From: Balneolales bacterium ANBcel1
GTDB lineage: Bacteria; Bacteroidota; Rhodothermia; Balneolales; Natronogracilivirgulaceae
NCBI GenBank assembly: GCA_029688905.1
Contig: JARULB010000005.1
Span: 124,001-188,000, forward strand
Length of the DNA stretch: 64,000 nucleotides
Direction of reading: 5' to 3'
Shown: piece after piece, positions 1 through 64,000 of the stretch
Layout of the letters: each line of letters begins with the position of its first letter
How positions within the stretch are numbered: position 1 is the first letter of the stretch
Made by a program: the position numbers and the translations under genes
The notes under the pieces: generated by a model
What the model was told of the DNA's origin: nothing
What the model saw: the letters and a program-made list of their open reading frames with translations, nothing else
Databases searched by the model: none

Positions 1-852
1 CTGCGGAAAACCCATGGGGAGATTATCGCTGCGCATACGGTCCAGGGTCTCTTTCCTGACCAGCCGGCTACCGATAAGTGCCCGGATGAAGGCCAGGTAC
101 TCTTCCGAAGTGGCCACCACACCACCGCCGGCGTAGTCGATCTGATAAAACCCTTCAAGGGTGGATGGATCCAGTCCGTTTACATAGTATCGCGCCCTCG
201 GGTAAGCGGAGGGTTCCGCCGGTTCGGAGTACCCTTGCATGTACGCATGTTTCATCTGAAGCGGATCGAAAATATAACGGTGCAGCGCCTCGTGAAATGG
301 CCTCCCGGTAACCTGTTCGACAATCAGGCCCAGCAGATAATAGTTGGTATCGGTATAAACATGTTTGGTACCGGGCCGGGCTTTGGGGCGCAAATGCTCT
401 TTCCCCCAGAGGATGGCTTCCCTCGGCGACAGGCGGCGCGGTTCCTGCATGATCTGCTTGAGCAGCGGCCAGAACACATCTGCCAGGCCGGATGATTGCT
501 GCAGCAGGTGCCGGATGGTAATCGCGTCAGAATAATCCTTTCCGCGATAGATGTGCAACCCGTCCATCAACTCGTTATTCAAATGACGCGCAATGGGATC
601 GTCGAACGAGAGCACACCCTGTTCGTGAAGGATGGCCACAACCGTAGCCGTGAACAGTTTTCCGGCACTCGCCATGTAGTGAGGTTGATCCGGATGCGCC
701 TCCACCCCGTCAGTGTGCCCCTCGGCGAGATTCATATGAATCCCGTGCCTGTCGGAATGCACCAGTAAATAGGCGTTTTTTACCTTTTTGTCGGCTTTCA
801 CCTGTTTGCGGAACCGCTCCTCGATCCGCGACTGTATCATCCCGGTCTCCAT
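1..852 (-). CDS. Beta-lactamase-family serine hydrolase (C-terminus cut by window edge)
   Basis: Reading the minus strand from 852 gives an open frame of 284 codons that runs off the window at base 1. It belongs to the class C beta-lactamase / penicillin-binding-protein-like serine hydrolase fold. The nucleophile motif SxxK is seen as SAGK (S62, K65), and the second motif as YTD at 166-168 (Tyr plus Asp where many members have Asn) in the context YTDTNYYLLG. The C-terminal motif lies outside the window. The start ATG is preceded by GGGAG at good spacing. No signal peptide is visible, unusual for a periplasmic beta-lactamase, so a cytoplasmic esterase or peptidase role is as likely as any action on beta-lactams. 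It follows the PDZ-hydrolase gene by 45 bp on the same strand, so the two are probably co-transcribed. Family assignment is firm; substrate unknown. Confidence 0.85.
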   Translation of the reverse strand, partial: METGMIQSRIEERFRKQVKADKKVKNAYLLVHSDRHGIHMNLAEGHTDGVEAHPDQPHYMASAGKLFTATVVAILHEQGVLSFDDPIARHLNNELMDGLHIYRGKDYSDAITIRHLLQQSSGLADVFWPLLKQIMQEPRRLSPREAILWGKEHLRPKARPGTKHVYTDTNYYLLGLIVEQVTGRPFHEALHRYIFDPLQMKHAYMQGYSEPAEPSAYPRARYYVNGLDPSTLEGFYQIDYAGGGVVATSEEYLAFIRALIGSRLVRKETLDRMRSDNLPMGFPQ

Positions 853-897
853 AATCTCCCGTTGCTGTTGTGCCTGTTACTCCGGATCTCCAGTTTA

Positions 898-2358
898 TTA
901 TTTCCCAATAACTTCGTTGCTCCACCGGATGATTGATTTTCCGACTTCCGGGTTGTATTCATCAAAAAGCTGCAGCACATGGCCGCCCACCAGTTTGTCA
1001 TAGGCTTCCTGCATGGTACCCGATTTTGCAAAATAGTGATCCGTGAGCGGATAAACCATAAGCGTGGCGTTGCCGGGGTGAAAATAATTGACGGTTCGGA
1101 CTATCTGTTCGTGCGCCGAAAGTGAATAGGCCTGGAAGTCGGATTCTCCGAACTGAACCAGTACCTGCGCGGTGGTATTCCTCCAGTTTTCCAGATGCGG
1201 CTCGTCTTGTATCTGGCGCCAGTATTCGGCATTCCGGCCGTATATGCGTCCACCGCCGTCGTACCCCATGGTTGACTGCAACAGGCTGTCCAGGCGGGGA
1301 TCCGCTGCCAGCTCTTCCAATGCCTCTCCCTTGATGAAGAACCGGTAGTTCAGCTCATAGCGATCGACAACAGACTGCTCGTGCGTGATGGGATCCATTC
1401 CGGCCAACTGATTCTGGACCCTGGCCAGGCCGGTCATGTATTCGAACCAGGACAGTGCCGATGTCCCGTAAACGATCACGCCGGCCACATCGTAACGCGC
1501 ACTCAGTGCCGGGGCAATCACACCGCCCATTGAGTGTCCGTAGATGATGATACGTGACGGGTCCACATAAGGCAGGGTTTTTAGTTTTTTCAATCCCTGC
1601 TCAAAGTTCTCAACTTCATCCAGCAGGTCGGTCGACTCGCATTCCGGAGTGTTCCAACTGTCGCCCAGCCCGCTCTTTTCGATGCGAAGTGTCACATAAC
1701 CGGCCTCGACATAGGCGTCCAGAATGCGTTTATAGGGGTGATTGTCCTGCCAGTACTCGATGGATGTGCAGGTATATCCCGGAATAAAAAGCATGGCCGG
1801 CATCGGTGTTTCGCCGGGGGGCTTGTTGATAATCACCCGCAGCAGTCCGTCCCGAAACGGAGCCGAGGTATAGATTACTTCCGAACCGGGGTGGGTCTCG
1901 TAGCCGCGCGACGCGAACGCATCTTCGAGTACAAGCTCTTCGCCATCTCTGACTATAACCGCCTTAACGGGATCTCCTTCACGACTTTGTGACAAAATGG
2001 CTTGCAAAGCGGACATATCAGCTGTTGGTGTGGCATTGACCGACACCAGGCGGTCGCCCGGCTTCAAGCCGATCCGCTCTCCGGTGCCACCGATGACTTC
2101 AACTACCATCAGTCCCGTAATCGCGACCCCGGTGCCATCCGGGGCTTCGTCCTGTTCCGGCGGATCGCTTTCAAACTGCGTGCCCATCCAGGCTCGCTTC
2201 CGCAACTCCTGAACACTACTGTCATCCGGAAGCTCTTGAATGCTGTTGCGGAGCTCCGCAGGGTGGTGATTCGCTTCCGTCGATGAAGACCACGCCGGCA
2301 GACAAAAAGTGAGCATCATCAGTAATAGAAAAGAATAACGTACAATGTTGGATGTCAT
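898..2358 (-). CDS. Secreted PDZ-domain alpha/beta hydrolase
   Basis: This 486-residue protein starts with a signal peptide (hydrophobic stretch about 9-22, then PAWSSS). A PDZ domain follows at about 78-148 (core LKPGDRLVSVNATPTAD), then an alpha/beta-hydrolase domain from about 155 to the end. The nucleophile elbow is GHSMGG with Ser276. A plausible acid is the Asp in FGESDF, and a plausible base is the His in PLTDHYF near the C-terminus. The fold suggests a periplasmic or surface esterase or peptidase, with PDZ possibly positioning a peptide or protein substrate. The next gene downstream is another serine hydrolase, 45 bp away. A purine-rich AAGAGAGG lies just before the start. The substrate cannot be read from the sequence. 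Confidence 0.85.
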   Translation of the reverse strand: MTSNIVRYSFLLLMMLTFCLPAWSSSTEANHHPAELRNSIQELPDDSSVQELRKRAWMGTQFESDPPEQDEAPDGTGVAITGLMVVEVIGGTGERIGLKPGDRLVSVNATPTADMSALQAILSQSREGDPVKAVIVRDGEELVLEDAFASRGYETHPGSEVIYTSAPFRDGLLRVIINKPPGETPMPAMLFIPGYTCTSIEYWQDNHPYKRILDAYVEAGYVTLRIEKSGLGDSWNTPECESTDLLDEVENFEQGLKKLKTLPYVDPSRIIIYGHSMGGVIAPALSARYDVAGVIVYGTSALSWFEYMTGLARVQNQLAGMDPITHEQSVVDRYELNYRFFIKGEALEELAADPRLDSLLQSTMGYDGGGRIYGRNAEYWRQIQDEPHLENWRNTTAQVLVQFGESDFQAYSLSAHEQIVRTVNYFHPGNATLMVYPLTDHYFAKSGTMQEAYDKLVGGHVLQLFDEYNPEVGKSIIRWSNEVIGK

Positions 2359-2490
2359 GCCATACCTCTCTTCGGGTTACAAATACTTGAATAAGCCGGA
2401 CAGCATCATCGCCGACTCTGCTTTTTAAACGGACTTTCAATATTGCAGCATGATGCCTTCACCCTTGTTCGCCGCTATCAGGGCCATACC

Positions 2491-2516
2491 GCCGGCACAT
2501 TCCGGAATGTTCCGGC
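2491..2516. promoter_or_regulatory. 26-bp palindrome, operator-like, in a 414-bp gap
   Basis: The non-coding stretch 2359-2772 separates the PDZ-hydrolase start from the methyltransferase stop. Its one striking element is a palindrome centred at 2503/2504 with no loop: 12 of 13 arm positions pair, the inner 14 bp perfectly. A loop-free palindrome suits a dimeric DNA-binding protein better than an RNA hairpin. It lies about 135 bp upstream of the hydrolase start, so it may regulate that gene. I see no small gene or RNA in the rest of the gap. Confidence 0.4.
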
Positions 2517-2772
2517 ACCTTTTCGGGCTCATGCAATTCCACATCATACGTGCAGGATCCGGATTAGTTTCCGATAAATGAGAACCGAGCGGCCGTACGC
2601 ATGGATGGGCTTATAAGCAGTCGGACAAAAATGGACCTGGTTACGGAGAGTCGGATAGCGAAACTGACTCCGGGCAGCTTTCCGCAACAGATGTCAGGCT
2701 GCAACCTGTAATGCGTAGTCGCTTCGTTTTCTGCCACACAAAAGTGAGGCATACCGCACAGGGTGGGGTTCA

Positions 2773-3531
2773 CTACTGAGGTTTTCGGGCAACGATATAC
2801 TCGTACGCGTAGTAATCCGAGTACCGCTTGTGAAGCTCCGGCTCCCGGGCCATTTCGTCCACAATCGACAGGATGGCGGGCTCACCGGCATATTTCGTCC
2901 TGAGTTCCTGGATTCGGGCCTTCATAGGTGTGTAGAAGTCATCCCACCAGGCTTCATCCGGCAACATAAAGTGCCCGATGAGTTCGAAACCGCATTCTGT
3001 CACTCTCCGGATGGCCTCTTCCAGCCGGCCCATAGTCGGGTAATCCGCTTCAAAACCCGCTTTAAGTTCCGCGGGGGGATCATCTTTTCGCCATATGGCC
3101 TCGGTAAAAACAAGCCGGCCGCCCGGACGCAGCAGCTTGTGGCAAACCGGCAGCGAAGTATCAAGTCCGACGCTGTACAACGCCCCCTCCGACCAGATGA
3201 GGTCGAAATGTTCCGGTGGCAGCTCCGGCCGGGCCATATCCCCGATCTGTGCCTTCACCCTCCCGGAGAATCCTTTTTTGGCAATTACGGCATTCAATTG
3301 CTCGATGAAAGGCGTATGGTTATCCATTGCCAGAATAGTGCCGCCCGTCATTTCGGCAAGATAACAGGTCTGTGCACCCGTGCCGCAGCCCATGTCCAGG
3401 ACTTTCGGTGCCTCAGGAAGTCCCGCACACATCTCAAGCGCTTTTTCGGCACTGGCACGATTGCCCGGTCCCTGCCTTGGCAAGCTCTCATACAGCTCGA
3501 AAAACAATGATTCAAATTGCGGATCATTCAT
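2773..3531 (-). CDS. Class I SAM-dependent methyltransferase
   Basis: About 252 residues from the chosen ATG at 3531 (MNDPQFESL). An upstream in-frame start at 3564 would add 11 residues, but they do not look like part of the domain. The Rossmann-fold methyltransferase signature is clear: motif I VLDMGCGTGAQTCYLAE, a motif II acidic residue in ILAMDNHTPF, a GDMARPELP segment and a motif IV/post-I region FDLIWSEGALYSVG. Small-molecule methyltransferases of this type act in the cytoplasm. The WSEGALYSVG stretch is common in UbiE/Methyltransf_11-like enzymes whose substrates are undefined. It lies downstream of the CE15 protein gene on the same strand, with a possible weak terminator between. 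Substrate unknown. Confidence 0.85.
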   Translation of the reverse strand: MNDPQFESLFFELYESLPRQGPGNRASAEKALEMCAGLPEAPKVLDMGCGTGAQTCYLAEMTGGTILAMDNHTPFIEQLNAVIAKKGFSGRVKAQIGDMARPELPPEHFDLIWSEGALYSVGLDTSLPVCHKLLRPGGRLVFTEAIWRKDDPPAELKAGFEADYPTMGRLEEAIRRVTECGFELIGHFMLPDEAWWDDFYTPMKARIQELRTKYAGEPAILSIVDEMAREPELHKRYSDYYAYEYIVARKPQ

Positions 3532-3562
3532 GTTTATTCTCTTATTGATGGACGGCCATTGC

Positions 3563-3584
3563 AAAAGTCTTGCGATTGAGACTT
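3563..3584 (-). terminator. Weak terminator-like hairpin after the CE15 gene
   Basis: On the minus strand AAGTCT and AGACTT form a 6-bp stem around an 8-nt loop, ending in TTTT. It lies 11 bases past the stop codon of the gene ending at 3595. The stem is short and the T-run overlaps it, so termination would be leaky at best. Confidence 0.3.
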
Positions 3585-3594
3585 CTCCCCCGCT

Positions 3595-6045
3595 CTATTT
3601 TATCAGGCTGAGCGTTCTGGTTTCGGCGAAAGCTCCGGCACGCAACGTGTAGAAATACACCCCGCTTGAAAGCGCACGGGCATCGAATACGACCGTATGA
3701 AACCCGGGCTGCATGCGGTCTGATACCAACGACTCAACCCTCTGGCCCAGAAGGTTGTAAACATTCAGCTCGACATGGGATTCGTGCGGAATACCAAATG
3801 AAATACTGGTCGACGGATTAAACGGGTTGGGATAATTCTGGCTCAGGGAAAACTCTCTGGGAGTCCCCGGTTCCTCACCGGCGGATACGGCCGTTATCGT
3901 CGCCTCGTTGCTGTAAATGGACTCGGCCGATCCCGCATAGGCTTTGACCCGGTAGGTGTAGGCAGTGAGACTCTCCAATCCGTCGTCAACATAGCGGTAC
4001 CCGGACTCGATCGGCTCGGTACCGATAACGGAAAAAACCGACTCAGCTTCTGATGCGCGTTCGATGATAAATCCCTCTGCGATGCTGGAGTTGTCGTTCC
4101 AGGTGAGGGTGATCTCGTTGGTGCGGGAGGTATGAAGCTCAAGATCCGACGGACCCAAAACCAGGGTGAAAGACATTGTTTCGCTCCATGGACTCGTTCC
4201 CGACAAATTATTTGAACGGACGCGAAAGTAGTAGGCTACCCCCTCTCTGGTGCTGTAAAAAACCCGTGAAGTATCGGTGGTTGATGCGGACGTGACACCC
4301 TGCTCAAAATCCGGATCCGTTGCAAATTGCACATCGTAGGAACTGGCATAGGGTGCAGGATTCCAGGCAAACCGGAGGAAATCTGCACGGGTGGCATGCG
4401 GAAGCGCTGTTCCGCTTTGGGGAGCTTCGGGCATGGGGATATCGGTACTGAACATGCGGCTGCTGCCCCATGGACCCACCTCACCTTCCTGGTTTCTGAC
4501 CCGTACCCGCCAGTGATAAAACACGCCCTGTCCCAGTCCGTCAAATGTAACCGATGTTCCGGACGTGGAATCCTCCTTCAGCACATTTCGGAACGAGGCG
4601 TCTTCGGCCAGCTGTACTCGGTATACAGCTGCATTCTCAACTTCCTCCCATTCGAATATGACTTCGGTATCCAATCCCGCTTCGCCTTCCGCCGGGCGTT
4701 GCAGCGGCGCAGTCTCCATAAATGAAGAGCCATCCGAAAGTTCCGGAGTCTCCCAGGTAATCCACGGAGAAAGGTCGGTTTCATATACTGTGCTTCGGAT
4801 CCGGGTATCGGAAGATTCATCGCCGAGCAGAAAACGATCCACAAAGGCTTCCATCTCCAGACGGACATTTTCGGGAACCTGGCAATGGGAATGTCCCCCC
4901 ACAATGGCATAGCCGAATCGTTCGGGGATACAAAGCGCGTTATATACCTCCTCGGCTCCCCGGCTTGCTACATACCCCGATTCATCAGCCATCCATTCGT
5001 AACCGGGGTTACCGGTTACCAGCAAGGCTCTGGGCGCTACCATCGCCATCAGCTCATGATGGTCAAAGGGCAGCCTGTTCACCGCGTTTGAAAAATTATT
5101 CTGGAATCTCGAGGCAAACCATGACGCATTCGTATTATTGAGCCTCTCTACACCGGGCAGCGTCTCGTTCACCCGCCAGGCGGTATATCCGCCACCCCCT
5201 GACTCCTGTGAAATGGTAAGCGCAATTCGCTCATCAAACGCTCCGGCATACAGAGCCATTTTCCCGGCGAACGAGCAGCCGGTGACCGCCAGGCGCTCCA
5301 TATCCAGGTTGATTTCATCGGCAATCAACTCCAATCCGTCGATCAGTCGGCTGACCCCCCAGGGCCAGGCACTGTACGCTCCGATGTGGGTATGTTCCGG
5401 GAACAGGACATTTATAGGTTCATTACCCCTGGTTTGAGTGTGGCTCATGACCTGCCCGAAATTAAAGGGTATCTGCATAATATCCCGGCTGGTAAAGATG
5501 TCGGAGGGCAGACTCCCCGACGGACCGCCCATTCCGATGACGGCCGGAACCGGACCATCCGTATCTCCTTCGGGCAGAACGATATTCGAAGTAAGCACCA
5601 GAGTGTTCCCTCCAACCGTCACCTCGACGGTCAGTACATTGTCATCGGGGGAATAACTGGCCTGGAGGTCATCCGGCAGCGGTGGACGTTCCCCGACCTG
5701 ATAGTGATGAATCATTCCCCCAACCTCCGCGCGACGGTATCGCCAGTCGGAAAAATGGGCGATCCGGCCTCTGCCGTCGAACCAGGCAAACGGATCGGGC
5801 AGCGAACTGACGGAGGGCAGGTCGTTTCGGGGCGGGAAGGCGGGCATGGGGCAATCCACACAGGTGTTTTCCTCATCATAGACCAGGGGCAATGACTCTC
5901 CAACGGGTATTCCGGCAGTTGAAAACGCGCTGCCACTAGCTTCTTCGGCAGGCAGCTCCCCGGCACTCATGGCATAGGCTCCGGAAGCAATAACGAACAA
6001 TACAAGATACAGGAATGCTGCACACAGAAAATTTGGTCTCTTCAT
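3595..6045 (-). CDS. T9SS-exported CE15-type glucuronoyl esterase-like protein with Fn3 repeats
   Basis: An 816-residue secreted protein. Order: signal peptide (about 1-25), linker with a CxxC, CE15 domain (about 70-410), three fibronectin type III-like repeats (about 435-715), and a C-terminal T9SS sorting domain from about 735 (QNYPNPFNPSTS, LSSGVYFYTLRAG, ending LSLIK). CE15 features include the nucleophile motif GCSFAGK (Ser258), the segment DERIALTISQESGGGG with acidic E281, and the His-containing GGHSHCQVP (H385/H387). CE15 enzymes cleave the ester between glucuronoxylan and lignin, so the likely role is surface degradation of plant cell-wall material. Oddity: family members normally have Arg directly after the nucleophile (GCSRxGK); here it is Phe259, which may weaken or alter activity. 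Family confident, activity uncertain. Confidence 0.88.
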   Translation of the reverse strand: MKRPNFLCAAFLYLVLFVIASGAYAMSAGELPAEEASGSAFSTAGIPVGESLPLVYDEENTCVDCPMPAFPPRNDLPSVSSLPDPFAWFDGRGRIAHFSDWRYRRAEVGGMIHHYQVGERPPLPDDLQASYSPDDNVLTVEVTVGGNTLVLTSNIVLPEGDTDGPVPAVIGMGGPSGSLPSDIFTSRDIMQIPFNFGQVMSHTQTRGNEPINVLFPEHTHIGAYSAWPWGVSRLIDGLELIADEINLDMERLAVTGCSFAGKMALYAGAFDERIALTISQESGGGGYTAWRVNETLPGVERLNNTNASWFASRFQNNFSNAVNRLPFDHHELMAMVAPRALLVTGNPGYEWMADESGYVASRGAEEVYNALCIPERFGYAIVGGHSHCQVPENVRLEMEAFVDRFLLGDESSDTRIRSTVYETDLSPWITWETPELSDGSSFMETAPLQRPAEGEAGLDTEVIFEWEEVENAAVYRVQLAEDASFRNVLKEDSTSGTSVTFDGLGQGVFYHWRVRVRNQEGEVGPWGSSRMFSTDIPMPEAPQSGTALPHATRADFLRFAWNPAPYASSYDVQFATDPDFEQGVTSASTTDTSRVFYSTREGVAYYFRVRSNNLSGTSPWSETMSFTLVLGPSDLELHTSRTNEITLTWNDNSSIAEGFIIERASEAESVFSVIGTEPIESGYRYVDDGLESLTAYTYRVKAYAGSAESIYSNEATITAVSAGEEPGTPREFSLSQNYPNPFNPSTSISFGIPHESHVELNVYNLLGQRVESLVSDRMQPGFHTVVFDARALSSGVYFYTLRAGAFAETRTLSLIK

Positions 6046-6157
6046 ACTCGAAATAATTGTTTCAGGATGGCTTTGACAGCGGTTTTCATGCCGCCGCCTT
6101 TGAAAGTGTCAGAGCAATATAGGAAATAACTATCGGGATATGCACCCTGATAATAAA

Positions 6158-6352
6158 CCTGATCAGTATCACTGCACGCGGAGCCGTCCGTCCATTCATC
6201 TGCAGGCGAGTGACATAGACTCCTGACGACAACTCAGGAGTACCGAATCGCACCGCATGAATCCCGGCACCGAACAAGCCGCAGGCCGACAGAACCATCG
6301 TCCTGCCATTCAGGTCAAACGTTTCCGGCCGGACATATCCGGGCAGCTTGGT
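6158..6352 (-). pseudogene. Relic of a T9SS C-terminal sorting domain
   Basis: The minus-strand frame from 6352 down to 6158 reads FDLNGRT, then GAGIHAVRFGTPELSSGVY and TRLQMNGRTAPRAVILIR. This matches the last ~60 residues of a T9SS type A sorting domain; compare LSSGVYFYTLRAG in the neighbouring intact protein. A stop lies just upstream in frame, there is no proper start, and the usual terminal stop is missing, so the frame runs on into unrelated residues. It is best read as the remnant of a secreted-protein gene whose body was deleted. It accounts for most of the ~400-bp gap between the CE15 gene and the sensor kinase. Confidence 0.7.
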
Positions 6353-6442
6353 TCATACCTGATTACAGAATGCGAGGTAGAGCGGGGTGGCAGAGACCAA
6401 TTGGGGATGACGATTCATGGCATCAGGAACGAGCCCGAACCC

Positions 6443-9436
6443 CTACACCAGCGGGAACACCACCTTCACAAACAATCCGTTTTCATTTCTCATCTCCAGC
6501 TCCCCCTTCACCTGTTTGCTCAGCCCACGTATCAGATTCAACCCGAAGCTTTGGTCAGGTCTGCCGGCGAGCAGTTCTTCAGGCAGGCCGACGCCATCAT
6601 CCCTGATGATCAGTTCGCATTTCCCTGCCTTGTCGGCCAATGTGATTTTAACTTTCCCGGCTCTGTTCTCGGGAAACGCGTGCTTATAGCAGTTGGTAAC
6701 AATTTCATTGGCCAGGAGTCCGCATGGCACAGCCTGACTTATTTCAAGATACACATCCTCGGCTTCGATTTCGGTTGACACATCCAGGTCTTCGTACTGG
6801 TTGTTGATATGTTCGGCCAGGTCTCGCAGATATCCCCCGAATTCGATTTCGGCGTACGTGTCGGTCTGATAGAGCTTTTCGTGGATCATGGACATGGACC
6901 GGATCCGGTTCTCGTTTTCCCGCAGCAGCTCTGCGATGGCCGGATCCTTCTGTTCCTGCGCTTTAAGGGAAAGAAGTCCGGAGATCACCGCCATGTTGTT
7001 TTTCACCCGATGATGGATTTCCGACAGAAGAACATTTTTTTCCTTAAGCGACTTGCGAATTGCTTCCCTTGATATCTTCGCCTCGCTGACATCCTGGGCA
7101 AAAGTAATCACCTGATCCACCTTTCCGTTGCTGCCGTACAGAGGGGAGGCGAACATCTGAACATACAGACGTGACCCATCCCGCCGCCGGCGCTCCAGTT
7201 CCAGGCCGCGAACCACCTCTCCTGAAAGCACCCTGTCCAGCATCTCCATATAGTCATCCTGCTGGTCATCCGGAACATCCGGAGCCGGTTGGCCCAGGAC
7301 TTCATCACGTTTCCAGCCGTATGTGGTTTCCGCCGAACGGTTCCACAATGTCACATATCCGTCGGTTCCCACTACCGACATCATCATGGGTGAGCTTTCA
7401 ATCAATGCCTCCAACCGCTGATTATTTTGCAGCATCGCTTCCTCGGATGCCTTTCGCTCCGTCAGGTCGTACATGGTACCGTAAAACTGCGGCGTTCCCT
7501 CACGGCTTTGATCCAGCAACATGACATTCCACTCCAGCCAGCGATCCTGGCCGCCTCTACATTTCAAACGATACTCCCTGCGGAAATTCTTCTGGCCCGA
7601 CTCCAGCAATTGTTCAAAATCTTCCCGGGCCTTCTCCCTGTCATCAGGATGCATGAATTCGTAGATACTTTTCCCGATACAGTCCGAACTGTCGCAATGG
7701 GTAATCTGATCCCAGGCCGGACTCACATAGCAAAGGTTCCCCTGCTGATCGGCCTGAAACACCACTTCACGAATGTTTGCCAGCAGCGCCTGGTGCAGGT
7801 TCTTGCTCTCAACCAGCGATTCCTGCATGCGTACTTTCTGTATATAGTAGCCGAGCGCCCCCGACAGGCTTCGGATCACCTGTTTCGATTCGTCAGGCCA
7901 GGGATCAGCATTGGAACAATTATCAAAGCAAAGTACCCCCCACAGACGCTTGTCCACAATTATGGGTGCGGCAAGCAGAACCCGGCTTTTATTCTGCTTC
8001 ATCCATTTTTGCATCGCTCCTTCGTGATCGGCGGGCATAATATCCAGCACTCTGCCCCCCTCCAGTTCCTGCACTGTTTCCGGCATCCACTCATCCCAGT
8101 TCATGTTGCGGGTCGCCTTTGTATTCAGGATATGCAGGGTATCATACTTGACCCACTCATACTTCAGGTCGAAAGTCCGGCTTTCCCCACCGCCATAGCT
8201 TCGGTAAATATGAACGCGGTCGAAGGCGCCGGCCTGACCGATGGTCTTCATCATTTTCTTGATGGCATCGTTGAAATCCGGCGTGCGCAGCAACTGATAG
8301 ATCGATGCCGCCATGCCTCGCAGGATGCCGGTCAGATAGTGCAACTCCTGGTTGGTCTGTCGGTAAAGCGTGTAGTCCTGCATGCTGGCTTCATAATAGA
8401 GAACCGTGCCGGATTCATCCTTTACCGAACGGGCGTTGCAAAGTATCCAAATTTGTTTCTCGCTTTTCTGGCTCACCCGAAACATGAAATTGCTCACCGA
8501 CTCATTTTCTTCGAGCAGGGTTTTAAACTCTTCCTTGCGCTCCGGATCAACAAACTTGCGAAAGAAATTTGTAATCTCCTCTTTCAGTTCGTCGGACGAA
8601 TCGTACCCCAGAATATGTACAATCGATTCATTGGCCCGAAGGATCTGGCCCTCGGTTGTCAACTGCAGTATTCCAATTCCCGCCTGTTCAAACATATCCC
8701 GGTAGCGGTCTCGGGATTTGTACAGAAATCGCTCATGGCGGATCCAGCACTTTTCCACATGGAATGCGACATACCCGATAAACCCGAAACCAACCAGCAG
8801 GGTAATGCCGATGAGTATGCTGGTAACCCGGCCTATACGCTCAATATAGCGGACAAGTCCGGCTTCCATGATCTCATTTTCAAGCATAATCTGCTGGTTG
8901 AGCTCCTGGAGTTCACGCATGTATCCCGTTGCGTGCAGCCCGGTCATGTTCCCATGGACGTGATCACGCAGCAGCCTGCGCGAAAGATCGAACAATCGAT
9001 AGTGATAGGTCATGGCATAGTCCCATGACGTGATATCCCTGTCGGGGAAGGGGATTACCCTGGAGTAGTTGCTCAAGCGATTGATTCGGGTTGCCTGGCC
9101 GTTGGTAAGACCTACCTGCACAAAAGCGTTGGTGATCGATTCGTTATTTGACTCTTCGCTTTCCACTTCGTTCATGGCCCTTGCAAGATCGATCAGCGGC
9201 GAAGCGGTACTCCGGAATTTCTGCAGATCGCGGACGTCACCGGTCCGCGCATAGTTCATCAGGTGAAAGGAGGCATCGGTTTGAATCCGGCTGATATTGG
9301 TATTCATAACCAGCAGCGTCCGGCAGGATTTCTGCAAATCCATACCGATCACAAAACCCGCAATGGTTATGACAGCCAGTGCGAGTCCGGAGATAATCAG
9401 GCGCCTGTAATAGGCTATTTCCCGGGCCGGTTTCAA
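6443..9436 (-). CDS. Membrane sensor histidine kinase (PAS-GAF-PAS-PAS-HisKA_2-HATPase)
   Basis: A 997-residue membrane-bound sensor. TM1 is about 13-31 and TM2 about 204-226, enclosing a ~170-residue helical periplasmic domain. Cytoplasmic domains follow: PAS (about 245-355), GAF (about 390-545), PAS (about 560-670), PAS (about 680-790), HisKA_2 with EIHHRVKNN (His808/809), and an HATPase domain (N box LLANEIVTNCYKHAF, G box RDDGVGLPEEL). HisKA_2 kinases usually signal to separately encoded receivers. The start is TTG at 9436: no ATG/GTG occurs upstream in frame, and basic residues follow directly before TM1. No response regulator is adjacent. The kinase core closely resembles that of the REC-kinase at 36131-37177 (both EIHHRVKNN and IHEKLYQ), so they are paralogues. 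The ligand is unknown. Confidence 0.92.
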   Translation of the reverse strand: MKPAREIAYYRRLIISGLALAVITIAGFVIGMDLQKSCRTLLVMNTNISRIQTDASFHLMNYARTGDVRDLQKFRSTASPLIDLARAMNEVESEESNNESITNAFVQVGLTNGQATRINRLSNYSRVIPFPDRDITSWDYAMTYHYRLFDLSRRLLRDHVHGNMTGLHATGYMRELQELNQQIMLENEIMEAGLVRYIERIGRVTSILIGITLLVGFGFIGYVAFHVEKCWIRHERFLYKSRDRYRDMFEQAGIGILQLTTEGQILRANESIVHILGYDSSDELKEEITNFFRKFVDPERKEEFKTLLEENESVSNFMFRVSQKSEKQIWILCNARSVKDESGTVLYYEASMQDYTLYRQTNQELHYLTGILRGMAASIYQLLRTPDFNDAIKKMMKTIGQAGAFDRVHIYRSYGGGESRTFDLKYEWVKYDTLHILNTKATRNMNWDEWMPETVQELEGGRVLDIMPADHEGAMQKWMKQNKSRVLLAAPIIVDKRLWGVLCFDNCSNADPWPDESKQVIRSLSGALGYYIQKVRMQESLVESKNLHQALLANIREVVFQADQQGNLCYVSPAWDQITHCDSSDCIGKSIYEFMHPDDREKAREDFEQLLESGQKNFRREYRLKCRGGQDRWLEWNVMLLDQSREGTPQFYGTMYDLTERKASEEAMLQNNQRLEALIESSPMMMSVVGTDGYVTLWNRSAETTYGWKRDEVLGQPAPDVPDDQQDDYMEMLDRVLSGEVVRGLELERRRRDGSRLYVQMFASPLYGSNGKVDQVITFAQDVSEAKISREAIRKSLKEKNVLLSEIHHRVKNNMAVISGLLSLKAQEQKDPAIAELLRENENRIRSMSMIHEKLYQTDTYAEIEFGGYLRDLAEHINNQYEDLDVSTEIEAEDVYLEISQAVPCGLLANEIVTNCYKHAFPENRAGKVKITLADKAGKCELIIRDDGVGLPEELLAGRPDQSFGLNLIRGLSKQVKGELEMRNENGLFVKVVFPLV

Positions 9437-9794
9437 ATTGAATGATTTTACTGTGATAGATAACGTTTTCTGTCATCTTAGTTATCGGCTGTCCGGCTGT
9501 TTTCATAAACACGTTCCAGCGACTGTTTTTCCACATGACTTTGCTCATCCCCGGGTCGGTATTTGTGGGCCCGGCCGACGGCCACTCGCGACCCCCGTAC
9601 CCGGCAGACGGGGCATGCAACGCCACCAGTTGGATAATGGCGGATCCGAATCATATTTTACAACCGAATACGTTATCAAAATCATTGGGGTGCCGAAACA
9701 TACAAGGTCCGGATATATCATTACCGTATCACCCCGGCTTGAGGCGCCCCTTATCGCCACCACTCTTAACATTATTGGCAAACAGGAGGAAATT
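9437..9794. other. Intergenic region, divergent promoters of sensor kinase and DJ-1 lipoprotein
   Basis: No gene is supported here. The forward frame is technically open from 9438 into the DJ-1 gene, but the upstream part does not resemble protein, and the true start has a strong AGGAGGA ribosome site at 9784-9790. A short inverted repeat GATAAC/GTTATC (9459-9464, 9481-9486) lies close to the kinase start. Promoters for both genes should be here; I cannot assign -35/-10 boxes with confidence. Confidence 0.5.
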
Positions 9795-10424
9795 ATGCAG
9801 ATATTGAAGCAGACAGGACCCTTTTTGGTATTGATGGCAATTATTGTGCTCACTGTTGGCTGTGAGCCCCATACAACCGAAACCGCTGAAATCACCGAAA
9901 CAGGTGAATTACGTGGGAAAAATGTCGCATTTCTGGTAGGTGAGGGATTCCATGACGGAGAAACCCTCTTTCCAATGGCCTATCTCATCAACCATGGTGC
10001 GAACGTTACGGTTATCGGGGCCGAAACCGGGGAGTTTACCGCCTATAACAGCGATGTGACCGTCCTGGTACCGCTGTCGGTTGACGATGTTGTTCCCGGA
10101 AATTTTGACGCCCTTGTGATTCCCGGTGGCGGCTCGCCGGACAACCTTCGCCAGCATGATAATGTCGTCTCCTTCGTGAGAGACTTCTACGAAATGAACC
10201 GGCCAATGGCGGCCATCTGCCATGGCCCACAGGTTTTAATCACTGCAGGCGTGGTTGGAGGCCGTACTCTTACCGGCTTCCAGGGTATTGAAGATGAGAT
10301 AACCGGCGCAGGTGCAAGTTTCGAAGATGTAGAGGTTATGGTGGATGGGAACCTGATCACCTCCCGGCTGCCGCAAGACCTTCCCGCATTCAGCCGGCAG
10401 ATCGCGGAAGCGCTGATGAACTGA
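9795..10424 (+). CDS. DJ-1/PfpI-family lipoprotein
   Basis: 209 residues. Start chosen at ATG 9795 because a strong AGGAGGA lies 4 bp upstream and the product then begins with a clean lipoprotein signal peptide (hydrophobic 9-20, lipobox LTVGC with Cys23). The mature part is a DJ-1/PfpI domain (about 41-209): conserved acidic GEGFHDGE near its start and nucleophile elbow AAICHGP (Cys142, His143). Family members include protein/nucleotide deglycases, glyoxalases and chaperones, nearly all cytoplasmic. A lipid anchor puts this one in the periplasm or on an outer-membrane leaflet, which is unusual. It may detoxify carbonyls or act as an amidase outside the cytoplasm (inference). It converges on the erythromycin-esterase-family gene with a 33-bp gap. 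Confidence 0.9.
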   Translation: MQILKQTGPFLVLMAIIVLTVGCEPHTTETAEITETGELRGKNVAFLVGEGFHDGETLFPMAYLINHGANVTVIGAETGEFTAYNSDVTVLVPLSVDDVVPGNFDALVIPGGGSPDNLRQHDNVVSFVRDFYEMNRPMAAICHGPQVLITAGVVGGRTLTGFQGIEDEITGAGASFEDVEVMVDGNLITSRLPQDLPAFSRQIAEALMN

Positions 10425-10457
10425 CCTCCGGACGACCCACACCTCATCCGGCGGGAG

Positions 10458-11852
10458 TCAATCAAGCGGAGTCAGTGCCCGCGTTTCATCAAAAAACAGA
10501 AACGCGTCGTATCGCAGCGGCATAACGGTCTCCACGTAATTCTGCCGCGCATCCTGTTCCGGCTGATAGACCACTCCGATGGCACGGTTTCCCCTTTGTT
10601 CCAGCAGGGGACCGTGCGCGTCCGGATCATCAAACAGTAACAGCAGCGGAGAAATACCGGCACGGTACATCAGAGATTCGTAACTGCCATCCCGGGCTTC
10701 GGGCACCTGCATGCGCTCTCTGCGGCCTTCCCATTGCCGCGCTGCGTACACCTCACCCCGGTAGGTGCCGAAACCTACGGAGAAGACCTGCTCTTCGCCC
10801 AGGGTCTCGCGGGCAATCTGACCAATATTGCGCATTCCGGCATTTCGCATATCGGTAGCCCGGGCATCCCCGATATGTGTGTTGTGGGCCCAAACAATAC
10901 CCCGCGCCTCCTCACCATACGCTTCGAGCAGCTTTTCAGCAGCGTCATAAAAATGGTCCACCCGGTGATTCCATGACTGCGGACCCTGTTGCAGGTTTCC
11001 CCGGATATGCCGCTCGGCAAAGACCACCATTCGGGAGTTCTGGTACGCTTTCAGAAATCCCAGAGAGTCATCGGCCGCGTACGTGTCCCGGTTCCGGGAA
11101 AGCAGCTCATGCACTTCCTCCAGGTCACCTCCGCAATGCTCCCCGCTAACTTGCACCGAGCGTAAATATCCGGAAAGATCCCGATGACGGTCAAAGCAGC
11201 CATACAGGCCGCGAACCCGGCGTACCTGTTGCGGGTCGTTCTGCTCAAGGAAAGCAATCACATCGCTGATCCCCTGCTCCCATGCGTAAACATCGAGACC
11301 GTAAAATCCGGCAGTACCGCCGGCCGGTTGCCGGCTGTTGTAATCGCGCATCCAGTTGACCAGATGCAGAACCTCTTCATTATTCCACATCCACTGCGGC
11401 CATCTGGAAAAAACGGACAGGGCGTCTCGGCTTTCCTGCGGATCATCCTCCATGTGCTTGACATGCCGGTTGATTCGAAAGGCAAGGGGCCAGTCGGCCT
11501 CCACAATCACAAAATCAAAACCTTTATCCTCAATAAGCCGCCGGGATATTTCCGCCCTCCAGGAGTAGTACTCGGAGGTGCCGTGCGAAGCTTCTCCAAG
11601 AAGTACCAGCCGGCGCTCCCCCGCCCGCTCAATCAGTGGACCAAGATCCTGCTTGCCGGACAGTGCGATCCCCGTTCCCCGGATATGATCCACCACCCGT
11701 TCATCCTGTGATGAGGCAGCAGAATACCCCGTGCCGGCATAACTGCCACCGGGAAGTAAAAGGGCCGCTGCAAAGAACAGCAATAAGCACCTTGCATATG
11801 CATAAAGCCTGTTTCCGTTGAGCGAGGGAGAAAACATCAGATTTTGAGACAT
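10458..11852 (-). CDS. Secreted erythromycin esterase-family protein
   Basis: 464 residues from ATG 11852. The open frame extends to 11954, but the chosen start puts a signal peptide at the right distance (hydrophobic 22-34, GGSYAG). The Ere/EreA-type domain (PF05139) shows LLGEASHGT (Glu87, His90), IVEADWP (Glu118), FYGLDVYAW, a second histidine in AERHIRG and a third in WAHNTHIGD. Characterised Ere enzymes hydrolyse the macrolactone of 14-membered macrolides, but most chromosomal homologues have unknown substrates and resistance should not be assumed. Export here points to a periplasmic substrate. It is monocistronic as far as can be seen and converges on the DJ-1 lipoprotein gene. Confidence 0.87.
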   Translation of the reverse strand: MSQNLMFSPSLNGNRLYAYARCLLLFFAAALLLPGGSYAGTGYSAASSQDERVVDHIRGTGIALSGKQDLGPLIERAGERRLVLLGEASHGTSEYYSWRAEISRRLIEDKGFDFVIVEADWPLAFRINRHVKHMEDDPQESRDALSVFSRWPQWMWNNEEVLHLVNWMRDYNSRQPAGGTAGFYGLDVYAWEQGISDVIAFLEQNDPQQVRRVRGLYGCFDRHRDLSGYLRSVQVSGEHCGGDLEEVHELLSRNRDTYAADDSLGFLKAYQNSRMVVFAERHIRGNLQQGPQSWNHRVDHFYDAAEKLLEAYGEEARGIVWAHNTHIGDARATDMRNAGMRNIGQIARETLGEEQVFSVGFGTYRGEVYAARQWEGRRERMQVPEARDGSYESLMYRAGISPLLLLFDDPDAHGPLLEQRGNRAIGVVYQPEQDARQNYVETVMPLRYDAFLFFDETRALTPLD

Positions 11853-11991
11853 CGTCACAGACCGGTTTATCAACGTTTTTGTGAACCCACTGTTCAAGTA
11901 CAATAATCCATTATAAAATGGCCATCCTGTAAACAAGATTCCAAAGATATTCATGATGCAGAAGCGAGTAAAAATTTAATTAATAAAAAAT

Positions 11992-12019
11992 TTGTATTCG
12001 TTTTGAAATCTCTTATATT
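11992..12019 (+). promoter_or_regulatory. Sigma70-like promoter of candidate small RNA
   Basis: TTGTAT (11992-11997) and TATATT (12014-12019) are separated by 16 bp in an AT-rich stretch. The -10 context TCTTATATTACA occurs again, with a second promoter-like arrangement, in front of the DEAD-box helicase gene (63111-63122, minus strand). Transcription would begin near 12026. There is no protein start in the next ~75 bp, and a strong terminator follows. Confidence 0.5.
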
Positions 12020-12025
12020 ACACTT

Positions 12026-12098
12026 GCGCTCAAGTAGCGTCTCTCTTGATGAATAGTTTAGGGCGGTTCACCTGATACGTGGGCCGCCCTATTTTTTT
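12026..12098 (+). ncRNA. Candidate small RNA ending in an intrinsic terminator
   Basis: Between the promoter above and a T-run at 12092-12098 lies a ~73-nt transcript candidate with no credible ORF beyond an 8-codon ATG at 12048. Near its 5' end CGCT-caagt-AGCG (12027-12039) can form a small hairpin, mutually exclusive with CTTG-cgct-CAAG (12023-12034). The 3' part is a 12-bp stem (12060-12071 with 12079-12090, two G-U pairs, 7-nt loop) followed by seven Ts. I do not recognise an RNA family. It could be a stand-alone regulatory RNA or the aborted leader of the downstream STAS operon. Confidence 0.45.
12060..12098 (+). terminator. Strong intrinsic terminator
   Basis: A 12-bp stem with a GC-rich base (AGGGCGG with CCGCCCT), a 7-nt loop and a T7 tract in the plus direction. 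No plus-strand protein gene precedes it, since the neighbour to the left runs on the minus strand. It therefore ends either the candidate small RNA or a leader transcript. Confidence 0.75.
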
Positions 12099-12213
12099 GG
12101 CCCTCCCTTCCGTCCAAATTTATGTGCAACATGTTCTTGCACAGCCGGTTACCTCTTCTCCTCCGTTTTGTTAAAAATAGTGTATCTTTTTCAGACACAT
12201 TTCGTATAGTCGA

Positions 12214-12245
12214 GACCCGAATTGAATCGGTCCGGGTCGTTTTCT
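12214..12245 (+). promoter_or_regulatory. Hairpin with T-rich tail in leader of the STAS operon
   Basis: GACCCG (12214-12219) pairs with CGGGTC (12233-12238), followed by gttttcttatc. A TATAGT box just before it (12205-12210) is a candidate -10, which would place the hairpin at the very 5' end of the operon mRNA, ~60 nt before the STAS start codon. It could stabilise the 5' end or act as a weak attenuator. The stem is only 6 bp. Confidence 0.35.
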
Positions 12246-12306
12246 TATCCTAAATGTGTATGCTTCATCACTCTGACGGTCTCAACAAAGCACAAATGTA
12301 TTTTTT

Positions 12307-12663
12307 ATGAGCACATTCGAGATAAAAAGAAGGTCCGAATCCAATATTGTAATACTTGACATTTTCGGGGAACTGGATGCTCATACGGCTCCTGTACTGG
12401 AAAAAGAGTTTCAACAGCTGATCGAGGATAAATCTGTAGAGATCATTGTCAACGGTTCTTCGCTGGAGTACATATCCAGTGCCGGCCTGGGTGTTTTCAT
12501 GGCCTATATCGAGGATATCCGTTCACAAGGAGGTGATATCAAAATCACCCGGCTCAAACCAAAAGTTTTTAATGTATTCGACCTTCTCGGCTTTCCAACG
12601 CTGTACGACATTCTGGATACCGAGGCCGATGCAATCGATCGTTTTCAAAACCGGTCCCAATAA
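12307..12663 (+). CDS. STAS-domain anti-sigma factor antagonist (RsbV/SpoIIAA type)
   Basis: A 118-residue single-domain STAS protein. By alignment of YISSAGLGVF with the SpoIIAA motif DSSGLGV, the phospho-acceptor should be Ser58. In partner-switching systems the unphosphorylated form binds the anti-sigma kinase and releases its partner (a sigma factor or other effector), while phosphorylation inactivates it. It is the first gene of a three-gene operon with a cognate kinase (18 bp downstream) and a PP2C phosphatase, so all three switching functions are together. The ATG follows a T-run with no obvious Shine-Dalgarno. The C-terminal ~15 residues extend past the domain. Confidence 0.92.
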   Translation: MSTFEIKRRSESNIVILDIFGELDAHTAPVLEKEFQQLIEDKSVEIIVNGSSLEYISSAGLGVFMAYIEDIRSQGGDIKITRLKPKVFNVFDLLGFPTLYDILDTEADAIDRFQNRSQ

Positions 12664-12681
12664 ACCATTTACCCCGCAGCC

Positions 12682-13101
12682 GTGACTGCCATTACGGAAC
12701 ATACCTTGCGTACCGGCGCCTCCACCGAAGAGCTGGAGCGCATCAGGCATTTCGTTGCCGACCATGCCCGCAGCTTTGGTTTTGGCGAGAACGATATCAG
12801 CGACATACAGCTTGCCGTCGATGAAGCCTGCACCAATGTCATCAAGCACGCCTACCAATGGGACGCCACCAAAGAGATTATCATCCGGATCGCCGAACAC
12901 AAAAATGAATTTCTGATCTCCATTTTTGACAACGGCAAACCGTTCGATCCGAAAGCCTACCGGCTCCCGACCACACAAGATCAGTTGGAACAGAAAAAAA
13001 GGAGTGGATACGGTATCCTGCTGATCCGTAAATTGATGGATAACGTGGAGTACCGGAAGCGGAAATCCCGCAATGAAATCCGGATGACAAAAAAACTCTG
13101 A
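12682..13101 (+). CDS. Anti-sigma factor serine kinase (RsbW/SpoIIAB-like HATPase)
   Basis: 139 residues, GHKL ATPase fold of the HATPase_c_2 type. N box DEACTNVIKHAYQ, G1 box FDNGKPFDP, and glycine-rich lid RSGYGILLIRKLMD. Proteins of this type bind and inhibit a partner (often a sigma factor) and phosphorylate the STAS antagonist on Ser. The start is GTG at 12682, 18 bp after the STAS stop. It ends 7 bp before the phosphatase start, so the three proteins are made from one message. No sigma factor gene is in the window, so the target is encoded elsewhere or is not a sigma factor. Confidence 0.92.
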   Translation: MTAITEHTLRTGASTEELERIRHFVADHARSFGFGENDISDIQLAVDEACTNVIKHAYQWDATKEIIIRIAEHKNEFLISIFDNGKPFDPKAYRLPTTQDQLEQKKRSGYGILLIRKLMDNVEYRKRKSRNEIRMTKKL

Positions 13102-13108
13102 CCACTCT

Positions 13109-14821
13109 GTGCCGGATCCGAATCAAAAATACAGTGAGCATCAAAGCCGGTTCGATCTGCAGACCCTACTCGATACCAGCCGCCTGCTGATTGAATCGCA
13201 CGATGTTGATTTTGTGCTGAACAACCTGCTGCTTATCTCCATGGGGAAGCTGATGGTGCAGCGTGCCGCCATTTTCTGGTATCACCCCCGCTCCAGCTCC
13301 TACTCGGTGATAAAGAAGAAGGGACGCATCCAGCTGCCTGACACCTTCAGTATCCCGGAGAAACCGTTTCGAACCAGCAACGCCATTTACTGCGGTACCC
13401 ATCCCGAACTTGCACTGATCGCCGAGTCCGGCATTCGCCTGATGATCCCGATTAAGAGCAGTAATCGGCATCTCGGATATCTTGCGCTCGGGCCCAAACC
13501 CGGAAATCTTGAAAATACCAGGGAGGAGACCGACATACTGGAGAGTTTTGTCTTCATGTCAGGTATCGCCATCTCGAATTCCGAACTGGTCGGGGAACTC
13601 AAATCCACCAACCGGAAGCTGGACTACAAGGTGCAGGAGCTTCACACCCTGTTTGACCTCAGCAAGGCATTTAACGTATCAACAAACCGAAAAGAGATCA
13701 TCCGGCTGTTTAAATACACCCTGCTCGGCCAGATGTTCATCCGCCGCTTTTTCCTGGTCGTATGCCGAAATCACGAACCTGTGCTTGTAACGGAGAACGG
13801 GCTGCAGGTCACTCCGGATGACACCCAGCTTGATAAACTGTTCCGAATCGAGAAGGATATCATTCGGGTGGATGACTCCCTTCGGTCGGAGATCCCGTTC
13901 CTGGATTCTTCCGAGATGGTACTGATCCTGAAACTGCATGGCGATGCCGGGGAACCGGCAATTCTCGGCCTGGGTAAACGGGCGAACGGTAAGGATTTCG
14001 AGCAAACCGACTACAATTTTCTGATTTCTCTGGGAAACCTGGCGCTCATGTCTGTGCAGAAAACTTTTCTGCTGGAAGACCAGATAGAGAAAGAACGGAT
14101 GGAAGAGGAGTTGCAAATTGCCCGTTCCATTCAACAGAAATTGCTTCCGGAAACAATTCCGGAAGTTCCCGGACTGCAGATCGCGGGGCGGAACGTACCA
14201 TCCTATCAGGTCGGTGGCGACTATTTTGACCTGATCCGGCATGAAAGCGGAAACCTGACCATGGCAATTGCCGATGTCACAGGAAAAGGTGTTCCCGCAT
14301 CCCTGCTCATGGCAAACCTGCAGTCTGTACTGCATATTCTCCAGCCGTTCGAAATCAGCCTGGTAGATGCCACCGGGCAGATCAACGCTCTGATCTATCA
14401 AAATACACCCAGCGACAAATTCATCAGTTTTTTCTGGGGTTTGTACTCCCCCGAAAACCGGACCCTTCGCTATGTGAACGCCGGTCACAACCCCCCCATT
14501 CTACTTCGCGAAAACACAGAACCCAGGCTGCTGACGGAGGGCGGGGTGCTGCTGGGCGCCATGCCTACTCTAACACCCTACTCGGAAGGCACGCTGCCGC
14601 TTGAAAAAGGGGATCTCCTGGTCATGTACACGGATGGCGTGACCGAAGCGATGAATGCCGATGATGAAGAGTATGGGGAGGAACGCCTGACCGCCTTGCT
14701 TGATGAGTTGCGCGGAGCCGATGCCCGTGACATACTTGAGGGCATTACCGCCGATGTCGGATCATTTTGTGACGATCAATTCACTGATGATCTCACCCTG
14801 ATCGTCATTAAGGTGCACTGA
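13109..14821 (+). CDS. GAF-PP2C (SpoIIE-type) serine phosphatase, RsbU-like
   Basis: 570 residues with a GTG start 7 bp after the kinase stop. The N-terminal half holds two GAF-like sensory regions (about 15-160 and 180-320). A coiled linker (about 325-350, EKERMEEELQIARSIQQKL) leads to the SpoIIE/PP2C catalytic domain (about 350-570). Metal-binding acidic residues are visible in QVGGDYFD, ADVTGKG, YTDGVTE and FTDDLTLI. The enzyme should dephosphorylate the STAS protein in response to a GAF-sensed signal, which frees the antagonist. Its last 14 bp overlap the end of the convergent transglycosylase gene, so expression of the two could interfere. Confidence 0.92.
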   Translation: MPDPNQKYSEHQSRFDLQTLLDTSRLLIESHDVDFVLNNLLLISMGKLMVQRAAIFWYHPRSSSYSVIKKKGRIQLPDTFSIPEKPFRTSNAIYCGTHPELALIAESGIRLMIPIKSSNRHLGYLALGPKPGNLENTREETDILESFVFMSGIAISNSELVGELKSTNRKLDYKVQELHTLFDLSKAFNVSTNRKEIIRLFKYTLLGQMFIRRFFLVVCRNHEPVLVTENGLQVTPDDTQLDKLFRIEKDIIRVDDSLRSEIPFLDSSEMVLILKLHGDAGEPAILGLGKRANGKDFEQTDYNFLISLGNLALMSVQKTFLLEDQIEKERMEEELQIARSIQQKLLPETIPEVPGLQIAGRNVPSYQVGGDYFDLIRHESGNLTMAIADVTGKGVPASLLMANLQSVLHILQPFEISLVDATGQINALIYQNTPSDKFISFFWGLYSPENRTLRYVNAGHNPPILLRENTEPRLLTEGGVLLGAMPTLTPYSEGTLPLEKGDLLVMYTDGVTEAMNADDEEYGEERLTALLDELRGADARDILEGITADVGSFCDDQFTDDLTLIVIKVH

Positions 14822-16349
14822 CGGTCACGCCCTGGTTACCGGCGGGACCGCTTCCGGCCATGAATGGCAGGTACCTGTTCTCAAAATTGGCTGCAAGTTC
14901 GTAAATGGCGTGAAAACGGCCGTAACGGTCCATGATATCCTCAACGTAGTTGACCGTTTCAATGCCCCGTTTGAAGCCATAGCGGGCATGCTGGTAGTAT
15001 TTGCGGTTCATCAATCTGAGCAGGGCGTCCGCGATATTGTCCCACTCGTCCGGGTCATTGCCGAGCTGTGCCGCCAGATGACGCGCATCGGCAATGTGCC
15101 CCATCCCGACATTATAGCTGGCCAGCGCAAGCGAATATTGATTCAGAGAATCCAGGTGCGCATAGCGGTCCAGGTGTTTCCGCAGATACCGAACACCCTC
15201 CCGGATATTGATTTCCGGGTCATAGAGCAGGGCCTCGTCCTCGACCAGGGAGAATCGCGGAATAATCTGCATAAGGCCGACCGCGCCGGCCCAGCTTCGC
15301 GCATTGGGATCGAAACGGGACTCCTGCGCCATTACGGCAAGTACCAGTTTCCAATCCACTCCGGCCTCTCCGGCAATGGTCCTGACCATATCGTCGTATG
15401 GAGAAATGTACCCGGAATGAAACGTGTCGAACGATCTGTCCCTGAAACGATTTATCTGCCGATCATCATCAAAGTATCTGCGGCGCAGAATATTCAGAAA
15501 TGCCGATCTCAGAATGCGGCCGTCGGACTCCCGTATCCGGAAGTGATCCGTCATGAACTCATCCATTTTCTCCTTTAGTACGGGAGCATTTTTCCGTACC
15601 GCCCAGGCGACCGTGTCACTTTCGGAAAGAACCATGCCGGTTGTAATTCCGTCAATGTATCCGGATGCCATCTGAAATAGATTGTCATCGGCAATGGTCG
15701 CATCAATTGTTCCCTCGGCGACCTCCAGCATCAGAGCCTCGGTGTTCCAGTCTTCGCCTACGACTTTATAGCGAATATCGTAGCCCTGTTCCTGCAGCGA
15801 GCGCAGGGTTGAGTGATAGGAACTGTTGGCACGGACGGTTACCGTGACATCCTTCAACTGAGGTAGACTGTCCAGGCGGGCACGGCTGTCGGGCTGCACC
15901 AGCACCTGATTTACGAAGTTGTACGGCCGGGAAAAAGCAACATGGCCAATGCGGTCGCGGGTGATGGCATAATTTCCCGCGATGAGGTCACCTTCCCCCC
16001 TGTTCAGCATTTCGATAGGATCGTTTTCGGATCCGATGAGCACCACCTCGACTTTCAGGTTGTGGTCATCGGCAAACCGCGAGACAAGCTCGTACTCAAA
16101 GCCGCGGTCAATGCCCCTGTGCAGAAAGTAGGAGCTGGAGTTGTACCGGGTGATCATCCGAATCGTGCCCCGTTCCCGGATCTCTTCAAAATCAAACGCA
16201 ACCGGTTCAGAGTATTCTACCTGCACATACGCATCCTTGTCCGGTTTAAAACAGCCACCGGCACCATAGGAAAACAATACGATGAGGCCGATCCCGGCCT
16301 TATTGCGAAAATGGGTCCTGTATGTCGATAAATTGTACATAGATAACAC
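14808..16349 (-). CDS. mltF: MltF-type membrane-bound lytic transglycosylase
   Basis: 513 residues: lipoprotein-like signal peptide with Cys33 (YGAGGC), an extracellular solute-binding domain of family 3 (about 60-285) and a C-terminal SLT goosefoot domain (about 315-490). The catalytic Glu is in AQESRFDP (Glu343), with the usual AVGLMQI and ALASYNVG motifs after it. MltF enzymes cleave the MurNAc-GlcNAc bond with formation of 1,6-anhydroMurNAc; in E. coli-type proteins the binding domain regulates activity through muropeptides. The start could also be the Met three codons later. The gene is alone on its strand and overlaps the convergent PP2C gene by 14 bp. Confidence 0.92.
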   Translation of the reverse strand: MLSMYNLSTYRTHFRNKAGIGLIVLFSYGAGGCFKPDKDAYVQVEYSEPVAFDFEEIRERGTIRMITRYNSSSYFLHRGIDRGFEYELVSRFADDHNLKVEVVLIGSENDPIEMLNRGEGDLIAGNYAITRDRIGHVAFSRPYNFVNQVLVQPDSRARLDSLPQLKDVTVTVRANSSYHSTLRSLQEQGYDIRYKVVGEDWNTEALMLEVAEGTIDATIADDNLFQMASGYIDGITTGMVLSESDTVAWAVRKNAPVLKEKMDEFMTDHFRIRESDGRILRSAFLNILRRRYFDDDRQINRFRDRSFDTFHSGYISPYDDMVRTIAGEAGVDWKLVLAVMAQESRFDPNARSWAGAVGLMQIIPRFSLVEDEALLYDPEINIREGVRYLRKHLDRYAHLDSLNQYSLALASYNVGMGHIADARHLAAQLGNDPDEWDNIADALLRLMNRKYYQHARYGFKRGIETVNYVEDIMDRYGRFHAIYELAANFENRYLPFMAGSGPAGNQGVTVSAP

Positions 16350-16544
16350 CGGCGGCCTCTCTTCTGGATACCGGTTTATACCATATTAATTCAGATATGT
16401 CTGATTGCCAACATCACCGGGTAGCCTGACATGGTACATACACCGGCTTGCACACGCTCAAAACAAACAAATGTGGGTTTTCGTTTGTGTAAGGATATAG
16501 TTCCAAATAAAATAAGCAGATTTATACAAAATTCCTGCAGCATT

Positions 16545-16592
16545 TTAAAAAACATGCCTTTGCAGGCCCTTAGATGTTGCAAAGAGCATGTT
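16545..16592 (-). terminator. Intrinsic terminator of the EamA/DUF4293 unit
   Basis: Starting at the EamA stop codon on the minus strand, AACATGC pairs with GCATGTT (16586-16592 with 16551-16557) and TTGCA pairs with TGCAA just inside, separated by a small internal loop. A run of six Ts follows. The rest of the gap to 16350 holds only a short ACAAAC/GTTTGT inverted repeat and no gene. Confidence 0.7.
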
Positions 16593-17508
16593 ATTTACCT
16601 TTTTTGGTCAGCCATGCCATGGTAATACCCGCGATGATAATCGCCATGGCCGGAAAAGTAGCCAGCGGCGGCATTTCTGAGAAAAGAATCAGGGCCAGGA
16701 CAGTGGCAAAAACAGGCTCGGTGAGAATGAGCATGGACAGCATGGTCGGGGCAACGTATTTGACGGCGTAGTTCATGGAGCCATGGCCGATAATCTGCGG
16801 ACCCAGAGCCAGCCCGATTCCGGCAAGCCAAACGGCCGGGCTCATCGGGAAACTGCTTCCGGCCACTATGGCGGCAAGCAGGCAGGTCAGCCCTGTAAAA
16901 CCGTAAACACGAACCACGTAGTTGATCCAGTCGGATTTCTGTCGAAGCTTTTGGCTGACCAGGAAGTAGAGCGCAAACAGAACGGCTGCGATAACCGCAT
17001 AGAAATCCCCGAGCAACGCATGTTCAAAAGCCGTAACCGATGTGGCATCGGAGTATCCCAGCAGCACCGATCCCGAAAAAGCTACAAGGACACCAATCCA
17101 GACCAACGGCGGAAAAACGCGTTTGAAAAAGCCTGCTTCTATGAGGATCAGAATAACAGGATGGATGGTCACAAGCACGGAAGCCGAGGCGATGGTCGTA
17201 TTCTGAATGGCCAAAATCCAGAAAATGAAATGGAGGCCCAGCATCACCCCGGCACCGGCGGCAATCAGGTTATCCCTGAAGTTGAAAAAGGAGGTGACTA
17301 CGGAGGGGCGGAACCACCAGAATGGCAGGAGCACCAGTGCCGCGGTAACGGTCCTGACAGCGGCAAAAGCCAGCGGGTCGGCATCCCCGGCAGAACGGAC
17401 CAGGATGGGGGCAAATGCAAACATGATCATGCCTGCAGCCAGCATGCCGTAAATACGGGTCGGCACCTGCGCCTGAGTTCTGCCTCGGGTGACTTCCGGT
17501 GCACTCAT
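16591..17508 (-). CDS. EamA/DMT-superfamily transporter
   Basis: 305 residues with about ten predicted membrane segments arranged as two EamA repeats (about 20-150 and 165-295). The repeat-specific ends are PVILILIEAGFF and LILTEPVFATVLALILF. These inner-membrane carriers of the drug/metabolite transporter superfamily move small metabolites; the substrate cannot be told. It starts 8 bp after the DUF4293 gene and ends in a strong terminator, so the two form an operon. A second EamA protein is encoded divergently at 18274. Confidence 0.9.
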   Translation of the reverse strand: MSAPEVTRGRTQAQVPTRIYGMLAAGMIMFAFAPILVRSAGDADPLAFAAVRTVTAALVLLPFWWFRPSVVTSFFNFRDNLIAAGAGVMLGLHFIFWILAIQNTTIASASVLVTIHPVILILIEAGFFKRVFPPLVWIGVLVAFSGSVLLGYSDATSVTAFEHALLGDFYAVIAAVLFALYFLVSQKLRQKSDWINYVVRVYGFTGLTCLLAAIVAGSSFPMSPAVWLAGIGLALGPQIIGHGSMNYAVKYVAPTMLSMLILTEPVFATVLALILFSEMPPLATFPAMAIIIAGITMAWLTKKGK

Positions 17509-17516
17509 GGGCCGAA

Positions 17517-17924
17517 TCAGCGAATACGATCCATTGACTTCACCAGCTTCTCATCGCGGTCGATATAGTGGAGCGCCACATACTGCAGCGCCACGCCCAG
17601 CACCAGTAAACCGACCGACAAAGCCTCCGCCATCAGATTCATTCCGATACGGCCGACTGTAAAAAAGACCCCGACAGCCATCCCAATGGCTATCACCTGA
17701 AAAAGCATCCCGCGCTTCACCCATTTCATCTGGTTTTGACGGTTACGAAACAGAAATACGGAATAGAGGCTCAGCGCCACCGAAAAAAACAGTGCGGCCA
17801 TCAGACCGTTGCTCAGCCAGCCGCTTGGATCCTGCAGCGCATGGGGGAACATGGGAGTAAAAACAAAACCGGCGTTAACCGGCAGTATCAAAAACAGAAA
17901 AATGGTTTGAATTCTCTGTATCAC
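17517..17924 (-). CDS. DUF4293-family four-helix membrane protein
   Basis: About 135 residues with four hydrophobic segments (IFLFLILPVNAGFVF; LMAALFFSVALSLYSVFLF; GMLFQVIAIGMAVGVFFTV; ALSVGLLVLGVALQYVALH). DUF4293 proteins of Bacteroidota begin with MIQRIQT. Here that reads GTG-ATA-CAG-AGA-ATT-CAA from 17924, so I take this internal GTG as the start; an upstream GTG at 17954 would add ten residues not typical of the family. Function unknown. It precedes the EamA gene by 8 bp. Confidence 0.8.
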   Translation of the reverse strand: MIQRIQTIFLFLILPVNAGFVFTPMFPHALQDPSGWLSNGLMAALFFSVALSLYSVFLFRNRQNQMKWVKRGMLFQVIAIGMAVGVFFTVGRIGMNLMAEALSVGLLVLGVALQYVALHYIDRDEKLVKSMDRIR

Positions 17925-18273
17925 AATAACATCTGATTTTTTCCCGACGGCCACGTCAACCGTGATGCAGCCCGCGGGTGTCTTGATAATTTTCAGTGAA
18001 CGCTGCGAATGCTTCCGACTCCCGCTTTGTTCGGGGCAAAGGCATTAATCGATCCGGATGCTTACTCATCACGGATATGAAATCCGTTTGCCGGAACAAA
18101 ATGTCGCCTGAGCGGTATTGAAAAATTCGGCAAAGCCGGAAGCAAATAAATTACAAAATTTCGATATCATTAGCTTGCCGGCGCTACCATGCATCAACTG
18201 CGTTTCCCGGCAGGCTTGCAACTACACCGGCTCCCCCGGACTATAACCGATCACGCCTCCACAAAACCCGGAG
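17925..18273. other. Divergent intergenic region between DUF4293 and second EamA gene
   Basis: No gene is supported. It contains a short hairpin ACGGAT-atgaa-ATCCGT (18071-18087) without a T-run. The AT-rich stretch 18145-18175 is the likeliest promoter zone for the rightward EamA gene. Nothing else stands out. Confidence 0.4.
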
Positions 18274-19170
18274 ATGAGTTTTTCACCTTCTCAGCGAACC
18301 CTGGCGGAGATATCACTGGCCTTCATCGTTATCGTGTGGGCGCTGAACTTTTCCGTTGTCAAGTACAGCCTGGACGAAATCGATCCGCTTTCGTTTAACG
18401 CGTTCCGTTTCTTCCTGGCAATTTTGCTGATGTGGACTGTCGTGCGGTTTCGCCGCCTCAAAATCCGCATCGCTCGAGAGGATTTCGGGAAGATCGTTCT
18501 GCTGGGCATTCTCGGCAACCTGCTGTACCAGATGCTGTTCATTATCGGCATCGACCGGACATTCGCCTCCAACGCTGCCGTGATGCTGGGACTGATACCG
18601 GTTTGGATCGCCATCTTCTCCCATCTGTTCACACCGGAAAAAATGTACCGAACCCAGTTCATCGGTGTAACGGCCGCCTTTGCCGGGGTAGCCCTTATCA
18701 TGGGGGGAGGGGAGGATGGAATTACCCTGGCATCCGAATCTTTTGCCGGTGACCTGATCATGGTATCGGCAGCCATGGTGTTTGCCGCCTACACACTGCT
18801 TGCGCGTTCGATGCTGGAGAAGTACTCGCCATTAACACTGGCCACCTCGGTAATGACCGTCGGAGGCACCCTCCTCATAGTCACTGCCATCCCATCGCTC
18901 CTGCAGCTGGATTTTCGGTCCATATCACGAGTCTCCTATGCCGGAGCCGCCTACAGCGGCACCTTCGCCATCGGCCTGGCCTACCTGATCTGGAACTTCG
19001 GCATCAAGAACGTCGGGGCCATACGAACGGCAGCCTACCAGAATCTGGTGCCTGTGCTCGGAGTACTGTTCGGGCTCGTTTTTCTTGGTGAAAAGCTACA
19101 CCTTTTGCAGTATCTTGGATGTTTGTTAACCATAGGAGGAATCGTCCTCACACGCATCAAAAAGGGCTGA
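18274..19170 (+). CDS. EamA/DMT-superfamily transporter (second copy)
   Basis: 298 residues with ten hydrophobic helices in two EamA repeats. Markers are FIVIVWALNFSVVKYSL at the start of repeat 1 and NLVPVLGVLFGLVFLGEKL near the end of repeat 2. An inner-membrane metabolite exporter or importer of unknown substrate. It differs clearly in sequence from the EamA protein at 16591-17508, so the pair is not a recent duplication. GGAG lies immediately before the ATG. The polysaccharide locus starts 79 bp downstream on the same strand. Confidence 0.9.
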   Translation: MSFSPSQRTLAEISLAFIVIVWALNFSVVKYSLDEIDPLSFNAFRFFLAILLMWTVVRFRRLKIRIAREDFGKIVLLGILGNLLYQMLFIIGIDRTFASNAAVMLGLIPVWIAIFSHLFTPEKMYRTQFIGVTAAFAGVALIMGGGEDGITLASESFAGDLIMVSAAMVFAAYTLLARSMLEKYSPLTLATSVMTVGGTLLIVTAIPSLLQLDFRSISRVSYAGAAYSGTFAIGLAYLIWNFGIKNVGAIRTAAYQNLVPVLGVLFGLVFLGEKLHLLQYLGCLLTIGGIVLTRIKKG

Positions 19171-19249
19171 ATACGGCACAGAGCCCCCAATGATATTCCA
19201 GGCGTTATCATGCCACTCTTGTTTCCACTTCTAATATTTTGGTTCCGTC

Positions 19250-20998
19250 ATGATGATTAGAAAACACAGAACCGCTCTGACGATGGCACTGCTGCTGATG
19301 TTCAGCCTCATCGGATCGGCACTGCATGCTCAGCAATCCCAACAAAACCGACAGACCCAGCGCACTGCCATGGGTGTTCAGTTAAGTGAAAATGTCCGGC
19401 AGGGACTGTTCATCGATGAGATGGGCCTGAACCTCTCCCTCGAGAAATTCTATGAGGGCTACCTCGACATTGCAACGTATACACTGGGCACGGGCGACCT
19501 GCTCGGCATCTCGCTGGAAGGCAATGTATCTGCTTCACTGAGAGGCATCAGGGTGAACAGCCAGGGTTCGATCATCATACCCGAAGTCGGCATCATCAAG
19601 GTTCAGGGCATGCTGCTGGATGAGGCGGAGCAGGCCATCAACCGGCAATTAAGCGAAAAGCTGCGCGACACCCGGGCCAGCATTTACCTGGAGCACCCCC
19701 GTTCAATAAAAGTTCATCTTGTCGGCAGTATACCTTATTCCGGCCCTCATGTGGTGCTGGCCCAGACACGCCTCGACCAGGCGATCTTCTATGCTTTCTT
19801 TCCTCCGCCAACAGAAGAAAATCTGGAAAATCCACAATTTTTTCTCGCCAATAAATATCCGGTTGAATTCATTGAGCAAAACCGGTATGCGCTTCGAAAC
19901 ATCACCATCAACCGGGAGGACGGAAGTGTCATTGACGGTGATTTGATCCGGTATCTGCGAACCGGCGACAAGTCGGCCAATCCCATTATAGAAGAAGGGG
20001 ATGTCATCATCATCAACCGTTTTTATGAATATTCTCCCAGGGTTTCCGTATCCGGTGCCGTAAACCGGGCGCTGGAACTGGAGTACCGGGAGGACGATTC
20101 GATTGACCGTCTGATCCGGATGGCCGGCGGCGTGACCTTCGATGCGGCGGAGTCTCATATTCGGGTTGCCAGGCTGGGCGAATCAGGGCTGACCGAAGTG
20201 GTCCTCAGAGACTCCTCCGACATAGCCGGGTTCTCCCTGCGGGCCAACGACCGGATCGTGGTTCCGTTTGACGAGCAAAAACGCGGCACCCAGAATGTGC
20301 AAGTATACGGTGAATTGAAGATAACCGGCCGCTTTCCCATTGAAGACGGAAAAACCACTCTCTATGAGCTGTTGCAACTGACCGGCGGCTTCACCGACCA
20401 GGCACTCCCCCAGGCCGCCTTCCTGCTCCGGCTCCAGCCCGGAAAAACGGAATACGGCCTGAGACCGGCCTTCGATCCTGCATCCCTGGTCAGAACCTCC
20501 GATCAGTTTCAGCAGGGATTTGATTACCTGGAACTGGAATCCCAGCTTATCAGCAACCGGGTATATGTGGATTTTATGGATGACGAGCAGCTGAAATCGG
20601 TCATTTTGTATGACGGCGACCGGCTGCACATCCCAAAAAACGAAGGTACGGTATTCGTCTTCGGCCAGGTGAACGATCCGGGATACTACAATTTCGATGC
20701 CGCTTTGAGTCACCGTGATTACATACAAAATGCCGGAAACTTCGCCCTTTCCGCAGACGAAGAGCGGGTATTCGTCATCAAGTCGGGCAGCAATTCCTGG
20801 TTCCGCCCGGAAAACACGGTAATCCAGCCGGGCGACCTGGTATTCGTTGACCGTGTTCCGTTCGACGAGCTCCAGGCCGCCAGAAATTACGACCTTCAAA
20901 AACGGTCGCAGCGCAACAGCAACATTCAGCTGATCATGACAGGCCTCACAACCATCACCAGTATTATCACCGCATACGTCGCTATCAGCAGAAACTGA
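19250..20998 (+). CDS. Polysaccharide export outer-membrane protein (Wza-like, SLBB)
   Basis: 582 residues. Signal peptide (about 1-27, ALHAQ), then a polysaccharide-export domain (from about 70: YTLGTGDLLGISLEG, IIIPEVGIIKVQG) followed by several SLBB-like beta-grasp segments (for example VSVSGAVNRALELEYREDD; VFVFGQVNDPGYYNFDAAL). A hydrophobic helix at about 560-580 ends the protein. Such proteins form the outer-membrane channel for capsule or exopolysaccharide. It heads a co-directional set with a Wzz-like protein, a ligase/polymerase and a flippase at gaps of 12-32 bp. At 582 residues it is longer than E. coli Wza (~380) because of extra SLBB units. Confidence 0.9.
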   Translation: MMIRKHRTALTMALLLMFSLIGSALHAQQSQQNRQTQRTAMGVQLSENVRQGLFIDEMGLNLSLEKFYEGYLDIATYTLGTGDLLGISLEGNVSASLRGIRVNSQGSIIIPEVGIIKVQGMLLDEAEQAINRQLSEKLRDTRASIYLEHPRSIKVHLVGSIPYSGPHVVLAQTRLDQAIFYAFFPPPTEENLENPQFFLANKYPVEFIEQNRYALRNITINREDGSVIDGDLIRYLRTGDKSANPIIEEGDVIIINRFYEYSPRVSVSGAVNRALELEYREDDSIDRLIRMAGGVTFDAAESHIRVARLGESGLTEVVLRDSSDIAGFSLRANDRIVVPFDEQKRGTQNVQVYGELKITGRFPIEDGKTTLYELLQLTGGFTDQALPQAAFLLRLQPGKTEYGLRPAFDPASLVRTSDQFQQGFDYLELESQLISNRVYVDFMDDEQLKSVILYDGDRLHIPKNEGTVFVFGQVNDPGYYNFDAALSHRDYIQNAGNFALSADEERVFVIKSGSNSWFRPENTVIQPGDLVFVDRVPFDELQAARNYDLQKRSQRNSNIQLIMTGLTTITSIITAYVAISRN

Positions 20999-21030
20999 CG
21001 TTACAAGGGCAACTCCATTTACCACTGAAC

Positions 21031-22281
21031 ATGAGCCAAGAAACACATAAAGAGACCAACCTGCTGGATGTCCTGATCGTCCTTGCCAGGCACAAGTTTT
21101 TCATTATTAAACTGGTGTTTTCGATCACTCTTCTGGCACTGATCATCAGCCTCGTTTGGCCCCATACTTACAAGTCCAGCAGCGTTTTTATCCCCGCCAC
21201 ACAGCAGCGGTCACTGCCCGGCGGTATCGGCGGATTGCTGGGCAGCTCCATGCAGCTTCCCATGGATTTCCCCCAGGTTAATTCGGAGGTAATCCTCAAC
21301 ATCCTTAACAGCCGCGAGCTGCGGGAACAGGTCATCCAAGAATTCAACTTCCAGGAGATTTACGGTTCCACTCTCATGGAAGAACTGCTCCTGAAAATTG
21401 ATCAGGATATCCAGGTAAATGAAAACCGGGAGGGAGGATTCGGATTTAATCCCATTTTTTCGATCGGCCTTTCCTTCAGCAGTGAGGAGCCGACGCTCAG
21501 TTACAGGGTAAACCGTTTCATTTTGGAACAACTGAACCGGAAAATTCAGGAAGTGAATTCAGAAAATGCACGGGAGCACCTGGCCATTCTGGAGGAGCGG
21601 TACCTGCGCAATCTGAGTGAACTGGAAGAGGCAGAAGACACCTTGCGGGCATTTCAACAAAAATACGGCATTCTGGAAGTTGAAGAGCAGGCAAAACAGA
21701 TTATTGAGCAAATCGGTGAACTGAAAGCCGGAAGCATCCAGACCGAAATGCAGATTTCGGTACTCCGGGAGACCGTCAGTGACGATAATCCGGAGCTGCG
21801 AAACCTGATTCGGACCAAGGAAGAGTTCGACCGCCAGTTTGAGCGTTTGATTCGCCAGAGCGACCAGCTTGCTGCGGAGGTGCCCGGTAACTATCCCCTG
21901 CTCGATTTGCCTGATCTGGGCCTGAACTACCTGAGGCTCTTCCGCGAAGTGGAAATTCAGGCGAAACTGCTTGAAGCGCTGTACCCGCAGTACGATAGCC
22001 AGAAAATGGTAGCCCAGGCCTCGCGCCGGGGAATCCAGGTTATTGACCCCCCGGTGATCCCCACCTACAAAGACAGTCCGAAGAGGGCATATATCGTCCT
22101 GGGCGGCATGTTTTTCAGCATCTTTCTGGCATTGACCATTGTCTTTTTCAGGAATATGATTGAGAACGGCCGCCAGTACAACACGGAGAACTACCGAAAG
22201 CTGCAGGAACTTGCCGGACATATGCGGTTCCGAAAAGGTTCCCGGCCCAACAACGCAGCTTCTTCTGATAACGACTCCTAA
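21031..22281 (+). CDS. Chain-length determinant (Wzz/PCP) protein without kinase domain
   Basis: 416 residues with the polysaccharide co-polymerase layout. TM1 is about 30-45, followed by the Wzz motif (YKSSSVFIPA), a long periplasmic part with coiled coil (about 180-260) and a proline-rich segment IDPPVIPTYKDSPKRAYI just before TM2 (about 350-372). The cytoplasmic tail is only about 40 residues and has no Walker motifs, so it is not a BY-kinase fusion. It should control polymer length together with the polymerase encoded next. The BY-kinase often paired with Wza-type exporters is absent from the window. Confidence 0.9.
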   Translation: MSQETHKETNLLDVLIVLARHKFFIIKLVFSITLLALIISLVWPHTYKSSSVFIPATQQRSLPGGIGGLLGSSMQLPMDFPQVNSEVILNILNSRELREQVIQEFNFQEIYGSTLMEELLLKIDQDIQVNENREGGFGFNPIFSIGLSFSSEEPTLSYRVNRFILEQLNRKIQEVNSENAREHLAILEERYLRNLSELEEAEDTLRAFQQKYGILEVEEQAKQIIEQIGELKAGSIQTEMQISVLRETVSDDNPELRNLIRTKEEFDRQFERLIRQSDQLAAEVPGNYPLLDLPDLGLNYLRLFREVEIQAKLLEALYPQYDSQKMVAQASRRGIQVIDPPVIPTYKDSPKRAYIVLGGMFFSIFLALTIVFFRNMIENGRQYNTENYRKLQELAGHMRFRKGSRPNNAASSDNDS

Positions 22282-22293
22282 ATTCCCGACCCG

Positions 22294-23766
22294 GTGTTTC
22301 CTGCCCTGACCAAAAAGCTGGAAAAGATTCCGGCCGAAGCATGGCTGATCGCAGCGGGGATCGTCATATACCTTGCCTCGTTTTTTGTAGCAAGATTTCT
22401 GGGATTCATATACGCCGTTCCGCTGATCCTCGTACTGCCGTTGATCGCATGGTACCTGCTACAATCAATTGTCAAACCTGTTTTGATCCTTGTACCCATG
22501 CTGGGTGCAATTTACCTGGGCAGCATCATAAAAGTTATTCCGGATGGAGTGGTACCTCTCACACTCTTTCAGATACTACTCTTCCTCGGCCTTGCAATAT
22601 ACCTGTTTCATTATCTGCTTCACGAAAAGCATCGATTCCGGATAATGGGCTTTGAACTGGAGCTCTTGCTGATATTTACACTTATCAGTTTTTCCATCAT
22701 ATACAGTCCGAATCGCGAAAGTGCCCTGATCAATTTTTCTCGTATCCTGTTCCTGGTTCTTTTTGCCTATCTGATTATCAACGTCATTCAGAAACAAAAA
22801 CATTTTTACGCCACCTTTGTTCTACTGACTGTAATCACCGTTATATTGGGATTGCTCTCCTTTCACAGCGCATTGCTGAACCCCGTTATTGCAGCGATGA
22901 ACCTCCAGGCCGGCGGAACCCGTATTTTCGGCAGGGGGGCTATCACCATTGAGGACCCTAATGTTTTTGCCAGTCTTTTCTTCCTTCCAATATCCTTTAT
23001 TGTATCGGCTTTCTTTTCCCAGATCTCGTTGCGATGGCGGTTCGTTGCTCTGATTACAGGCCTGCTTCTTGCCGCCGGACTTGCATCCACCTTTTCCCGC
23101 AGCGCCTGGATTGCCACAGCATTCCTGCTGCTCGTGCTTGTCGTTTACTACCGGCAATACAAGCTGATGGGTTTTTTGGTGGCCCTTGTGGTAGTCGTGG
23201 TTATGTCCATTCCTGAACTGCGGAACATGGCGTTCACCGTCATAAACCGGATATTCGACATATTTGCCGGTTCCGAAGATGACTCTTCACGCATCAGGGT
23301 GCTGCTCGGTATTGCCGCCATCCGCATGTTTTTCGACTCCTGGTTTATGGGCGTTGGCTTTCGGGGCTTTCCCGAACGATTTACCGACTATTTCACCACA
23401 CAAGAGTCCATTGATGTAGTCGAACCTCACAACATCACCTACGAGATTCTGGCGGAACTGGGCATCGTCGGCTTTGGACTGATCCTTTTCCTGGTTTACA
23501 GAATCTTTCGAATGGCTTCTGAAAATATTAGAAAATCCGGGACAGAACCTGAGAAAATTATCGCCACCTCACTCATAGCCTCGCTGACCGGCTATATTGT
23601 CTTCTTTCAGTTTTACGGTGGTGCGCTCGTAAGTACCAACCTCTGGGCAATTATCGGACTTATAGTCGCTTATAGTTATTATCTGCACTACCATGGAAAG
23701 GAATCCCGGCAGAACCTCCCGGCTTTCGGAAGCGGAACTGCCGGCACCGGACCACCACTGAAATAA
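22294..23766 (+). CDS. O-antigen ligase / polymerase (WaaL/Wzy-like) membrane protein
   Basis: 490 residues with roughly 11-12 membrane helices and the Wzy_C/O-antigen-ligase region (ASTFSRSAWIATAFLLL, and the periplasmic loop with VGFRGFPERF and EPHNITYEILAELGIVGF). It either polymerises lipid-linked repeat units or ligates the glycan to an acceptor; the two families are hard to tell apart by sequence, and its place between Wzz and Wzx genes favours the polymerase role. The start is GTG at 22294, 12 bp after the Wzz stop. Confidence 0.88.
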   Translation: MFPALTKKLEKIPAEAWLIAAGIVIYLASFFVARFLGFIYAVPLILVLPLIAWYLLQSIVKPVLILVPMLGAIYLGSIIKVIPDGVVPLTLFQILLFLGLAIYLFHYLLHEKHRFRIMGFELELLLIFTLISFSIIYSPNRESALINFSRILFLVLFAYLIINVIQKQKHFYATFVLLTVITVILGLLSFHSALLNPVIAAMNLQAGGTRIFGRGAITIEDPNVFASLFFLPISFIVSAFFSQISLRWRFVALITGLLLAAGLASTFSRSAWIATAFLLLVLVVYYRQYKLMGFLVALVVVVVMSIPELRNMAFTVINRIFDIFAGSEDDSSRIRVLLGIAAIRMFFDSWFMGVGFRGFPERFTDYFTTQESIDVVEPHNITYEILAELGIVGFGLILFLVYRIFRMASENIRKSGTEPEKIIATSLIASLTGYIVFFQFYGGALVSTNLWAIIGLIVAYSYYLHYHGKESRQNLPAFGSGTAGTGPPLK

Positions 23767-23778
23767 TTCCGCACCCTC

Positions 23779-25077
23779 ATGTTTCCCAGGCTGACTTCCA
23801 CTCTGAATCGCATTCGGAGTTCCGAATTCATCAGGAACTCAGCCGTCATGATGACCGGTACCGGTATCGCACAAATCATCCCGGTGCTGATCATCCCGGT
23901 GCTCACCCGCCTGTATGCTCCCGGTGAAATTGGAATTCTGGCCGCGTTCGTCTCCCTGTTCACAATTTTTTCCGTGATTGCGGGCGGCAGATATGAGTTC
24001 GGCATCATCATGCCCGAATCCGACCGCACCGGGACCAACCTGCTGTACCTCTCAGGAGCTCTCTCTGTCCTTTCAGGAATTGTACTGGCCCTGGTTGTGC
24101 TTTTTTTTGGAGGCCAGGTGGCCAGGGCCGTTAACGCGCCGCTGCTGGAACCCTGGCTTTGGCTTCTTCCGGTTACCGTAACGGCCCAGGGATTGTTCAT
24201 GGCTTTCAGCTTTGCCCTTAACCGGAATAAGCAGTACCACTCCATAGCCGCCGGAAAGGTCACTCAGACCGGCACAACGGCCGCCGTACAGACCCTCGGC
24301 GGGATCTCCGGCTGGGGCGTCGGTGGACTCATCATCGGAAAGGCAGTCGGTGTAATCATTTCTGCCGGATGGCTGATTACCGCTTTGCAGCGAAAGGTGC
24401 CCCGCTTTTTGGAACGGGTCAAGCCGGAGGAATTGAAAAAGGCGGCCGCCGAATTCATAAGCTATCCAAAGTACAACGCCCCACACGCCCTCGTAAACAG
24501 TATCTCGAGCAATCTTCCGGTTATCCTGTTTATCACCTTCTTTTCGGATGCGATTGCCGGTTTTTACGCAATGGCCTTCCGCGCCAGTTATGCTCCCGTC
24601 CAAATTGTTTCCGCCGCAGTCGGGCAGGTATTCGGAAAAAGGCTTGCCGACAAAAAACACGAACAAGCCGATGTCCGGTCGTATGTGGTTAAAATGCTGC
24701 TGTTATTTGCAGCAATCGGCATCATTCCCTTCGGATTGCTCTTTCTTGCCGGTCCCGCCGTCTTCGGCTATATCCTTGGTTCCGAATGGGCAGTAACAGG
24801 TGATTATGTCCGTATTCTCATTCCCTATGTCTACCTGACGTTTATCACACAACCGCTCAGCTACATACCGCTGTTGTACGAGCGCCAGAAACAGGCATTC
24901 ATCCTCTTCCTTTTTTCACTTCTGCTGCGTGTTCTTGCCATATTTTCAGGGATATGGCTCGACATGTTCCTGGTGTCGCTGGCCCTCTATTCGGCAACGG
25001 GAGTAGTCGTACTGCTATATCATATTTACTGGTATCTTTCCCTGTGCGATACGGACAGCGTAACCGCGGATGATTGA
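23779..25077 (+). CDS. Wzx-like oligosaccharide flippase (MOP superfamily)
   Basis: 432 residues, about 12 helices, with the polysaccharide-biosynthesis N-terminal signature (NSAVMMTGTGIAQIIPVLIIP, LYAPGEIGILAAFVS). The second half holds APVQIVSAAVGQVFGKRLADK. It should translocate undecaprenyl-linked repeat units to the periplasmic side for the preceding polymerase. The gene follows the polymerase by 12 bp and is the last gene of the rightward operon; the FkbM gene converges on it with a 68-bp gap. Confidence 0.9.
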   Translation: MFPRLTSTLNRIRSSEFIRNSAVMMTGTGIAQIIPVLIIPVLTRLYAPGEIGILAAFVSLFTIFSVIAGGRYEFGIIMPESDRTGTNLLYLSGALSVLSGIVLALVVLFFGGQVARAVNAPLLEPWLWLLPVTVTAQGLFMAFSFALNRNKQYHSIAAGKVTQTGTTAAVQTLGGISGWGVGGLIIGKAVGVIISAGWLITALQRKVPRFLERVKPEELKKAAAEFISYPKYNAPHALVNSISSNLPVILFITFFSDAIAGFYAMAFRASYAPVQIVSAAVGQVFGKRLADKKHEQADVRSYVVKMLLLFAAIGIIPFGLLFLAGPAVFGYILGSEWAVTGDYVRILIPYVYLTFITQPLSYIPLLYERQKQAFILFLFSLLLRVLAIFSGIWLDMFLVSLALYSATGVVVLLYHIYWYLSLCDTDSVTADD

Positions 25078-25145
25078 CAGCACAGGCCTTCAGCTCTCCA
25101 TTGCATTGCAGCTGTTGCGCTACTTCACCCGCTCTTCCGGCTACT

Positions 25146-26018
25146 TCATCGGCCGGCGGCCGGCACGGTAAAATATACCAGTGACTCGTCGTCCCCAATC
25201 CGGTATTCCCCGATTTTTCCCGTTTTGATCGAATGGGGATGGTAGCCCGACGCTTTCAGAAATGTGCACAGCTCCTGCACGGAACTCCCTGACTTTTTCA
25301 GATTTTCTCCGCTGATCTCAACAAACAGATGGCGCACACTCTGTCGCCGCAGGCAACCGGACATGCCCCGCAACACATCCATCTCATGTCCTTCGACATC
25401 GATTTTCATCAGGTCGATCCGTGTGATTTTCTGCTCATCACAAAAACCATCAATAGTAATAGCCTGAATATCCTCGTACTCCCCGGATTCCTTGACCATT
25501 GAAGAGGCGCCTGTATTATCCGAGCCGGAGTAATAAATCCGTTTTTCGCCGCCGGTATTCGAGGCGATCCGTTTCACCGGGATGACGTTATCAATTCTGT
25601 TAAGCTCCAGATTTCTTTTCAGCACCGAATACTGGTAGCTCATGGGTTCAAAAGAGTAGACATTCCCGTCAGTCAATGCGGAAAACCGGACCGAATAATA
25701 GCCGATATTGGCTCCGACATCCATAATGACTTCCGAGCCGGATGCTTTTTCGAGCATGAACGACTCGTACCCGGACTCCGTAATGTAGCAGCCGTGTATG
25801 AAAATATTCCAGGGGATCCAGTCTCTGAGCCGGCAGACGATGACCTGATTGCTCCTGCGAAGCGGCACGATATATTCCAGATCGTGCTTCACCGCGGTTT
25901 TCCTCAGCAAAAATCCGGATAATCGGGATTTACCCCGGAAATTGGGTGTCGCCCGCAAAGCCCGGCCAAGCAGACCGATCCATCTCTTCCTGAAATTTGC
26001 CACAATGTCTGACTTCAT
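25146..26018 (-). CDS. FkbM-family methyltransferase
   Basis: 290 residues. The FkbM-type SAM methyltransferase core shows VIMDVGANIGYYSVRF (motif I), VYSFEPMSYQYSVLKRNL, and IDLMKIDVEGHEMDVLRGM. FkbM enzymes O-methylate sugars or other hydroxyl groups; within this locus methylation of an exopolysaccharide residue is likely (inference). It is on the minus strand with the SDR gene about 96 bp upstream, forming a two-gene leftward unit inside an otherwise rightward locus. Confidence 0.88.
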   Translation of the reverse strand: MKSDIVANFRKRWIGLLGRALRATPNFRGKSRLSGFLLRKTAVKHDLEYIVPLRRSNQVIVCRLRDWIPWNIFIHGCYITESGYESFMLEKASGSEVIMDVGANIGYYSVRFSALTDGNVYSFEPMSYQYSVLKRNLELNRIDNVIPVKRIASNTGGEKRIYYSGSDNTGASSMVKESGEYEDIQAITIDGFCDEQKITRIDLMKIDVEGHEMDVLRGMSGCLRRQSVRHLFVEISGENLKKSGSSVQELCTFLKASGYHPHSIKTGKIGEYRIGDDESLVYFTVPAAGR

Positions 26019-26114
26019 GATGCTAAAACGGTCACATTAACATGGATACAATCTGCTGCACAAACGATATGGCTTGATATCGTTGGCCTAACGAGGCTGC
26101 TTTTAAGCCTTCCA

Positions 26115-27104
26115 TCATTCGGTATGAAAAATGGGCTTGTCTGTGTTATCCTCGATGAACTCGTAACGCACAGTCTTTTCCAATCCCTTCTCCATGGGTA
26201 CTTCCGGAACAAACCCCGTTTCGGAAACGGAGGAATCAAACCGGGTGGTTGCGCAAAATTTCTTGATTCGAATGGAGCTTACGGTATATGGCTTTCCTGT
26301 AACACGGGAAAGCACGTCGAAGAAAAAACCGGCGAGCCAGCCTAGAGCATAGGGCAAGTGGATACCTTCCCCCTTGCTCATACCAAGGATTCCCCTGACG
26401 CTGGAAACAAGCGAATTCATGTCGAAGTCCGGCTTGTCAATGTAATTATAGGTGTGAATCCCCGGCTTGAAATGTGTTGATGCAAATTCAAGAAATGCCG
26501 CCACATTTTCGACATAGGCCATGGATTTGATGTTCCTGCCGCTGCCTACCATCATAAACTTTCCGGATGCGATCTGATGGAGAAGGTTGTAGACATTTCC
26601 CCGGTTCTGTTCCCCAAAAACTACCGTTGGACGGACAATTACAAGAGTGCGGTTTTCCGGATCTTCTTGCTGCCATTCGCGGTAGACTTTCTCAGCCAGC
26701 CATTTGGTGCGCCCATAGTCATTGAAGTAGCGAATTTCACCATCTTCCCTGGTCCCTGGAGGGGCAAATCCGTACACCGCGACAGAACTGGTGAAGACGA
26801 TGGTCTCACACTTTTTTTCCCTCGCCACCTGGCAGATATTCCGGCTCCCTTCCACATTGACTTCATCGTAGAGGGATATGGGACGGACATCGTCCCTGTG
26901 GACAGCTGCCAGATTGATCAACAGCGACCCTTCAGGCACAGCTTTTCTGAGCGCATCCATTGAGCGGATATCCACCCGGGTGGTTTCCTTCGGGAAATCC
27001 GGACTCGTCGCAATATCAAGGATGTCAAACGCCTTTTCCGAGTGCCGCAATCGATGAGCCAACCGCGTTCCAATAAATCCGGCGCCTCCAATAAGCGAAA
27101 TCAT
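26115..27104 (-). CDS. NAD-dependent epimerase/dehydratase (extended SDR)
   Basis: 329 residues with a Rossmann fold: GGAGFIGTRLAHRL at residues 6-19, the acidic residue in DILDIA, Ser in FTSSVAVYG and the catalytic YGRTK (YxxxK). This is the extended SDR class that modifies nucleotide sugars (epimerase, dehydratase or reductase); some members reduce other small molecules. It sits in the polysaccharide locus upstream of the FkbM methyltransferase, so a nucleotide-sugar precursor is the likely substrate. The exact reaction cannot be assigned. Confidence 0.87.
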   Translation of the reverse strand: MISLIGGAGFIGTRLAHRLRHSEKAFDILDIATSPDFPKETTRVDIRSMDALRKAVPEGSLLINLAAVHRDDVRPISLYDEVNVEGSRNICQVAREKKCETIVFTSSVAVYGFAPPGTREDGEIRYFNDYGRTKWLAEKVYREWQQEDPENRTLVIVRPTVVFGEQNRGNVYNLLHQIASGKFMMVGSGRNIKSMAYVENVAAFLEFASTHFKPGIHTYNYIDKPDFDMNSLVSSVRGILGMSKGEGIHLPYALGWLAGFFFDVLSRVTGKPYTVSSIRIKKFCATTRFDSSVSETGFVPEVPMEKGLEKTVRYEFIEDNTDKPIFHTE

Positions 27105-27524
27105 GTGTAATAATACCGGGAAATGATGACTATGCTGATATGCAAAGCAAATTATTTACATTTCGGACACGTGTAAAATTACGTCTTTTAACATTGAAAC
27201 ACGAGACTTTTTATTTTGGTCCGCTGGATATCCAGTAATGGTTTCAGACTTTCCAACGACCTGCTCCCGTAATGACCTGCCTGATATACCGAAAAGAAAC
27301 TTCCGGCTTCAGACCAGCTGCAGATTCATTCACTGTTCTCGCTATTATTCAGTAAATTTTGATCCTGCTGATCAAGCCAGCATGCCAGCTCTTATCTTTA
27401 ACATGAAATGATCATGACCGGGCTGGTGCCAGGACACACAAGCGCACGACTAAGAAACGGTCATGTTATTCTATCTAATATAAAAAATCGAAGATCACGA
27501 AGTGATATCGGATATTATTAACAG
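27105..27524. other. AT-rich divergent intergenic region in polysaccharide locus
   Basis: 420 bp without a credible gene, more AT-rich than its surroundings. It must carry the promoters of the leftward SDR-FkbM unit and the rightward glycosyltransferase unit. Two operator-like repeats are visible: TTGATC-N5-GATCAA (27359-27375), and ATCAC-gaa-GTGAT (27494-27506), which lies about 20 bp upstream of the glycosyltransferase start. Confidence 0.4.
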
Positions 27525-28685
27525 ATGAAAATTGCCGTCATTTCCCATCTTTATCCCAACCGCAGCCATCCTGCCAGCGGAACGTTTATTCGGTCCTATT
27601 TCCTCGGATTGAGTAAACTATTTGATTCGGAAATGGTGGTACCTACGGTAAGAGCCATCCCGTTTACGAAAAAATGGTCCTATACCCACAGCCCCTTCAT
27701 CACGGAAGGTGAAGCCGTTCGCTTGCGTTACCTGTCGTTTCCCGGCGGCCGTTTTCCGCATCTGGTCACGCGCACCATCTCGCACGCGGTTACGGCTTAT
27801 TTGAAACATCAAAAACCCGACCTGGTTCATGTTCACTGGCTCTACCCTGACGGACTTGCAATCCCGGCCATCAGGAAATCGCTTGACGTGCCCGTGGTTC
27901 TCTCGATTCACGGCAGCGACTGGTACAATACCCGAAACAGGCCGAAACTCAGAGAACTGCTTGAAAGATCACTTTTTGCAGCGGACAAGATTCTGACCGT
28001 CGGCACCAGACTCAAAAAGGACATACAGCATGCCTTACCGGAACTGGAAGAACGGCTCATGGTCACCTACAACCCGATCGACTTCGGCATGTTTGCCCCT
28101 GCTGAGTCACGGGAATCGGCCATGCGCAGCATGAACTGGGATCCGACGAAAAAGCATCTCCTTTGTGTGGCAAATATCAGCCACGAAAAAGGAGTAGATG
28201 TGCTCCTGGACGCCATGGAAATGCTTCAAATGGAGAACCTGTTGCTTCATATCATCGGCAATGTGCCGGACAGCCCCTATTCCCGGAGCATCATCTCCCG
28301 AATTAGCCGATCTGACCACATCCTCTTGCATCCGCCGGCAAGCCACGATACCATTCCGGATTATTTCAAGGCATGCGATCTGCTAGTCATGCCCAGCCGG
28401 AGGGAGGGCTTCGGCATAGCGGCTGCCGAGGCAATCGCATGCGGCAAACCGGTCATTGCCACAAAAAGCGGGGGGCCCGAGGATATCCTCACGAAAGATA
28501 ACGGCCTTCTGGTGGATGTCGACTCCCCCGGCCAGATTGCCGATGCTGTCCGCCAAATTTTAGCCGGAAGAACCGGCTTGCAGCAGGAAACCATCCGCTC
28601 CAGCATCAAAAAGAAATTTGACTCGGAGAAAATCATCCACGATATCGGACGCATGTATGAAAGCACCATCCACAGCGGGGTATGA
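27525..28685 (+). CDS. Glycosyltransferase family 4
   Basis: 386 residues, GT-B fold. The N-terminal domain carries an Rossmann start MKIAVISHLYPNRSHPASG and the acceptor-side VVLSIHGSDWYN. The C-terminal GT4 domain has SHEKGVDVLLDAM and the retaining-enzyme EX7E motif in REGFGIAAAEAIACGKPVI. It should transfer a sugar from a nucleotide donor onto the growing lipid-linked repeat unit at the inner face of the membrane. First of three consecutive glycosyltransferase genes. Confidence 0.9.
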   Translation: MKIAVISHLYPNRSHPASGTFIRSYFLGLSKLFDSEMVVPTVRAIPFTKKWSYTHSPFITEGEAVRLRYLSFPGGRFPHLVTRTISHAVTAYLKHQKPDLVHVHWLYPDGLAIPAIRKSLDVPVVLSIHGSDWYNTRNRPKLRELLERSLFAADKILTVGTRLKKDIQHALPELEERLMVTYNPIDFGMFAPAESRESAMRSMNWDPTKKHLLCVANISHEKGVDVLLDAMEMLQMENLLLHIIGNVPDSPYSRSIISRISRSDHILLHPPASHDTIPDYFKACDLLVMPSRREGFGIAAAEAIACGKPVIATKSGGPEDILTKDNGLLVDVDSPGQIADAVRQILAGRTGLQQETIRSSIKKKFDSEKIIHDIGRMYESTIHSGV

Positions 28686-28709
28686 CAGCCCCGGCAAGTT
28701 GAGAATCCC

Positions 28710-29867
28710 ATGAAGCTCCTGATGATCATATTTACCTCTTCACTTGATTTCGACGAGCGAATCAGGAAAGAGGTAGCCAGCCTGGGCAACCTGTCGATTT
28801 CGGACATTGCCATTTTTGCATCCGAGGAAACCCGGTCGAAGAATCCGGTCGGACATGCAACGATCGTCAATCCGCGGTTTTTTATTCCAAACCGGGAGTG
28901 GGTTCCGGTCAAGCTGATGAAAATTGCGGAGCTTTTCCTTCGTCTGATTTTCCAGTTTCCCTTCAGGGACTATGACAGAATCTGGCTGCATGACCCCATC
29001 ATGGTTTTTCTGATTCCTTTTCTGAAAAAGAGGTCGGGAGCCCGGATCATTTGGGACCTGCACGAACTCCCGCCCCCCGCTTTCTTCAACAGGCCTTACC
29101 TCAAAAAGTACTTTCGGCGCTCCGCCGATCTGGCCGATGTCGTCATCACAGCCAATGAGGAAAGGGGAAGTTACATGGTTCGCAACGGCCTTATCCCGAA
29201 CTTCCGGGTGCTGGAAAATTTCCCGATGCGTGATGAGCAAAAGCCGGATACCTCGTTCCGGGACGCTGAGTTTGAACAATTTGTGGATGGCCGCCCCTTT
29301 GCCTATTGCCAAAGTGCAACACACCCCATGAGAAATTTCATGGCGCTTGCAAAAGCCTGCGTGGAAGAAAAGCAGTGCCTGATTGTTCCAGGCGATAAAA
29401 ACGAAGAGTACAGGAGGGCCAGAAAAGCGATACGGGACTTTGACAACCATATTCTGGTACTTGGAAAAAAGCCGAGCATGTATCTCGACTACTATCTGTC
29501 CAAAGCCCGATATTCATTCGTTTTTTACACCAACAAAAATATGAATAATTACCTGTGCGCCCCCAACCGGCTGTATCACAGCCTGAAACTTGGCATCCCT
29601 GTTCTGGTTGGCGGCAACCCACCCCTGGCACGAGTCATTGACAAATACCATTGTGGTGTCAAGCTATCCGGTTTCGGTGAAGACAGCACCGAAATTATTC
29701 ATGGCATCCGGAAAATGAACACCCATTATGAAGATTTCAGGCGCAACACCGAATCGATCTCGGGATTGTTCAGCTGGGATTCCCAGGACGCCGAAATTGA
29801 AGAGATCATCCACTTTTCGGATGCCGGAAACGATCACCTTAATCAGGACAACACTTTCGCCACCTGA
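28710..29867 (+). CDS. Glycosyltransferase-like GT-B protein
   Basis: 385 residues. A typical GT-B architecture is visible though motifs are degenerate. The N-terminal half has DYDRIWLHDPIMVFLIPF and ARIIWDLHELPP. The C-terminal half contains SKARYSFVFYTNKNMN and APNRLYHSLKLGIPVLVGG, which corresponds to the donor-site end of GT4 enzymes, but the second Glu of the usual EX7E motif is not obvious. Position between two clear GT4 genes, 24 bp after the first, supports a role in assembling the same polysaccharide. Confidence 0.75.
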   Translation: MKLLMIIFTSSLDFDERIRKEVASLGNLSISDIAIFASEETRSKNPVGHATIVNPRFFIPNREWVPVKLMKIAELFLRLIFQFPFRDYDRIWLHDPIMVFLIPFLKKRSGARIIWDLHELPPPAFFNRPYLKKYFRRSADLADVVITANEERGSYMVRNGLIPNFRVLENFPMRDEQKPDTSFRDAEFEQFVDGRPFAYCQSATHPMRNFMALAKACVEEKQCLIVPGDKNEEYRRARKAIRDFDNHILVLGKKPSMYLDYYLSKARYSFVFYTNKNMNNYLCAPNRLYHSLKLGIPVLVGGNPPLARVIDKYHCGVKLSGFGEDSTEIIHGIRKMNTHYEDFRRNTESISGLFSWDSQDAEIEEIIHFSDAGNDHLNQDNTFAT

Positions 29868-29895
29868 TTACAAATCCGAATCGGAGTAAGGGATT

Positions 29896-31122
29896 TTGAG
29901 GATCTTGTTTATAACAGATAATTTTCCGCCGGAGGTGAATGCCCCGGCTACCCGGACCTATGAGCATTGCAGGGAATGGGTGCGAATGGGCGCCAATGTG
30001 ACCGTCATTACCTGCTTTCCGAATTTTCCGCAAGGAAAGGTGTATGAAGGGTACAAAAATCAGCGCATCAGGAAAGAACGTATTGAAGGGATTGACGTCA
30101 TCAGGGTCTGGTCGTACATCACGCCTAACGAGGGTTTTGTACGCCGCACCGTTGACTACATGAGTTTCGCCATGAGTGCATTCTTTGCCGGCCTGACTCA
30201 AAAGCCGGATGTCATAATTGCCACATCACCCCAGTTTTTTACCACATGGACTGGGTTTGCCCTCTCCCTGATCAAACGGAAACCCTGGGTTTTCGAGCTT
30301 CGTGACCTTTGGCCGGAATCGATAAAAAGTGTCGGTGCCATTCACGACGGTTTCCTCTACCGTTTTCTGGAAAAAATCGAACTCTTCCTCTACAGAAAAG
30401 CTCATCACATCATACCCAATACCTATGCATTTGGTGATAATCTTGTCGGGCGAGGCATTCCGGAGGAGAAAATTTCAGTGATTCCAAATGGAGCAAACCT
30501 GGAACTGTTCGACCCCGGAACGGACTCCGGCGACCTCAGGGATTCAATGGGCCTGGGTGGAAAGTTCGTGATTGGCTATATCGGAACACATGGCATGGCA
30601 CACGCCCTTGATTTTGTGATCCGTTCTATTGTGCAGCTGCAGGACACCAGCATCCATTTCATCTTCATCGGGGATGGTGCCATGAAAAAGCACACCATGC
30701 AGCTTGCCGAAGATTTCGGACTGGATAACGTCACTTTTCTGGATCCGGTGCCAAAAAATGACATGCCGCGCTATCTGGCCCTCGTTGATGCCTCACTGGC
30801 GCCCCTCATAAAAACGGAAACATTCAAAACGGTGATTCCCTCAAAAATCTTCGAGGCTGGAGCCATGGGCAAACCGATGTTGCTCGGAGTGGACGGACAG
30901 GCTCGCTCGATTGTGGAAGAGCACGGGTCCGGTCTCTATTTCGAGCCGGAGAACACCGAGGATTTCATCGCCAGGGTGAAACAACTGGCCGGTGACCCAG
31001 AGCTGCAGCATCGCCTGGGCGAAGGCGGCAAAAAACTGGCCCGGGCCTTCGATCGCAAAAAGCTGGCATCCGAAATGCTGGATGTGCTGGACAAAGTAGC
31101 CCAACCAACACGAACTTCTTGA
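29896..31122 (+). CDS. Glycosyltransferase family 4 (WbuB-like)
   Basis: 408 residues. The start is TTG at 29896, preceded by GGAGTAAGGG, giving MRILFITDNFPPEVNAPA. The sequence resembles the WbuB/fucosamine-transferase branch of GT4: VFELRDLWPESIKSVGAI, IIPNTYAFGDNLVGRG, ISVIPNGANLELF, and the C-terminal FKTVIPSKIFEAGAMGKPML with the donor-site acidic residue. The exact sugar is unknown. It ends 3 bp from the convergent beta-helix gene, so the two transcripts probably overlap at their ends. Confidence 0.9.
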   Translation: MRILFITDNFPPEVNAPATRTYEHCREWVRMGANVTVITCFPNFPQGKVYEGYKNQRIRKERIEGIDVIRVWSYITPNEGFVRRTVDYMSFAMSAFFAGLTQKPDVIIATSPQFFTTWTGFALSLIKRKPWVFELRDLWPESIKSVGAIHDGFLYRFLEKIELFLYRKAHHIIPNTYAFGDNLVGRGIPEEKISVIPNGANLELFDPGTDSGDLRDSMGLGGKFVIGYIGTHGMAHALDFVIRSIVQLQDTSIHFIFIGDGAMKKHTMQLAEDFGLDNVTFLDPVPKNDMPRYLALVDASLAPLIKTETFKTVIPSKIFEAGAMGKPMLLGVDGQARSIVEEHGSGLYFEPENTEDFIARVKQLAGDPELQHRLGEGGKKLARAFDRKKLASEMLDVLDKVAQPTRTS

Positions 31123-31125
31123 GTT

Positions 31126-33213
31126 TCACTGAAAATCGGGAGGTGATTCGCTCCCGCTGATAGTGGTATTCATTAGGCTGACTTCGCTACCCTCAGCGTA
31201 ATTGATGTCCGCCTCCATCCCCAGTATCACCCGGCTGTTCCGGAAGGTAACCGGCCCCTCAAAGGTAACCACCACGCCATCCGCGATGTACACTACCGCA
31301 TCTTCAAAGCTCCTCGGCATATGCAGTGTATCGTTTTCAATGAAAGCATAGGCATTGACCCTCCGCTCCCCGCACCGGTAGCCCGGATTGATGAACTCCT
31401 CGTAGGCCCGGCAGTATACCTCCCTGGCAGGGAGGCTACCGGCAGACAATTCCGCTTCGGCATCCGGATTCAGGTCGGCGGAGGGACCAAACGGAGGCCA
31501 CGAATATTCCACAACACCATCATCCGGATCATCCTGAGGATGCTGATTTTCAGTGGTGCCGGAATGCTCCCCGTTGTGTGAAAGATCCGAAGTGTTCGAA
31601 TCGATTGCCGCAAAGGCTGTGTCTGACGTGGCCGCAGCAACGGGCCGGGTGAAATACTCCGGTTTGCCGGAGCGATAAAGCGACAACATTTGGAGATGCA
31701 ACCGGGGTAAATCCGGTGACTCAAGTGCATTGTGGGAGATCGGATTGTCTTCCTCATCAAACCCGTACACCTCCATGGCCAGCATCTCCGGATCGGTGTT
31801 GCGTAATCTCGCTTCGTTTCCAATCAAATTGATCTCTCTGCCTTCTTGAACTTCCAGAAAACTGTAGCGCGAATGGTTGCGAAGCACAGTGTTCCGGTAG
31901 CTGAACGAGTCCAATCCCCCCCTTATGTGGAAAGCATCGATCCTGATACGGTCGACCCGGTTTCCCTCAAACAGATTGCCGCTGTCGGAGAGATTCCTGA
32001 AGCGCAGGTCGGAACGATTGATATTTCCGGTCAGCGCAAAAGCCTCCCTTGAGTAGTTGTAAGCGAAAACGTTTTTATGCGAGCCTGTCCCCAGGTTCAT
32101 GGAAGTGCGCTGATGGCGAAAGATGTTGTTCTCAATCAGATTCAGCGTACAGTAGTGCCGCATGTCCACTCCATAGCCGTACGCACCTCCGTATCCCGCT
32201 GTGTAGTAGGCATCATTGAAAAAGCTCCCCTCGATAGTGCTGTGCATGGTGCGCATCATGTACACATGCCGGCTCAGGGGTTTGTAGCTGTATATATTGT
32301 GGATGTGGATGTTTTTAGTCATGAACAGGGTGATATGGCTCACATGCTGCGGACATTCGGCCGCATCCGGGTACACCCGCGTATCACACAAGGACGGCCG
32401 GTCCTCGAACCCCTCCAGATCGTTGATAATGCCCAAATTGGATATACCGGCATTGCGCAACGGTGCCGGCACCCGGTAGACCTGAATATCGTTGCCATTG
32501 TCCTGCGCCCGGTGATGGTCCCATGTCAGGCGAAAGTCGTTTTCCAGGACGATGGTGCTGTCACCTGCTTCACGGACGATGTTCATCTGCCCCAGGTGGT
32601 CGAAGATGGAGCCGTCGGGTCCGGATACGCTTGTGGCACGCAGCACAAGCAGATCACCTTTCGAAACCGCCGCCGCCTGTGATAAGGTGATTTCATTGCT
32701 CCCGGGATCAAAACGCTCAATGACCCCCAGGCTCCTCTCCCTTTGCGGACCGTAGAGGACAAAACCGGCTGAAAAATTGTAGTGAAGTTCATCCACCCGG
32801 TATTCCACCGTGTCGGTTTTGATATTCATGAACCTTACTACGGTTGCCGGCCCCTCACTCAACCGGTAATGCGTACCGCCGGGCCCGTCACCCGTCACAT
32901 ACACATGGTCATGGCGGCCGCCCACCAGCTGAAGGTTGCCGTAAACGGCGCATTCCCCAATCAGATGGACCCTGTTTGTGCCGGAAGCTTCACCAGCGTC
33001 ATCAATGGCCTGCTGGATGACCTCCCGATGATCCCGATCGAATCCGGGTCCGCAGTCAATCGTAAATGTCGAGTCAAACCGGTCAGGGGTCAATGATTTT
33101 GCCCCGACGTTATCCCATTTGCCAATTACATTATCCGGGATCACAATTTGTCGGGCATGGCTGTCCAGGTGAACAGTCAACAGTATCGGAAGAAATGCGA
33201 GGACGGTCTTCAT
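31126..33213 (-). CDS. Secreted right-handed beta-helix protein
   Basis: 695 residues with a signal peptide (about 1-21). The region about 290-490 is a ladder of short parallel-beta-helix-like turns (HVSHITLFMTKNIHIHNIYS, NLIENNIFRHQRTSMNLGTG, RNTVLRNHSRYSFLEV), typical of pectate-lyase-like or glycan-binding folds. A Pro/Asp-rich low-complexity linker (about 560-600) precedes a small C-terminal repeat (about 650-690). It has no T9SS tail. Such proteins often bind, cut or epimerise uronic-acid-containing polysaccharides; next to this export locus it may process or degrade the exported polymer. Catalytic residues could not be assigned. Confidence 0.7.
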   Translation of the reverse strand: MKTVLAFLPILLTVHLDSHARQIVIPDNVIGKWDNVGAKSLTPDRFDSTFTIDCGPGFDRDHREVIQQAIDDAGEASGTNRVHLIGECAVYGNLQLVGGRHDHVYVTGDGPGGTHYRLSEGPATVVRFMNIKTDTVEYRVDELHYNFSAGFVLYGPQRERSLGVIERFDPGSNEITLSQAAAVSKGDLLVLRATSVSGPDGSIFDHLGQMNIVREAGDSTIVLENDFRLTWDHHRAQDNGNDIQVYRVPAPLRNAGISNLGIINDLEGFEDRPSLCDTRVYPDAAECPQHVSHITLFMTKNIHIHNIYSYKPLSRHVYMMRTMHSTIEGSFFNDAYYTAGYGGAYGYGVDMRHYCTLNLIENNIFRHQRTSMNLGTGSHKNVFAYNYSREAFALTGNINRSDLRFRNLSDSGNLFEGNRVDRIRIDAFHIRGGLDSFSYRNTVLRNHSRYSFLEVQEGREINLIGNEARLRNTDPEMLAMEVYGFDEEDNPISHNALESPDLPRLHLQMLSLYRSGKPEYFTRPVAAATSDTAFAAIDSNTSDLSHNGEHSGTTENQHPQDDPDDGVVEYSWPPFGPSADLNPDAEAELSAGSLPAREVYCRAYEEFINPGYRCGERRVNAYAFIENDTLHMPRSFEDAVVYIADGVVVTFEGPVTFRNSRVILGMEADINYAEGSEVSLMNTTISGSESPPDFQ

Positions 33214-33397
33214 ATGTTTTATCCATTAAGATTCATATGGCCGGAGTTAACTCACATGACAGGATTTGGTCGTGTCCCGGAGTGTCAGCCGGAGGCTCTC
33301 ATCTTTTTACAACAATGATAAGGTATCGGCAGCGGTGATATCCTGCAGCGACAACATCACATTTGGCAGCTATCCGGCAACAACACATAGCAAGGCA

Positions 33398-34345
33398 TCA
33401 CCCCCGTTTCCCGCCCGAAAGCAGATAGAGCGCCGCCATGCGAACCGCCAGGCCGTTGGTCACCTGATTCAGGATAATGGACCGAGGGTGGTCGGCCACC
33501 TCGCTTTCCAGTTCTACCCCGCGGTTAATCGGACCCGGATGCATTATTGTGAACTGCGGGAACTCTTTGAGATGGCGTTTTTTGATGCCGAACTGTTCAT
33601 GATACTCACGCTGGGAGGGGAACAGGCCCCCCTCCTGGCGTTCCAGCTGGATGCGCAGCGCCATCGCCACATCACACCATTCAAGGCAGGCTTCCAGGTC
33701 GTGTGATACGGTGACCCCCAGCTCCTCAACAAACAGCGGCATCATGGTTCGTGGTCCGCAGAGAGTCACTTCCGCTCCCAGGCGGGTCAGGCCGATGATA
33801 TTCGATCGCACCACCCGGCTGTGGGTAATGTCTCCGATAATGACAATCTTCAGCCCCTTCAGCTTGCCGGTCCTCTGCCGGATCGAAAACATATCGAGCA
33901 GCGCCTGGGTAGGATGTTCATGCGCACCGTCACCGGCATTCAAAATCGCCGCGTCCACACACCGGGCGATGAAATGGGCCGCACCCGGACTCGGGTGCCG
34001 TACCACGACCATATCGATTTTCATCGACTCGATGTTTCGGATGGTATCCTTCAGCGTCTCTCCTTTCTGGACACTCGAGGAGCTGCTGGAAAAATTGACC
34101 ACATCGGCACCCATCCGTTTCTGGGCCATCTCGAAGGAGATGCGGGTCCGGGTACTGTTTTCGTAAAACAGATTGACGATGGTTTTGTCTCGAAGGGTCG
34201 GTACTTTCGGGATGGGGCGGTTGAGGATTTCCAGAAACGATTCGGCCTGGTCAAGAACATGAAGAATATCTTCCGCGGAATAGTCTTTCAGGCCAAGCAA
34301 ATGGCGATGCGGAAAATGATATGATCCTTCTTCAGGGATGGTCAC
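33398..34345 (-). CDS. pyrB: Aspartate carbamoyltransferase catalytic subunit
   Basis: 315 residues. All hallmark motifs are present: carbamoyl-phosphate loop NSTRTRISFE, the 80s loop SSSSSVQKGETLKDT, HPTQALLDMFS, VVIIGDITHSRV, and MHPGPINRGVE near the end. It joins carbamoyl phosphate and aspartate in pyrimidine synthesis. The start is GTG at 34345, overlapping the pyrR stop in GTGA, so the two are translationally coupled. No pyrI regulatory subunit gene is adjacent, so allosteric control may instead come from PyrR acting on the message. Confidence 0.96.
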   Translation of the reverse strand: MTIPEEGSYHFPHRHLLGLKDYSAEDILHVLDQAESFLEILNRPIPKVPTLRDKTIVNLFYENSTRTRISFEMAQKRMGADVVNFSSSSSSVQKGETLKDTIRNIESMKIDMVVVRHPSPGAAHFIARCVDAAILNAGDGAHEHPTQALLDMFSIRQRTGKLKGLKIVIIGDITHSRVVRSNIIGLTRLGAEVTLCGPRTMMPLFVEELGVTVSHDLEACLEWCDVAMALRIQLERQEGGLFPSQREYHEQFGIKKRHLKEFPQFTIMHPGPINRGVELESEVADHPRSIILNQVTNGLAVRMAALYLLSGGKRG

Positions 34346-34902
34346 GTTCGCAGCTCCTTCTCTTTTTTTACGACAAGAACAGCGTTTCTGCCGTCCTGTT
34401 CCATGGTTTCTACCCGTATTTCCTCATTCAGGTGTGTCGGCACGTACAATCCGACGTAATCGGCGGCAACCGGCAGCTCACGATGCCCGCGGTCTACCAT
34501 GCAGCAGAAGCGGACACTGGCCGGGCGGCCGAAGCTCATCAGCGCGTCCATGGCCGAGCGAACGGTCCGTCCGGTATAAAGCACATCATCCACAAGTACC
34601 AGATCCTTACCGAACAGATCGAACGGAATATCAGTGATCTGAACGGTCGGCATCCGCATCCTGGTACGGAAATCATCGCGATAAAAGGTGGTGTCCAGCA
34701 CCCCCATAGGGATGTCCACTGAAAAAAAAGAGGCGATGTAGCTGTTGATACGCCGGGCGATATCCACGCCGCGGGTCTGCATCCCGATGATAGCCAGCGT
34801 GTCCAGCTTGTCAAAGGGCTCGACAAACTGATGAGCCAACCGCATGTAGGTGCGGTCGAGATCTTCACCCGTAAGCAGGATCTGTGACTTCAAGTCGCTC
34901 AT
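34342..34902 (-). CDS. pyrR: PyrR bifunctional pyrimidine regulator / uracil phosphoribosyltransferase
   Basis: 186 residues from ATG at 34902 (MSDLKSQILL). The open frame extends to 35388, but that upstream part is not PyrR-like. The PRPP-binding motif is DLVLVDDVLYTGRT; the N-terminal GMQTRGVDIARRI and C-terminal VDRGHRELPVAADYVG are also typical. PyrR senses UMP/UTP and binds pyr mRNA, with secondary uracil phosphoribosyltransferase activity. The pyrR-pyrB order with a 4-bp overlap matches many bacterial pyr operons. Confidence 0.95.
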   Translation of the reverse strand: MSDLKSQILLTGEDLDRTYMRLAHQFVEPFDKLDTLAIIGMQTRGVDIARRINSYIASFFSVDIPMGVLDTTFYRDDFRTRMRMPTVQITDIPFDLFGKDLVLVDDVLYTGRTVRSAMDALMSFGRPASVRFCCMVDRGHRELPVAADYVGLYVPTHLNEEIRVETMEQDGRNAVLVVKKEKELRT

Positions 34903-35279
34903 TGGCTGTTTTGCAAATTTTTGCCCGGGGTCTGCCGCCGACCTCCTGCACTGCCGCCGGATTACCGTTCGGGTTTGGCTTCGGGCAACGGTTGCTGCAC
35001 TGCCGGGTAAATTACCACTCACCGGGCACATTGACAAACGGTTCCCTGATCCCGGAATTAAATCAGGATTTCCGGAGCGAATGATAGATCCTTTTTCTTT
35101 GTTCGTGTTCGGGTGAAAAAAACAGCACTCCGCCGCAATGATATGGATGAAGGATGTCTCGGCGGATATACTCCCGCGTGATGGAATTTCTTCTCCTGAA
35201 CCGGGGCCTAGACCCGTTGTGACATTTCGGATCCAGGATAACCCAAATCCGTAACCAAACCCACAGACCTTATTACAAC
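34903..35279. other. pyrR leader and divergent promoter region
   Basis: 377 bp between the pyrR start and the divergent HAD gene. In the pyrR direction the leader can form CCGTT...AACGG around 34965-34991 and contains an AGGAGG too far upstream (~48 nt) to serve the pyrR start. I could not find a convincing PyrR-type anti-terminator/terminator pair with a T-run, so attenuation is not demonstrated. No other gene is seen here. Confidence 0.4.
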
Positions 35280-36008
35280 ATGAACAACCGAATGGTAAGC
35301 ATCGATTTTTGGAACACACTCGTGGATGCCGGCAGCAACGGTGAGCAACGGCAGAAGATGCGTCTGGATGCGGTTCGTGACATATCAAACCGGCATGGGA
35401 TGGTACCGTCCGATGCGGCCATACAGCAGGCGAACGAAGCCGTCACCCGCCGTTTCGATGCGGAATGGATCGACCGGCAGCGAACGCTTACCACGGCGGA
35501 GCTGGTCCGGCACATGCTGGAAGCTCTAAAGGTTCCGGCCACACCCGCTGAACAGAGCGAACTGGTGGAAGCTTTTATGGAGTCCTTCTTTGCCGGTCCG
35601 CCGAAGCCAGCGGAGGGAGTCGACAAGGCGCTGGCTGAAATCAGCAGCTACTACCACCTGGCTATCATTTCGGATACCAGGTTTTCTCCCGGATCGGTTC
35701 TCAGGCGGTATCTCGAAAAACTGGACCTGATACGCTATTTCAGTGCCTTCGCTTTTAGTGATGAGCTGGGTGTCAGCAAACCGCATCCGACGGCCTATAG
35801 TCATGTTCTGGAAGCGACGTCATCCCGGCCGGCATCCTCCTGGCACATAGGCGACATGCAACGAACCGATATTGAAGGGGCAAAAGCGATGGGCATGAAA
35901 TCGATTCTGTATACCGGTTTTTCAACGCCCGATAGCGAGAATACAACCGCCGATTTCCATTGCGACAAATGGAATCTGGTTTCCGATATTGTCCTCTCCG
36001 AGATTTGA
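35280..36008 (+). CDS. HAD-superfamily hydrolase
   Basis: 242 residues, HAD fold with an alpha-helical C1 cap. Motif I is SIDFWNTLVD, so the nucleophile Asp9 is present but the usual second Asp two residues later is Trp. Motif II is LAIISDTRFS, motif III Lys lies in GVSKPHPTAY, and motif IV is IGDMQRTDIEGA. The second Asp is the acid/base of HAD phosphatases; HADs that lack it (for example L-2-haloacid dehalogenases, with Tyr) are not ordinary phosphatases. The substrate is therefore unclear. It is transcribed divergently from pyrR and convergent with the REC-kinase gene, 122 bp apart. Confidence 0.85.
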   Translation: MNNRMVSIDFWNTLVDAGSNGEQRQKMRLDAVRDISNRHGMVPSDAAIQQANEAVTRRFDAEWIDRQRTLTTAELVRHMLEALKVPATPAEQSELVEAFMESFFAGPPKPAEGVDKALAEISSYYHLAIISDTRFSPGSVLRRYLEKLDLIRYFSAFAFSDELGVSKPHPTAYSHVLEATSSRPASSWHIGDMQRTDIEGAKAMGMKSILYTGFSTPDSENTTADFHCDKWNLVSDIVLSEI

Positions 36009-36130
36009 GTGGAAGTGCTGGTCAGCGACTCCAGACGGGTCCATCGGCATCAGATGGGCATCACAAGAAGCCCTCATGCTGCTTTGCAGCTTCCTCCTGG
36101 AAGTGCGAATCCCCGCTCACGGAAATAATG

Positions 36131-37177
36131 CTAGGGGCAGGAGTCGAAACAGAGGGTAACGGTCGTGCCTCCATGGTTTTCCACCTTCAGATCCGCAGAT
36201 ATCTGATTTGCCAGCCCCTGGATAATGGTATAACCGAGCGATGATCCATTGCCGGTAATCGCCTCTTGCGGAACTCCAATGCCATCATCACTCACCTGCA
36301 ATTCACAGCAGTGATCCCGGCCGGCCTTTTTTTTCAGCTTCAGCTGAATCCTGCCTTTTTCCCTTCCGGTGAACGCGTGTTTGAACGCGTTGGAAAGCAG
36401 CTCATTGACGATCAGGCCGCAGGGGATGGCTTTTGTGATATCCATGGTTGTATCATCGGTCGATAGTTCCAGTCGAATATCAGCGTTTCCACTCTGGTAG
36501 GTGCGCTCAATCGTATCGGCCAGTTCACGCAGATAGTCTTTCATCTCGATTTTGGCCAGCAACTCCGATTGATACAGCTTTTCATGGATCAGCGCCATCG
36601 ACTTGATCCGGCCGACACTGTCCATGAACAGCTCCTGCGATCGCTCATCCTCGACATAGTCGGACTGCATCGTCAGCAGGGCCGAAATGACCGCCAGGTT
36701 GTTCTTCACCCGGTGATGAATCTCCTTGAGCATCACATCTTTTTCCCGGAGAGATTCCCGGACTTTATCGTCCGCTTCGCGTTTCTGGTCACGCAGGCGC
36801 TTGTTTCTGACTTCCCGTCGCACGGCCACCGGGACACGTTTGAGATTGTCTTTCATCACGTAGTCGTTCGCCCCGGCAATCACCGCTTCCACGGCAAACT
36901 CCTCTCCGACCGTACCTGAAACCAGTATAAAAGGGATGTCGTTATCCCGGCTTCTGACCAACTCAAGCGCTGTCATTCCGTCGAATCCGGGCAGGTTGTA
37001 GTCACTGATCAAAACATCCCATTGCTCCCGGTCAAGCGCCTCAATAAGGCTATCGGAGGTCTCCACCCGCACCATGTGCACATCATACCCCGCTTTTTCC
37101 AGCTCCAGGCGGATCAGGGCGGCGTCGTCTTCGTTGTCCTCCACCAGAAGGACTTTTATCGGCTGGGTTCCTGACAT
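36131..37177 (-). CDS. Response-regulator/histidine-kinase hybrid (REC-HisKA_2-HATPase)
   Basis: 348 residues. An N-terminal receiver (about 8-120: VEDNEDD, phospho-acceptor Asp59 in LISDYNLPG, Lys in YVMKDNL) is joined by a coiled linker (120-150) to a HisKA_2 module (EIHHRVKNN, His154/155) and an HATPase domain (N box LIVNELLSNAFKHAF; G box VSDDGIGVPQEA). Thus receiver phosphorylation would govern a kinase rather than DNA binding. It lies 64 bp downstream of a single-domain receiver and after a PAS kinase, so the three probably form a relay. The kinase half is paralogous to the sensor at 6443-9436. Confidence 0.9.
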   Translation of the reverse strand: MSGTQPIKVLLVEDNEDDAALIRLELEKAGYDVHMVRVETSDSLIEALDREQWDVLISDYNLPGFDGMTALELVRSRDNDIPFILVSGTVGEEFAVEAVIAGANDYVMKDNLKRVPVAVRREVRNKRLRDQKREADDKVRESLREKDVMLKEIHHRVKNNLAVISALLTMQSDYVEDERSQELFMDSVGRIKSMALIHEKLYQSELLAKIEMKDYLRELADTIERTYQSGNADIRLELSTDDTTMDITKAIPCGLIVNELLSNAFKHAFTGREKGRIQLKLKKKAGRDHCCELQVSDDGIGVPQEAITGNGSSLGYTIIQGLANQISADLKVENHGGTTVTLCFDSCP

Positions 37178-37241
37178 ACTATTTCACAAATGGGTTCCGG
37201 GTACCATGGAGATGGCCCGTTGAAGTGTGCAAGGCAGGGAA

Positions 37242-37676
37242 TCATGAGGGAGGTTCATTAAGTACAAGCCAATACAACCCCAGCTGCCTGACGGCCTCAA
37301 CAAAGTTCTCAAAATCAACCGGTTTACGGATGTAGCTGTTTGCTCCGAGTTCATATCCCCTGATGATATCCTGATCTTCTTTCGAGGAGGTCAGAATTAC
37401 AACCGGCAACTTCCGCGTGCGCTCGTTCTTCCTCACCCGGCGGAGCACTTCCAGTCCGCCTACCTTGGGCATGTTGAGATCAAGCAAAACCACGGCAGGC
37501 AGCTCGTTGTCGGGTGCGCCTCCGTTATCGGGAAGCAAAAGCTCCAGAGCCTTTTCGCCGTCCTCGGCCACCACCACTTCGTTCAGGATATTACTCTGCT
37601 CCAATGCCATAAGCGTAAGCTCAATGTCATCGGGATTGTCTTCTACCAGAAGTATATGTCGGTTATCAACTTCCAT
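37242..37676 (-). CDS. Single-domain response regulator (Rcp1-like)
   Basis: 144 residues, receiver domain only. Acidic pocket LLVEDNPDD, phospho-acceptor Asp66 in VVLLDLNMP, Thr in VVILTSSKED and Lys in SYIRKPVDF. The insertion LPDNGGAPDNEL before beta-3 and the FENFVEAVRQLGLYW ending are typical of Rcp1-type receivers encoded next to phytochrome-like kinases. With no output domain it should act by protein contact or pass phosphate on. It lies between a PAS kinase and a REC-kinase hybrid. Confidence 0.93.
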   Translation of the reverse strand: MEVDNRHILLVEDNPDDIELTLMALEQSNILNEVVVAEDGEKALELLLPDNGGAPDNELPAVVLLDLNMPKVGGLEVLRRVRKNERTRKLPVVILTSSKEDQDIIRGYELGANSYIRKPVDFENFVEAVRQLGLYWLVLNEPPS

Positions 37677-37921
37677 GATGATTGCCTGACAGGCTGAAAT
37701 TTGCTCTTGATCAAAGATGATTAAAATACAACCCTTACCCTGTTTTGATTATTAGAATATTTTCATAAAAAAACAAGGCCATAATTTTGAATCAGGGTTT
37801 TTATCGACTGCCGGTTCTTTCCAACTCAGGGCCGGTCGCTGGCACGAACACAGCGTCGGTTTTTTATTCCCCGGAATTTCACTGGTAACCGCAAACCCTG
37901 CTTTTTACAGCAGAAGGGGTT

Positions 37922-39808
37922 TTAATCCATCGTAACCTCTCTGGCGTCCGGAAACGACACATAGAACACCGCTCCGTTATCCGGCTGCGATTCGGCCCAG
38001 ACCCTTCCGCTGTGGCGGTTGATGATTCGCTGAACCGTGGCCAGGCCGATGCCTGTACCTGGAAACTCCTGCTGCGTATGCAGTCTCTGGAATACATCAA
38101 AGAGTTTTTCGTAATATTTCATGTTGAAACCGGCCCCGTGATCCCTGACATAGAACACCTTATCTCCGTCTATCCGGTCAACTCCCGCCTCAATGACGAT
38201 TTTCTCCCGACGGGATGAAAACTTCCACGCATTATCAATCAAATTCTGAAAAACGATTTCCAGGAGCCGGCGGTCTCCCGCTACCTCCATCGCGTGTAGC
38301 CTGCCATTGCCCGAGCTATCCGACGAGTCACCGACCATACTGTGTGCGCTGGCGCTGTCATTCTGCTGTTCCTGAGACCTTAGAATAAGCTCGGCATCCG
38401 CCTCCGGATTATTCTTCCGAAGCGCTTCAAATATTTCTGTGATCAGCTCGGCGAGATCGACGACTTCGGTGTTCAACGGGGTTCTGGAGATCCGTGACAA
38501 TGCAAGCAGGTCATCGATCAGTTCCCCCATCTTACGGGAGGCCGACCTGACCCGCTTCAGGTATCCCCGCCCTTTTTGATCAAGGGTATCACTGTATTGG
38601 TCTAATAACGCCTTGCTGAACCCGTCAATACCGCGCAGGGGCGCTCTGAGGTCGTGCGACACAGAATAGGCGAATGCCTCCAGCTCTTTGTTGGCGGCCT
38701 CAAGTTCGCGGGTCCGTTCCCTGACTTTGTCCTCCAGTGTGGCGTTCAAGCTGCGAAGCTCATCATACGCTTCGTGAAGCTCCTTTTCGGCCTTGAGCTT
38801 TTCGGTTAGATCCAGAATATTTCCGATGGTGTAGACCAGCCGGTCGCTTTCGTCAAAAAAACCTTTCGCGTTGAGAATCACCGACCGAACGGTTCCGTCT
38901 TTTCTCCTGATGTCATAGTACCGGTTTCTAACGGCCCCCTTTTCAACAATCTCCTTTTTGTGATTTTCAAACGCTTCGAGATCATCACCTTCCAGAAAGT
39001 CGGCCAGAGATTTGACTCCAATCACCTCCTCGCGCCTGCAGCCCAGGATTTCCAGTTCCGCAGAATTGACATCAATGAACATCATCTTGTTATCCAGCGA
39101 GTGATAACCAACCGGGGCCTCCTGAAAGAGATGTTCAAAACGTTCGTTGGCCTCTCTGAGCTGTTCATACAATATGTTCTCGTCATGGATATCCCGAATG
39201 AATAGCAGGCAGCTCTCCACATTGGCCAGCGCCCTGCCATCGGCGGCAATGATCAAAAACCATCGCCATTTTTCCTCTCTATGCCGGATGCGCAGCTGCC
39301 ACTTGCGTCTATTTTCATCCGGTGATGCAATAAATTTTCTTATCTCCCCGAAGCGCTGTCGATCGTTCTCATGAATGAGGGCCTCAATATCATCCAGCGT
39401 CTGAACGTCCCCGGGCCGGTACCCCATTTCCATTACCAGCTTCGGGTTGACATAGTGCAGTTGGGTATCCTTATCCACCCTTACAACAATCTGGTTTCCA
39501 TTCTCAAGCAGTTCCCTGTATTGCCGGAATGTGCGCGCATAAGCCGAGCGCAGATGGGTAATCCCGAATTTGTAGCGATTGACCAGGAAATAAAGCAGAA
39601 CGGCCGTTACGGTTACGTAGAACCATCCCTTGCCGGTCTGCAACCGGGTCAGGGTCGCCGGGTCATCCACCATCTGCTCCAGTACCCGGTCGGAAAAAGC
39701 GATCCACAAAAACCCCAGCACCAGATAAATCAGGGTAATATTCAGAGGATTGAGACGAAACAGGTGGTATTTGCGCAACTCATCCATAACCCAACTCAAT
39801 GATTTCAT
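37922..39808 (-). CDS. Membrane PAS-PAS histidine kinase
   Basis: 628 residues. Two hydrophobic helices (about 24-40 and 62-77), two PAS domains (about 95-210 and 222-340, the second with a PAC end VYTIGNILDLTE), a coiled coil (340-378), HisKA with YSVSHDLRAPLRG (His385) and an HATPase domain (NLIDNAWKFSS, VRDHGAGFN, GTGIGLATVQRI). The HDLRAPLRG form matches phytochrome-type kinases that partner Rcp1-like receivers. A Ser/Asp-rich insertion (about 480-510) interrupts the region before the N box. The 245-bp gap before the receiver gene has a hairpin CTGCT/AGCAG just past the stop but no T-run. Confidence 0.92.
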   Translation of the reverse strand: MKSLSWVMDELRKYHLFRLNPLNITLIYLVLGFLWIAFSDRVLEQMVDDPATLTRLQTGKGWFYVTVTAVLLYFLVNRYKFGITHLRSAYARTFRQYRELLENGNQIVVRVDKDTQLHYVNPKLVMEMGYRPGDVQTLDDIEALIHENDRQRFGEIRKFIASPDENRRKWQLRIRHREEKWRWFLIIAADGRALANVESCLLFIRDIHDENILYEQLREANERFEHLFQEAPVGYHSLDNKMMFIDVNSAELEILGCRREEVIGVKSLADFLEGDDLEAFENHKKEIVEKGAVRNRYYDIRRKDGTVRSVILNAKGFFDESDRLVYTIGNILDLTEKLKAEKELHEAYDELRSLNATLEDKVRERTRELEAANKELEAFAYSVSHDLRAPLRGIDGFSKALLDQYSDTLDQKGRGYLKRVRSASRKMGELIDDLLALSRISRTPLNTEVVDLAELITEIFEALRKNNPEADAELILRSQEQQNDSASAHSMVGDSSDSSGNGRLHAMEVAGDRRLLEIVFQNLIDNAWKFSSRREKIVIEAGVDRIDGDKVFYVRDHGAGFNMKYYEKLFDVFQRLHTQQEFPGTGIGLATVQRIINRHSGRVWAESQPDNGAVFYVSFPDAREVTMD

Positions 39809-40099
39809 GCATGGCCGGTTTCCCGCTCGGCCTGCACAAGCAGAACACAGATATTGTAATTATTGCAAGATAACCGGGTGCTGCACCGCGAACGCTGCTC
39901 TCTGCCAACGCAGTTTTTTCGCAATAGCATGAACGCCGAACCCTGTTAAACCTATTGTAAGTACAAAGAACATAAATGAATGATCAGTAGCAACTTGATT
40001 TGTCAGCAAACAGATTATTCTGACATCGGTGCCTAATCTTTGTAATTTAGAGCCCGCATCATCAGTTTTATATACGTTTCCCCCTAAATCAATGTCTCC
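39809..40099. other. Divergent promoter region, kinase / sucC
   Basis: 291 bp with no gene. It is AT-rich close to sucC, where TAATCTTTG (about 40034-40042) resembles the -7 element TAnnTTTG of Bacteroidota promoters. A CTGC/GCAG stem followed by six Ts (about 39895-39916) looks terminator-like on the plus strand, but nothing upstream on that strand needs one. Confidence 0.35.
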
Positions 40100-41308
40100 A
40101 TGAATATCCACGAATACCAGGCCAAAGAGCTTCTGAAATCCTATCAGGTTGCCGTCCCGGACGGAATTTCCGCATTCACTATTGATGAAGCTGTGGAAGC
40201 GGCCGAAACGCTAAAGGCAAAGGGCGCAACTCTTTTTATCGTCAAGGCGCAGATTCATGCCGGTGGCCGCGGGAAGGGGCGGACGAAATCCTCCGGCGCC
40301 AAGGGAGTGATTCTGGCCAGGACGATAGAGGAGGTTGAGAATGCGGCTTCATCGCTGCTGGGCGATACACTGGTTACCGTGCAGACCGGCGAGGCCGGGA
40401 AAAAGGTGGAACGGCTCTATATCACCGATGGCGTGGACATCCGGAAGGAGTATTATGTCGGTGTTACGCTGGACCGCACCCGCAACCAGAATGTGATTAT
40501 GGTCTCAACGGAAGGGGGAGTCGAAATCGAAAAGGTTGCCGCCGAAACACCGGATAAAATCGTCAAGGAATGGGTGGAGCCCGGCCTGCCTCTGCAACCG
40601 AACCAGGCGCGCCGACTGGCTTTCGCGCTGGGATTGAGCGGAGAACCGTTTAAAAAGGCCGTGAAGTTTATCGGGGCACTCTACAAGGCGTTTGAAGCCA
40701 CCGACGCATCCATCATTGAGATCAACCCGCTGGCACTCACCGACGACAACGACATAGTGGCGCTTGACGCCAAAATCAATTTCGACGACAACGCGCTCTA
40801 TCGCCAACCTGAAATCGCTCAGCTGCGCGACGAATCGGAGGAAGATCCGCTGGAACTGGAAGCCGCCGCATCCAGCCTCAACTACATCAAACTGGACGGT
40901 AACGTCGGATGCATGGTGAACGGGGCCGGACTCGCCATGGCCACCATGGATATGATCAAACTGGCGGGCGGCGAACCTGCCAATTTCCTCGACGTCGGCG
41001 GTGGCGCCAATGTGGATACCGTTCGCAACGGTTTCCGAATCATTCTCAAAGATCCCAATGTGGAGGCGATTCTGATCAATATTTTTGGTGGTATCGTTCG
41101 CTGCGACCGTGTGGCCAACGGCATCATCGAAGCGGCCAAAGATCCCGAGATCTCACGGAAACTGGAAACAATCCCGTTGATCGTTCGCCTTCAGGGTACC
41201 AATGCCGAAGAGGGAAAAGCACTGATCGACGAAAGCGGACTGAATGTGATCTCCGCGGTATTGCTGAAAGAGGCCGCCGAAGAGGTGACCCGAACCATCG
41301 GAGCATAA
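40100..41308 (+). CDS. sucC: Succinyl-CoA synthetase (ADP-forming) beta subunit
   Basis: 402 residues. ATP-grasp domain (1-245) with MNIHEYQAKELL, the nucleotide-binding loop HAGGRGKGRTKSS, and IIEINPLALTDDN. The C-terminal CoA-ligase domain (about 250-400) contains GNVGCMVNGAGLAMATMD, NFLDVGGGA and NIFGGIVRCDRVANGI. It catalyses substrate-level phosphorylation in the citric acid cycle together with the alpha subunit SucD. No sucD gene is next to it; the next gene (bshA) is on the other strand. Slightly longer than E. coli SucC (388). Confidence 0.96.
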   Translation: MNIHEYQAKELLKSYQVAVPDGISAFTIDEAVEAAETLKAKGATLFIVKAQIHAGGRGKGRTKSSGAKGVILARTIEEVENAASSLLGDTLVTVQTGEAGKKVERLYITDGVDIRKEYYVGVTLDRTRNQNVIMVSTEGGVEIEKVAAETPDKIVKEWVEPGLPLQPNQARRLAFALGLSGEPFKKAVKFIGALYKAFEATDASIIEINPLALTDDNDIVALDAKINFDDNALYRQPEIAQLRDESEEDPLELEAAASSLNYIKLDGNVGCMVNGAGLAMATMDMIKLAGGEPANFLDVGGGANVDTVRNGFRIILKDPNVEAILINIFGGIVRCDRVANGIIEAAKDPEISRKLETIPLIVRLQGTNAEEGKALIDESGLNVISAVLLKEAAEEVTRTIGA

Positions 41309-41321
41309 ATCACACGCGTCC

Positions 41322-41432
41322 GGGCCCGTGTTGCCTGAATTGCTTTTTTTGAGACTCGTGCCTCTTGAGATTGGTGTTGATTGAGTTCCGTACTGCTTCC
41401 AAAGCTCGTACTGCTTCCAGGGCCCGTGTTGC
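41322..41432. repeat. Degenerate short direct repeats between sucC and bshA
   Basis: The convergent gap contains GGGCCCGTGTTGC twice (41322-41334 and 41420-41432). Between them GTACTGCTTCCA occurs twice, about 19 bp apart. The units look like diverged copies of one ~19-bp sequence. A weak ACACG/CGTGT hairpin (41312-41331) with a distant T-run (41344-41350) may help end the sucC transcript. Confidence 0.4.
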
Positions 41433-41433
41433 T

Positions 41434-42576
41434 TCAGGCCCGAACCTCCATCTCCTGCATAACCTCCTTGTAAAACGTCTCGTAGTGGTTGATCACCAGA
41501 GACTGCTCAAACACTTCGGCCCTTTTTCGGGCATTCTCTGACAATTTGCTCTGGAGCTCTTCATCACTCAGGATAGAGACGGCATACTTGCCCATCGACT
41601 CGGTGTCACCAAGGTCGCAGAGATAGCCGGTCTCCCCATGGAGATTCAGTTCCGGCAGCCCTCCGATATTGGAGCTGATCACCGGTACGCTGCAGCTCAT
41701 CGCCTCCAGCGCGGCCAGGCCGAACGTCTCCGATCCGGAAGGAATAAGAAACAGGTCGGCAATGGAGAGGATGTCCTCAATTTTCTCCTGCTTCCCGAGG
41801 AATCGAACCTTGTCGCAGATTTTCAGCTCCCGGCAGCGCGTCTCCACCTTCTGGCGGTCAGGTCCGTCTCCCACCAGCAGCAGGTGCGCCTTCACTCCCT
41901 GTTCCAACACATGGTAAAAAATCTCCACCGTATCGCTGACCCGCTTCACTTCCCGAAAATTGCTCACATGCACCAGCACTTTCTCGCCGTTCGGACACAG
42001 TGCTTTCTTGAAATGGCTTTGTTCCGATTTCCTGAACCGATCCAGATCGATGAAATTGGGGATGACTTCGATCTTCTTTTCAATTTCAAACCGCTTGTAG
42101 GTTTCATCTCTCAGATAATCGGATACGGCCGTTACCCCGTCGCTTTTGTTGATGGAGAAGGTCACGACCGGCGTGTAGCTCGGGTCGCTGCCCACAATGG
42201 TAATGTCGGTACCGTGCAGGGTGGTCACCACCGGAATTTTCTGACCGGCTTCACCCAGGATCTGTTTCGCCAGATAGGCCGAAGTGGCATGCGGAATCGC
42301 GTAATGTACATGCAGCAGATCCAGCTTCTGATAGGTGATAATATCCACCAGATGGCTTGCCAGCGCAAGGTCATAGGGAGGATACTCAAACAGCGGATAG
42401 GCCGAAAAGGTGACCTCATGAAACGTTATGTTTTCATGAAACTCGTCGAGCCTCATCGGGCGGGCGTAACTGATAAAATGGACGTTGTGGCCGCGTGATG
42501 CCAGCCCTTTGCCCAGCTCTGTGGCCACTACACCGCTGCCGCCGTAGGTGGGATATAGTACGATACCGATATTCAT
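41434..42576 (-). CDS. bshA: N-acetyl-alpha-D-glucosaminyl L-malate synthase (bacillithiol synthesis)
   Basis: About 380 residues from the ATG at 42576 (MNIGIVLYPTYGGSGVVATELG), which matches BshA N-termini; the longer frame to 42633 adds 19 atypical residues. GT4 fold with the BshA-specific LLHVHYAIPHATSAYLAKQ, VTTLHGTDITIVGSDPSY, VIPNFIDLDRF and the donor-site motif SETFGLAALEAMSCSVPVI. The enzyme transfers GlcNAc to L-malate, the first step of bacillithiol synthesis, so the cell probably uses bacillithiol as its low-molecular-weight thiol. BshB and BshC are not in the window. Confidence 0.93.
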   Translation of the reverse strand: MNIGIVLYPTYGGSGVVATELGKGLASRGHNVHFISYARPMRLDEFHENITFHEVTFSAYPLFEYPPYDLALASHLVDIITYQKLDLLHVHYAIPHATSAYLAKQILGEAGQKIPVVTTLHGTDITIVGSDPSYTPVVTFSINKSDGVTAVSDYLRDETYKRFEIEKKIEVIPNFIDLDRFRKSEQSHFKKALCPNGEKVLVHVSNFREVKRVSDTVEIFYHVLEQGVKAHLLLVGDGPDRQKVETRCRELKICDKVRFLGKQEKIEDILSIADLFLIPSGSETFGLAALEAMSCSVPVISSNIGGLPELNLHGETGYLCDLGDTESMGKYAVSILSDEELQSKLSENARKRAEVFEQSLVINHYETFYKEVMQEMEVRA

Positions 42577-42696
42577 GGAATAGGAAATACGAGAAGTAGT
42601 GATTTTTGCCTTAAGATACGCAAAAAGAGACATCCGCGGCCTGCCGGAATCCGGCTGGCGGTCACCTCTTGTAACATGCTTCCCGCCCGGATCGTT

Positions 42697-44094
42697 TTAT
42701 CTGCTCTTCTCGTAGGCGCGGGTCGTGAGAAAGTATTTGGTTTCCAGGTTTACGCGCTCCCATTCGGGAATCCGGCCGATTTCCAGAGCTTCCAAAAAGC
42801 GCTGGGTTACCCTTGTAAAATGCTCTTCATGGGTTTCCACATACGCTTCAGGGATGGAGATCTCCCAGCCGAATTCCGTATGACGGGCCGAGAGCCCCTC
42901 ATAGGTATCACCGAGGCTACCAAGCGCCTCTTGTAACACCCTCTCGAAATCTTCGTCCGCTTCATCGGCCGGAACCACATACAGCGTGGCGACAAAATCC
43001 TGTTCCAGATCCTGGCGAATAACAAGATCGGCCCGGGTGCCGCGCATCACGGAGTAATGGGTGTCGCCGCCATCCGGATTGGTAAAACCCCACTGGGCGG
43101 ATACTTTCGCGTACACACCCCGCACCTCAAATACAAAAGATCCGTTGGAGGCCACCTTGAGAATATTGTCCTCAACATCATCCATCAGGTACGCCGGAAA
43201 CGCCTCCGTTCCGGTGATAAGCGTAAACTGGTCATCGCTCAAATCGGTATGCCAGATTTCGGCATGGACGACATCCACCCCGTCGTCCGGATTCCGGAAG
43301 TCAACCGCATCGTCCGGAAATGCCTTCCACAACACCTGATCGACCAGGTGGGTGGATACATCCACAATCGCCTCTCCCTGCTGTTTTACATCAAAAAACC
43401 AGGCCGGCCGGATGAGGGTCTCGCCGGCGACCGTCTTGTAGAAAAAATGAACGCTTTCTTTTTTAATGGCCGGCTCTTCCGGGCTGCCCTGCCGCTGTTC
43501 ACCGAACAGTTCCGGAATCTGCGAAAGCTCTCTCATCAGAATATTGGTAATTTCATGGCGCTCGGTCATCATGTCATTGAGCACGATTCCCTGCCGGTCG
43601 GCCGACTCCAGCGCATTCTGCAGCAGCGGAAACTGATCCGGGGCGATAATCATCGGCTTGTCCGACAGTACATGAATGCCGTTGTCCACGGCACGACTCA
43701 CATACTCGATTTTGCGCGCGTTATTCCCGGCAACGACCATGACATTTCCCGGCTGTTCTTCCAGCATCCTCTGCAGATAATCCTCCCCGGTATAGACTTC
43801 GGCCTCCCATCGGGTGGGGTTCTCATCACGCTGGTTGAACTGCCGGATCATGTTCAGATAGGAGTTGAGCTCCTCTCCTTCCGGGGCGTATACATATACC
43901 GTCGAATCTACTTGCGGATAGTGGTTCAAATGAATCAGCCCGGCATGGAAATGGCCGGGATTAAGGTTCATGAATGCTACGTTTTCCTGCATGCCAGGCG
44001 CTTCCGACTGCCGGTCGGGGGCGGCGTCACGGTCAGCTTCACAGGCAAATACCGTTAACAGGACAAGGGGAATCAGGCTATATAATAGTTTCAT
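42697..44094 (-). CDS. Gfo/Idh/MocA-type oxidoreductase-like lipoprotein
   Basis: 465 residues. Lipoprotein signal peptide with lipobox TVFAC (Cys18). The N-terminal half is a Gfo/Idh/MocA Rossmann-like domain (NLNPGHFHAGLIHLNHYPQ; VMVVAGNNARKIEYV; the EKP-equivalent lysine in VLSDKPMII). The C-terminal half matches the putative oxidoreductase C-terminal domain of Bacteroidota lipoproteins (HFFYKTVAGETLIRPAWFFDV, VDVSTHLVDQVLW). It should act on sugar-like substrates outside the cytoplasm, but NAD supply there is uncertain. Clustered in the same direction with a Tat-exported homologue and a PmoA-like protein. Confidence 0.87.
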   Translation of the reverse strand: MKLLYSLIPLVLLTVFACEADRDAAPDRQSEAPGMQENVAFMNLNPGHFHAGLIHLNHYPQVDSTVYVYAPEGEELNSYLNMIRQFNQRDENPTRWEAEVYTGEDYLQRMLEEQPGNVMVVAGNNARKIEYVSRAVDNGIHVLSDKPMIIAPDQFPLLQNALESADRQGIVLNDMMTERHEITNILMRELSQIPELFGEQRQGSPEEPAIKKESVHFFYKTVAGETLIRPAWFFDVKQQGEAIVDVSTHLVDQVLWKAFPDDAVDFRNPDDGVDVVHAEIWHTDLSDDQFTLITGTEAFPAYLMDDVEDNILKVASNGSFVFEVRGVYAKVSAQWGFTNPDGGDTHYSVMRGTRADLVIRQDLEQDFVATLYVVPADEADEDFERVLQEALGSLGDTYEGLSARHTEFGWEISIPEAYVETHEEHFTRVTQRFLEALEIGRIPEWERVNLETKYFLTTRAYEKSR

Positions 44095-44198
44095 TGCGAT
44101 GGATATTCTTTAGGTAACAATTGAATCCGGCACTGGGATCTGCCGGCGGGGTTCACCCGTTGACCGGGACGAAGTCGCATTGCGGTTCTTGCGGTACA

Positions 44199-45623
44199 TC
44201 ACTTTTTCAGCAAGCCCGGCACCTGCGACAATTTGTAGGGATATCGTTGCGGCCTGGACAGCATGGCGTTGGCCTCATCATCATTCCTGAACCGCTCATT
44301 GAGAGGATCCCACCGCAGTTTCCGGGGGAGCTTCATGGCGATATGGGAAATCAGGCAGGCGGTACAGGAGCGATGGGCCACTTCCGGAGGCGCCACGGTC
44401 TGTTCCCGCGTGCGGATACAACGGATCCAGTTGGCGTGCTGTTCTTCGGATTCATACAGGCGGATGTCTCCGGGACCGATTTCGGAGCGCAAAATTGCGG
44501 TGTCGCTGGCTCTTAGCGGCGAGTCCTCGTCATTCAAACCCGGCTCATCATCCGTGACCCCGCTGCCGCGCGTAACAAAAATCCAGCCGTCCTCCCCAAC
44601 AAAACGCACGCCATTGTCATAATCCCCGGAAATGATCATGGTTGTTCCGCCGGCATATTTCGCTTCCACCCTGAACTCGCCGTGCACATTCCACAATCCT
44701 TCATAGCCGGGATCATCGTCCGGAAACGCGGCTTCCGCCTCCACTTCGAGCGGACCGGTATGCTCCGTACCCATCCCCCAGTGCGCGGTGTCCACGTGAT
44801 GTGTCCCCCAACCGGTGATCATCCCCGCCGAAAACTGCTCGTTTCGCAGCCAGCCCGGCCGGCCGTATCCTTCCTGCGGATGAACCCGGTCAACGGTATA
44901 GGGCACTTTGGGGGTGGTTCCCAGCCAGGCGTCGTAGTCCAGGGTTGCGGGCACCGGCATGGGAGCAGGATTGCCTCCGGGAGGATCACCCGGCAGACCG
45001 ACCTCAACGGTTTTCAAGGCTCCGATTCTGCCGTTTCTCACCAGCTCGCAAGCCCGCTTGAAATGCGGCCACGGATCACGGCTTCGCTGCTGGCTTCCCA
45101 GCTGAAACACGGTGCCGTTACGGTGCAGAATATCGCTCATCAGCCGCCCTTCCTCGACGGTCAGCGACATCGGCTTTTCCATGAAAATATCCTTTCCGGC
45201 GACCGAGGCCTCGATACAGGGCAGAAAATGGGCGTGATCGGGGGTGCTGATGATGACCGCGTCAATGTCGGACTGCTCCAGCATCTCGCGGTAGTACTGA
45301 TACATTTTTACATCGATGTACTCTTCGCTGCCCTTGTTTTCGGCATACCAGTTTTCGATGAATCGCTTGCCATCCTCCATGCGCCGGGTATCGACATCGC
45401 AGACCGCGACAACACGGACTCCCGGCAGCCTCATGGTGCTGGGCAGATTATGAACCCGGGAGATTCTTCCAAACCCGATTTGCCCCACTTGGATGTTATT
45501 GCTTGGTGCCGTTTTTCCGAAAACCGTGGACGGCACAATCGCCGGGGCCATAAACACACCGGCCGAACCGATGAGTGAGGTTTTCAGATATTCACGCCGG
45601 GTCATTCCGTTCTTTTTCTTCAT
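44199..45623 (-). CDS. Tat-exported Gfo/Idh/MocA-family oxidoreductase
   Basis: 474 residues. A twin-arginine signal is visible (TRREYLKTSLIGSAG), so the folded protein, presumably with NAD(P) bound, is exported. The dinucleotide-binding domain starts VGQIGFGRISRVHN, with AVCDVDTRR and the catalytic-lysine motif KDIFMEKPMSLT. The second domain contains GWGTHHVDTAHWGMG. The family oxidises or isomerises sugar alcohols and related compounds. It is 105 bp upstream of the lipoprotein homologue and 130 bp downstream of the PmoA-like gene, so the three likely work on one carbohydrate. An alternative start lies at Met7. Confidence 0.92.
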   Translation of the reverse strand: MKKKNGMTRREYLKTSLIGSAGVFMAPAIVPSTVFGKTAPSNNIQVGQIGFGRISRVHNLPSTMRLPGVRVVAVCDVDTRRMEDGKRFIENWYAENKGSEEYIDVKMYQYYREMLEQSDIDAVIISTPDHAHFLPCIEASVAGKDIFMEKPMSLTVEEGRLMSDILHRNGTVFQLGSQQRSRDPWPHFKRACELVRNGRIGALKTVEVGLPGDPPGGNPAPMPVPATLDYDAWLGTTPKVPYTVDRVHPQEGYGRPGWLRNEQFSAGMITGWGTHHVDTAHWGMGTEHTGPLEVEAEAAFPDDDPGYEGLWNVHGEFRVEAKYAGGTTMIISGDYDNGVRFVGEDGWIFVTRGSGVTDDEPGLNDEDSPLRASDTAILRSEIGPGDIRLYESEEQHANWIRCIRTREQTVAPPEVAHRSCTACLISHIAMKLPRKLRWDPLNERFRNDDEANAMLSRPQRYPYKLSQVPGLLKK

Positions 45624-45752
45624 AATTTTATGGCTGTGTAGTTTGCGGATGGATTTGCTGCGCGAGATGCAGGGTTCTGTTTTTTATAAAAGCGTTCGTC
45701 AGATTGGACAGAGCCTGCACTTAGGATATGCACTTTCAGTTCGGGTTATTTA

Positions 45753-47102
45753 TTACTCATCGGCGGATGCGGTTCGCACTCGTACTTCGGGAGGATGGGC
45801 GAAACTGCGCCAATGCCGGTCTGCTGTTGCCTCATCGATACTTCCGTCATAGATCAGCATGCGGTACCTGAGAGAATAGCTGTTGCCGGGCTCAAGGACC
45901 CAGTCGCGATCCTGGGCCGGATTGAAATTGATAAACACGTTCTCCTCGCCCTGGTTGGCGCCGACCGGCCAGATGCGGAGCTGTTCGGGGTAGTTGAAGT
46001 TGCCCGGATGAGTCATGAACAGAATGCCGGAGGTTCCCTGATCTGCTTCCGTAGCTCCATTCACATCGATCCAGCGGGCCCGGGTGGCATTGGCGTTGCT
46101 TTTGTCGTATCCCCCGGAAGTGAGCAGGGTGGTATTGTCGTCATGCCACGCCTCGGTTGCCCGCAGGCTGAAGCCCTGGTACCGGTACTCCCTGATGGTG
46201 AGCGGATCCTCCGTTGCCGGATTAAGTATGGAGACAAAATCGACGAGCCACCATTCGTTTTCCGAATCGGCTTTCCATGCCGTAACCACCCACTGCTCAC
46301 TCAAGGCTACGGTTTCGCGCCCGGACTCCTCAAACACGATGTGGTCGTGCAAAGCACGAAAACCCGCGGCCACGGCACCGTTCAGACGCTCGGGCACCTG
46401 CCGGGACGTAACGGCACCCTGACCCTGTCCGAGGTTCCAGAAATCGACCCCGCGCCCCCGAAATTCCGTGCTTGTCCATGGGTTCCAGATTCCGTAATGG
46501 TGATAGTGGTCCGGCGGCTGAATGCGGCTCAGCACCTGCCCTCCCGGCGACCAGACCGGGTGAATGTAGCCGCTCCGGCCAAAGATCTCATCCACTCCAT
46601 CGGGAGTGCCCATATGCGCGTGCCGGTAGCTCAGTACCGGCTTTCCGCCGATACTGACAATCAAATTCTCGCCGTCATCCTCCACCGTGGCAGGATGCTC
46701 GCGGCCATGTTCCGGCCGATCAGCACTCACCGACCAGAGCTGAAACACTCGTTCTTCAGCGGGACCGGTTTCACCCTCCAGTATCCACGCCAGCCGGTCC
46801 GGTGTTCCGGGAAAAAGCTGACTGGCAACCGGGACCGGTTCTCCTCCCGTAACCTCGATCAACTGAAGCCTGCCATCGGCCAGTTTCAGCGATACTCCCT
46901 CAAGTACGGCCGTAACCGGCGTATTGTAATAGGTCGCCTCTCCGGCGGCTACCGAGATTTCCGCCAGAATTACGGCATCACTTCCACCGTCTGTCCCGGA
47001 TGCGGAAGTGCGGGCATACAAGTGGCCCGATGGCATCAAAAGTAAAACCAAAATCAGTGTGGGAAAAAAGCAGCCAAACCCGTTTATAAAGAATCTTTTC
47101 AT
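45753..47102 (-). CDS. Secreted PmoA-like (DUF6807) protein
   Basis: 449 residues with a signal peptide (about 1-31, LYA). The DUF6807/methane-oxygenase-PmoA-like domain is recognised from FGRSGYIHPVWSPGGQVLSRIQPPDHYHHYGIWNPWT, here split over residues about 178-214, plus the FRYQGF-like YRYQGFSLRA and LRIWPVGANQG. Despite the name, these proteins are not linked to methane oxidation; they occur with Gfo/Idh/MocA dehydrogenases in carbohydrate catabolic clusters, as here. The His-rich PPDHYHHYG is a candidate active or metal site. Function unknown; export to the periplasm is likely. Confidence 0.8.
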   Translation of the reverse strand: MKRFFINGFGCFFPTLILVLLLMPSGHLYARTSASGTDGGSDAVILAEISVAAGEATYYNTPVTAVLEGVSLKLADGRLQLIEVTGGEPVPVASQLFPGTPDRLAWILEGETGPAEERVFQLWSVSADRPEHGREHPATVEDDGENLIVSIGGKPVLSYRHAHMGTPDGVDEIFGRSGYIHPVWSPGGQVLSRIQPPDHYHHYGIWNPWTSTEFRGRGVDFWNLGQGQGAVTSRQVPERLNGAVAAGFRALHDHIVFEESGRETVALSEQWVVTAWKADSENEWWLVDFVSILNPATEDPLTIREYRYQGFSLRATEAWHDDNTTLLTSGGYDKSNANATRARWIDVNGATEADQGTSGILFMTHPGNFNYPEQLRIWPVGANQGEENVFINFNPAQDRDWVLEPGNSYSLRYRMLIYDGSIDEATADRHWRSFAHPPEVRVRTASADE

Positions 47103-47427
47103 CAGCCAGATATATTTTTTGTTACAGGAGAGAACTATATGGGCGGATACCTGAGGGTGATTGCGTCCGGAATCAGGATACCGCGGTTATCATCTGTTAA
47201 GAGGCCGAGATCCTGTTGCCTCTCCACACTCCGGATAACAAATACTGTGTTCCGGCGGGATCATCAATTGCAAACTCTGCCGGATTCCTCATTCACTGCA
47301 AATCCTGTCCGGCCTCGTCGTCCGTCATCCTTCATCCATGTCGTGACACTGCCATACACAACCAGGCATTCCGCACGTTTCAACATAAAATAGAAATTAA
47401 TTTAAAAAAGCCTTTTTTTCGAATGGC

Positions 47428-47464
47428 GACAGAAAGCCGGTCTGCTGTTGACGGGCTTTCTGTC
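47428..47464. repeat. 11-bp perfect inverted repeat in a 558-bp divergent gap
   Basis: The gap 47103-47660 between the PmoA-like gene and yebC has no credible gene on either strand. GACAGAAAGCC (47428-47438) and GGCTTTCTGTC (47454-47464) are perfect complements around a 15-nt loop. No T-run follows in either direction, so it is not a standard terminator; T7 lies just before it on the plus strand. An AAAAAAG-c-CTTTTTT palindrome is adjacent (47404-47418). It may be an operator or part of an unrecognised RNA. Confidence 0.5.
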
Positions 47465-47660
47465 ATACCGCTCATACATGGTCTCTACGATGCGGCCGGA
47501 CACGGTTTCAAATCCGGGAGAAATCCGCCGCATTCCTCCACTTTTATCCGAACCGAATGGAAGAGATGGGGGTGATCATCGTATATTGTGCCGTACACCG
47601 CCCGCTTGATACTTCAATCGGCCGGCAACATATTTCCTTGAACCAGACAGCATTTCAATT

Positions 47661-48419
47661 ATGGCAGGACATTCCAAATGGGCAAACATCAAGCACAAGA
47701 AAGCCGGTGCCGACGCCGCCCGCTCGAAAATTTTCAGCCGGATCATCCGGGAGCTTACCATCGCCGCACGTGACGGTGGCGGTGACCCGGCAGGTAACCC
47801 CCGCCTGAGTCTCGCCATATCCAATGCCAAATCCAACAACATGCCCAAAGACAACATCGAACGGGCAATTAAGAAAGGAACCGGCGAACTGAGCAGCGGC
47901 CAGGCGTATGAAGAAGTGGTTTACGAGGGGTACGGACCCGGCGGGGTCGCCTATTTTGTAGAGGCCACCACCGATAACGCGACACGTACGGTCGGCGAAG
48001 TGCGCCACGCGTTCACCCGTTTTGGTGGAAATCTTGGAAACAGCGGATCTGTCTCCTATCTGTTCGACCAGAAAGGGATCATCACCGTTCCTGCCGACGG
48101 CGTGGACAAGGAAGAGCTGATGCTGGAAGCCATCGAAGGCGGCGCCGAGGATATCAACGATGAAAATCCGGAAATGCTGGAAGTGTCGACCCTCCGCGAA
48201 GATCTCGCCGCAGTGCGCACCCATCTCGAACAGGCCGGCTATACCATCAATAACGCCGATCTCCAATGGATTCCGAAAACCGAGGTAAAACTGGATGAAT
48301 CGACCGCCCTCACCAATTTCAAATTGATGAGTTTTCTGGAAGACAACGACGACGTCAGCAACGTGTTTAACAACATGAAAATGGATGATGAAACCCTGGC
48401 CGTTGCCGAGCAGCTCTGA
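47661..48419 (+). CDS. yebC: YebC/PmpR-family protein (TACO1-like)
   Basis: 252 residues of the highly conserved YebC family: MAGHSKWANIKHKKA, NPRLSLAISNAKSNNMPKDNIERAI, YEGYGPGGVA, and FGGNLGNSGSVSYLF. Family members have been described as transcription regulators and, more recently, as factors that help ribosomes through difficult sequences such as polyproline. The gene stands 70 bp upstream of the Bat genes on the same strand; co-transcription is possible but the functions are not obviously linked. Confidence 0.95.
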   Translation: MAGHSKWANIKHKKAGADAARSKIFSRIIRELTIAARDGGGDPAGNPRLSLAISNAKSNNMPKDNIERAIKKGTGELSSGQAYEEVVYEGYGPGGVAYFVEATTDNATRTVGEVRHAFTRFGGNLGNSGSVSYLFDQKGIITVPADGVDKEELMLEAIEGGAEDINDENPEMLEVSTLREDLAAVRTHLEQAGYTINNADLQWIPKTEVKLDESTALTNFKLMSFLEDNDDVSNVFNNMKMDDETLAVAEQL

Positions 48420-48489
48420 CCGTTTCTCCCTCATCCCGGTGACAGCACGGATCCTGTAACACGGGTGCAACCGGCACCCCATTCTGACT

Positions 48490-49281
48490 ATGATGGCATC
48501 CCAAAGTTCATATCCGGCAGTTTCAGGCGGCCGCCTGTCGCGTGCTATACTGCGAGGCGGCATGGCTGTGCTGCTTGCCATGATTGTGACCGGATCGGCC
48601 GACAGCAACCGCGCCCTGGAGGCAAATCGCGCCTACGAAGCGGGCCATTACGAGCAGGCCGAAGCAATCTACAGGGAGCTGCTTGAGGATCAGCCCGGCG
48701 ATGCCCGGTTGCTATTCAACCTGGGCAGTGCTCTGGCCCGGCAGGGGAAAACAGAGGCGGCCATGGATGTCTTTGAGCAATACCGAAACAGCGCCGACAG
48801 CAGTGAGGAGCGGGCACCGGCAGAATACAATCTGGGATACCTGCACGAACAGGCCGGTAACACCGAAGAGGCGATGAACCGGTTCCGAAGGGCGCTGGAT
48901 CTGGATCCTTCCGATGAAGACGCCAAGTACAATTATGAACTCCTGCGCCGCCGCCAGCAGGAGACCCCGCCCGATCAGGATGACGACGACCGGCAGGATG
49001 AGGAGGAGCAGCAGCAACCGGAGCCCGAAGCCGGTCAGACTCCCGAACAGGACGACGCTTCCGGTGAGCAGGATCAGCAACCCGACCAGCAGCCCACACC
49101 GGCGGAAGGATCCCCCGATCAGGAAGACCAGCCGGACGGGAGTCCTCCGGAAATCTCCAGAGAACAGCTCGATCACGCCGAAGACATCATGAATGCGCTG
49201 GAGCAGATTGAAAAAGACCTGATCAAGGATTTCAAGAAACGCCAATTTGATCCGGTGGACCCGCATGAGAAAGACTGGTGA
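48490..49281 (+). CDS. batC: BatC-like TPR protein
   Basis: 263 residues: signal peptide or membrane anchor (about 22-38), three TPR units (about 42-155: YEAGHYEQAEAIYRELLED, LFNLGSALARQGKTEAAM, YNLGYLHEQAGNTEEAM), then a very acidic Gln/Asp/Glu/Pro-rich stretch (about 160-230). A basic C-terminal segment ends DFKKRQFDPVDPHEKDW. This layout and its place before batD fit BatC of the Bacteroides aerotolerance operon. It should scaffold the periplasmic Bat complex. Its last 17 bp overlap the start of batD. Confidence 0.85.
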   Translation: MMASQSSYPAVSGGRLSRAILRGGMAVLLAMIVTGSADSNRALEANRAYEAGHYEQAEAIYRELLEDQPGDARLLFNLGSALARQGKTEAAMDVFEQYRNSADSSEERAPAEYNLGYLHEQAGNTEEAMNRFRRALDLDPSDEDAKYNYELLRRRQQETPPDQDDDDRQDEEEQQQPEPEAGQTPEQDDASGEQDQQPDQQPTPAEGSPDQEDQPDGSPPEISREQLDHAEDIMNALEQIEKDLIKDFKKRQFDPVDPHEKDW

Positions 49282-51088
49282 GCGCATAACACACAACGCG
49301 GGTTTCTCCCCGGCAGCAACCCTGGCATTTCTTCTGTTCGTCGCTGTGGCCCCGCTGTTAATCCCGCAGCAACACGCCCTGGCCAGTGATGTGCGGCTCA
49401 CGGCTTCGGTATCCAACGCAAATCCTGTTGTCGGCGAAAGGTTTACACTCAATGTTGAGCTTCAGAGCCGGGAGCCCCGGAACCTTTCGCGTCCCGAACT
49501 GCCGCAGCTTGAAGGAATGCGCTATCTGTCAACGGTACCGAGTACCAGCACCAGCTACTCGCTGGTCAACGGCGTGGCCCGGATGACCTACCGGTACAGC
49601 TTCACCATTCAGGCGGCCGATTCCGGCGCATTTCAGATCCCGGAGGTTTACATTGACGTCGACGGCACCGAGTATGCAACACGGCCGGTGACGGTCATCA
49701 TCCGCGCCCCCGGCGATGACGAATCGCAGCGACCGGGCCCGGCTCGTTCGCAGCAACCCGATATTTTCCTCGATATGGAACTGAGTGAGGAGCGGCCGGT
49801 GCGTGGCCAGCAGATTGTCGCAGAAGTCGTCCTCTATTTTCGAGAGAATATCGAAGTCAGAAATTTCAATATTGCACAGAGCTGGCAAACCGAGGGCTTT
49901 TGGCGGGAGGATTTGAATCAAAGTCAGACCAGGCGCCCGGAATCGGTGGTACTGCAGGGCGAATCCTACCGAAGGGCGGTTCTTGCCCGTTACGCTCTGT
50001 TTCCAACCCGAAGCGGGGAGCTGACTGTGCCCTCGTACGGCATCCGGGCTTCGGTGAGACAAAGCGGCAGCAGTCAGCAGAGCGGGTTCGGCTCTATTTT
50101 CGATGGATTTGGCCGCCAGCGCGAAATACGGCTTGAAACCTCTCCCATAACCATGCGCGTACTCCCGCCTCCCGCACCTCCAGCCGACGGGCAGCTGATC
50201 AGCGCGCTCGGCCGCTTTACCATCAACCGAACCCTGAGTCAGGATCGGGTGAAACTGGGTGAAGCTGTGGATGTTATCACCGAGATCAGCGGTACGGGCA
50301 ACCTCGGACTCATAACCCGGCCGGTCTACGAGTACCCCGTCAGTTTTGATACCCACCGACCAAGAGAGATCGTCGAGCGGGATTTTTCAGCCCCCAGAAT
50401 GGCAGGAACCAAACAGTTCCGCGATGTGCTTATCGCCCGCAATGCCGGCACCTATACCATACCGGAAACTACCATCCACATTTACAACGATGCCACCCGG
50501 CGCTACGAACCGCACCAGCTGCCCGAACTCACCCTCGAAGTGGTACGGGATCCGAATGCCCGCGTGATGCTTGCTCACAGCGATGAATTTCGCCTTACCC
50601 CCGCACGCGGTTCGGTTGCCTGGACCCAATCCACCCCCGCCGCTTTTTACGGATCCTGGCTGTTCTGGCTGGCCCTGATTCTTCCCATGGCCCTGTTCCT
50701 CTACGGCGTCCGGGTCCGGCAATACCGGCAAAAACTGACTTCCGACCGGCGCTTCTCCAGATATGAACAGGCTTTGGGCCGCTCCACATCCCTCCTGGAC
50801 AGTGTTTCGGCCGCCTCCGACGCCAAAACCCTGTACCGGATTATTTACAAAGCAGTAACCAATTTTATCACCGACCGTCTGGATCTCCCTGCGGCGGGTT
50901 TTACTGAAAAGCAGCTTGTTGATGAGCTTCGCAGCAGAAATGTGGAACGGCCGCTCTGCGACCGGATCTTGCGCCTGCTGAATAAATGCGCCACCATACG
51001 GTACGCACCCGATCCTTCCCCGGCAGACGCAGCCGGCGACCTGGCCGAAGCCCGCAACCTCATATCGCAACTCAAAATCCAGTTATGA
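49265..51088 (+). CDS. batD: BatD-family protein (aerotolerance)
   Basis: 607 residues from ATG 49265, inside the end of batC; an in-frame TTG at 49247 would add six residues but is less likely. Signal peptide (hydrophobic about 21-33, ALAS), then Ig-like beta-sandwich BatD repeats (about 40-460: ANPVVGERFTLNVELQS; PARSQQPDIFLDMELSEE; FTINRTLSQDRVKLGEAVD). A TM helix is at about 465-485 (FYGSWLFWLALILPMALFL), and the cytoplasmic C-terminal ~120 residues are helical. Bat proteins affect oxygen tolerance or envelope stress in several bacteria by an unsettled mechanism. The stop overlaps the batE start in ATGA. Confidence 0.9.
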   Translation: MRKTGERITHNAGFSPAATLAFLLFVAVAPLLIPQQHALASDVRLTASVSNANPVVGERFTLNVELQSREPRNLSRPELPQLEGMRYLSTVPSTSTSYSLVNGVARMTYRYSFTIQAADSGAFQIPEVYIDVDGTEYATRPVTVIIRAPGDDESQRPGPARSQQPDIFLDMELSEERPVRGQQIVAEVVLYFRENIEVRNFNIAQSWQTEGFWREDLNQSQTRRPESVVLQGESYRRAVLARYALFPTRSGELTVPSYGIRASVRQSGSSQQSGFGSIFDGFGRQREIRLETSPITMRVLPPPAPPADGQLISALGRFTINRTLSQDRVKLGEAVDVITEISGTGNLGLITRPVYEYPVSFDTHRPREIVERDFSAPRMAGTKQFRDVLIARNAGTYTIPETTIHIYNDATRRYEPHQLPELTLEVVRDPNARVMLAHSDEFRLTPARGSVAWTQSTPAAFYGSWLFWLALILPMALFLYGVRVRQYRQKLTSDRRFSRYEQALGRSTSLLDSVSAASDAKTLYRIIYKAVTNFITDRLDLPAAGFTEKQLVDELRSRNVERPLCDRILRLLNKCATIRYAPDPSPADAAGDLAEARNLISQLKIQL

Positions 51089-52140
51089 GGGACATCCACA
51101 GAAACCAGCCCAGCCCCTCAGCAGCCGCACGGTACAGCCTGCGACTTGCCGCAATCGTGCTGCTTTTGGGCTTGCTGCCTGCCGGAAGTTACGCGCTTGA
51201 AGCCTCCTCCGACAACAGCGGGAACCCGCAATCCCTGTTTAACCGGGGAATTTTTCTGATGGAGGAACAAAATTACCCCGCCGCTCTGGAAGTGTTTCGG
51301 GAAGTTGAGTCGAGAGGATATGCGGCCGGGCCCCTATTTTTCAACATGGCTCTCAGTTATTCCTACCTTGACTCGCTGGGCAAGGCTTCTTATTACTTTC
51401 AGAAGAGCGCGCAGTTTCGGGAAACCCGGCACCGGGCCGAGTCCGGCATGGAGTTTATCGAGACCGAGATGCGCAACCGGGGCACTTTCATTCCGTATCT
51501 GCCATGGTACGCGTTCATCGACTGGTTCCTTTTCGGTATGAATCGGGGATGGTGGGTGTTCTGGAGCTTATTCCTGATCAATACCGGAGTCATGGCTCTG
51601 CTGGCAGGATGGCTGTTTTTTCCAACGGGCGGAACGGCTTCGGAACAGGCTTCCGGAAAAATGCCGTTCGGCACGGACACTACCCGCCGGTGGCTCGCCA
51701 GGGCCGGCGGTTTTGCAGCGATCACGGGGTGTTTGCTGCTGCTGACAACGGTGTCCATTCACTGGGCCGCCCAGGGATACCGGCAGGCGGTGGTGGTATC
51801 GGATTCCGTTCCGCTCTACCAGGAACCCCGGCCGGGCGAACCTGCAGGCCATACCGTCACCTACCGGGAAGAACGATCACGGAACGGCAGCAATGAGAAC
51901 CGGCAGCCGGAACTTGCCGGAGAGTCACGTGGAGCCCGCACCGATACCTCCGCCAATACCCTGCCGGAGGTATCCGCTTCATCCGAAACCGGAGAAAACG
52001 AGGTGGTCGATTTGGCTTATGAAGCGTATACCGTTACCTTACACGTCAGGTCGGGCGGCCGTTACGACGGCTGGTCCTACATACGCCTGAGAAACGGAAT
52101 CACCGGATGGGTTCCCGATTCAGCGCTGCAAATTCTTTAA
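51085..52140 (+). CDS. batE: BatE-like TPR/SH3 membrane protein
   Basis: 351 residues from ATG 51085, which overlaps the batD stop (ATGA); an upstream frame extension to 50986 is disregarded. Signal peptide (about 18-33, GSYA), two TPR-like helical pairs (about 48-125), two TM helices (about 150-175 and 205-222) and a C-terminal bacterial SH3-like domain (about 230-350, YTVTLHVRSGGRYDGWSYI, GITGWVPDSALQIL). A Glu/Ser/Asn-rich insertion splits the SH3 region (about 260-310). The SH3 fold may bind cell-wall peptides. Last gene of the Bat cluster here. Confidence 0.88.
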   Translation: MRDIHRNQPSPSAAARYSLRLAAIVLLLGLLPAGSYALEASSDNSGNPQSLFNRGIFLMEEQNYPAALEVFREVESRGYAAGPLFFNMALSYSYLDSLGKASYYFQKSAQFRETRHRAESGMEFIETEMRNRGTFIPYLPWYAFIDWFLFGMNRGWWVFWSLFLINTGVMALLAGWLFFPTGGTASEQASGKMPFGTDTTRRWLARAGGFAAITGCLLLLTTVSIHWAAQGYRQAVVVSDSVPLYQEPRPGEPAGHTVTYREERSRNGSNENRQPELAGESRGARTDTSANTLPEVSASSETGENEVVDLAYEAYTVTLHVRSGGRYDGWSYIRLRNGITGWVPDSALQIL

Positions 52141-52268
52141 AAACTTCGACCCGGCATCATTCCCCGCAAATAAAACCGGCGTCACTGCCAAACAACAAAT
52201 GACACTGCGTGACCAACGGCCTTTGAACATGGCTTCAAACGGTCCGGGCACAGAAACCATATCGTTTT

Positions 52269-53648
52269 ATGAGTACACCCCTTGAATATCTCCAGAGCCA
52301 CCAGGACACCTTTCGCGAAGAGCTGTTTCAGTTGCTGCGAATTCCGAGCATCAGCGCCGACCCGAAACACAAAACCGATGTTCAGCTCGCCGCCCGGTTT
52401 CTTGCCGGTCAGCTTGAAGCCATCGGGATGGATAACGTCTCCATCGAAGAGACCGACGGGCACCCTATCGTCCTGGGGGAGTATTTGAAGGCTGGTCCCG
52501 ACAAGCCTACCATTCTGATTTACGGCCACTATGACGTCCAGCCGCCGGATCCGCTCGAAAAGTGGCAGACGCCGCCGTTTGAGCCGACTGTCCGCGACGG
52601 CAAGATCTACGCACGCGGCGCCAGCGATGACAAAGGCCAGGCGTTCACGCACATCAAAGCTGTGGAGTCGTTTTTGAAGACCGGCACCGAGCTTCCGGTC
52701 AACGTCAAATTCATCATTGAAGGGGAGGAGGAGATCGGTTCGCCGAGCCTGGTTCCGTTTCTTGCGGAGAACCGGGAACGGCTGAAATGCGATATGGTAC
52801 TGGTATCCGATACGGCCATGTTCGCAAAAGACACCCCGTCGATCACATACGGCCTACGCGGACTGATGTATCTGGAACTTGAAGTCACCGGCCCCAACCG
52901 CGACCTTCACTCCGGGGTTTACGGCGGCGGAGTCCAGAACCCCGTCAACGCGCTCTGCGAAATGATTGCCAAACTGAAGGATGAAAAGGGGGTAGTGCAA
53001 ATCCCCGGGTTTTACGATAACGTCAGGCCTCTCACCGAAAAAGAGCGGGAAGCCTACGCGCAGTTGCCGTTCGACCAGGAGGCCTACAACCGGGAGCTGG
53101 ACATCCAACACGAATTTGGTGAAGAGGGGTATTCGACGCTCGAGCGGGTGAGCGGACGCCCGTCACTTGACGTGAACGGCATTTGGGGCGGATATCAGGG
53201 CGAAGGGGCGAAGACGGTGCTGCCGGCCCGCGCCAACGCGAAAATCAGCACACGCCTGGTGCCCGACCAGGATCCGAAAGAGGTCTACAGGCAGATCGAA
53301 TCCTATCTGCATGAAATTAAACCGTCGGGAGTGGAAATCAAGGTTATGGAGCATCATGGCGGCCATGCCGTGCTGGTCCCTCTGGATTTCTACGGACTGA
53401 AAGCGGCCGCAGCGGCTTTTCAGGATGTCTACGGTAAAGAGGCACTGTTCGCGCGCGAAGGAGGCTCCATCCCGATTGTCGCCGATTTTGCCAAAACACT
53501 GAACGCGACAACCATTCTGATGGGCTTTGGCCTCAACTCCGACTCCATCCACTCACCCAACGAGCATTTCCACCTCAAGGATTTCGAGCGCGGCATGAAA
53601 ACATCCGCCCGCTTCTTTGAGTTGCTTGGTGACTATCTGGAAGCCTGA
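52269..53648 (+). CDS. M20-family metallodipeptidase
   Basis: 459 residues. A CNDP-like M20 peptidase with metal ligands in YGHYDVQPPD (His), RGASDDKGQ (bridging Asp), EGEEEIGS (catalytic and ligand Glu) and a C-terminal His in SIHSPNEHFHLKDF. The dimerisation domain (about 200-370) contains the DLHSGVYGGGVQNP segment. No signal peptide, so it is cytoplasmic. It probably cleaves dipeptides or N-acyl amino acids in peptide turnover. It is 128 bp downstream of batE and ends in an intrinsic terminator. Confidence 0.93.
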   Translation: MSTPLEYLQSHQDTFREELFQLLRIPSISADPKHKTDVQLAARFLAGQLEAIGMDNVSIEETDGHPIVLGEYLKAGPDKPTILIYGHYDVQPPDPLEKWQTPPFEPTVRDGKIYARGASDDKGQAFTHIKAVESFLKTGTELPVNVKFIIEGEEEIGSPSLVPFLAENRERLKCDMVLVSDTAMFAKDTPSITYGLRGLMYLELEVTGPNRDLHSGVYGGGVQNPVNALCEMIAKLKDEKGVVQIPGFYDNVRPLTEKEREAYAQLPFDQEAYNRELDIQHEFGEEGYSTLERVSGRPSLDVNGIWGGYQGEGAKTVLPARANAKISTRLVPDQDPKEVYRQIESYLHEIKPSGVEIKVMEHHGGHAVLVPLDFYGLKAAAAAFQDVYGKEALFAREGGSIPIVADFAKTLNATTILMGFGLNSDSIHSPNEHFHLKDFERGMKTSARFFELLGDYLEA

Positions 53649-53663
53649 TACCGGCAGCCGGCA

Positions 53664-53701
53664 GATTCGCATGTCTTTGTCAGAGCCGCGAATCGCTTTT
53701 T
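53664..53701 (+). terminator. Intrinsic terminator after the M20 dipeptidase
   Basis: GATTCGC (53664-53670) pairs with GCGAATC (53688-53694) around a 17-nt loop, followed by GCTTTTT. It lies 15 bp past the dipeptidase stop in the right direction. The loop is long but the stem is perfect. Confidence 0.55.
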
Positions 53702-53821
53702 GCCGAAGCACAGCGATTGCCGGACGGCAGCCTGGGTAACGGCGTTTCAAACCCTGGGGGGTGGATCAGGCGGAAATACTGAACTTGTGGATGTGCTTGG
53801 GACGCGTTGAAGGAGCCCTGG

Positions 53822-54223
53822 TCAGGATGCCTCCTCCGGATTATAGCGAAACCCGGCGACCGATTCGTCTGTCACTTTCACCGGGTTATTTTTGCCGTCC
53901 ATAAGGACGACCCGCGGCTTGTGCTCGCGGGCTTCCTCTTCGGTCATGCGCGCGTAGGCGATGACGATAATGCGATCCCCCACGTTGGTGAGTCGTGCGG
54001 CCGGACCGTTCATGCACACTTCACGGCTTCCCCGCTTGCCTGGAATGGTATAGGTTTCGAGCCGCGAGCCGTTGTTGATATTGACTACCTGCACCTTTTC
54101 GTAGGTCAGAATACCGGCCGTCTCCAGCAACTCCTGGTCGATAGTGATGCTCCCCTCGTAATACAGGTCGGCCTGCGTTACGGTTAACGGGTGGAGTTTG
54201 GATTTGAACATCTCAAGCATCAT
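53822..54223 (-). CDS. panD: Aspartate 1-decarboxylase
   Basis: 133 residues. The pyruvoyl self-processing site is YYEGSITID: cleavage between Gly24 and Ser25 makes the active pyruvoyl group. FKSKLHPLTVTQADL with the early Lys, NINNGSRLETYTI, NGPAARL and GDRIIVIAYA are standard. It makes beta-alanine from aspartate for pantothenate and CoA. The reading frame starts 11 bp inside the end of panC, showing tight coupling with the other pantothenate gene. Confidence 0.96.
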   Translation of the reverse strand: MMLEMFKSKLHPLTVTQADLYYEGSITIDQELLETAGILTYEKVQVVNINNGSRLETYTIPGKRGSREVCMNGPAARLTNVGDRIIVIAYARMTEEEAREHKPRVVLMDGKNNPVKVTDESVAGFRYNPEEAS

Positions 54224-55130
54224 GATCGGCGGTTTTCCTGGTATTTAACAATATGTTGTCGATAAGTCTGGTGTTACCCAGCCTGGCGGCAACGGCAATG
54301 ACATACAGCCTTCCAACCTCTATAACGGCGGCGGGCTGCAAATCGGGTGTGGATACCAAAGAAAGATAATCAACATCAAAGCCATTTTCACGCAGGGCTT
54401 CGGCCTCGGCCTGAAGCATGGACGAGTCCACGGGAACCCGCCTCCGGCCCGATTCGGCATCCCGGATGGCAGCCGTTACTTTTTTTGATATCCGCTGCAA
54501 TGCCTGAAACAACCCGGAAGCCTTCATTCGTTCTTCCGGGGTCAAATAGCGGTTCCGGCTGCTCATGGCCAGTCCGTCATTTTCTCGCAGTGTCGGCCCC
54601 ATCAGAATTTCAATGCCATGGTCGAATTCCTCGGCCATCTGGCGGATTACGAACCACTGCTGGATGTCTTTCTGCCCGAATACCGCGACATTCGGGCGCA
54701 CGATGTTAAACAGCTTGTTGACAACCAGCAACACCCCCTCGAAATGGCCTTTCCGGGTCGCGCCGCACAGGTGCCGGTTCATCTGAGCGATCCCGATGGA
54801 AATATAAGGCTCCACCCGGTCGTCTCCCGCTCCGTACATCTCGTTGCTGTCCGGGGCAAATACCAGCGATACGCCTTCCTTGCGGCATTGCTCAACATCG
54901 GCGGCAAGAGTACGCGGATACCGGTCAAAGTCCTCTCCGGGGCCAAACTGCACGGGGTTGACAAACACAGAAACCACGACATGGTCGGCGTGCTCCCGGG
55001 CCTGGCGGATGAGCGACAAATGCCCCTCGTGCAAGGCTCCCATCGTTGGCACAAGTGCAATTTTAAGCCCCTGCGACCGCCAATTCGTTACACTCTTCCG
55101 GACTTCAATTTTTTTGTGCGCCAGTTTCAA
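54213..55130 (-). CDS. panC: Pantothenate synthetase
   Basis: 305 residues. Class I aminoacyl-tRNA-synthetase-like fold: PTMGALHEGHLSLIRQA (HIGH-type motif), FVNPVQFGPGEDFDRYPRT, FGQKDIQQ, and AMSSRNRYL (KMSKS-type). It joins pantoate and beta-alanine with ATP. The start is TTG at 55130, overlapping the E2 stop in TTGA, and the end overlaps panD. An insertion of about 15 residues (SGRRRVPVDSS) sits in the C-terminal domain. panB is not in the window. Confidence 0.95.
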   Translation of the reverse strand: MKLAHKKIEVRKSVTNWRSQGLKIALVPTMGALHEGHLSLIRQAREHADHVVVSVFVNPVQFGPGEDFDRYPRTLAADVEQCRKEGVSLVFAPDSNEMYGAGDDRVEPYISIGIAQMNRHLCGATRKGHFEGVLLVVNKLFNIVRPNVAVFGQKDIQQWFVIRQMAEEFDHGIEILMGPTLRENDGLAMSSRNRYLTPEERMKASGLFQALQRISKKVTAAIRDAESGRRRVPVDSSMLQAEAEALRENGFDVDYLSLVSTPDLQPAAVIEVGRLYVIAVAARLGNTRLIDNILLNTRKTADHDA

Positions 55131-56641
55131 AGGGTGCGGTTTACATCAAAGGTTTCCAGCAGCTGCTTGACGCGCTGCACAAAAGCGCCACCCATAGCGC
55201 CATCAATAATTCGATGGTCATAGCTCATGCTCAGGTAAACCATATGGCGGATCGCGATGGTATCCGTTCCATCCACCTCTATCACCACCGGCCGCTTCTG
55301 TATCATGCCCGTTCCAAAGATGGCCACCTGCGGCTGATTGATGATCGGTGTTCCCATCAGGTTACCGACGCTGCCGTAATTGGTGAAGGTAAAGGTGCCG
55401 CCGGCAAGATCGTCCGGCAACAGCTTCTTCTCGCGTGCCTTTACGGCCAGGTCGTGTGTGGACCTTGCCAGGCCCAGCAAATTCATTTCCCCGGCATTTT
55501 TTATGACGGGAACGATCAGGCCGCCTTTTCCGGCTTCTCCGAGAGCGACGGCAAGCCCGTAGTTGATATTCTTTTTAAGCAGGATCCGGTCCCCGTCCAC
55601 CGAACTGTTAAGCATCGGAAACTCGCGCAGCGCCCGGATGGTGGCTTCAATGAAGAACGGGGTGAAGGTCAGTTTGAAGCCCTGCTCCCGCAGGAAGCGG
55701 TCTTTGTGTTTCTCACGATACTGCACCAGCCGGGTGACATCCGCCTCGGCGAATGTTGTGACGTGAGCGGAGGTCTGCTTGGAACGGATCATGTGTTCGG
55801 AAATCACCTTTCGCATACGGTCCATTTTGATGATTTCCACATTCTCTTTCGGCCACACGGGAGATATCTCGCCGGCATCCACGGCGGCCGTGCCCTGCTT
55901 TCCGGTTGCCTTGTGCAAGTCGCCGGATGGCTGGGCCGCTCTTCCGGACTGTACATAATCCAGCACATCCTGCTTGGTGACCCGGCCCTGGTTGCCGCTG
56001 CCTTCGAGCGATTCCAGTTCCTCCTGCGAGATCCCTTCCTCTTTGGCGATGGCCCGCACCAACGGTGAGAAAAATCGGCCGTCCGAGCCCTTGCGTTGCG
56101 GCGGGGTATCCCCTTTGGCGACCGGAACCGGTTCTTGCTGTGAATCGGACCCGGCACCCTGTTGTTCGTCACGGTCGGGTGCATCGGTTGCATCCACCCC
56201 GTTCGCGGATCCGCTGCCGACCTGCGAATCATCCTCTTTTGCCGATGATGCCGCGTCTGCTCCGCCCTTGCCATTGCCACCGGAAGTGCTGTCTTTGGGC
56301 GGTTTCGCCGTACTATCTGCTTCACCGGGGCCGGAAGCCTCTTCTGCGGATTCATCGCCTGTGGAGGATTCACCGGACGCTACCCCTTCGGCCGCATCCG
56401 GATCCGTTTCCAGGACGGCGATGGGTGCCCCTACTTCTACCGTTTCACCTTCATCGACAAGAATCTCCACCAATACTCCGGCTTCCGGGGCCGGAACCTC
56501 CGAATCCACCTTGTCGGTCGCAATTTCCAGCAGGGTTTCGTCCTGCTCGACATAATCGCCGATACTTTTCGACCACTCAACGACCGTTCCTTCCATAATT
56601 GATTCGCCCATTTTGGGCATGGTAACTTCAACTCGTGCCAT
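55127..56641 (-). CDS. 2-oxo acid dehydrogenase E2 (dihydrolipoamide acyltransferase)
   Basis: 504 residues: lipoyl domain (1-80, lipoyl Lys44 in EIATDKVDSEVP), a long Ser/Ala/Asp/Gly/Pro-rich linker (about 81-190), the E1/E3-binding domain (about 192-230, FFSPLVRAIAKEEG) and the acyltransferase core (about 270-504) with the HxxxD motif SMSYDHRIIDGAMGG. One lipoyl domain only. The sequence style is that of the branched-chain/2-oxoglutarate/acetoin type found in Bacteroidota and relatives; the substrate class cannot be fixed because E1 and E3 genes are absent nearby. It is first in an operon with panC and panD, whose pathway supplies the CoA that E2 acylates. Confidence 0.93.
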   Translation of the reverse strand: MARVEVTMPKMGESIMEGTVVEWSKSIGDYVEQDETLLEIATDKVDSEVPAPEAGVLVEILVDEGETVEVGAPIAVLETDPDAAEGVASGESSTGDESAEEASGPGEADSTAKPPKDSTSGGNGKGGADAASSAKEDDSQVGSGSANGVDATDAPDRDEQQGAGSDSQQEPVPVAKGDTPPQRKGSDGRFFSPLVRAIAKEEGISQEELESLEGSGNQGRVTKQDVLDYVQSGRAAQPSGDLHKATGKQGTAAVDAGEISPVWPKENVEIIKMDRMRKVISEHMIRSKQTSAHVTTFAEADVTRLVQYREKHKDRFLREQGFKLTFTPFFIEATIRALREFPMLNSSVDGDRILLKKNINYGLAVALGEAGKGGLIVPVIKNAGEMNLLGLARSTHDLAVKAREKKLLPDDLAGGTFTFTNYGSVGNLMGTPIINQPQVAIFGTGMIQKRPVVIEVDGTDTIAIRHMVYLSMSYDHRIIDGAMGGAFVQRVKQLLETFDVNRTL

Positions 56642-56776
56642 TTCGGTATGTATCCGGAGGTTAGAATTTCAGAGAGATGACCTGACAATATAAAAACTGG
56701 TTACGTCACATATGACTTCAAATTATTGAAAATCGTTCAGATTTGCAGAGACGGGTCCGCGTCGTTGGCCCGTGAC

Positions 56777-58066
56777 TCAAAAAAGGGCTTTGAGACTCTG
56801 GTCCACATCCTTCCAGATATCCTCGGGGTGTTCGATGCCCACCGAGAGCCGGATCAGGTTCCCGGGTGTACGGCTTTCGGCGTGTTCACTGGTTTTGCGG
56901 TGCTCCCAGGTGGATTCCACCGACCCGAGACTGGTGGCCGCAATCACAACCTGGGAGGCGTTAACAACGCCCAGGGCAGCTTCGGCGTCGCCCTTCACCT
57001 GAAATGAGATCATCGCCCCGGGAAGATCCATTTGCCGGGATGCGATCTCCCGTCCGGGATGATCCTTCAGGCCGGGGTAGAAGACCCGCTCAACGGCATG
57101 ATGGGCAAGCAGCCGACCCGCGACAATCTGTGCGTTGGCCGACTGGGTCCGGATCCGGGCGTAGAGCGTTTTCAGGCTTCGCGTCAGCATCCAGCAGTCA
57201 AACGGAGAGGGAACCGCTCCGGCCTGGGCCTGCCAGGTTCTGAAACGGGCCTCAAGCTCCGAAACGGAGAATCCGGAGGAAAGATCCTGCTGCTGCTCCT
57301 GCCGGTCGGACTCTTCCGCAGACGTTTCCGGTGCTTTTCCGGAATCAGCGCTGGCGGTAACGGTATCGGTACTTGTGCCGTTATCGGCATCGGCGCGACC
57401 TAACACCAGTGCGCCCCCAAGCGCATCACTGTGGCCGCCGATATATTTCGTCGTCGAATAGAGCGAAATGTCGGCTCCCAATTCGAGCGGACGCTGGATA
57501 GCGGGGGTAGTCCAGGTGTTGTCCACTACGGTAAGCCAACCCTGGCTGCGCGCCATCCGGCACAAGGCAGCGATGTCGCAAATCCTGAGCATGGGGTTGG
57601 ACGGAGTCTCCATCCACAGCAGTTTCGTTCTGTCCGTTGCTGCGTTTTTTACGGCATCGACGGAAGCCATGTCCACAAAATCAAAGGACAAGCCCCATCG
57701 GGCATATTGATCGCGAATCAGGTTGCGTACCCCGTGGTACAGATCCTCCGGAAGAAGCACATGATCGCCGGGCGATAACAGGTGAAATACCGCCTGTACC
57801 GCCGCCATCCCGGAGGCAAACGAGACGGCATGGCGGCCGCCTTCAATAGATGCCAGGGTCTGTTCCAGCTGCTCCCGGTTTGGGTTTCCGAGGCGCGTAT
57901 AACTCCAGCTATCAGCGGAAAGTCCGGCTTCGGGATGCCTGAAAATGGTTGCCGGCTCCCAGCCGGGCACAGCCGGATCCCCCGGCCTTTCGGGGTGCCA
58001 TCCGGCATGGATCGCCCGTGTTTCCGGATGCCATCCGGCTTGCTTCTGCTTTTCCTGCTTACTCAT
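56777..58066 (-). CDS. Trans-sulfuration PLP enzyme (cystathionine synthase/lyase family)
   Basis: 429 residues. Cys/Met metabolism PLP family: WSYTRLGNPNREQLEQTLA, FASGMAAVQAVF, METPSNPMLRICDI, VVDNTWTTPAIQRPL and the PLP lysine Lys207 in YSTTKYIGGHSDALGG. The end, PGNLIRLSVGIEHPEDIW, is standard. The subtype (gamma-synthase, gamma-lyase or sulfhydrylase) cannot be decided. An acidic low-complexity insertion of about 45 residues (225-268, rich in Asp, Ser, Thr, Glu, Gln) follows the PLP lysine region; most relatives lack it. GWHP occurs twice near the N-terminus. The start is ATG at 58066; no S-box or other known riboswitch was recognised upstream. Confidence 0.92.
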   Translation of the reverse strand: MSKQEKQKQAGWHPETRAIHAGWHPERPGDPAVPGWEPATIFRHPEAGLSADSWSYTRLGNPNREQLEQTLASIEGGRHAVSFASGMAAVQAVFHLLSPGDHVLLPEDLYHGVRNLIRDQYARWGLSFDFVDMASVDAVKNAATDRTKLLWMETPSNPMLRICDIAALCRMARSQGWLTVVDNTWTTPAIQRPLELGADISLYSTTKYIGGHSDALGGALVLGRADADNGTSTDTVTASADSGKAPETSAEESDRQEQQQDLSSGFSVSELEARFRTWQAQAGAVPSPFDCWMLTRSLKTLYARIRTQSANAQIVAGRLLAHHAVERVFYPGLKDHPGREIASRQMDLPGAMISFQVKGDAEAALGVVNASQVVIAATSLGSVESTWEHRKTSEHAESRTPGNLIRLSVGIEHPEDIWKDVDQSLKALF

Positions 58067-58173
58067 AACTTTTTTTTGTAATACCTTTGATGGTAACTGT
58101 TTTTATCTGTTTAAAAATTTTGATTCATAATGTCAGATAGAATAACATCACCGGTTTTAATCATGCGCTTGAG

Positions 58174-58191
58174 TGGCCGAATTATCGGCCA
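58174..58191. promoter_or_regulatory. Palindrome in the divergent PLP enzyme / spmA promoter region
   Basis: TGGCCGA-atta-TCGGCCA is a perfect 7-bp inverted repeat with a 4-bp spacer, midway between the divergent starts at 58066 and 58319. No T-run follows, so an operator is more likely than a terminator. The rest of the 252-bp gap is AT-rich and without genes. Confidence 0.4.
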
Positions 58192-58318
58192 TGGATGTTT
58201 CATGTAAGACACCAAATCGGCGGCAACCGTTTGCCTTTATCTGAAGTTGCACGTTTTTTTCGATGAATTCCCCAAAAAAAACATCTTTGCAGATTTATTC
58301 CAACCTACAACCGGAGCC

Positions 58319-59263
58319 ATGCTAAACTACATTTGGTCGGGCCTCATCATCATCAGCCTCCTGTTTGCCGTGACCCAGGATGCCAGCGACCTCATCCAGG
58401 ATACCTACCGAAACGGAGAGATTCACAATGTGGAAATCGTTTTCCCGGAGAACGGTGATCCCGGCAAGCGACAGTCGGTCCGGTTCTCAATTCCGGATCA
58501 CGAAGGAACGTTTGAAGCCGTATGGCGCCCTCTTGATGCCGAAAACCGGGAATTGGTGATTACGGTGAGCGACGGGATGCCGGAACACTGGCAACGGGTG
58601 GCCGAAAACCAGGAGGCCTCCACAGAAACAGAAATGCTGGCGCAGGTGACCCGATTCGAGCGGGAAACAGGCCGGGCCGCCATCGTCCTGCCGGAAGTGC
58701 GCTATGTAAAATTACGGGCCATTACGGCGGCGGCATTCAACATGGCCGAATTTGCGGTCACGCTTGCCATCGGCCTGATCGGGGTGATGGCGTTATGGCT
58801 GGGCCTGATGAAAATCGCCGAAAAAAGCGGACTGGTTTACATTCTGGTGCGCCTGGTGCAGCCATTCCTCCGCTTTCTGTTTCCGAATGTCCCCAAATCG
58901 CATCCTGCTCACGGGATCATCAGCCTCAACATGGCGGCCAACATGCTCGGACTGGGGAATGCGGCCACACCTCTCGGCATCAAGGCGATGGAGGAACTTC
59001 AGAAAATCAATCCGAGCAAGGACCGGGCCAGCAACGCCCAATGCATGCTGCTCACCGTCAATACCGCCAGCGTACAGCTGCTGCCACCCGCCACACTCGT
59101 GGCCCTGATCGGCACCGGTGTCAACCAGCTGGTCATCAGCATGGCGCTGGCAACGCTCATTTCGCTGATTGTCGGTATCACTGCCGCCAAAATCTACGAG
59201 CGGTTCCATCCGGAAGAGCCGCATCTGGAAAACATCCCCGTTGAACAAAAAAGCGAGGCCTGA
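58319..59263 (+). CDS. spmA: SpmA-like membrane protein with extra domain
   Basis: 314 residues from ATG 58319 (MLNYIWSGLIIISLLF), preceded by GGAG; a frame extension to 58247 is ignored. It is a nucleoside-recognition/Gate-domain protein of the spore-maturation SpmA type: IGLIGVMALWLGLMKIAEKSG, FLFPNVPKSHPAHG, NMAANMLGLGNAATPLGIKAMEEL. B. subtilis SpmA is ~196 residues; here about 100 hydrophilic residues (about 35-133), predicted beta-rich, are inserted between TM1 and the rest. SpmA/SpmB of non-sporulating bacteria have no settled function. It is followed after 3 bp by spmB. Confidence 0.9.
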   Translation: MLNYIWSGLIIISLLFAVTQDASDLIQDTYRNGEIHNVEIVFPENGDPGKRQSVRFSIPDHEGTFEAVWRPLDAENRELVITVSDGMPEHWQRVAENQEASTETEMLAQVTRFERETGRAAIVLPEVRYVKLRAITAAAFNMAEFAVTLAIGLIGVMALWLGLMKIAEKSGLVYILVRLVQPFLRFLFPNVPKSHPAHGIISLNMAANMLGLGNAATPLGIKAMEELQKINPSKDRASNAQCMLLTVNTASVQLLPPATLVALIGTGVNQLVISMALATLISLIVGITAAKIYERFHPEEPHLENIPVEQKSEA

Positions 59264-59266
59264 TTC

Positions 59267-59788
59267 ATGCAAACCATAGCCGCTTTCATTCTGCCACTGA
59301 TCATCGTATTTATTCCGCTTTACGGCCTCGTCAAGAAAGTGCCTGTCTACGAAGTATTTGTGGATGGCGCAAAGGAGGGCTTCCAGATAGGTGTGCGGAT
59401 CATCCCGTACCTGGTCGCCATTTTGTTCGCCATCGGCATGTTCCGTGAAAGCGGGGCCATGGACTTCTTCATGGCGGCACTCGGTCCGGCACTGGGCTGG
59501 GTAGGGTTTCCGGTGGAAGTGCTCCCGATGGCGATCTTTCGTCCGCTTACCGGCAGCGGTTCCGTCGGCGTCCTGGCCGATATGGTCGCGGCGTACGGCG
59601 AGGATTCCCTGTTCGTAAAAATGGCGGCCACCATGTTCGGTTCCACCGAAACCACGTTCTATGTGCTGGCTGTTTATTTCGGCGCGGTAGGCATTCGCCG
59701 GGTGAAATACGCGGTGCAGACCGGACTGATCGCCGACCTGGCAGGCATCATCGCATCGGTGGTAATCGTTTACATCCTGTTCGGTTGA
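59267..59788 (+). CDS. spmB: SpmB-like membrane protein
   Basis: 173 residues with about five hydrophobic helices and the SpmB motifs: IPLYGLVKKVPVYEVFVDGA, GFQIGVRIIPYLVAILFAIG, FRPLTGSGSVGVLADM, FGSTETTFYVLAVYFGAVG and IRRVKYAVQTGLIADL. It pairs with SpmA encoded 3 bp upstream; many Bacteroidota carry both as one fused gene. A joint role as a transporter-like gate is inferred from the shared Gate domain. It converges on the M48 peptidase gene with a 12-bp gap. Confidence 0.93.
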   Translation: MQTIAAFILPLIIVFIPLYGLVKKVPVYEVFVDGAKEGFQIGVRIIPYLVAILFAIGMFRESGAMDFFMAALGPALGWVGFPVEVLPMAIFRPLTGSGSVGVLADMVAAYGEDSLFVKMAATMFGSTETTFYVLAVYFGAVGIRRVKYAVQTGLIADLAGIIASVVIVYILFG

Positions 59789-59800
59789 CCGGTGCGCTGA

Positions 59801-61042
59801 TCAGCTGTCCTCCGTCGAACGTATCGCCTGAATCCTCTCGGCCACAGGGGGATGAGAATAGTTCAGAAACACATGGAAGGGATGCGGCGTAAGATTGGAC
59901 AGATTGTCGGCCGACAGCTTCTTCAGTACGGAAACCATGCTTTCCGGCTCGCCTGTCGTTTCGGCGGCAAACCGGTCGGCCTCGAACTCATGCTTGCGGG
60001 AAACGATCTGCATCACAATGGATAGCAGCATTTCAACGGGGGCATACAGCAGACCGAAAAAGAGCAGGCCGGCATAAACCGAAATCTCTTCCATGAAAAA
60101 CGCTTCATGCAGACCGGGTATCCGGATGAAGAGAGAGAGCAGAAAAAGCATCAATCCGGTCTGTAAAAACCCGATGATCATATTTTTCGGGATGTGCCTT
60201 TTTTTATAGTGACCGACTTCGTGGGCCAGTACCGCCACAAGTTCCGGAACGGTGTGGTTTTCGATCAGCGTGTCGAACAGAGCGATGCGTTTGTTTTTCC
60301 CGAAGCCGGTAAAAAACGCGTTGGACTTGCCGGACCGGCGGGATCCGTCGATGGTGTAGATTCCCTGAAGCGGAAACGACACCTTTTCCGCATAATCGAG
60401 AATCGCCTGTTTGAGCTCCCCGTCTTCGAGTGGCTCAAATTTGTTGAACAGGGGCATAATCCAGGTGGGTGCGATAAACTGCACAAACAGAGTGAACAGG
60501 ATCACCACCACCCAGGCGTAGAGCCATGCCTCTGCTCCCAGAAATTCGAAGATGGCGATCACCCCTGCGAGAAGCGGACCACCAAGCAGCACCGCCAGCA
60601 CCATCCCCTTCAACAGATCGGTTGCAAAAGTTCGGGGAGTGGTCTTGTTGAAACCGAACCGCTCTTCGATGACAAACGTGCTGTAGATCGAAAACGGAAG
60701 CGAGAGAATACTTTGCCCGAGAAGTAGCATGCCGATAAAAAGCAGCCCGGTGGCGATGGTACCGTACCCCAGTTCCCGAACCAGCTGGTCGGCCCAGTTG
60801 AAGCCGCCCGCGAACCAGAAAAGCAGAAGAACGGCGAGGCTGAAGGTGGCCGAAATCAGTCCGAATCGGGTCCGAACCCGCGTGTATTCCTGCGATTTGC
60901 GATACTTCTCCTCGTCGCAGACATCGCCAAACTCATCGGGCATCTGCTTTCGAAGTGCCTTCAGGTTGAGCAGATCGGAAATGAGGTTCAAAAGATAATC
61001 GGCAGCCAGGGCCGCCAATATGATCACTGCATAGATATTCAT
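59801..61042 (-). CDS. M48-family membrane metallopeptidase (Ste24/CAAX protease-like)
   Basis: 413 residues with about seven membrane helices. The zinc motif is VLAHEVGHYKKRHI (HExxH), with the third ligand Glu in RKHEFEADRFA. SIYSTFVIEERFGFNKTTPRTF and RRSGKSNAFFTGFGKNKRI are characteristic of Ste24-type enzymes. Bacterial members probably take part in membrane-protein quality control rather than prenyl-protein processing. The stop of the next gene upstream, the DEAD-box helicase, is 53 bp away on the same strand. Confidence 0.94.
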   Translation of the reverse strand: MNIYAVIILAALAADYLLNLISDLLNLKALRKQMPDEFGDVCDEEKYRKSQEYTRVRTRFGLISATFSLAVLLLFWFAGGFNWADQLVRELGYGTIATGLLFIGMLLLGQSILSLPFSIYSTFVIEERFGFNKTTPRTFATDLLKGMVLAVLLGGPLLAGVIAIFEFLGAEAWLYAWVVVILFTLFVQFIAPTWIMPLFNKFEPLEDGELKQAILDYAEKVSFPLQGIYTIDGSRRSGKSNAFFTGFGKNKRIALFDTLIENHTVPELVAVLAHEVGHYKKRHIPKNMIIGFLQTGLMLFLLSLFIRIPGLHEAFFMEEISVYAGLLFFGLLYAPVEMLLSIVMQIVSRKHEFEADRFAAETTGEPESMVSVLKKLSADNLSNLTPHPFHVFLNYSHPPVAERIQAIRSTEDS

Positions 61043-61095
61043 CGCAAGGGCTGCCGCTTTGACCTGGTTATCATCCGGTTATCCTTAATTGTCCG

Positions 61096-63048
61096 CTAAT
61101 CACTTCCGAATATGTTCTTGATCTTGCTCCAGACACCCCGTTTTTTTTCAACGGACTTGTTCACGCGATCCATGTCGGGGGAGGTGATATTATCAAAGAG
61201 CTCCCTGCGTTCGGCGTCTTTGGATGACGACTTCTGCCTTCCACGGGATGGTGCACGGCCTGAGGAACCCTCCTTGCCGCGTTGGGGTCCACGGCGGCGG
61301 CCTTTTTGAGAACCTCCTTCGCCTTTGCCCCCCCTGGCCGGTCCGCGGCGTCCCTTGCCGGATCGGTCCTCCTGGCGGCTGCTTCCATCATCCTGTGATT
61401 GTGCCTGCCGGGACTGCTGAGGATCCGGTTGATCCTTGCCGGCACGCTCGGAACGACTTTTGGAATCCTTGCCGCGGCGATTTCCACCCGGCCTTCTTCT
61501 GCCTCTGCGTCGTTTGGGACGGCCATCGGAGTCCTTGTTTCCGGAATCTCCACCGGAATCCCGCCCTTTTGCAGCATCATCGGAGCCCGAATCGGTGCCC
61601 TGTTTGCTTGTCTGAAGGGTGTTGCGGCCACCCTGACTGCGTTCTCTGCCGCCACTGCCGGATTTCTTTTCACCGGCGGCCGGTGCTCCGGCGGCTTCAT
61701 CCTCAGACACGGGCTTTCCGTTTTGCGTACCCGAATCTTCTTTGCCGGCTTTTGCATCTTTGCCGCGAGGTGGCCTGCCCTTACCGGAGCGGGATTTGTC
61801 TTTGTCACCGGATGCATCCTTTCGCTCCGGCTTTTGCCGGCCCTGGCCACGTCCGCGTCCCCTGCGCCGGTTGCCGTCCGATGAGCGTTCTTCATCCTGA
61901 TCCTGTCCACCTGCTTTTCCGCTGATCTCGTCGGGCACCTCCATTTTCCTGATTTCGGAATCCATGCCGCGGATGATACTCTCCATATAGCGGCGATCCT
62001 GACCCGAAACCAGCGTTACGGCGTCACCGGTTGCCTCGGCGCGGGCGGTTCGGCCGATTCGATGCACATAATCCTCGACATCGTGGGGAACCGAGAAGTT
62101 AATCACATGGGAAATACCCACCACGTCGATACCCCTAGACATCACATCCGTTGCCACAATAACGCGATACTCCCCTTTTCGGAAGCTTTCCAGCGCTTTT
62201 TCCCGCTCGGCCTGGGTCCGGTCGCCGTGAATGCTGGTCACGTTGGCCCCTTTTCTGTTGAGCTCACGGGTCAGTTTGTCAACCGCCCGTTTGGTCGACA
62301 TGAATATGATTGCCGACGGCCATTTTTCCTTTTCGTATAGATGCAGAACGAGCGGCAGTTTCTCACGCTCCTCCACATAATACATGCTTTGGGCTACACC
62401 TTCGGCGGCCTTGTTGGATGGCGCCATATTCACACGCTCCGGGTTTTTCATCATCTTCCGGGCGAGTTGTGCGATTTTCTGCGGCATGGTTGCCGAAAAG
62501 AGCAGTGTTTGACGCTCTTTGGGCAGGCTGCTGACAATCTGGGTGATATCGGGGATGAACCCCATGTCCAGCATCCGGTCGGCTTCATCGAGAATCAGAA
62601 AATCGAGATTGCTGAAGTCGACATCGTGGATTTTCATGTGGTCGAGCAGGCGTCCCGGCGTTGCAACGATGATGTTGGTGCCGCGGGAAAGCGCCTTTTC
62701 CTGGCGCGACCAGTCGTCGCCGCCATAAACTTTAGCAGTCGTTAGTCCGGTATGATAACCGATGGCAAAAAAGGCTTCGTCGACCTGTCCGGCCAGTTCA
62801 CGGGTAGGTGTGATCACCAGTGCCCGGATACCCTCTTTATTCTGCTTTTTCTTCTCGGAAAGTTTCTCAAGCACGGGGATGGCGAATGCGGCCGTTTTGC
62901 CGGTGCCGGTCTGAGCGGAGGCCAGAACGTCCCGGCCTTGCAGAATCAGGGAAATGCATGCTTCCTGAATTGGGGTGGGTTTCTCAAAACCCATGTCCCG
63001 CAATCCGTTTAATACCTCTTCATGGAGGTTGAATTGATCAAATGACAA
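61096..63048 (-). CDS. DEAD-box RNA helicase with long charged C-terminal tail
   Basis: 650 residues. The helicase core (1-375) has every DEAD motif: Q motif (KPTPIQEA), AQTGTGKT, PTRELAGQ, ATPGRLLDH, LDEADRMLDMGF, FSATMP, ATDVMSRGID and HRIGRTARA, as in RhlE-like enzymes. The tail (about 376-630) is low complexity, rich in Gly, Arg, Lys, Ser, Asp and Gln (RRRGRGRGQGRQ), probably disordered and RNA-binding. A short conserved-looking end is KRGVWSKIKNIFGSD. The start is TTG at 63048, about 59 nt after the predicted start site; the leader can form GCTTAT/ATAAGC (63075-63096). Confidence 0.94.
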   Translation of the reverse strand: MSFDQFNLHEEVLNGLRDMGFEKPTPIQEACISLILQGRDVLASAQTGTGKTAAFAIPVLEKLSEKKKQNKEGIRALVITPTRELAGQVDEAFFAIGYHTGLTTAKVYGGDDWSRQEKALSRGTNIIVATPGRLLDHMKIHDVDFSNLDFLILDEADRMLDMGFIPDITQIVSSLPKERQTLLFSATMPQKIAQLARKMMKNPERVNMAPSNKAAEGVAQSMYYVEEREKLPLVLHLYEKEKWPSAIIFMSTKRAVDKLTRELNRKGANVTSIHGDRTQAEREKALESFRKGEYRVIVATDVMSRGIDVVGISHVINFSVPHDVEDYVHRIGRTARAEATGDAVTLVSGQDRRYMESIIRGMDSEIRKMEVPDEISGKAGGQDQDEERSSDGNRRRGRGRGQGRQKPERKDASGDKDKSRSGKGRPPRGKDAKAGKEDSGTQNGKPVSEDEAAGAPAAGEKKSGSGGRERSQGGRNTLQTSKQGTDSGSDDAAKGRDSGGDSGNKDSDGRPKRRRGRRRPGGNRRGKDSKSRSERAGKDQPDPQQSRQAQSQDDGSSRQEDRSGKGRRGPARGGKGEGGSQKGRRRGPQRGKEGSSGRAPSRGRQKSSSKDAERRELFDNITSPDMDRVNKSVEKKRGVWSKIKNIFGSD

Positions 63049-63113
63049 AATATTAAATATGGTTTTTGATAATGGCTTATTTTTTTACTCATAAGCTGTT
63101 GAAAGAATCTTGT

Positions 63114-63142
63114 AATATAAGAAATTAACCGGCCAAAGTTAA
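63114..63142 (-). promoter_or_regulatory. Sigma70-like promoter of the DEAD-box helicase gene
   Basis: On the minus strand TTAACT (63137-63142) and TATATT (63114-63119) are 17 bp apart; the -35 overlaps the stop codon of the upstream CPBP gene. The surrounding TCTTATATTACA is identical to that of the promoter called at 12011-12022, which supports both. Confidence 0.45.
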
Positions 63143-64000
63143 TACCTGCCGGAATCAGGAGGATGGGTTATATTGGGCGAGACACTCAGTGTATGGCCCT
63201 GATGGCGGAGCCAAAGCACGATAACCACTACCAGCAGAACCACCCCGATAATGCCGATGATACCGCCTTCGGGACCAAATCGGCCGCCCGTCCAGAGATC
63301 GGGACCGGTAACCTGTGCCTGCAACAGCGACTGCCGGAACGGAATGCCGCTTACCGGCAACCCGTAAACCCCTCCCTGGATGAAATTCCATCCAAAATGT
63401 ATCCCTACAGAGTAGCCGAGCTGACCGGTAACTACGTAGGGTATGGCAAGCATGATACCGGCCAGCACAATCGTCACCATCCCGAACATTGTGGCATTGG
63501 GATTGGACATGTGGAGCACCCCGAATACCAGGGAGCTGATGCCGATGGCGATGATGCCGGCGCTATTTCTGTTGTATCCGGTGAAAAAACCCTCGGTCAG
63601 GTTTTTCAGCTGATACCCCCGCGACCAGAGCTCTTCATAGAAGCCGACAACCGCCATGGTAATCAGATAGCCGCCAAATACCGCCATGAAACCGCGGGCC
63701 GAGTTGCGCTCCCATCCGTAGCCGGCGAACTCGATCCATCCCGCCATCCACAGGATCAATACCATCACAGACATAACCAGCGTGGCCATCAAAAAACCGA
63801 TCCCGCACTCTTTCCACCATCCGGCGGTTATCCTGAGACCAAAATCGCGGATCGGTCGCTTGTCAACCATCCACCCGGAGACCCAAACCCCCAGTGTGAT
63901 GGCGATGCCGCCGGCAACAATCTGCAGGTTTCTGCCGCCGACCTGGGACGCCAGCAGGGAGAGCGGAATCAGGAATATCAGGGAGAGAACGATCTGAATC
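63139..64000 (-). CDS. CPBP-family intramembrane metalloprotease (N-terminus outside window)
   Basis: The frame is open from the window end (first full codon at 63999) to 63139, 286 residues. ATG 63870 lies in the middle of a continuing membrane protein: the upstream codons encode a hydrophobic stretch (IQIVLSLIFLIPLSLLAS), so it is not the start. CPBP (Abi) motifs: VGFYEELWSRGYQLKNL (EExxxR), VFGVLHMSNPNATM (FxxxH) and GIHFGWNFIQGG (HxxxN-like). These rhomboid-unrelated intramembrane proteases process prenylated or other membrane proteins, or give bacteriocin immunity. The stop overlaps the promoter of the downstream helicase. Confidence 0.88.
   Translation of the reverse strand, partial: IQIVLSLIFLIPLSLLASQVGGRNLQIVAGGIAITLGVWVSGWMVDKRPIRDFGLRITAGWWKECGIGFLMATLVMSVMVLILWMAGWIEFAGYGWERNSARGFMAVFGGYLITMAVVGFYEELWSRGYQLKNLTEGFFTGYNRNSAGIIAIGISSLVFGVLHMSNPNATMFGMVTIVLAGIMLAIPYVVTGQLGYSVGIHFGWNFIQGGVYGLPVSGIPFRQSLLQAQVTGPDLWTGGRFGPEGGIIGIIGVVLLVVVIVLWLRHQGHTLSVSPNITHPPDSGRY

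Follow-up and report, generated by a model that had tools for sequence, protein, structure and literature searches.

A DJ-1/PfpI protein with a predicted lipid anchor from a Balneolales bacterium belongs to an export-signalled clade of the PfpI/YhbO branch

In the literature DJ-1 proteins figure as cytoplasmic protectors of the carbonyl or thiol type, and what they really act on is a matter of dispute. In the window, i.e., the whole 64,000-nucleotide stretch of Balneolales bacterium ANBcel1 DNA analysed here, one gene joins a DJ-1/PfpI domain to what looks like a lipoprotein signal, which raises the questions of whether the protein is exported, whether export is peculiar to this genome, and what such an enzyme would do outside the cytoplasm. 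A branch that is apparently all extracytoplasmic leaves fewer possible DJ-1 substrates, and it provides a natural experiment in which the nucleophile is shared while compartment, pH and pocket differ.

Export signal, start site and fold of the window protein

The gene (9795–10424, + strand) encodes a protein of 209 amino acids, as judged from its reading frame and its matches to PF01965 and TIGR01382. The N-terminus, MQILKQTGPFLVLMAIIVLTVGC, has the sequence characteristics of a bacterial lipoprotein, i.e., a positively charged start, a hydrophobic stretch and, by our pattern rule, a strict lipobox with its cysteine at residue 23. The signal peptide covers residues 1–22 (9795–9860) and the lipobox LTVGC ends at Cys23 (9861–9863); an acidic linker of 18 residues (24–41; 9864–9917) leads from there to the DJ-1/PfpI domain (residues 42–205; 9918–10409), model confidence being low before residue 42. 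A lipobox ahead of a DJ-1 domain with the intact nucleophile elbow AAICHGP was what the first-pass annotation had described, and all of these elements stand (Cys23; PF01965 at 164 bits against a cut-off of 26.6; Cys142). The sequence supports the prediction that this is a lipid-anchored lipoprotein, and a lipoprotein signal coupled to a DJ-1 domain likewise supports the view that it would act outside the cytoplasm.

Membership of the PfpI/YhbO family follows from a TIGR01382 score of 168.1 (cut-off 139.05), and both this model and PF01965 were matched by all 38 sequences of our alignment of exported relatives, A1. The score fell below the cut-offs of two narrower equivalogs, the deglycase PfpI model NF040823 (131.5 against 330) and the DJ-1 family glyoxalase III model TIGR01383 (73.9 against 131.25). 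The AlphaFold model, built from 38 sequences (mean pLDDT 92.5, pTM 0.81), was placed by Foldseek closest to Pyrococcus horikoshii PH1704 (1g2i), the nearest solved fold, at 1.0 Å rmsd, 41% identity and a TM of 0.96 of the target.

The Shine-Dalgarno sequence AGGAGGA (9784–9790, + strand) can be seen 4 bases upstream of the ATG. Among the 49 open reading frames of at least 120 codons that a simple ORF picker found in the window, only the DJ-1 gene has the 6-base AGGAGG ahead of a candidate start, in line with the earlier remark that this site is unusual among its neighbours. Such rarity is no direct evidence on expression, and the high expression which that remark went on to suggest does not follow from the Shine-Dalgarno sequence by itself. 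The start at 9795 is supported because GGAGG is kept ahead of the start in 9/11 full-length same-family orthologues (exceptions L007 and L014). Further start-like codons occur at residues 4, 11, 13, 14 and 18, none was found at residues 19–60, and no Shine-Dalgarno is visible ahead of the internal ones, which makes a signal-free form translated from a later start unlikely. A TTG start upstream at 9438, to which the frame is open, was rejected as a mechanical extension that the orthologues do not support. Apart from the Shine-Dalgarno, no conserved promoter motif was seen upstream of the gene.

A patchily distributed clade with uniform export signals

The first-pass annotation had proposed a search for lipoprotein-signalled DJ-1 domains across Balneolota; once run, it showed that export is clade-wide and no peculiarity of the source genome. 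In a tree built without the signal region from 54 full-length clade members and 38 of 49 ordinary PfpI proteins (the 49 being a hand count from the listing, with 11 near-duplicate rows dropped), the 54 fall on one side of a branch supported at 100/99, the stem measuring 0.77 changes per column. The window protein belongs to this distinct, monophyletic clade of predicted exported proteins within the PfpI/YhbO branch of the DJ-1 superfamily. Under an identical start-choosing rule, an N-terminal export signal was found in 54/54 clade members vs 0/49 ordinary PfpI, so that the clade departs from the cytoplasmic, signal-less location that is usual for the family but does not define it. By pattern rule 43 signals are of lipobox type (39 with the strict pattern, 4 with a relaxed one) and 11 signal-peptidase-I-like, L046 having been moved by eye from the former to the latter (44/10 to 43/11); Asp at +2 occurs in none of the 43. 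Contig-edge fragments that lack an N-terminus (L019/L061 and L020/L066) were left out of the 54. One genome (G014) carries two exported DJ-1 genes, L034 (contig 240) and L146 (contig 149), which share 71% and 65% identity with the window protein; the copy on contig 149 is not counted among the 54.

Members were collected at several scales. A member, defined by ≥60% identity to the window protein, is present in 17 of 59 related genomes (its own included), i.e., 14/20 in the window's family and 3/39 elsewhere in the order; when named genome contigs were scanned, 33 loci were recovered. Alignment A1 was then used as a profile over wider samples, where its coverage of the signal region raises clade scores. 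In the phylum sample, counting the source genome, 4/395 genomes have a member, and scores drop from 299 to 187 bits with nothing in between; the order of Alkalitalea gave 13/295, at least 3 of the 13 already known, and the phylum of the Phycisphaeraceae locus 3/246, one of them the seed. Samples centred on Kiritimatiellae, Wenzhouxiangella and Ignavibacteriales returned the seed alone (1/240, 1/151 and 1/149). The clade is thus rare and patchily distributed, over nine named phyla. Plasmid records gave 572 matches and phage records 30, all below 60% identity, with no clade member among the best 15 and the best 10, respectively, all of which start at query residue 39 or later. Along the tree the anchor type switches at least 5 times and the phylum label at least 8 times (two phylum-less rows omitted), which suggests that the clade spread by horizontal transfer while export was retained.

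That DJ-1 proteins are normally cytoplasmic, as the first reading of this locus assumed, agrees with a background of 60 genomes with 56 PF01965 loci, 51 of which could be classified (3 were without a start and 2 too weak): after correction by hand, about 45/51 are signal-less. The remaining 6 or so look exported, and we rejected the idea that export is unique to the clade. The automatic rule had flagged 4, one of which (L207) proved by eye to be the domain's own first strand, and had missed L175, L176 and L185. These three combine a PF01965-type domain with an N-terminal signal (by eye; lipobox-like in L185), but are set apart by the motif NF[RK]D[ED]EY, where the clade has GFHDGE, and their export is probably separate from that of the clade. 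They come from genomes sampled in the phylum to which the Phycisphaeraceae locus belongs; a second DJ-1-like type is thus present there. Prokaryotic GLYIII proteins are generally predicted to be cytoplasmic with very few species excepted (PMC8170915, in the part available), and no description of the exported clade was found in the literature searched, including the accessible portions of PMC8170915 and PMC11395390. Export as such seems to occur in other DJ-1 proteins too; the novelty lies in a branch that is monophyletic, carries export signals throughout and has an active-site signature of its own.

Composition differs as well. The last 169 residues of the window protein, i.e., its mature domain, contain a single Lys (0.6%), and clade medians are 2.3% Lys and pI 4.5 (52 of the 54 proteins; L131 and L133, whose tree rows were cut at the wrong Cys, are omitted) vs 6.9% and 5.0 in ordinary PfpI (38). 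Most same-genome pairs differ in the same direction, with L065, L046 and L039 as exceptions. Exported-looking open reading frames of the window have a median of 2.6% Lys (n = 12) vs 4.6% in the others (n = 28), and because they are Lys-poor in general the Lys poverty supports location only.

By record title, 30 of the 33 named records come from soda lakes or alkaliphiles: 20 CSSed/CSBr (Cock Soda Lake), 2 B1Sed, 2 T1Sed/T3Sed, 3 DLM/PLM, Alkalitalea, Natronoflexus and ANBcel2. The DLM/PLM codes, absent from the text of PMC6748926, we take to stand for Deer and Probe Lake mats, and CSSed16 and CSBr16 were assigned to a soda lake by prefix. The available parts of the respective papers describe B1Sed10, T1Sed, CSSed10/11 and T3Sed10 as Kulunda soda-lake sets (PMC6146748), ANBcel2 as a saccharolytic satellite from a soda lake (PMC11700989), Natronoflexus as a soda-lake haloalkaliphile (PMC4158274) and Alkalitalea as haloalkaliphilic (PMC6357142). 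Three records (L043, L046 and L049) are without a soda-lake label, and the domain of L046 is basic (pI 9.4). Set against 84,980 species in the genome collection, the 871 MAGs of a 2018 study give no more than a rough idea of the habitat base rate, and the named search is biased towards close kin because it used a single soda-lake-like query; its matches nonetheless span nine phyla.

Active site and probable activity

The nucleophile Cys142 and the adjacent His143 (10218–10223, Cys142 at 10218–10220) are present in 54/54 clade members, as is Glu56 (9960–9962), the equivalent of Glu15 of PH1704, so the nucleophile Cys, adjacent His and conserved Glu that characterise PfpI/YhbO proteins are all in place. 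Likewise invariant in the clade alignment are the oxyanion-region Gly-Gly and the pocket residues. Around this core the clade has markers of its own. His53 (9951–9953), His in 52/54 and Gln in 2/54, takes the position of PH1704 Glu12, which is Glu in 37/38 ordinary PfpI; Tyr84-Asn85 (10044–10049), near PH1704 Lys43, are each found in 54/54, with Tyr in 0/38 ordinary proteins and Asn85 in place of Lys43 itself; and Glu168 is found in 54/54 where 35/38 ordinary PfpI have Asp. The named scan had used the pattern GEGFHDGE, but His53 was rejected as a search artefact, since the other searches were pattern-free and the 2 Gln members were recovered. Asp116 (10140–10142) marks the site of an acid lent to the neighbouring subunit. 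This acid is Glu74 in PH1704 and, going by its identical distance from the Cys, Asp86 in Pseudomonas aeruginosa PfpI; it is retained in the window protein, whereas 47/54 clade members are without an acid there (acidic in 7/54) and 34/38 ordinary PfpI have Asp.

In PH1704, which has no signal, the positions of Glu12, Lys43 and Glu74 correspond to His, Asn and mostly Ala/Ser/Gly in the clade. Escherichia coli YhbO (1oi4, chain B; 42% identity, 1.3 Å) has a CHGPQ elbow, but it is without a signal, has Glu in place of His53 and lies outside the exported clade. The genome's own paralogue L002 (G000, contig 4) matches PF01965 and is 38% identical over residues 37–205, but is signal-less, has the elbow ICHAGW and contains 6.5% Lys vs 0.6%. 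P. aeruginosa PfpI (8r3n; 1.3 Å, 36% identity) shares the Cys, His and Glu; its old annotation was that of an intracellular protease, its intersubunit Asp86 is mostly not kept in the clade, and the clade markers are not recorded in the available part of PMC11987610.

That same part of PMC11987610 describes P. aeruginosa PfpI as a methylglyoxalase whose activity depends on Cys112 and His113, which share the constellation with Glu22 and Asp86; Cys142, His143 and Glu56 are the counterparts of the three in-chain residues of that constellation. Our preferred reading, put forward tentatively, is that the window protein is a lipid-anchored, extracytoplasmic enzyme of the PfpI/YhbO branch which may convert methylglyoxal-type carbonyls independently of glutathione. 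Exported and lipidated at Cys23, it would be held at the envelope by its flexible linker, facing the periplasm or the outside; Cys142 would attack the aldehyde group of methylglyoxal, of glyoxal or of a similar alpha-oxoaldehyde, with His143 and Glu56 shuttling protons, and lactate or glycolate would be released without glutathione or a cofactor. Reducing sugars outside the cell at high pH should readily give such carbonyls. In soda lakes, with their high pH and breakdown of sugar-rich polymers, the enzyme could thus protect the envelope and exported proteins from carbonyls; our literature search on methylglyoxal in alkaliphiles found nothing that ties alkaliphily to extracellular methylglyoxal. 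In favour of this reading are the family and fold matches, the uniform export signals of a single clade, the intact Cys-His-Glu core, the Lys-poor mature domain and the soda-lake or alkaliphile titles of 30 of the 33 named records. The scarcity of the intersubunit acid (7/54) speaks against it, as do the failed NF040823 and TIGR01383 cut-offs, the three named holders without a soda-lake label and the Lys poverty of exported window frames in general; the Glu12-to-His change and Tyr84-Asn85 could mean another substrate. Possible, though more doubtful, is the broader idea that the clade as a whole is dedicated to detoxifying carbonyls, or to deglycating the envelope, outside the cytoplasm, that it was re-tuned for soda-lake pH by the Glu-to-His change and the loss of the acid, and that it moved from phylum to phylum as an adaptation to habitat. 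If so, bacteria would guard their envelope, besides their cytoplasm, against reactive carbonyls, and the clade would make such protection at high pH directly testable.

The main rival, which we consider rather unlikely, also has an exported enzyme but one with a shifted substrate, acting on a different electrophile or on an amide, ester or peptide bond, e.g., in envelope repair or peptide trimming. His53, Tyr84-Asn85 and the mostly lost intersubunit acid could point this way: the positions of PH1704 Glu12 and Lys43 have changed and become fixed throughout the clade, Asp has given way to Glu168, and Glu12, Lys43 and Tyr120 of PH1704 touch all docked substrates (PMC4156298, in the part available). 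The same source reports that E12T and K43C increase PH1704 activity, so the pocket changes of the clade are of a kind that can modulate activity without abolishing it. Against a shift stands the unchanged Cys-His-Glu core. It had been argued at first pass that anchoring outside the cytoplasm implies a different substrate, and this does not follow from export by itself; with the constellation intact, the same chemistry may run in another compartment. A peptidase of the PH1704 type is further disfavoured by the loss, in 47/54, of the acid of the proposed triad (the neighbour's Glu74) and by the finding that the protease annotation of P. aeruginosa PfpI was wrong (PMC11987610, in part).

DJ-1 cysteines are readily oxidised and sensor- or holdase-type roles have been proposed for these proteins. 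An envelope-located sensor of redox state or carbonyls, or a holdase, that turns over little or no substrate would be consistent with the oxidised DJ-1 and SAV1875 structures among the Foldseek matches, but we judge it improbable: His143, Glu56, the oxyanion Gly-Gly and the pocket residues are invariant beyond what a sensor Cys needs, and no partner gene recurs across phyla. Least credible, and very improbable, is an ordinary cytoplasmic PfpI whose signal is unused or bypassed from a later start. The internal start-like codons would leave room for it; the only good Shine-Dalgarno, however, serves residue 1, start codons are absent from residues 19–60, all 54 members have signals that persist through at least 5 switches of anchor type, and L002 in the same genome is a distinct PfpI paralogue that has no signal.

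Gene neighbourhood

An operon partner was sought and rejected, as neighbours do not recur across phyla (the target gene was obtained at 43/48 loci and not at 5); this absence of a recurring partner fits the cofactor-free single enzyme of our preferred reading. A convergent gene with an erythromycin-esterase domain (10458–11954, − strand; PF05139, 339 bits) is next to the DJ-1 gene, and in 10 loci of the window's family, the window included, a gene like it adjoins the DJ-1 gene, which we read as shared synteny, not function. Genes for STAS, HATPase_c_2 (anti-sigma-like) and SpoIIE phosphatase proteins lie consecutively at 12307–14821 (+ strand); by their domains they form a partner-switching regulatory module, retained near the DJ-1 gene in relatives. 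On the other side, 3595–6045 (− strand) encodes a protein resembling glucuronoyl esterases, which has fn3 domains and ends in a C-terminal sorting tail of the secretion-system type. At seven Bacteroidales loci (L047, L048, L056, L060, L062, L063 and L064) genes of one family lie 3′ of the exported DJ-1 gene on the same strand, and two scanned members of that family match bacterial archaeo-eukaryotic release factor (baeRF-type) families.
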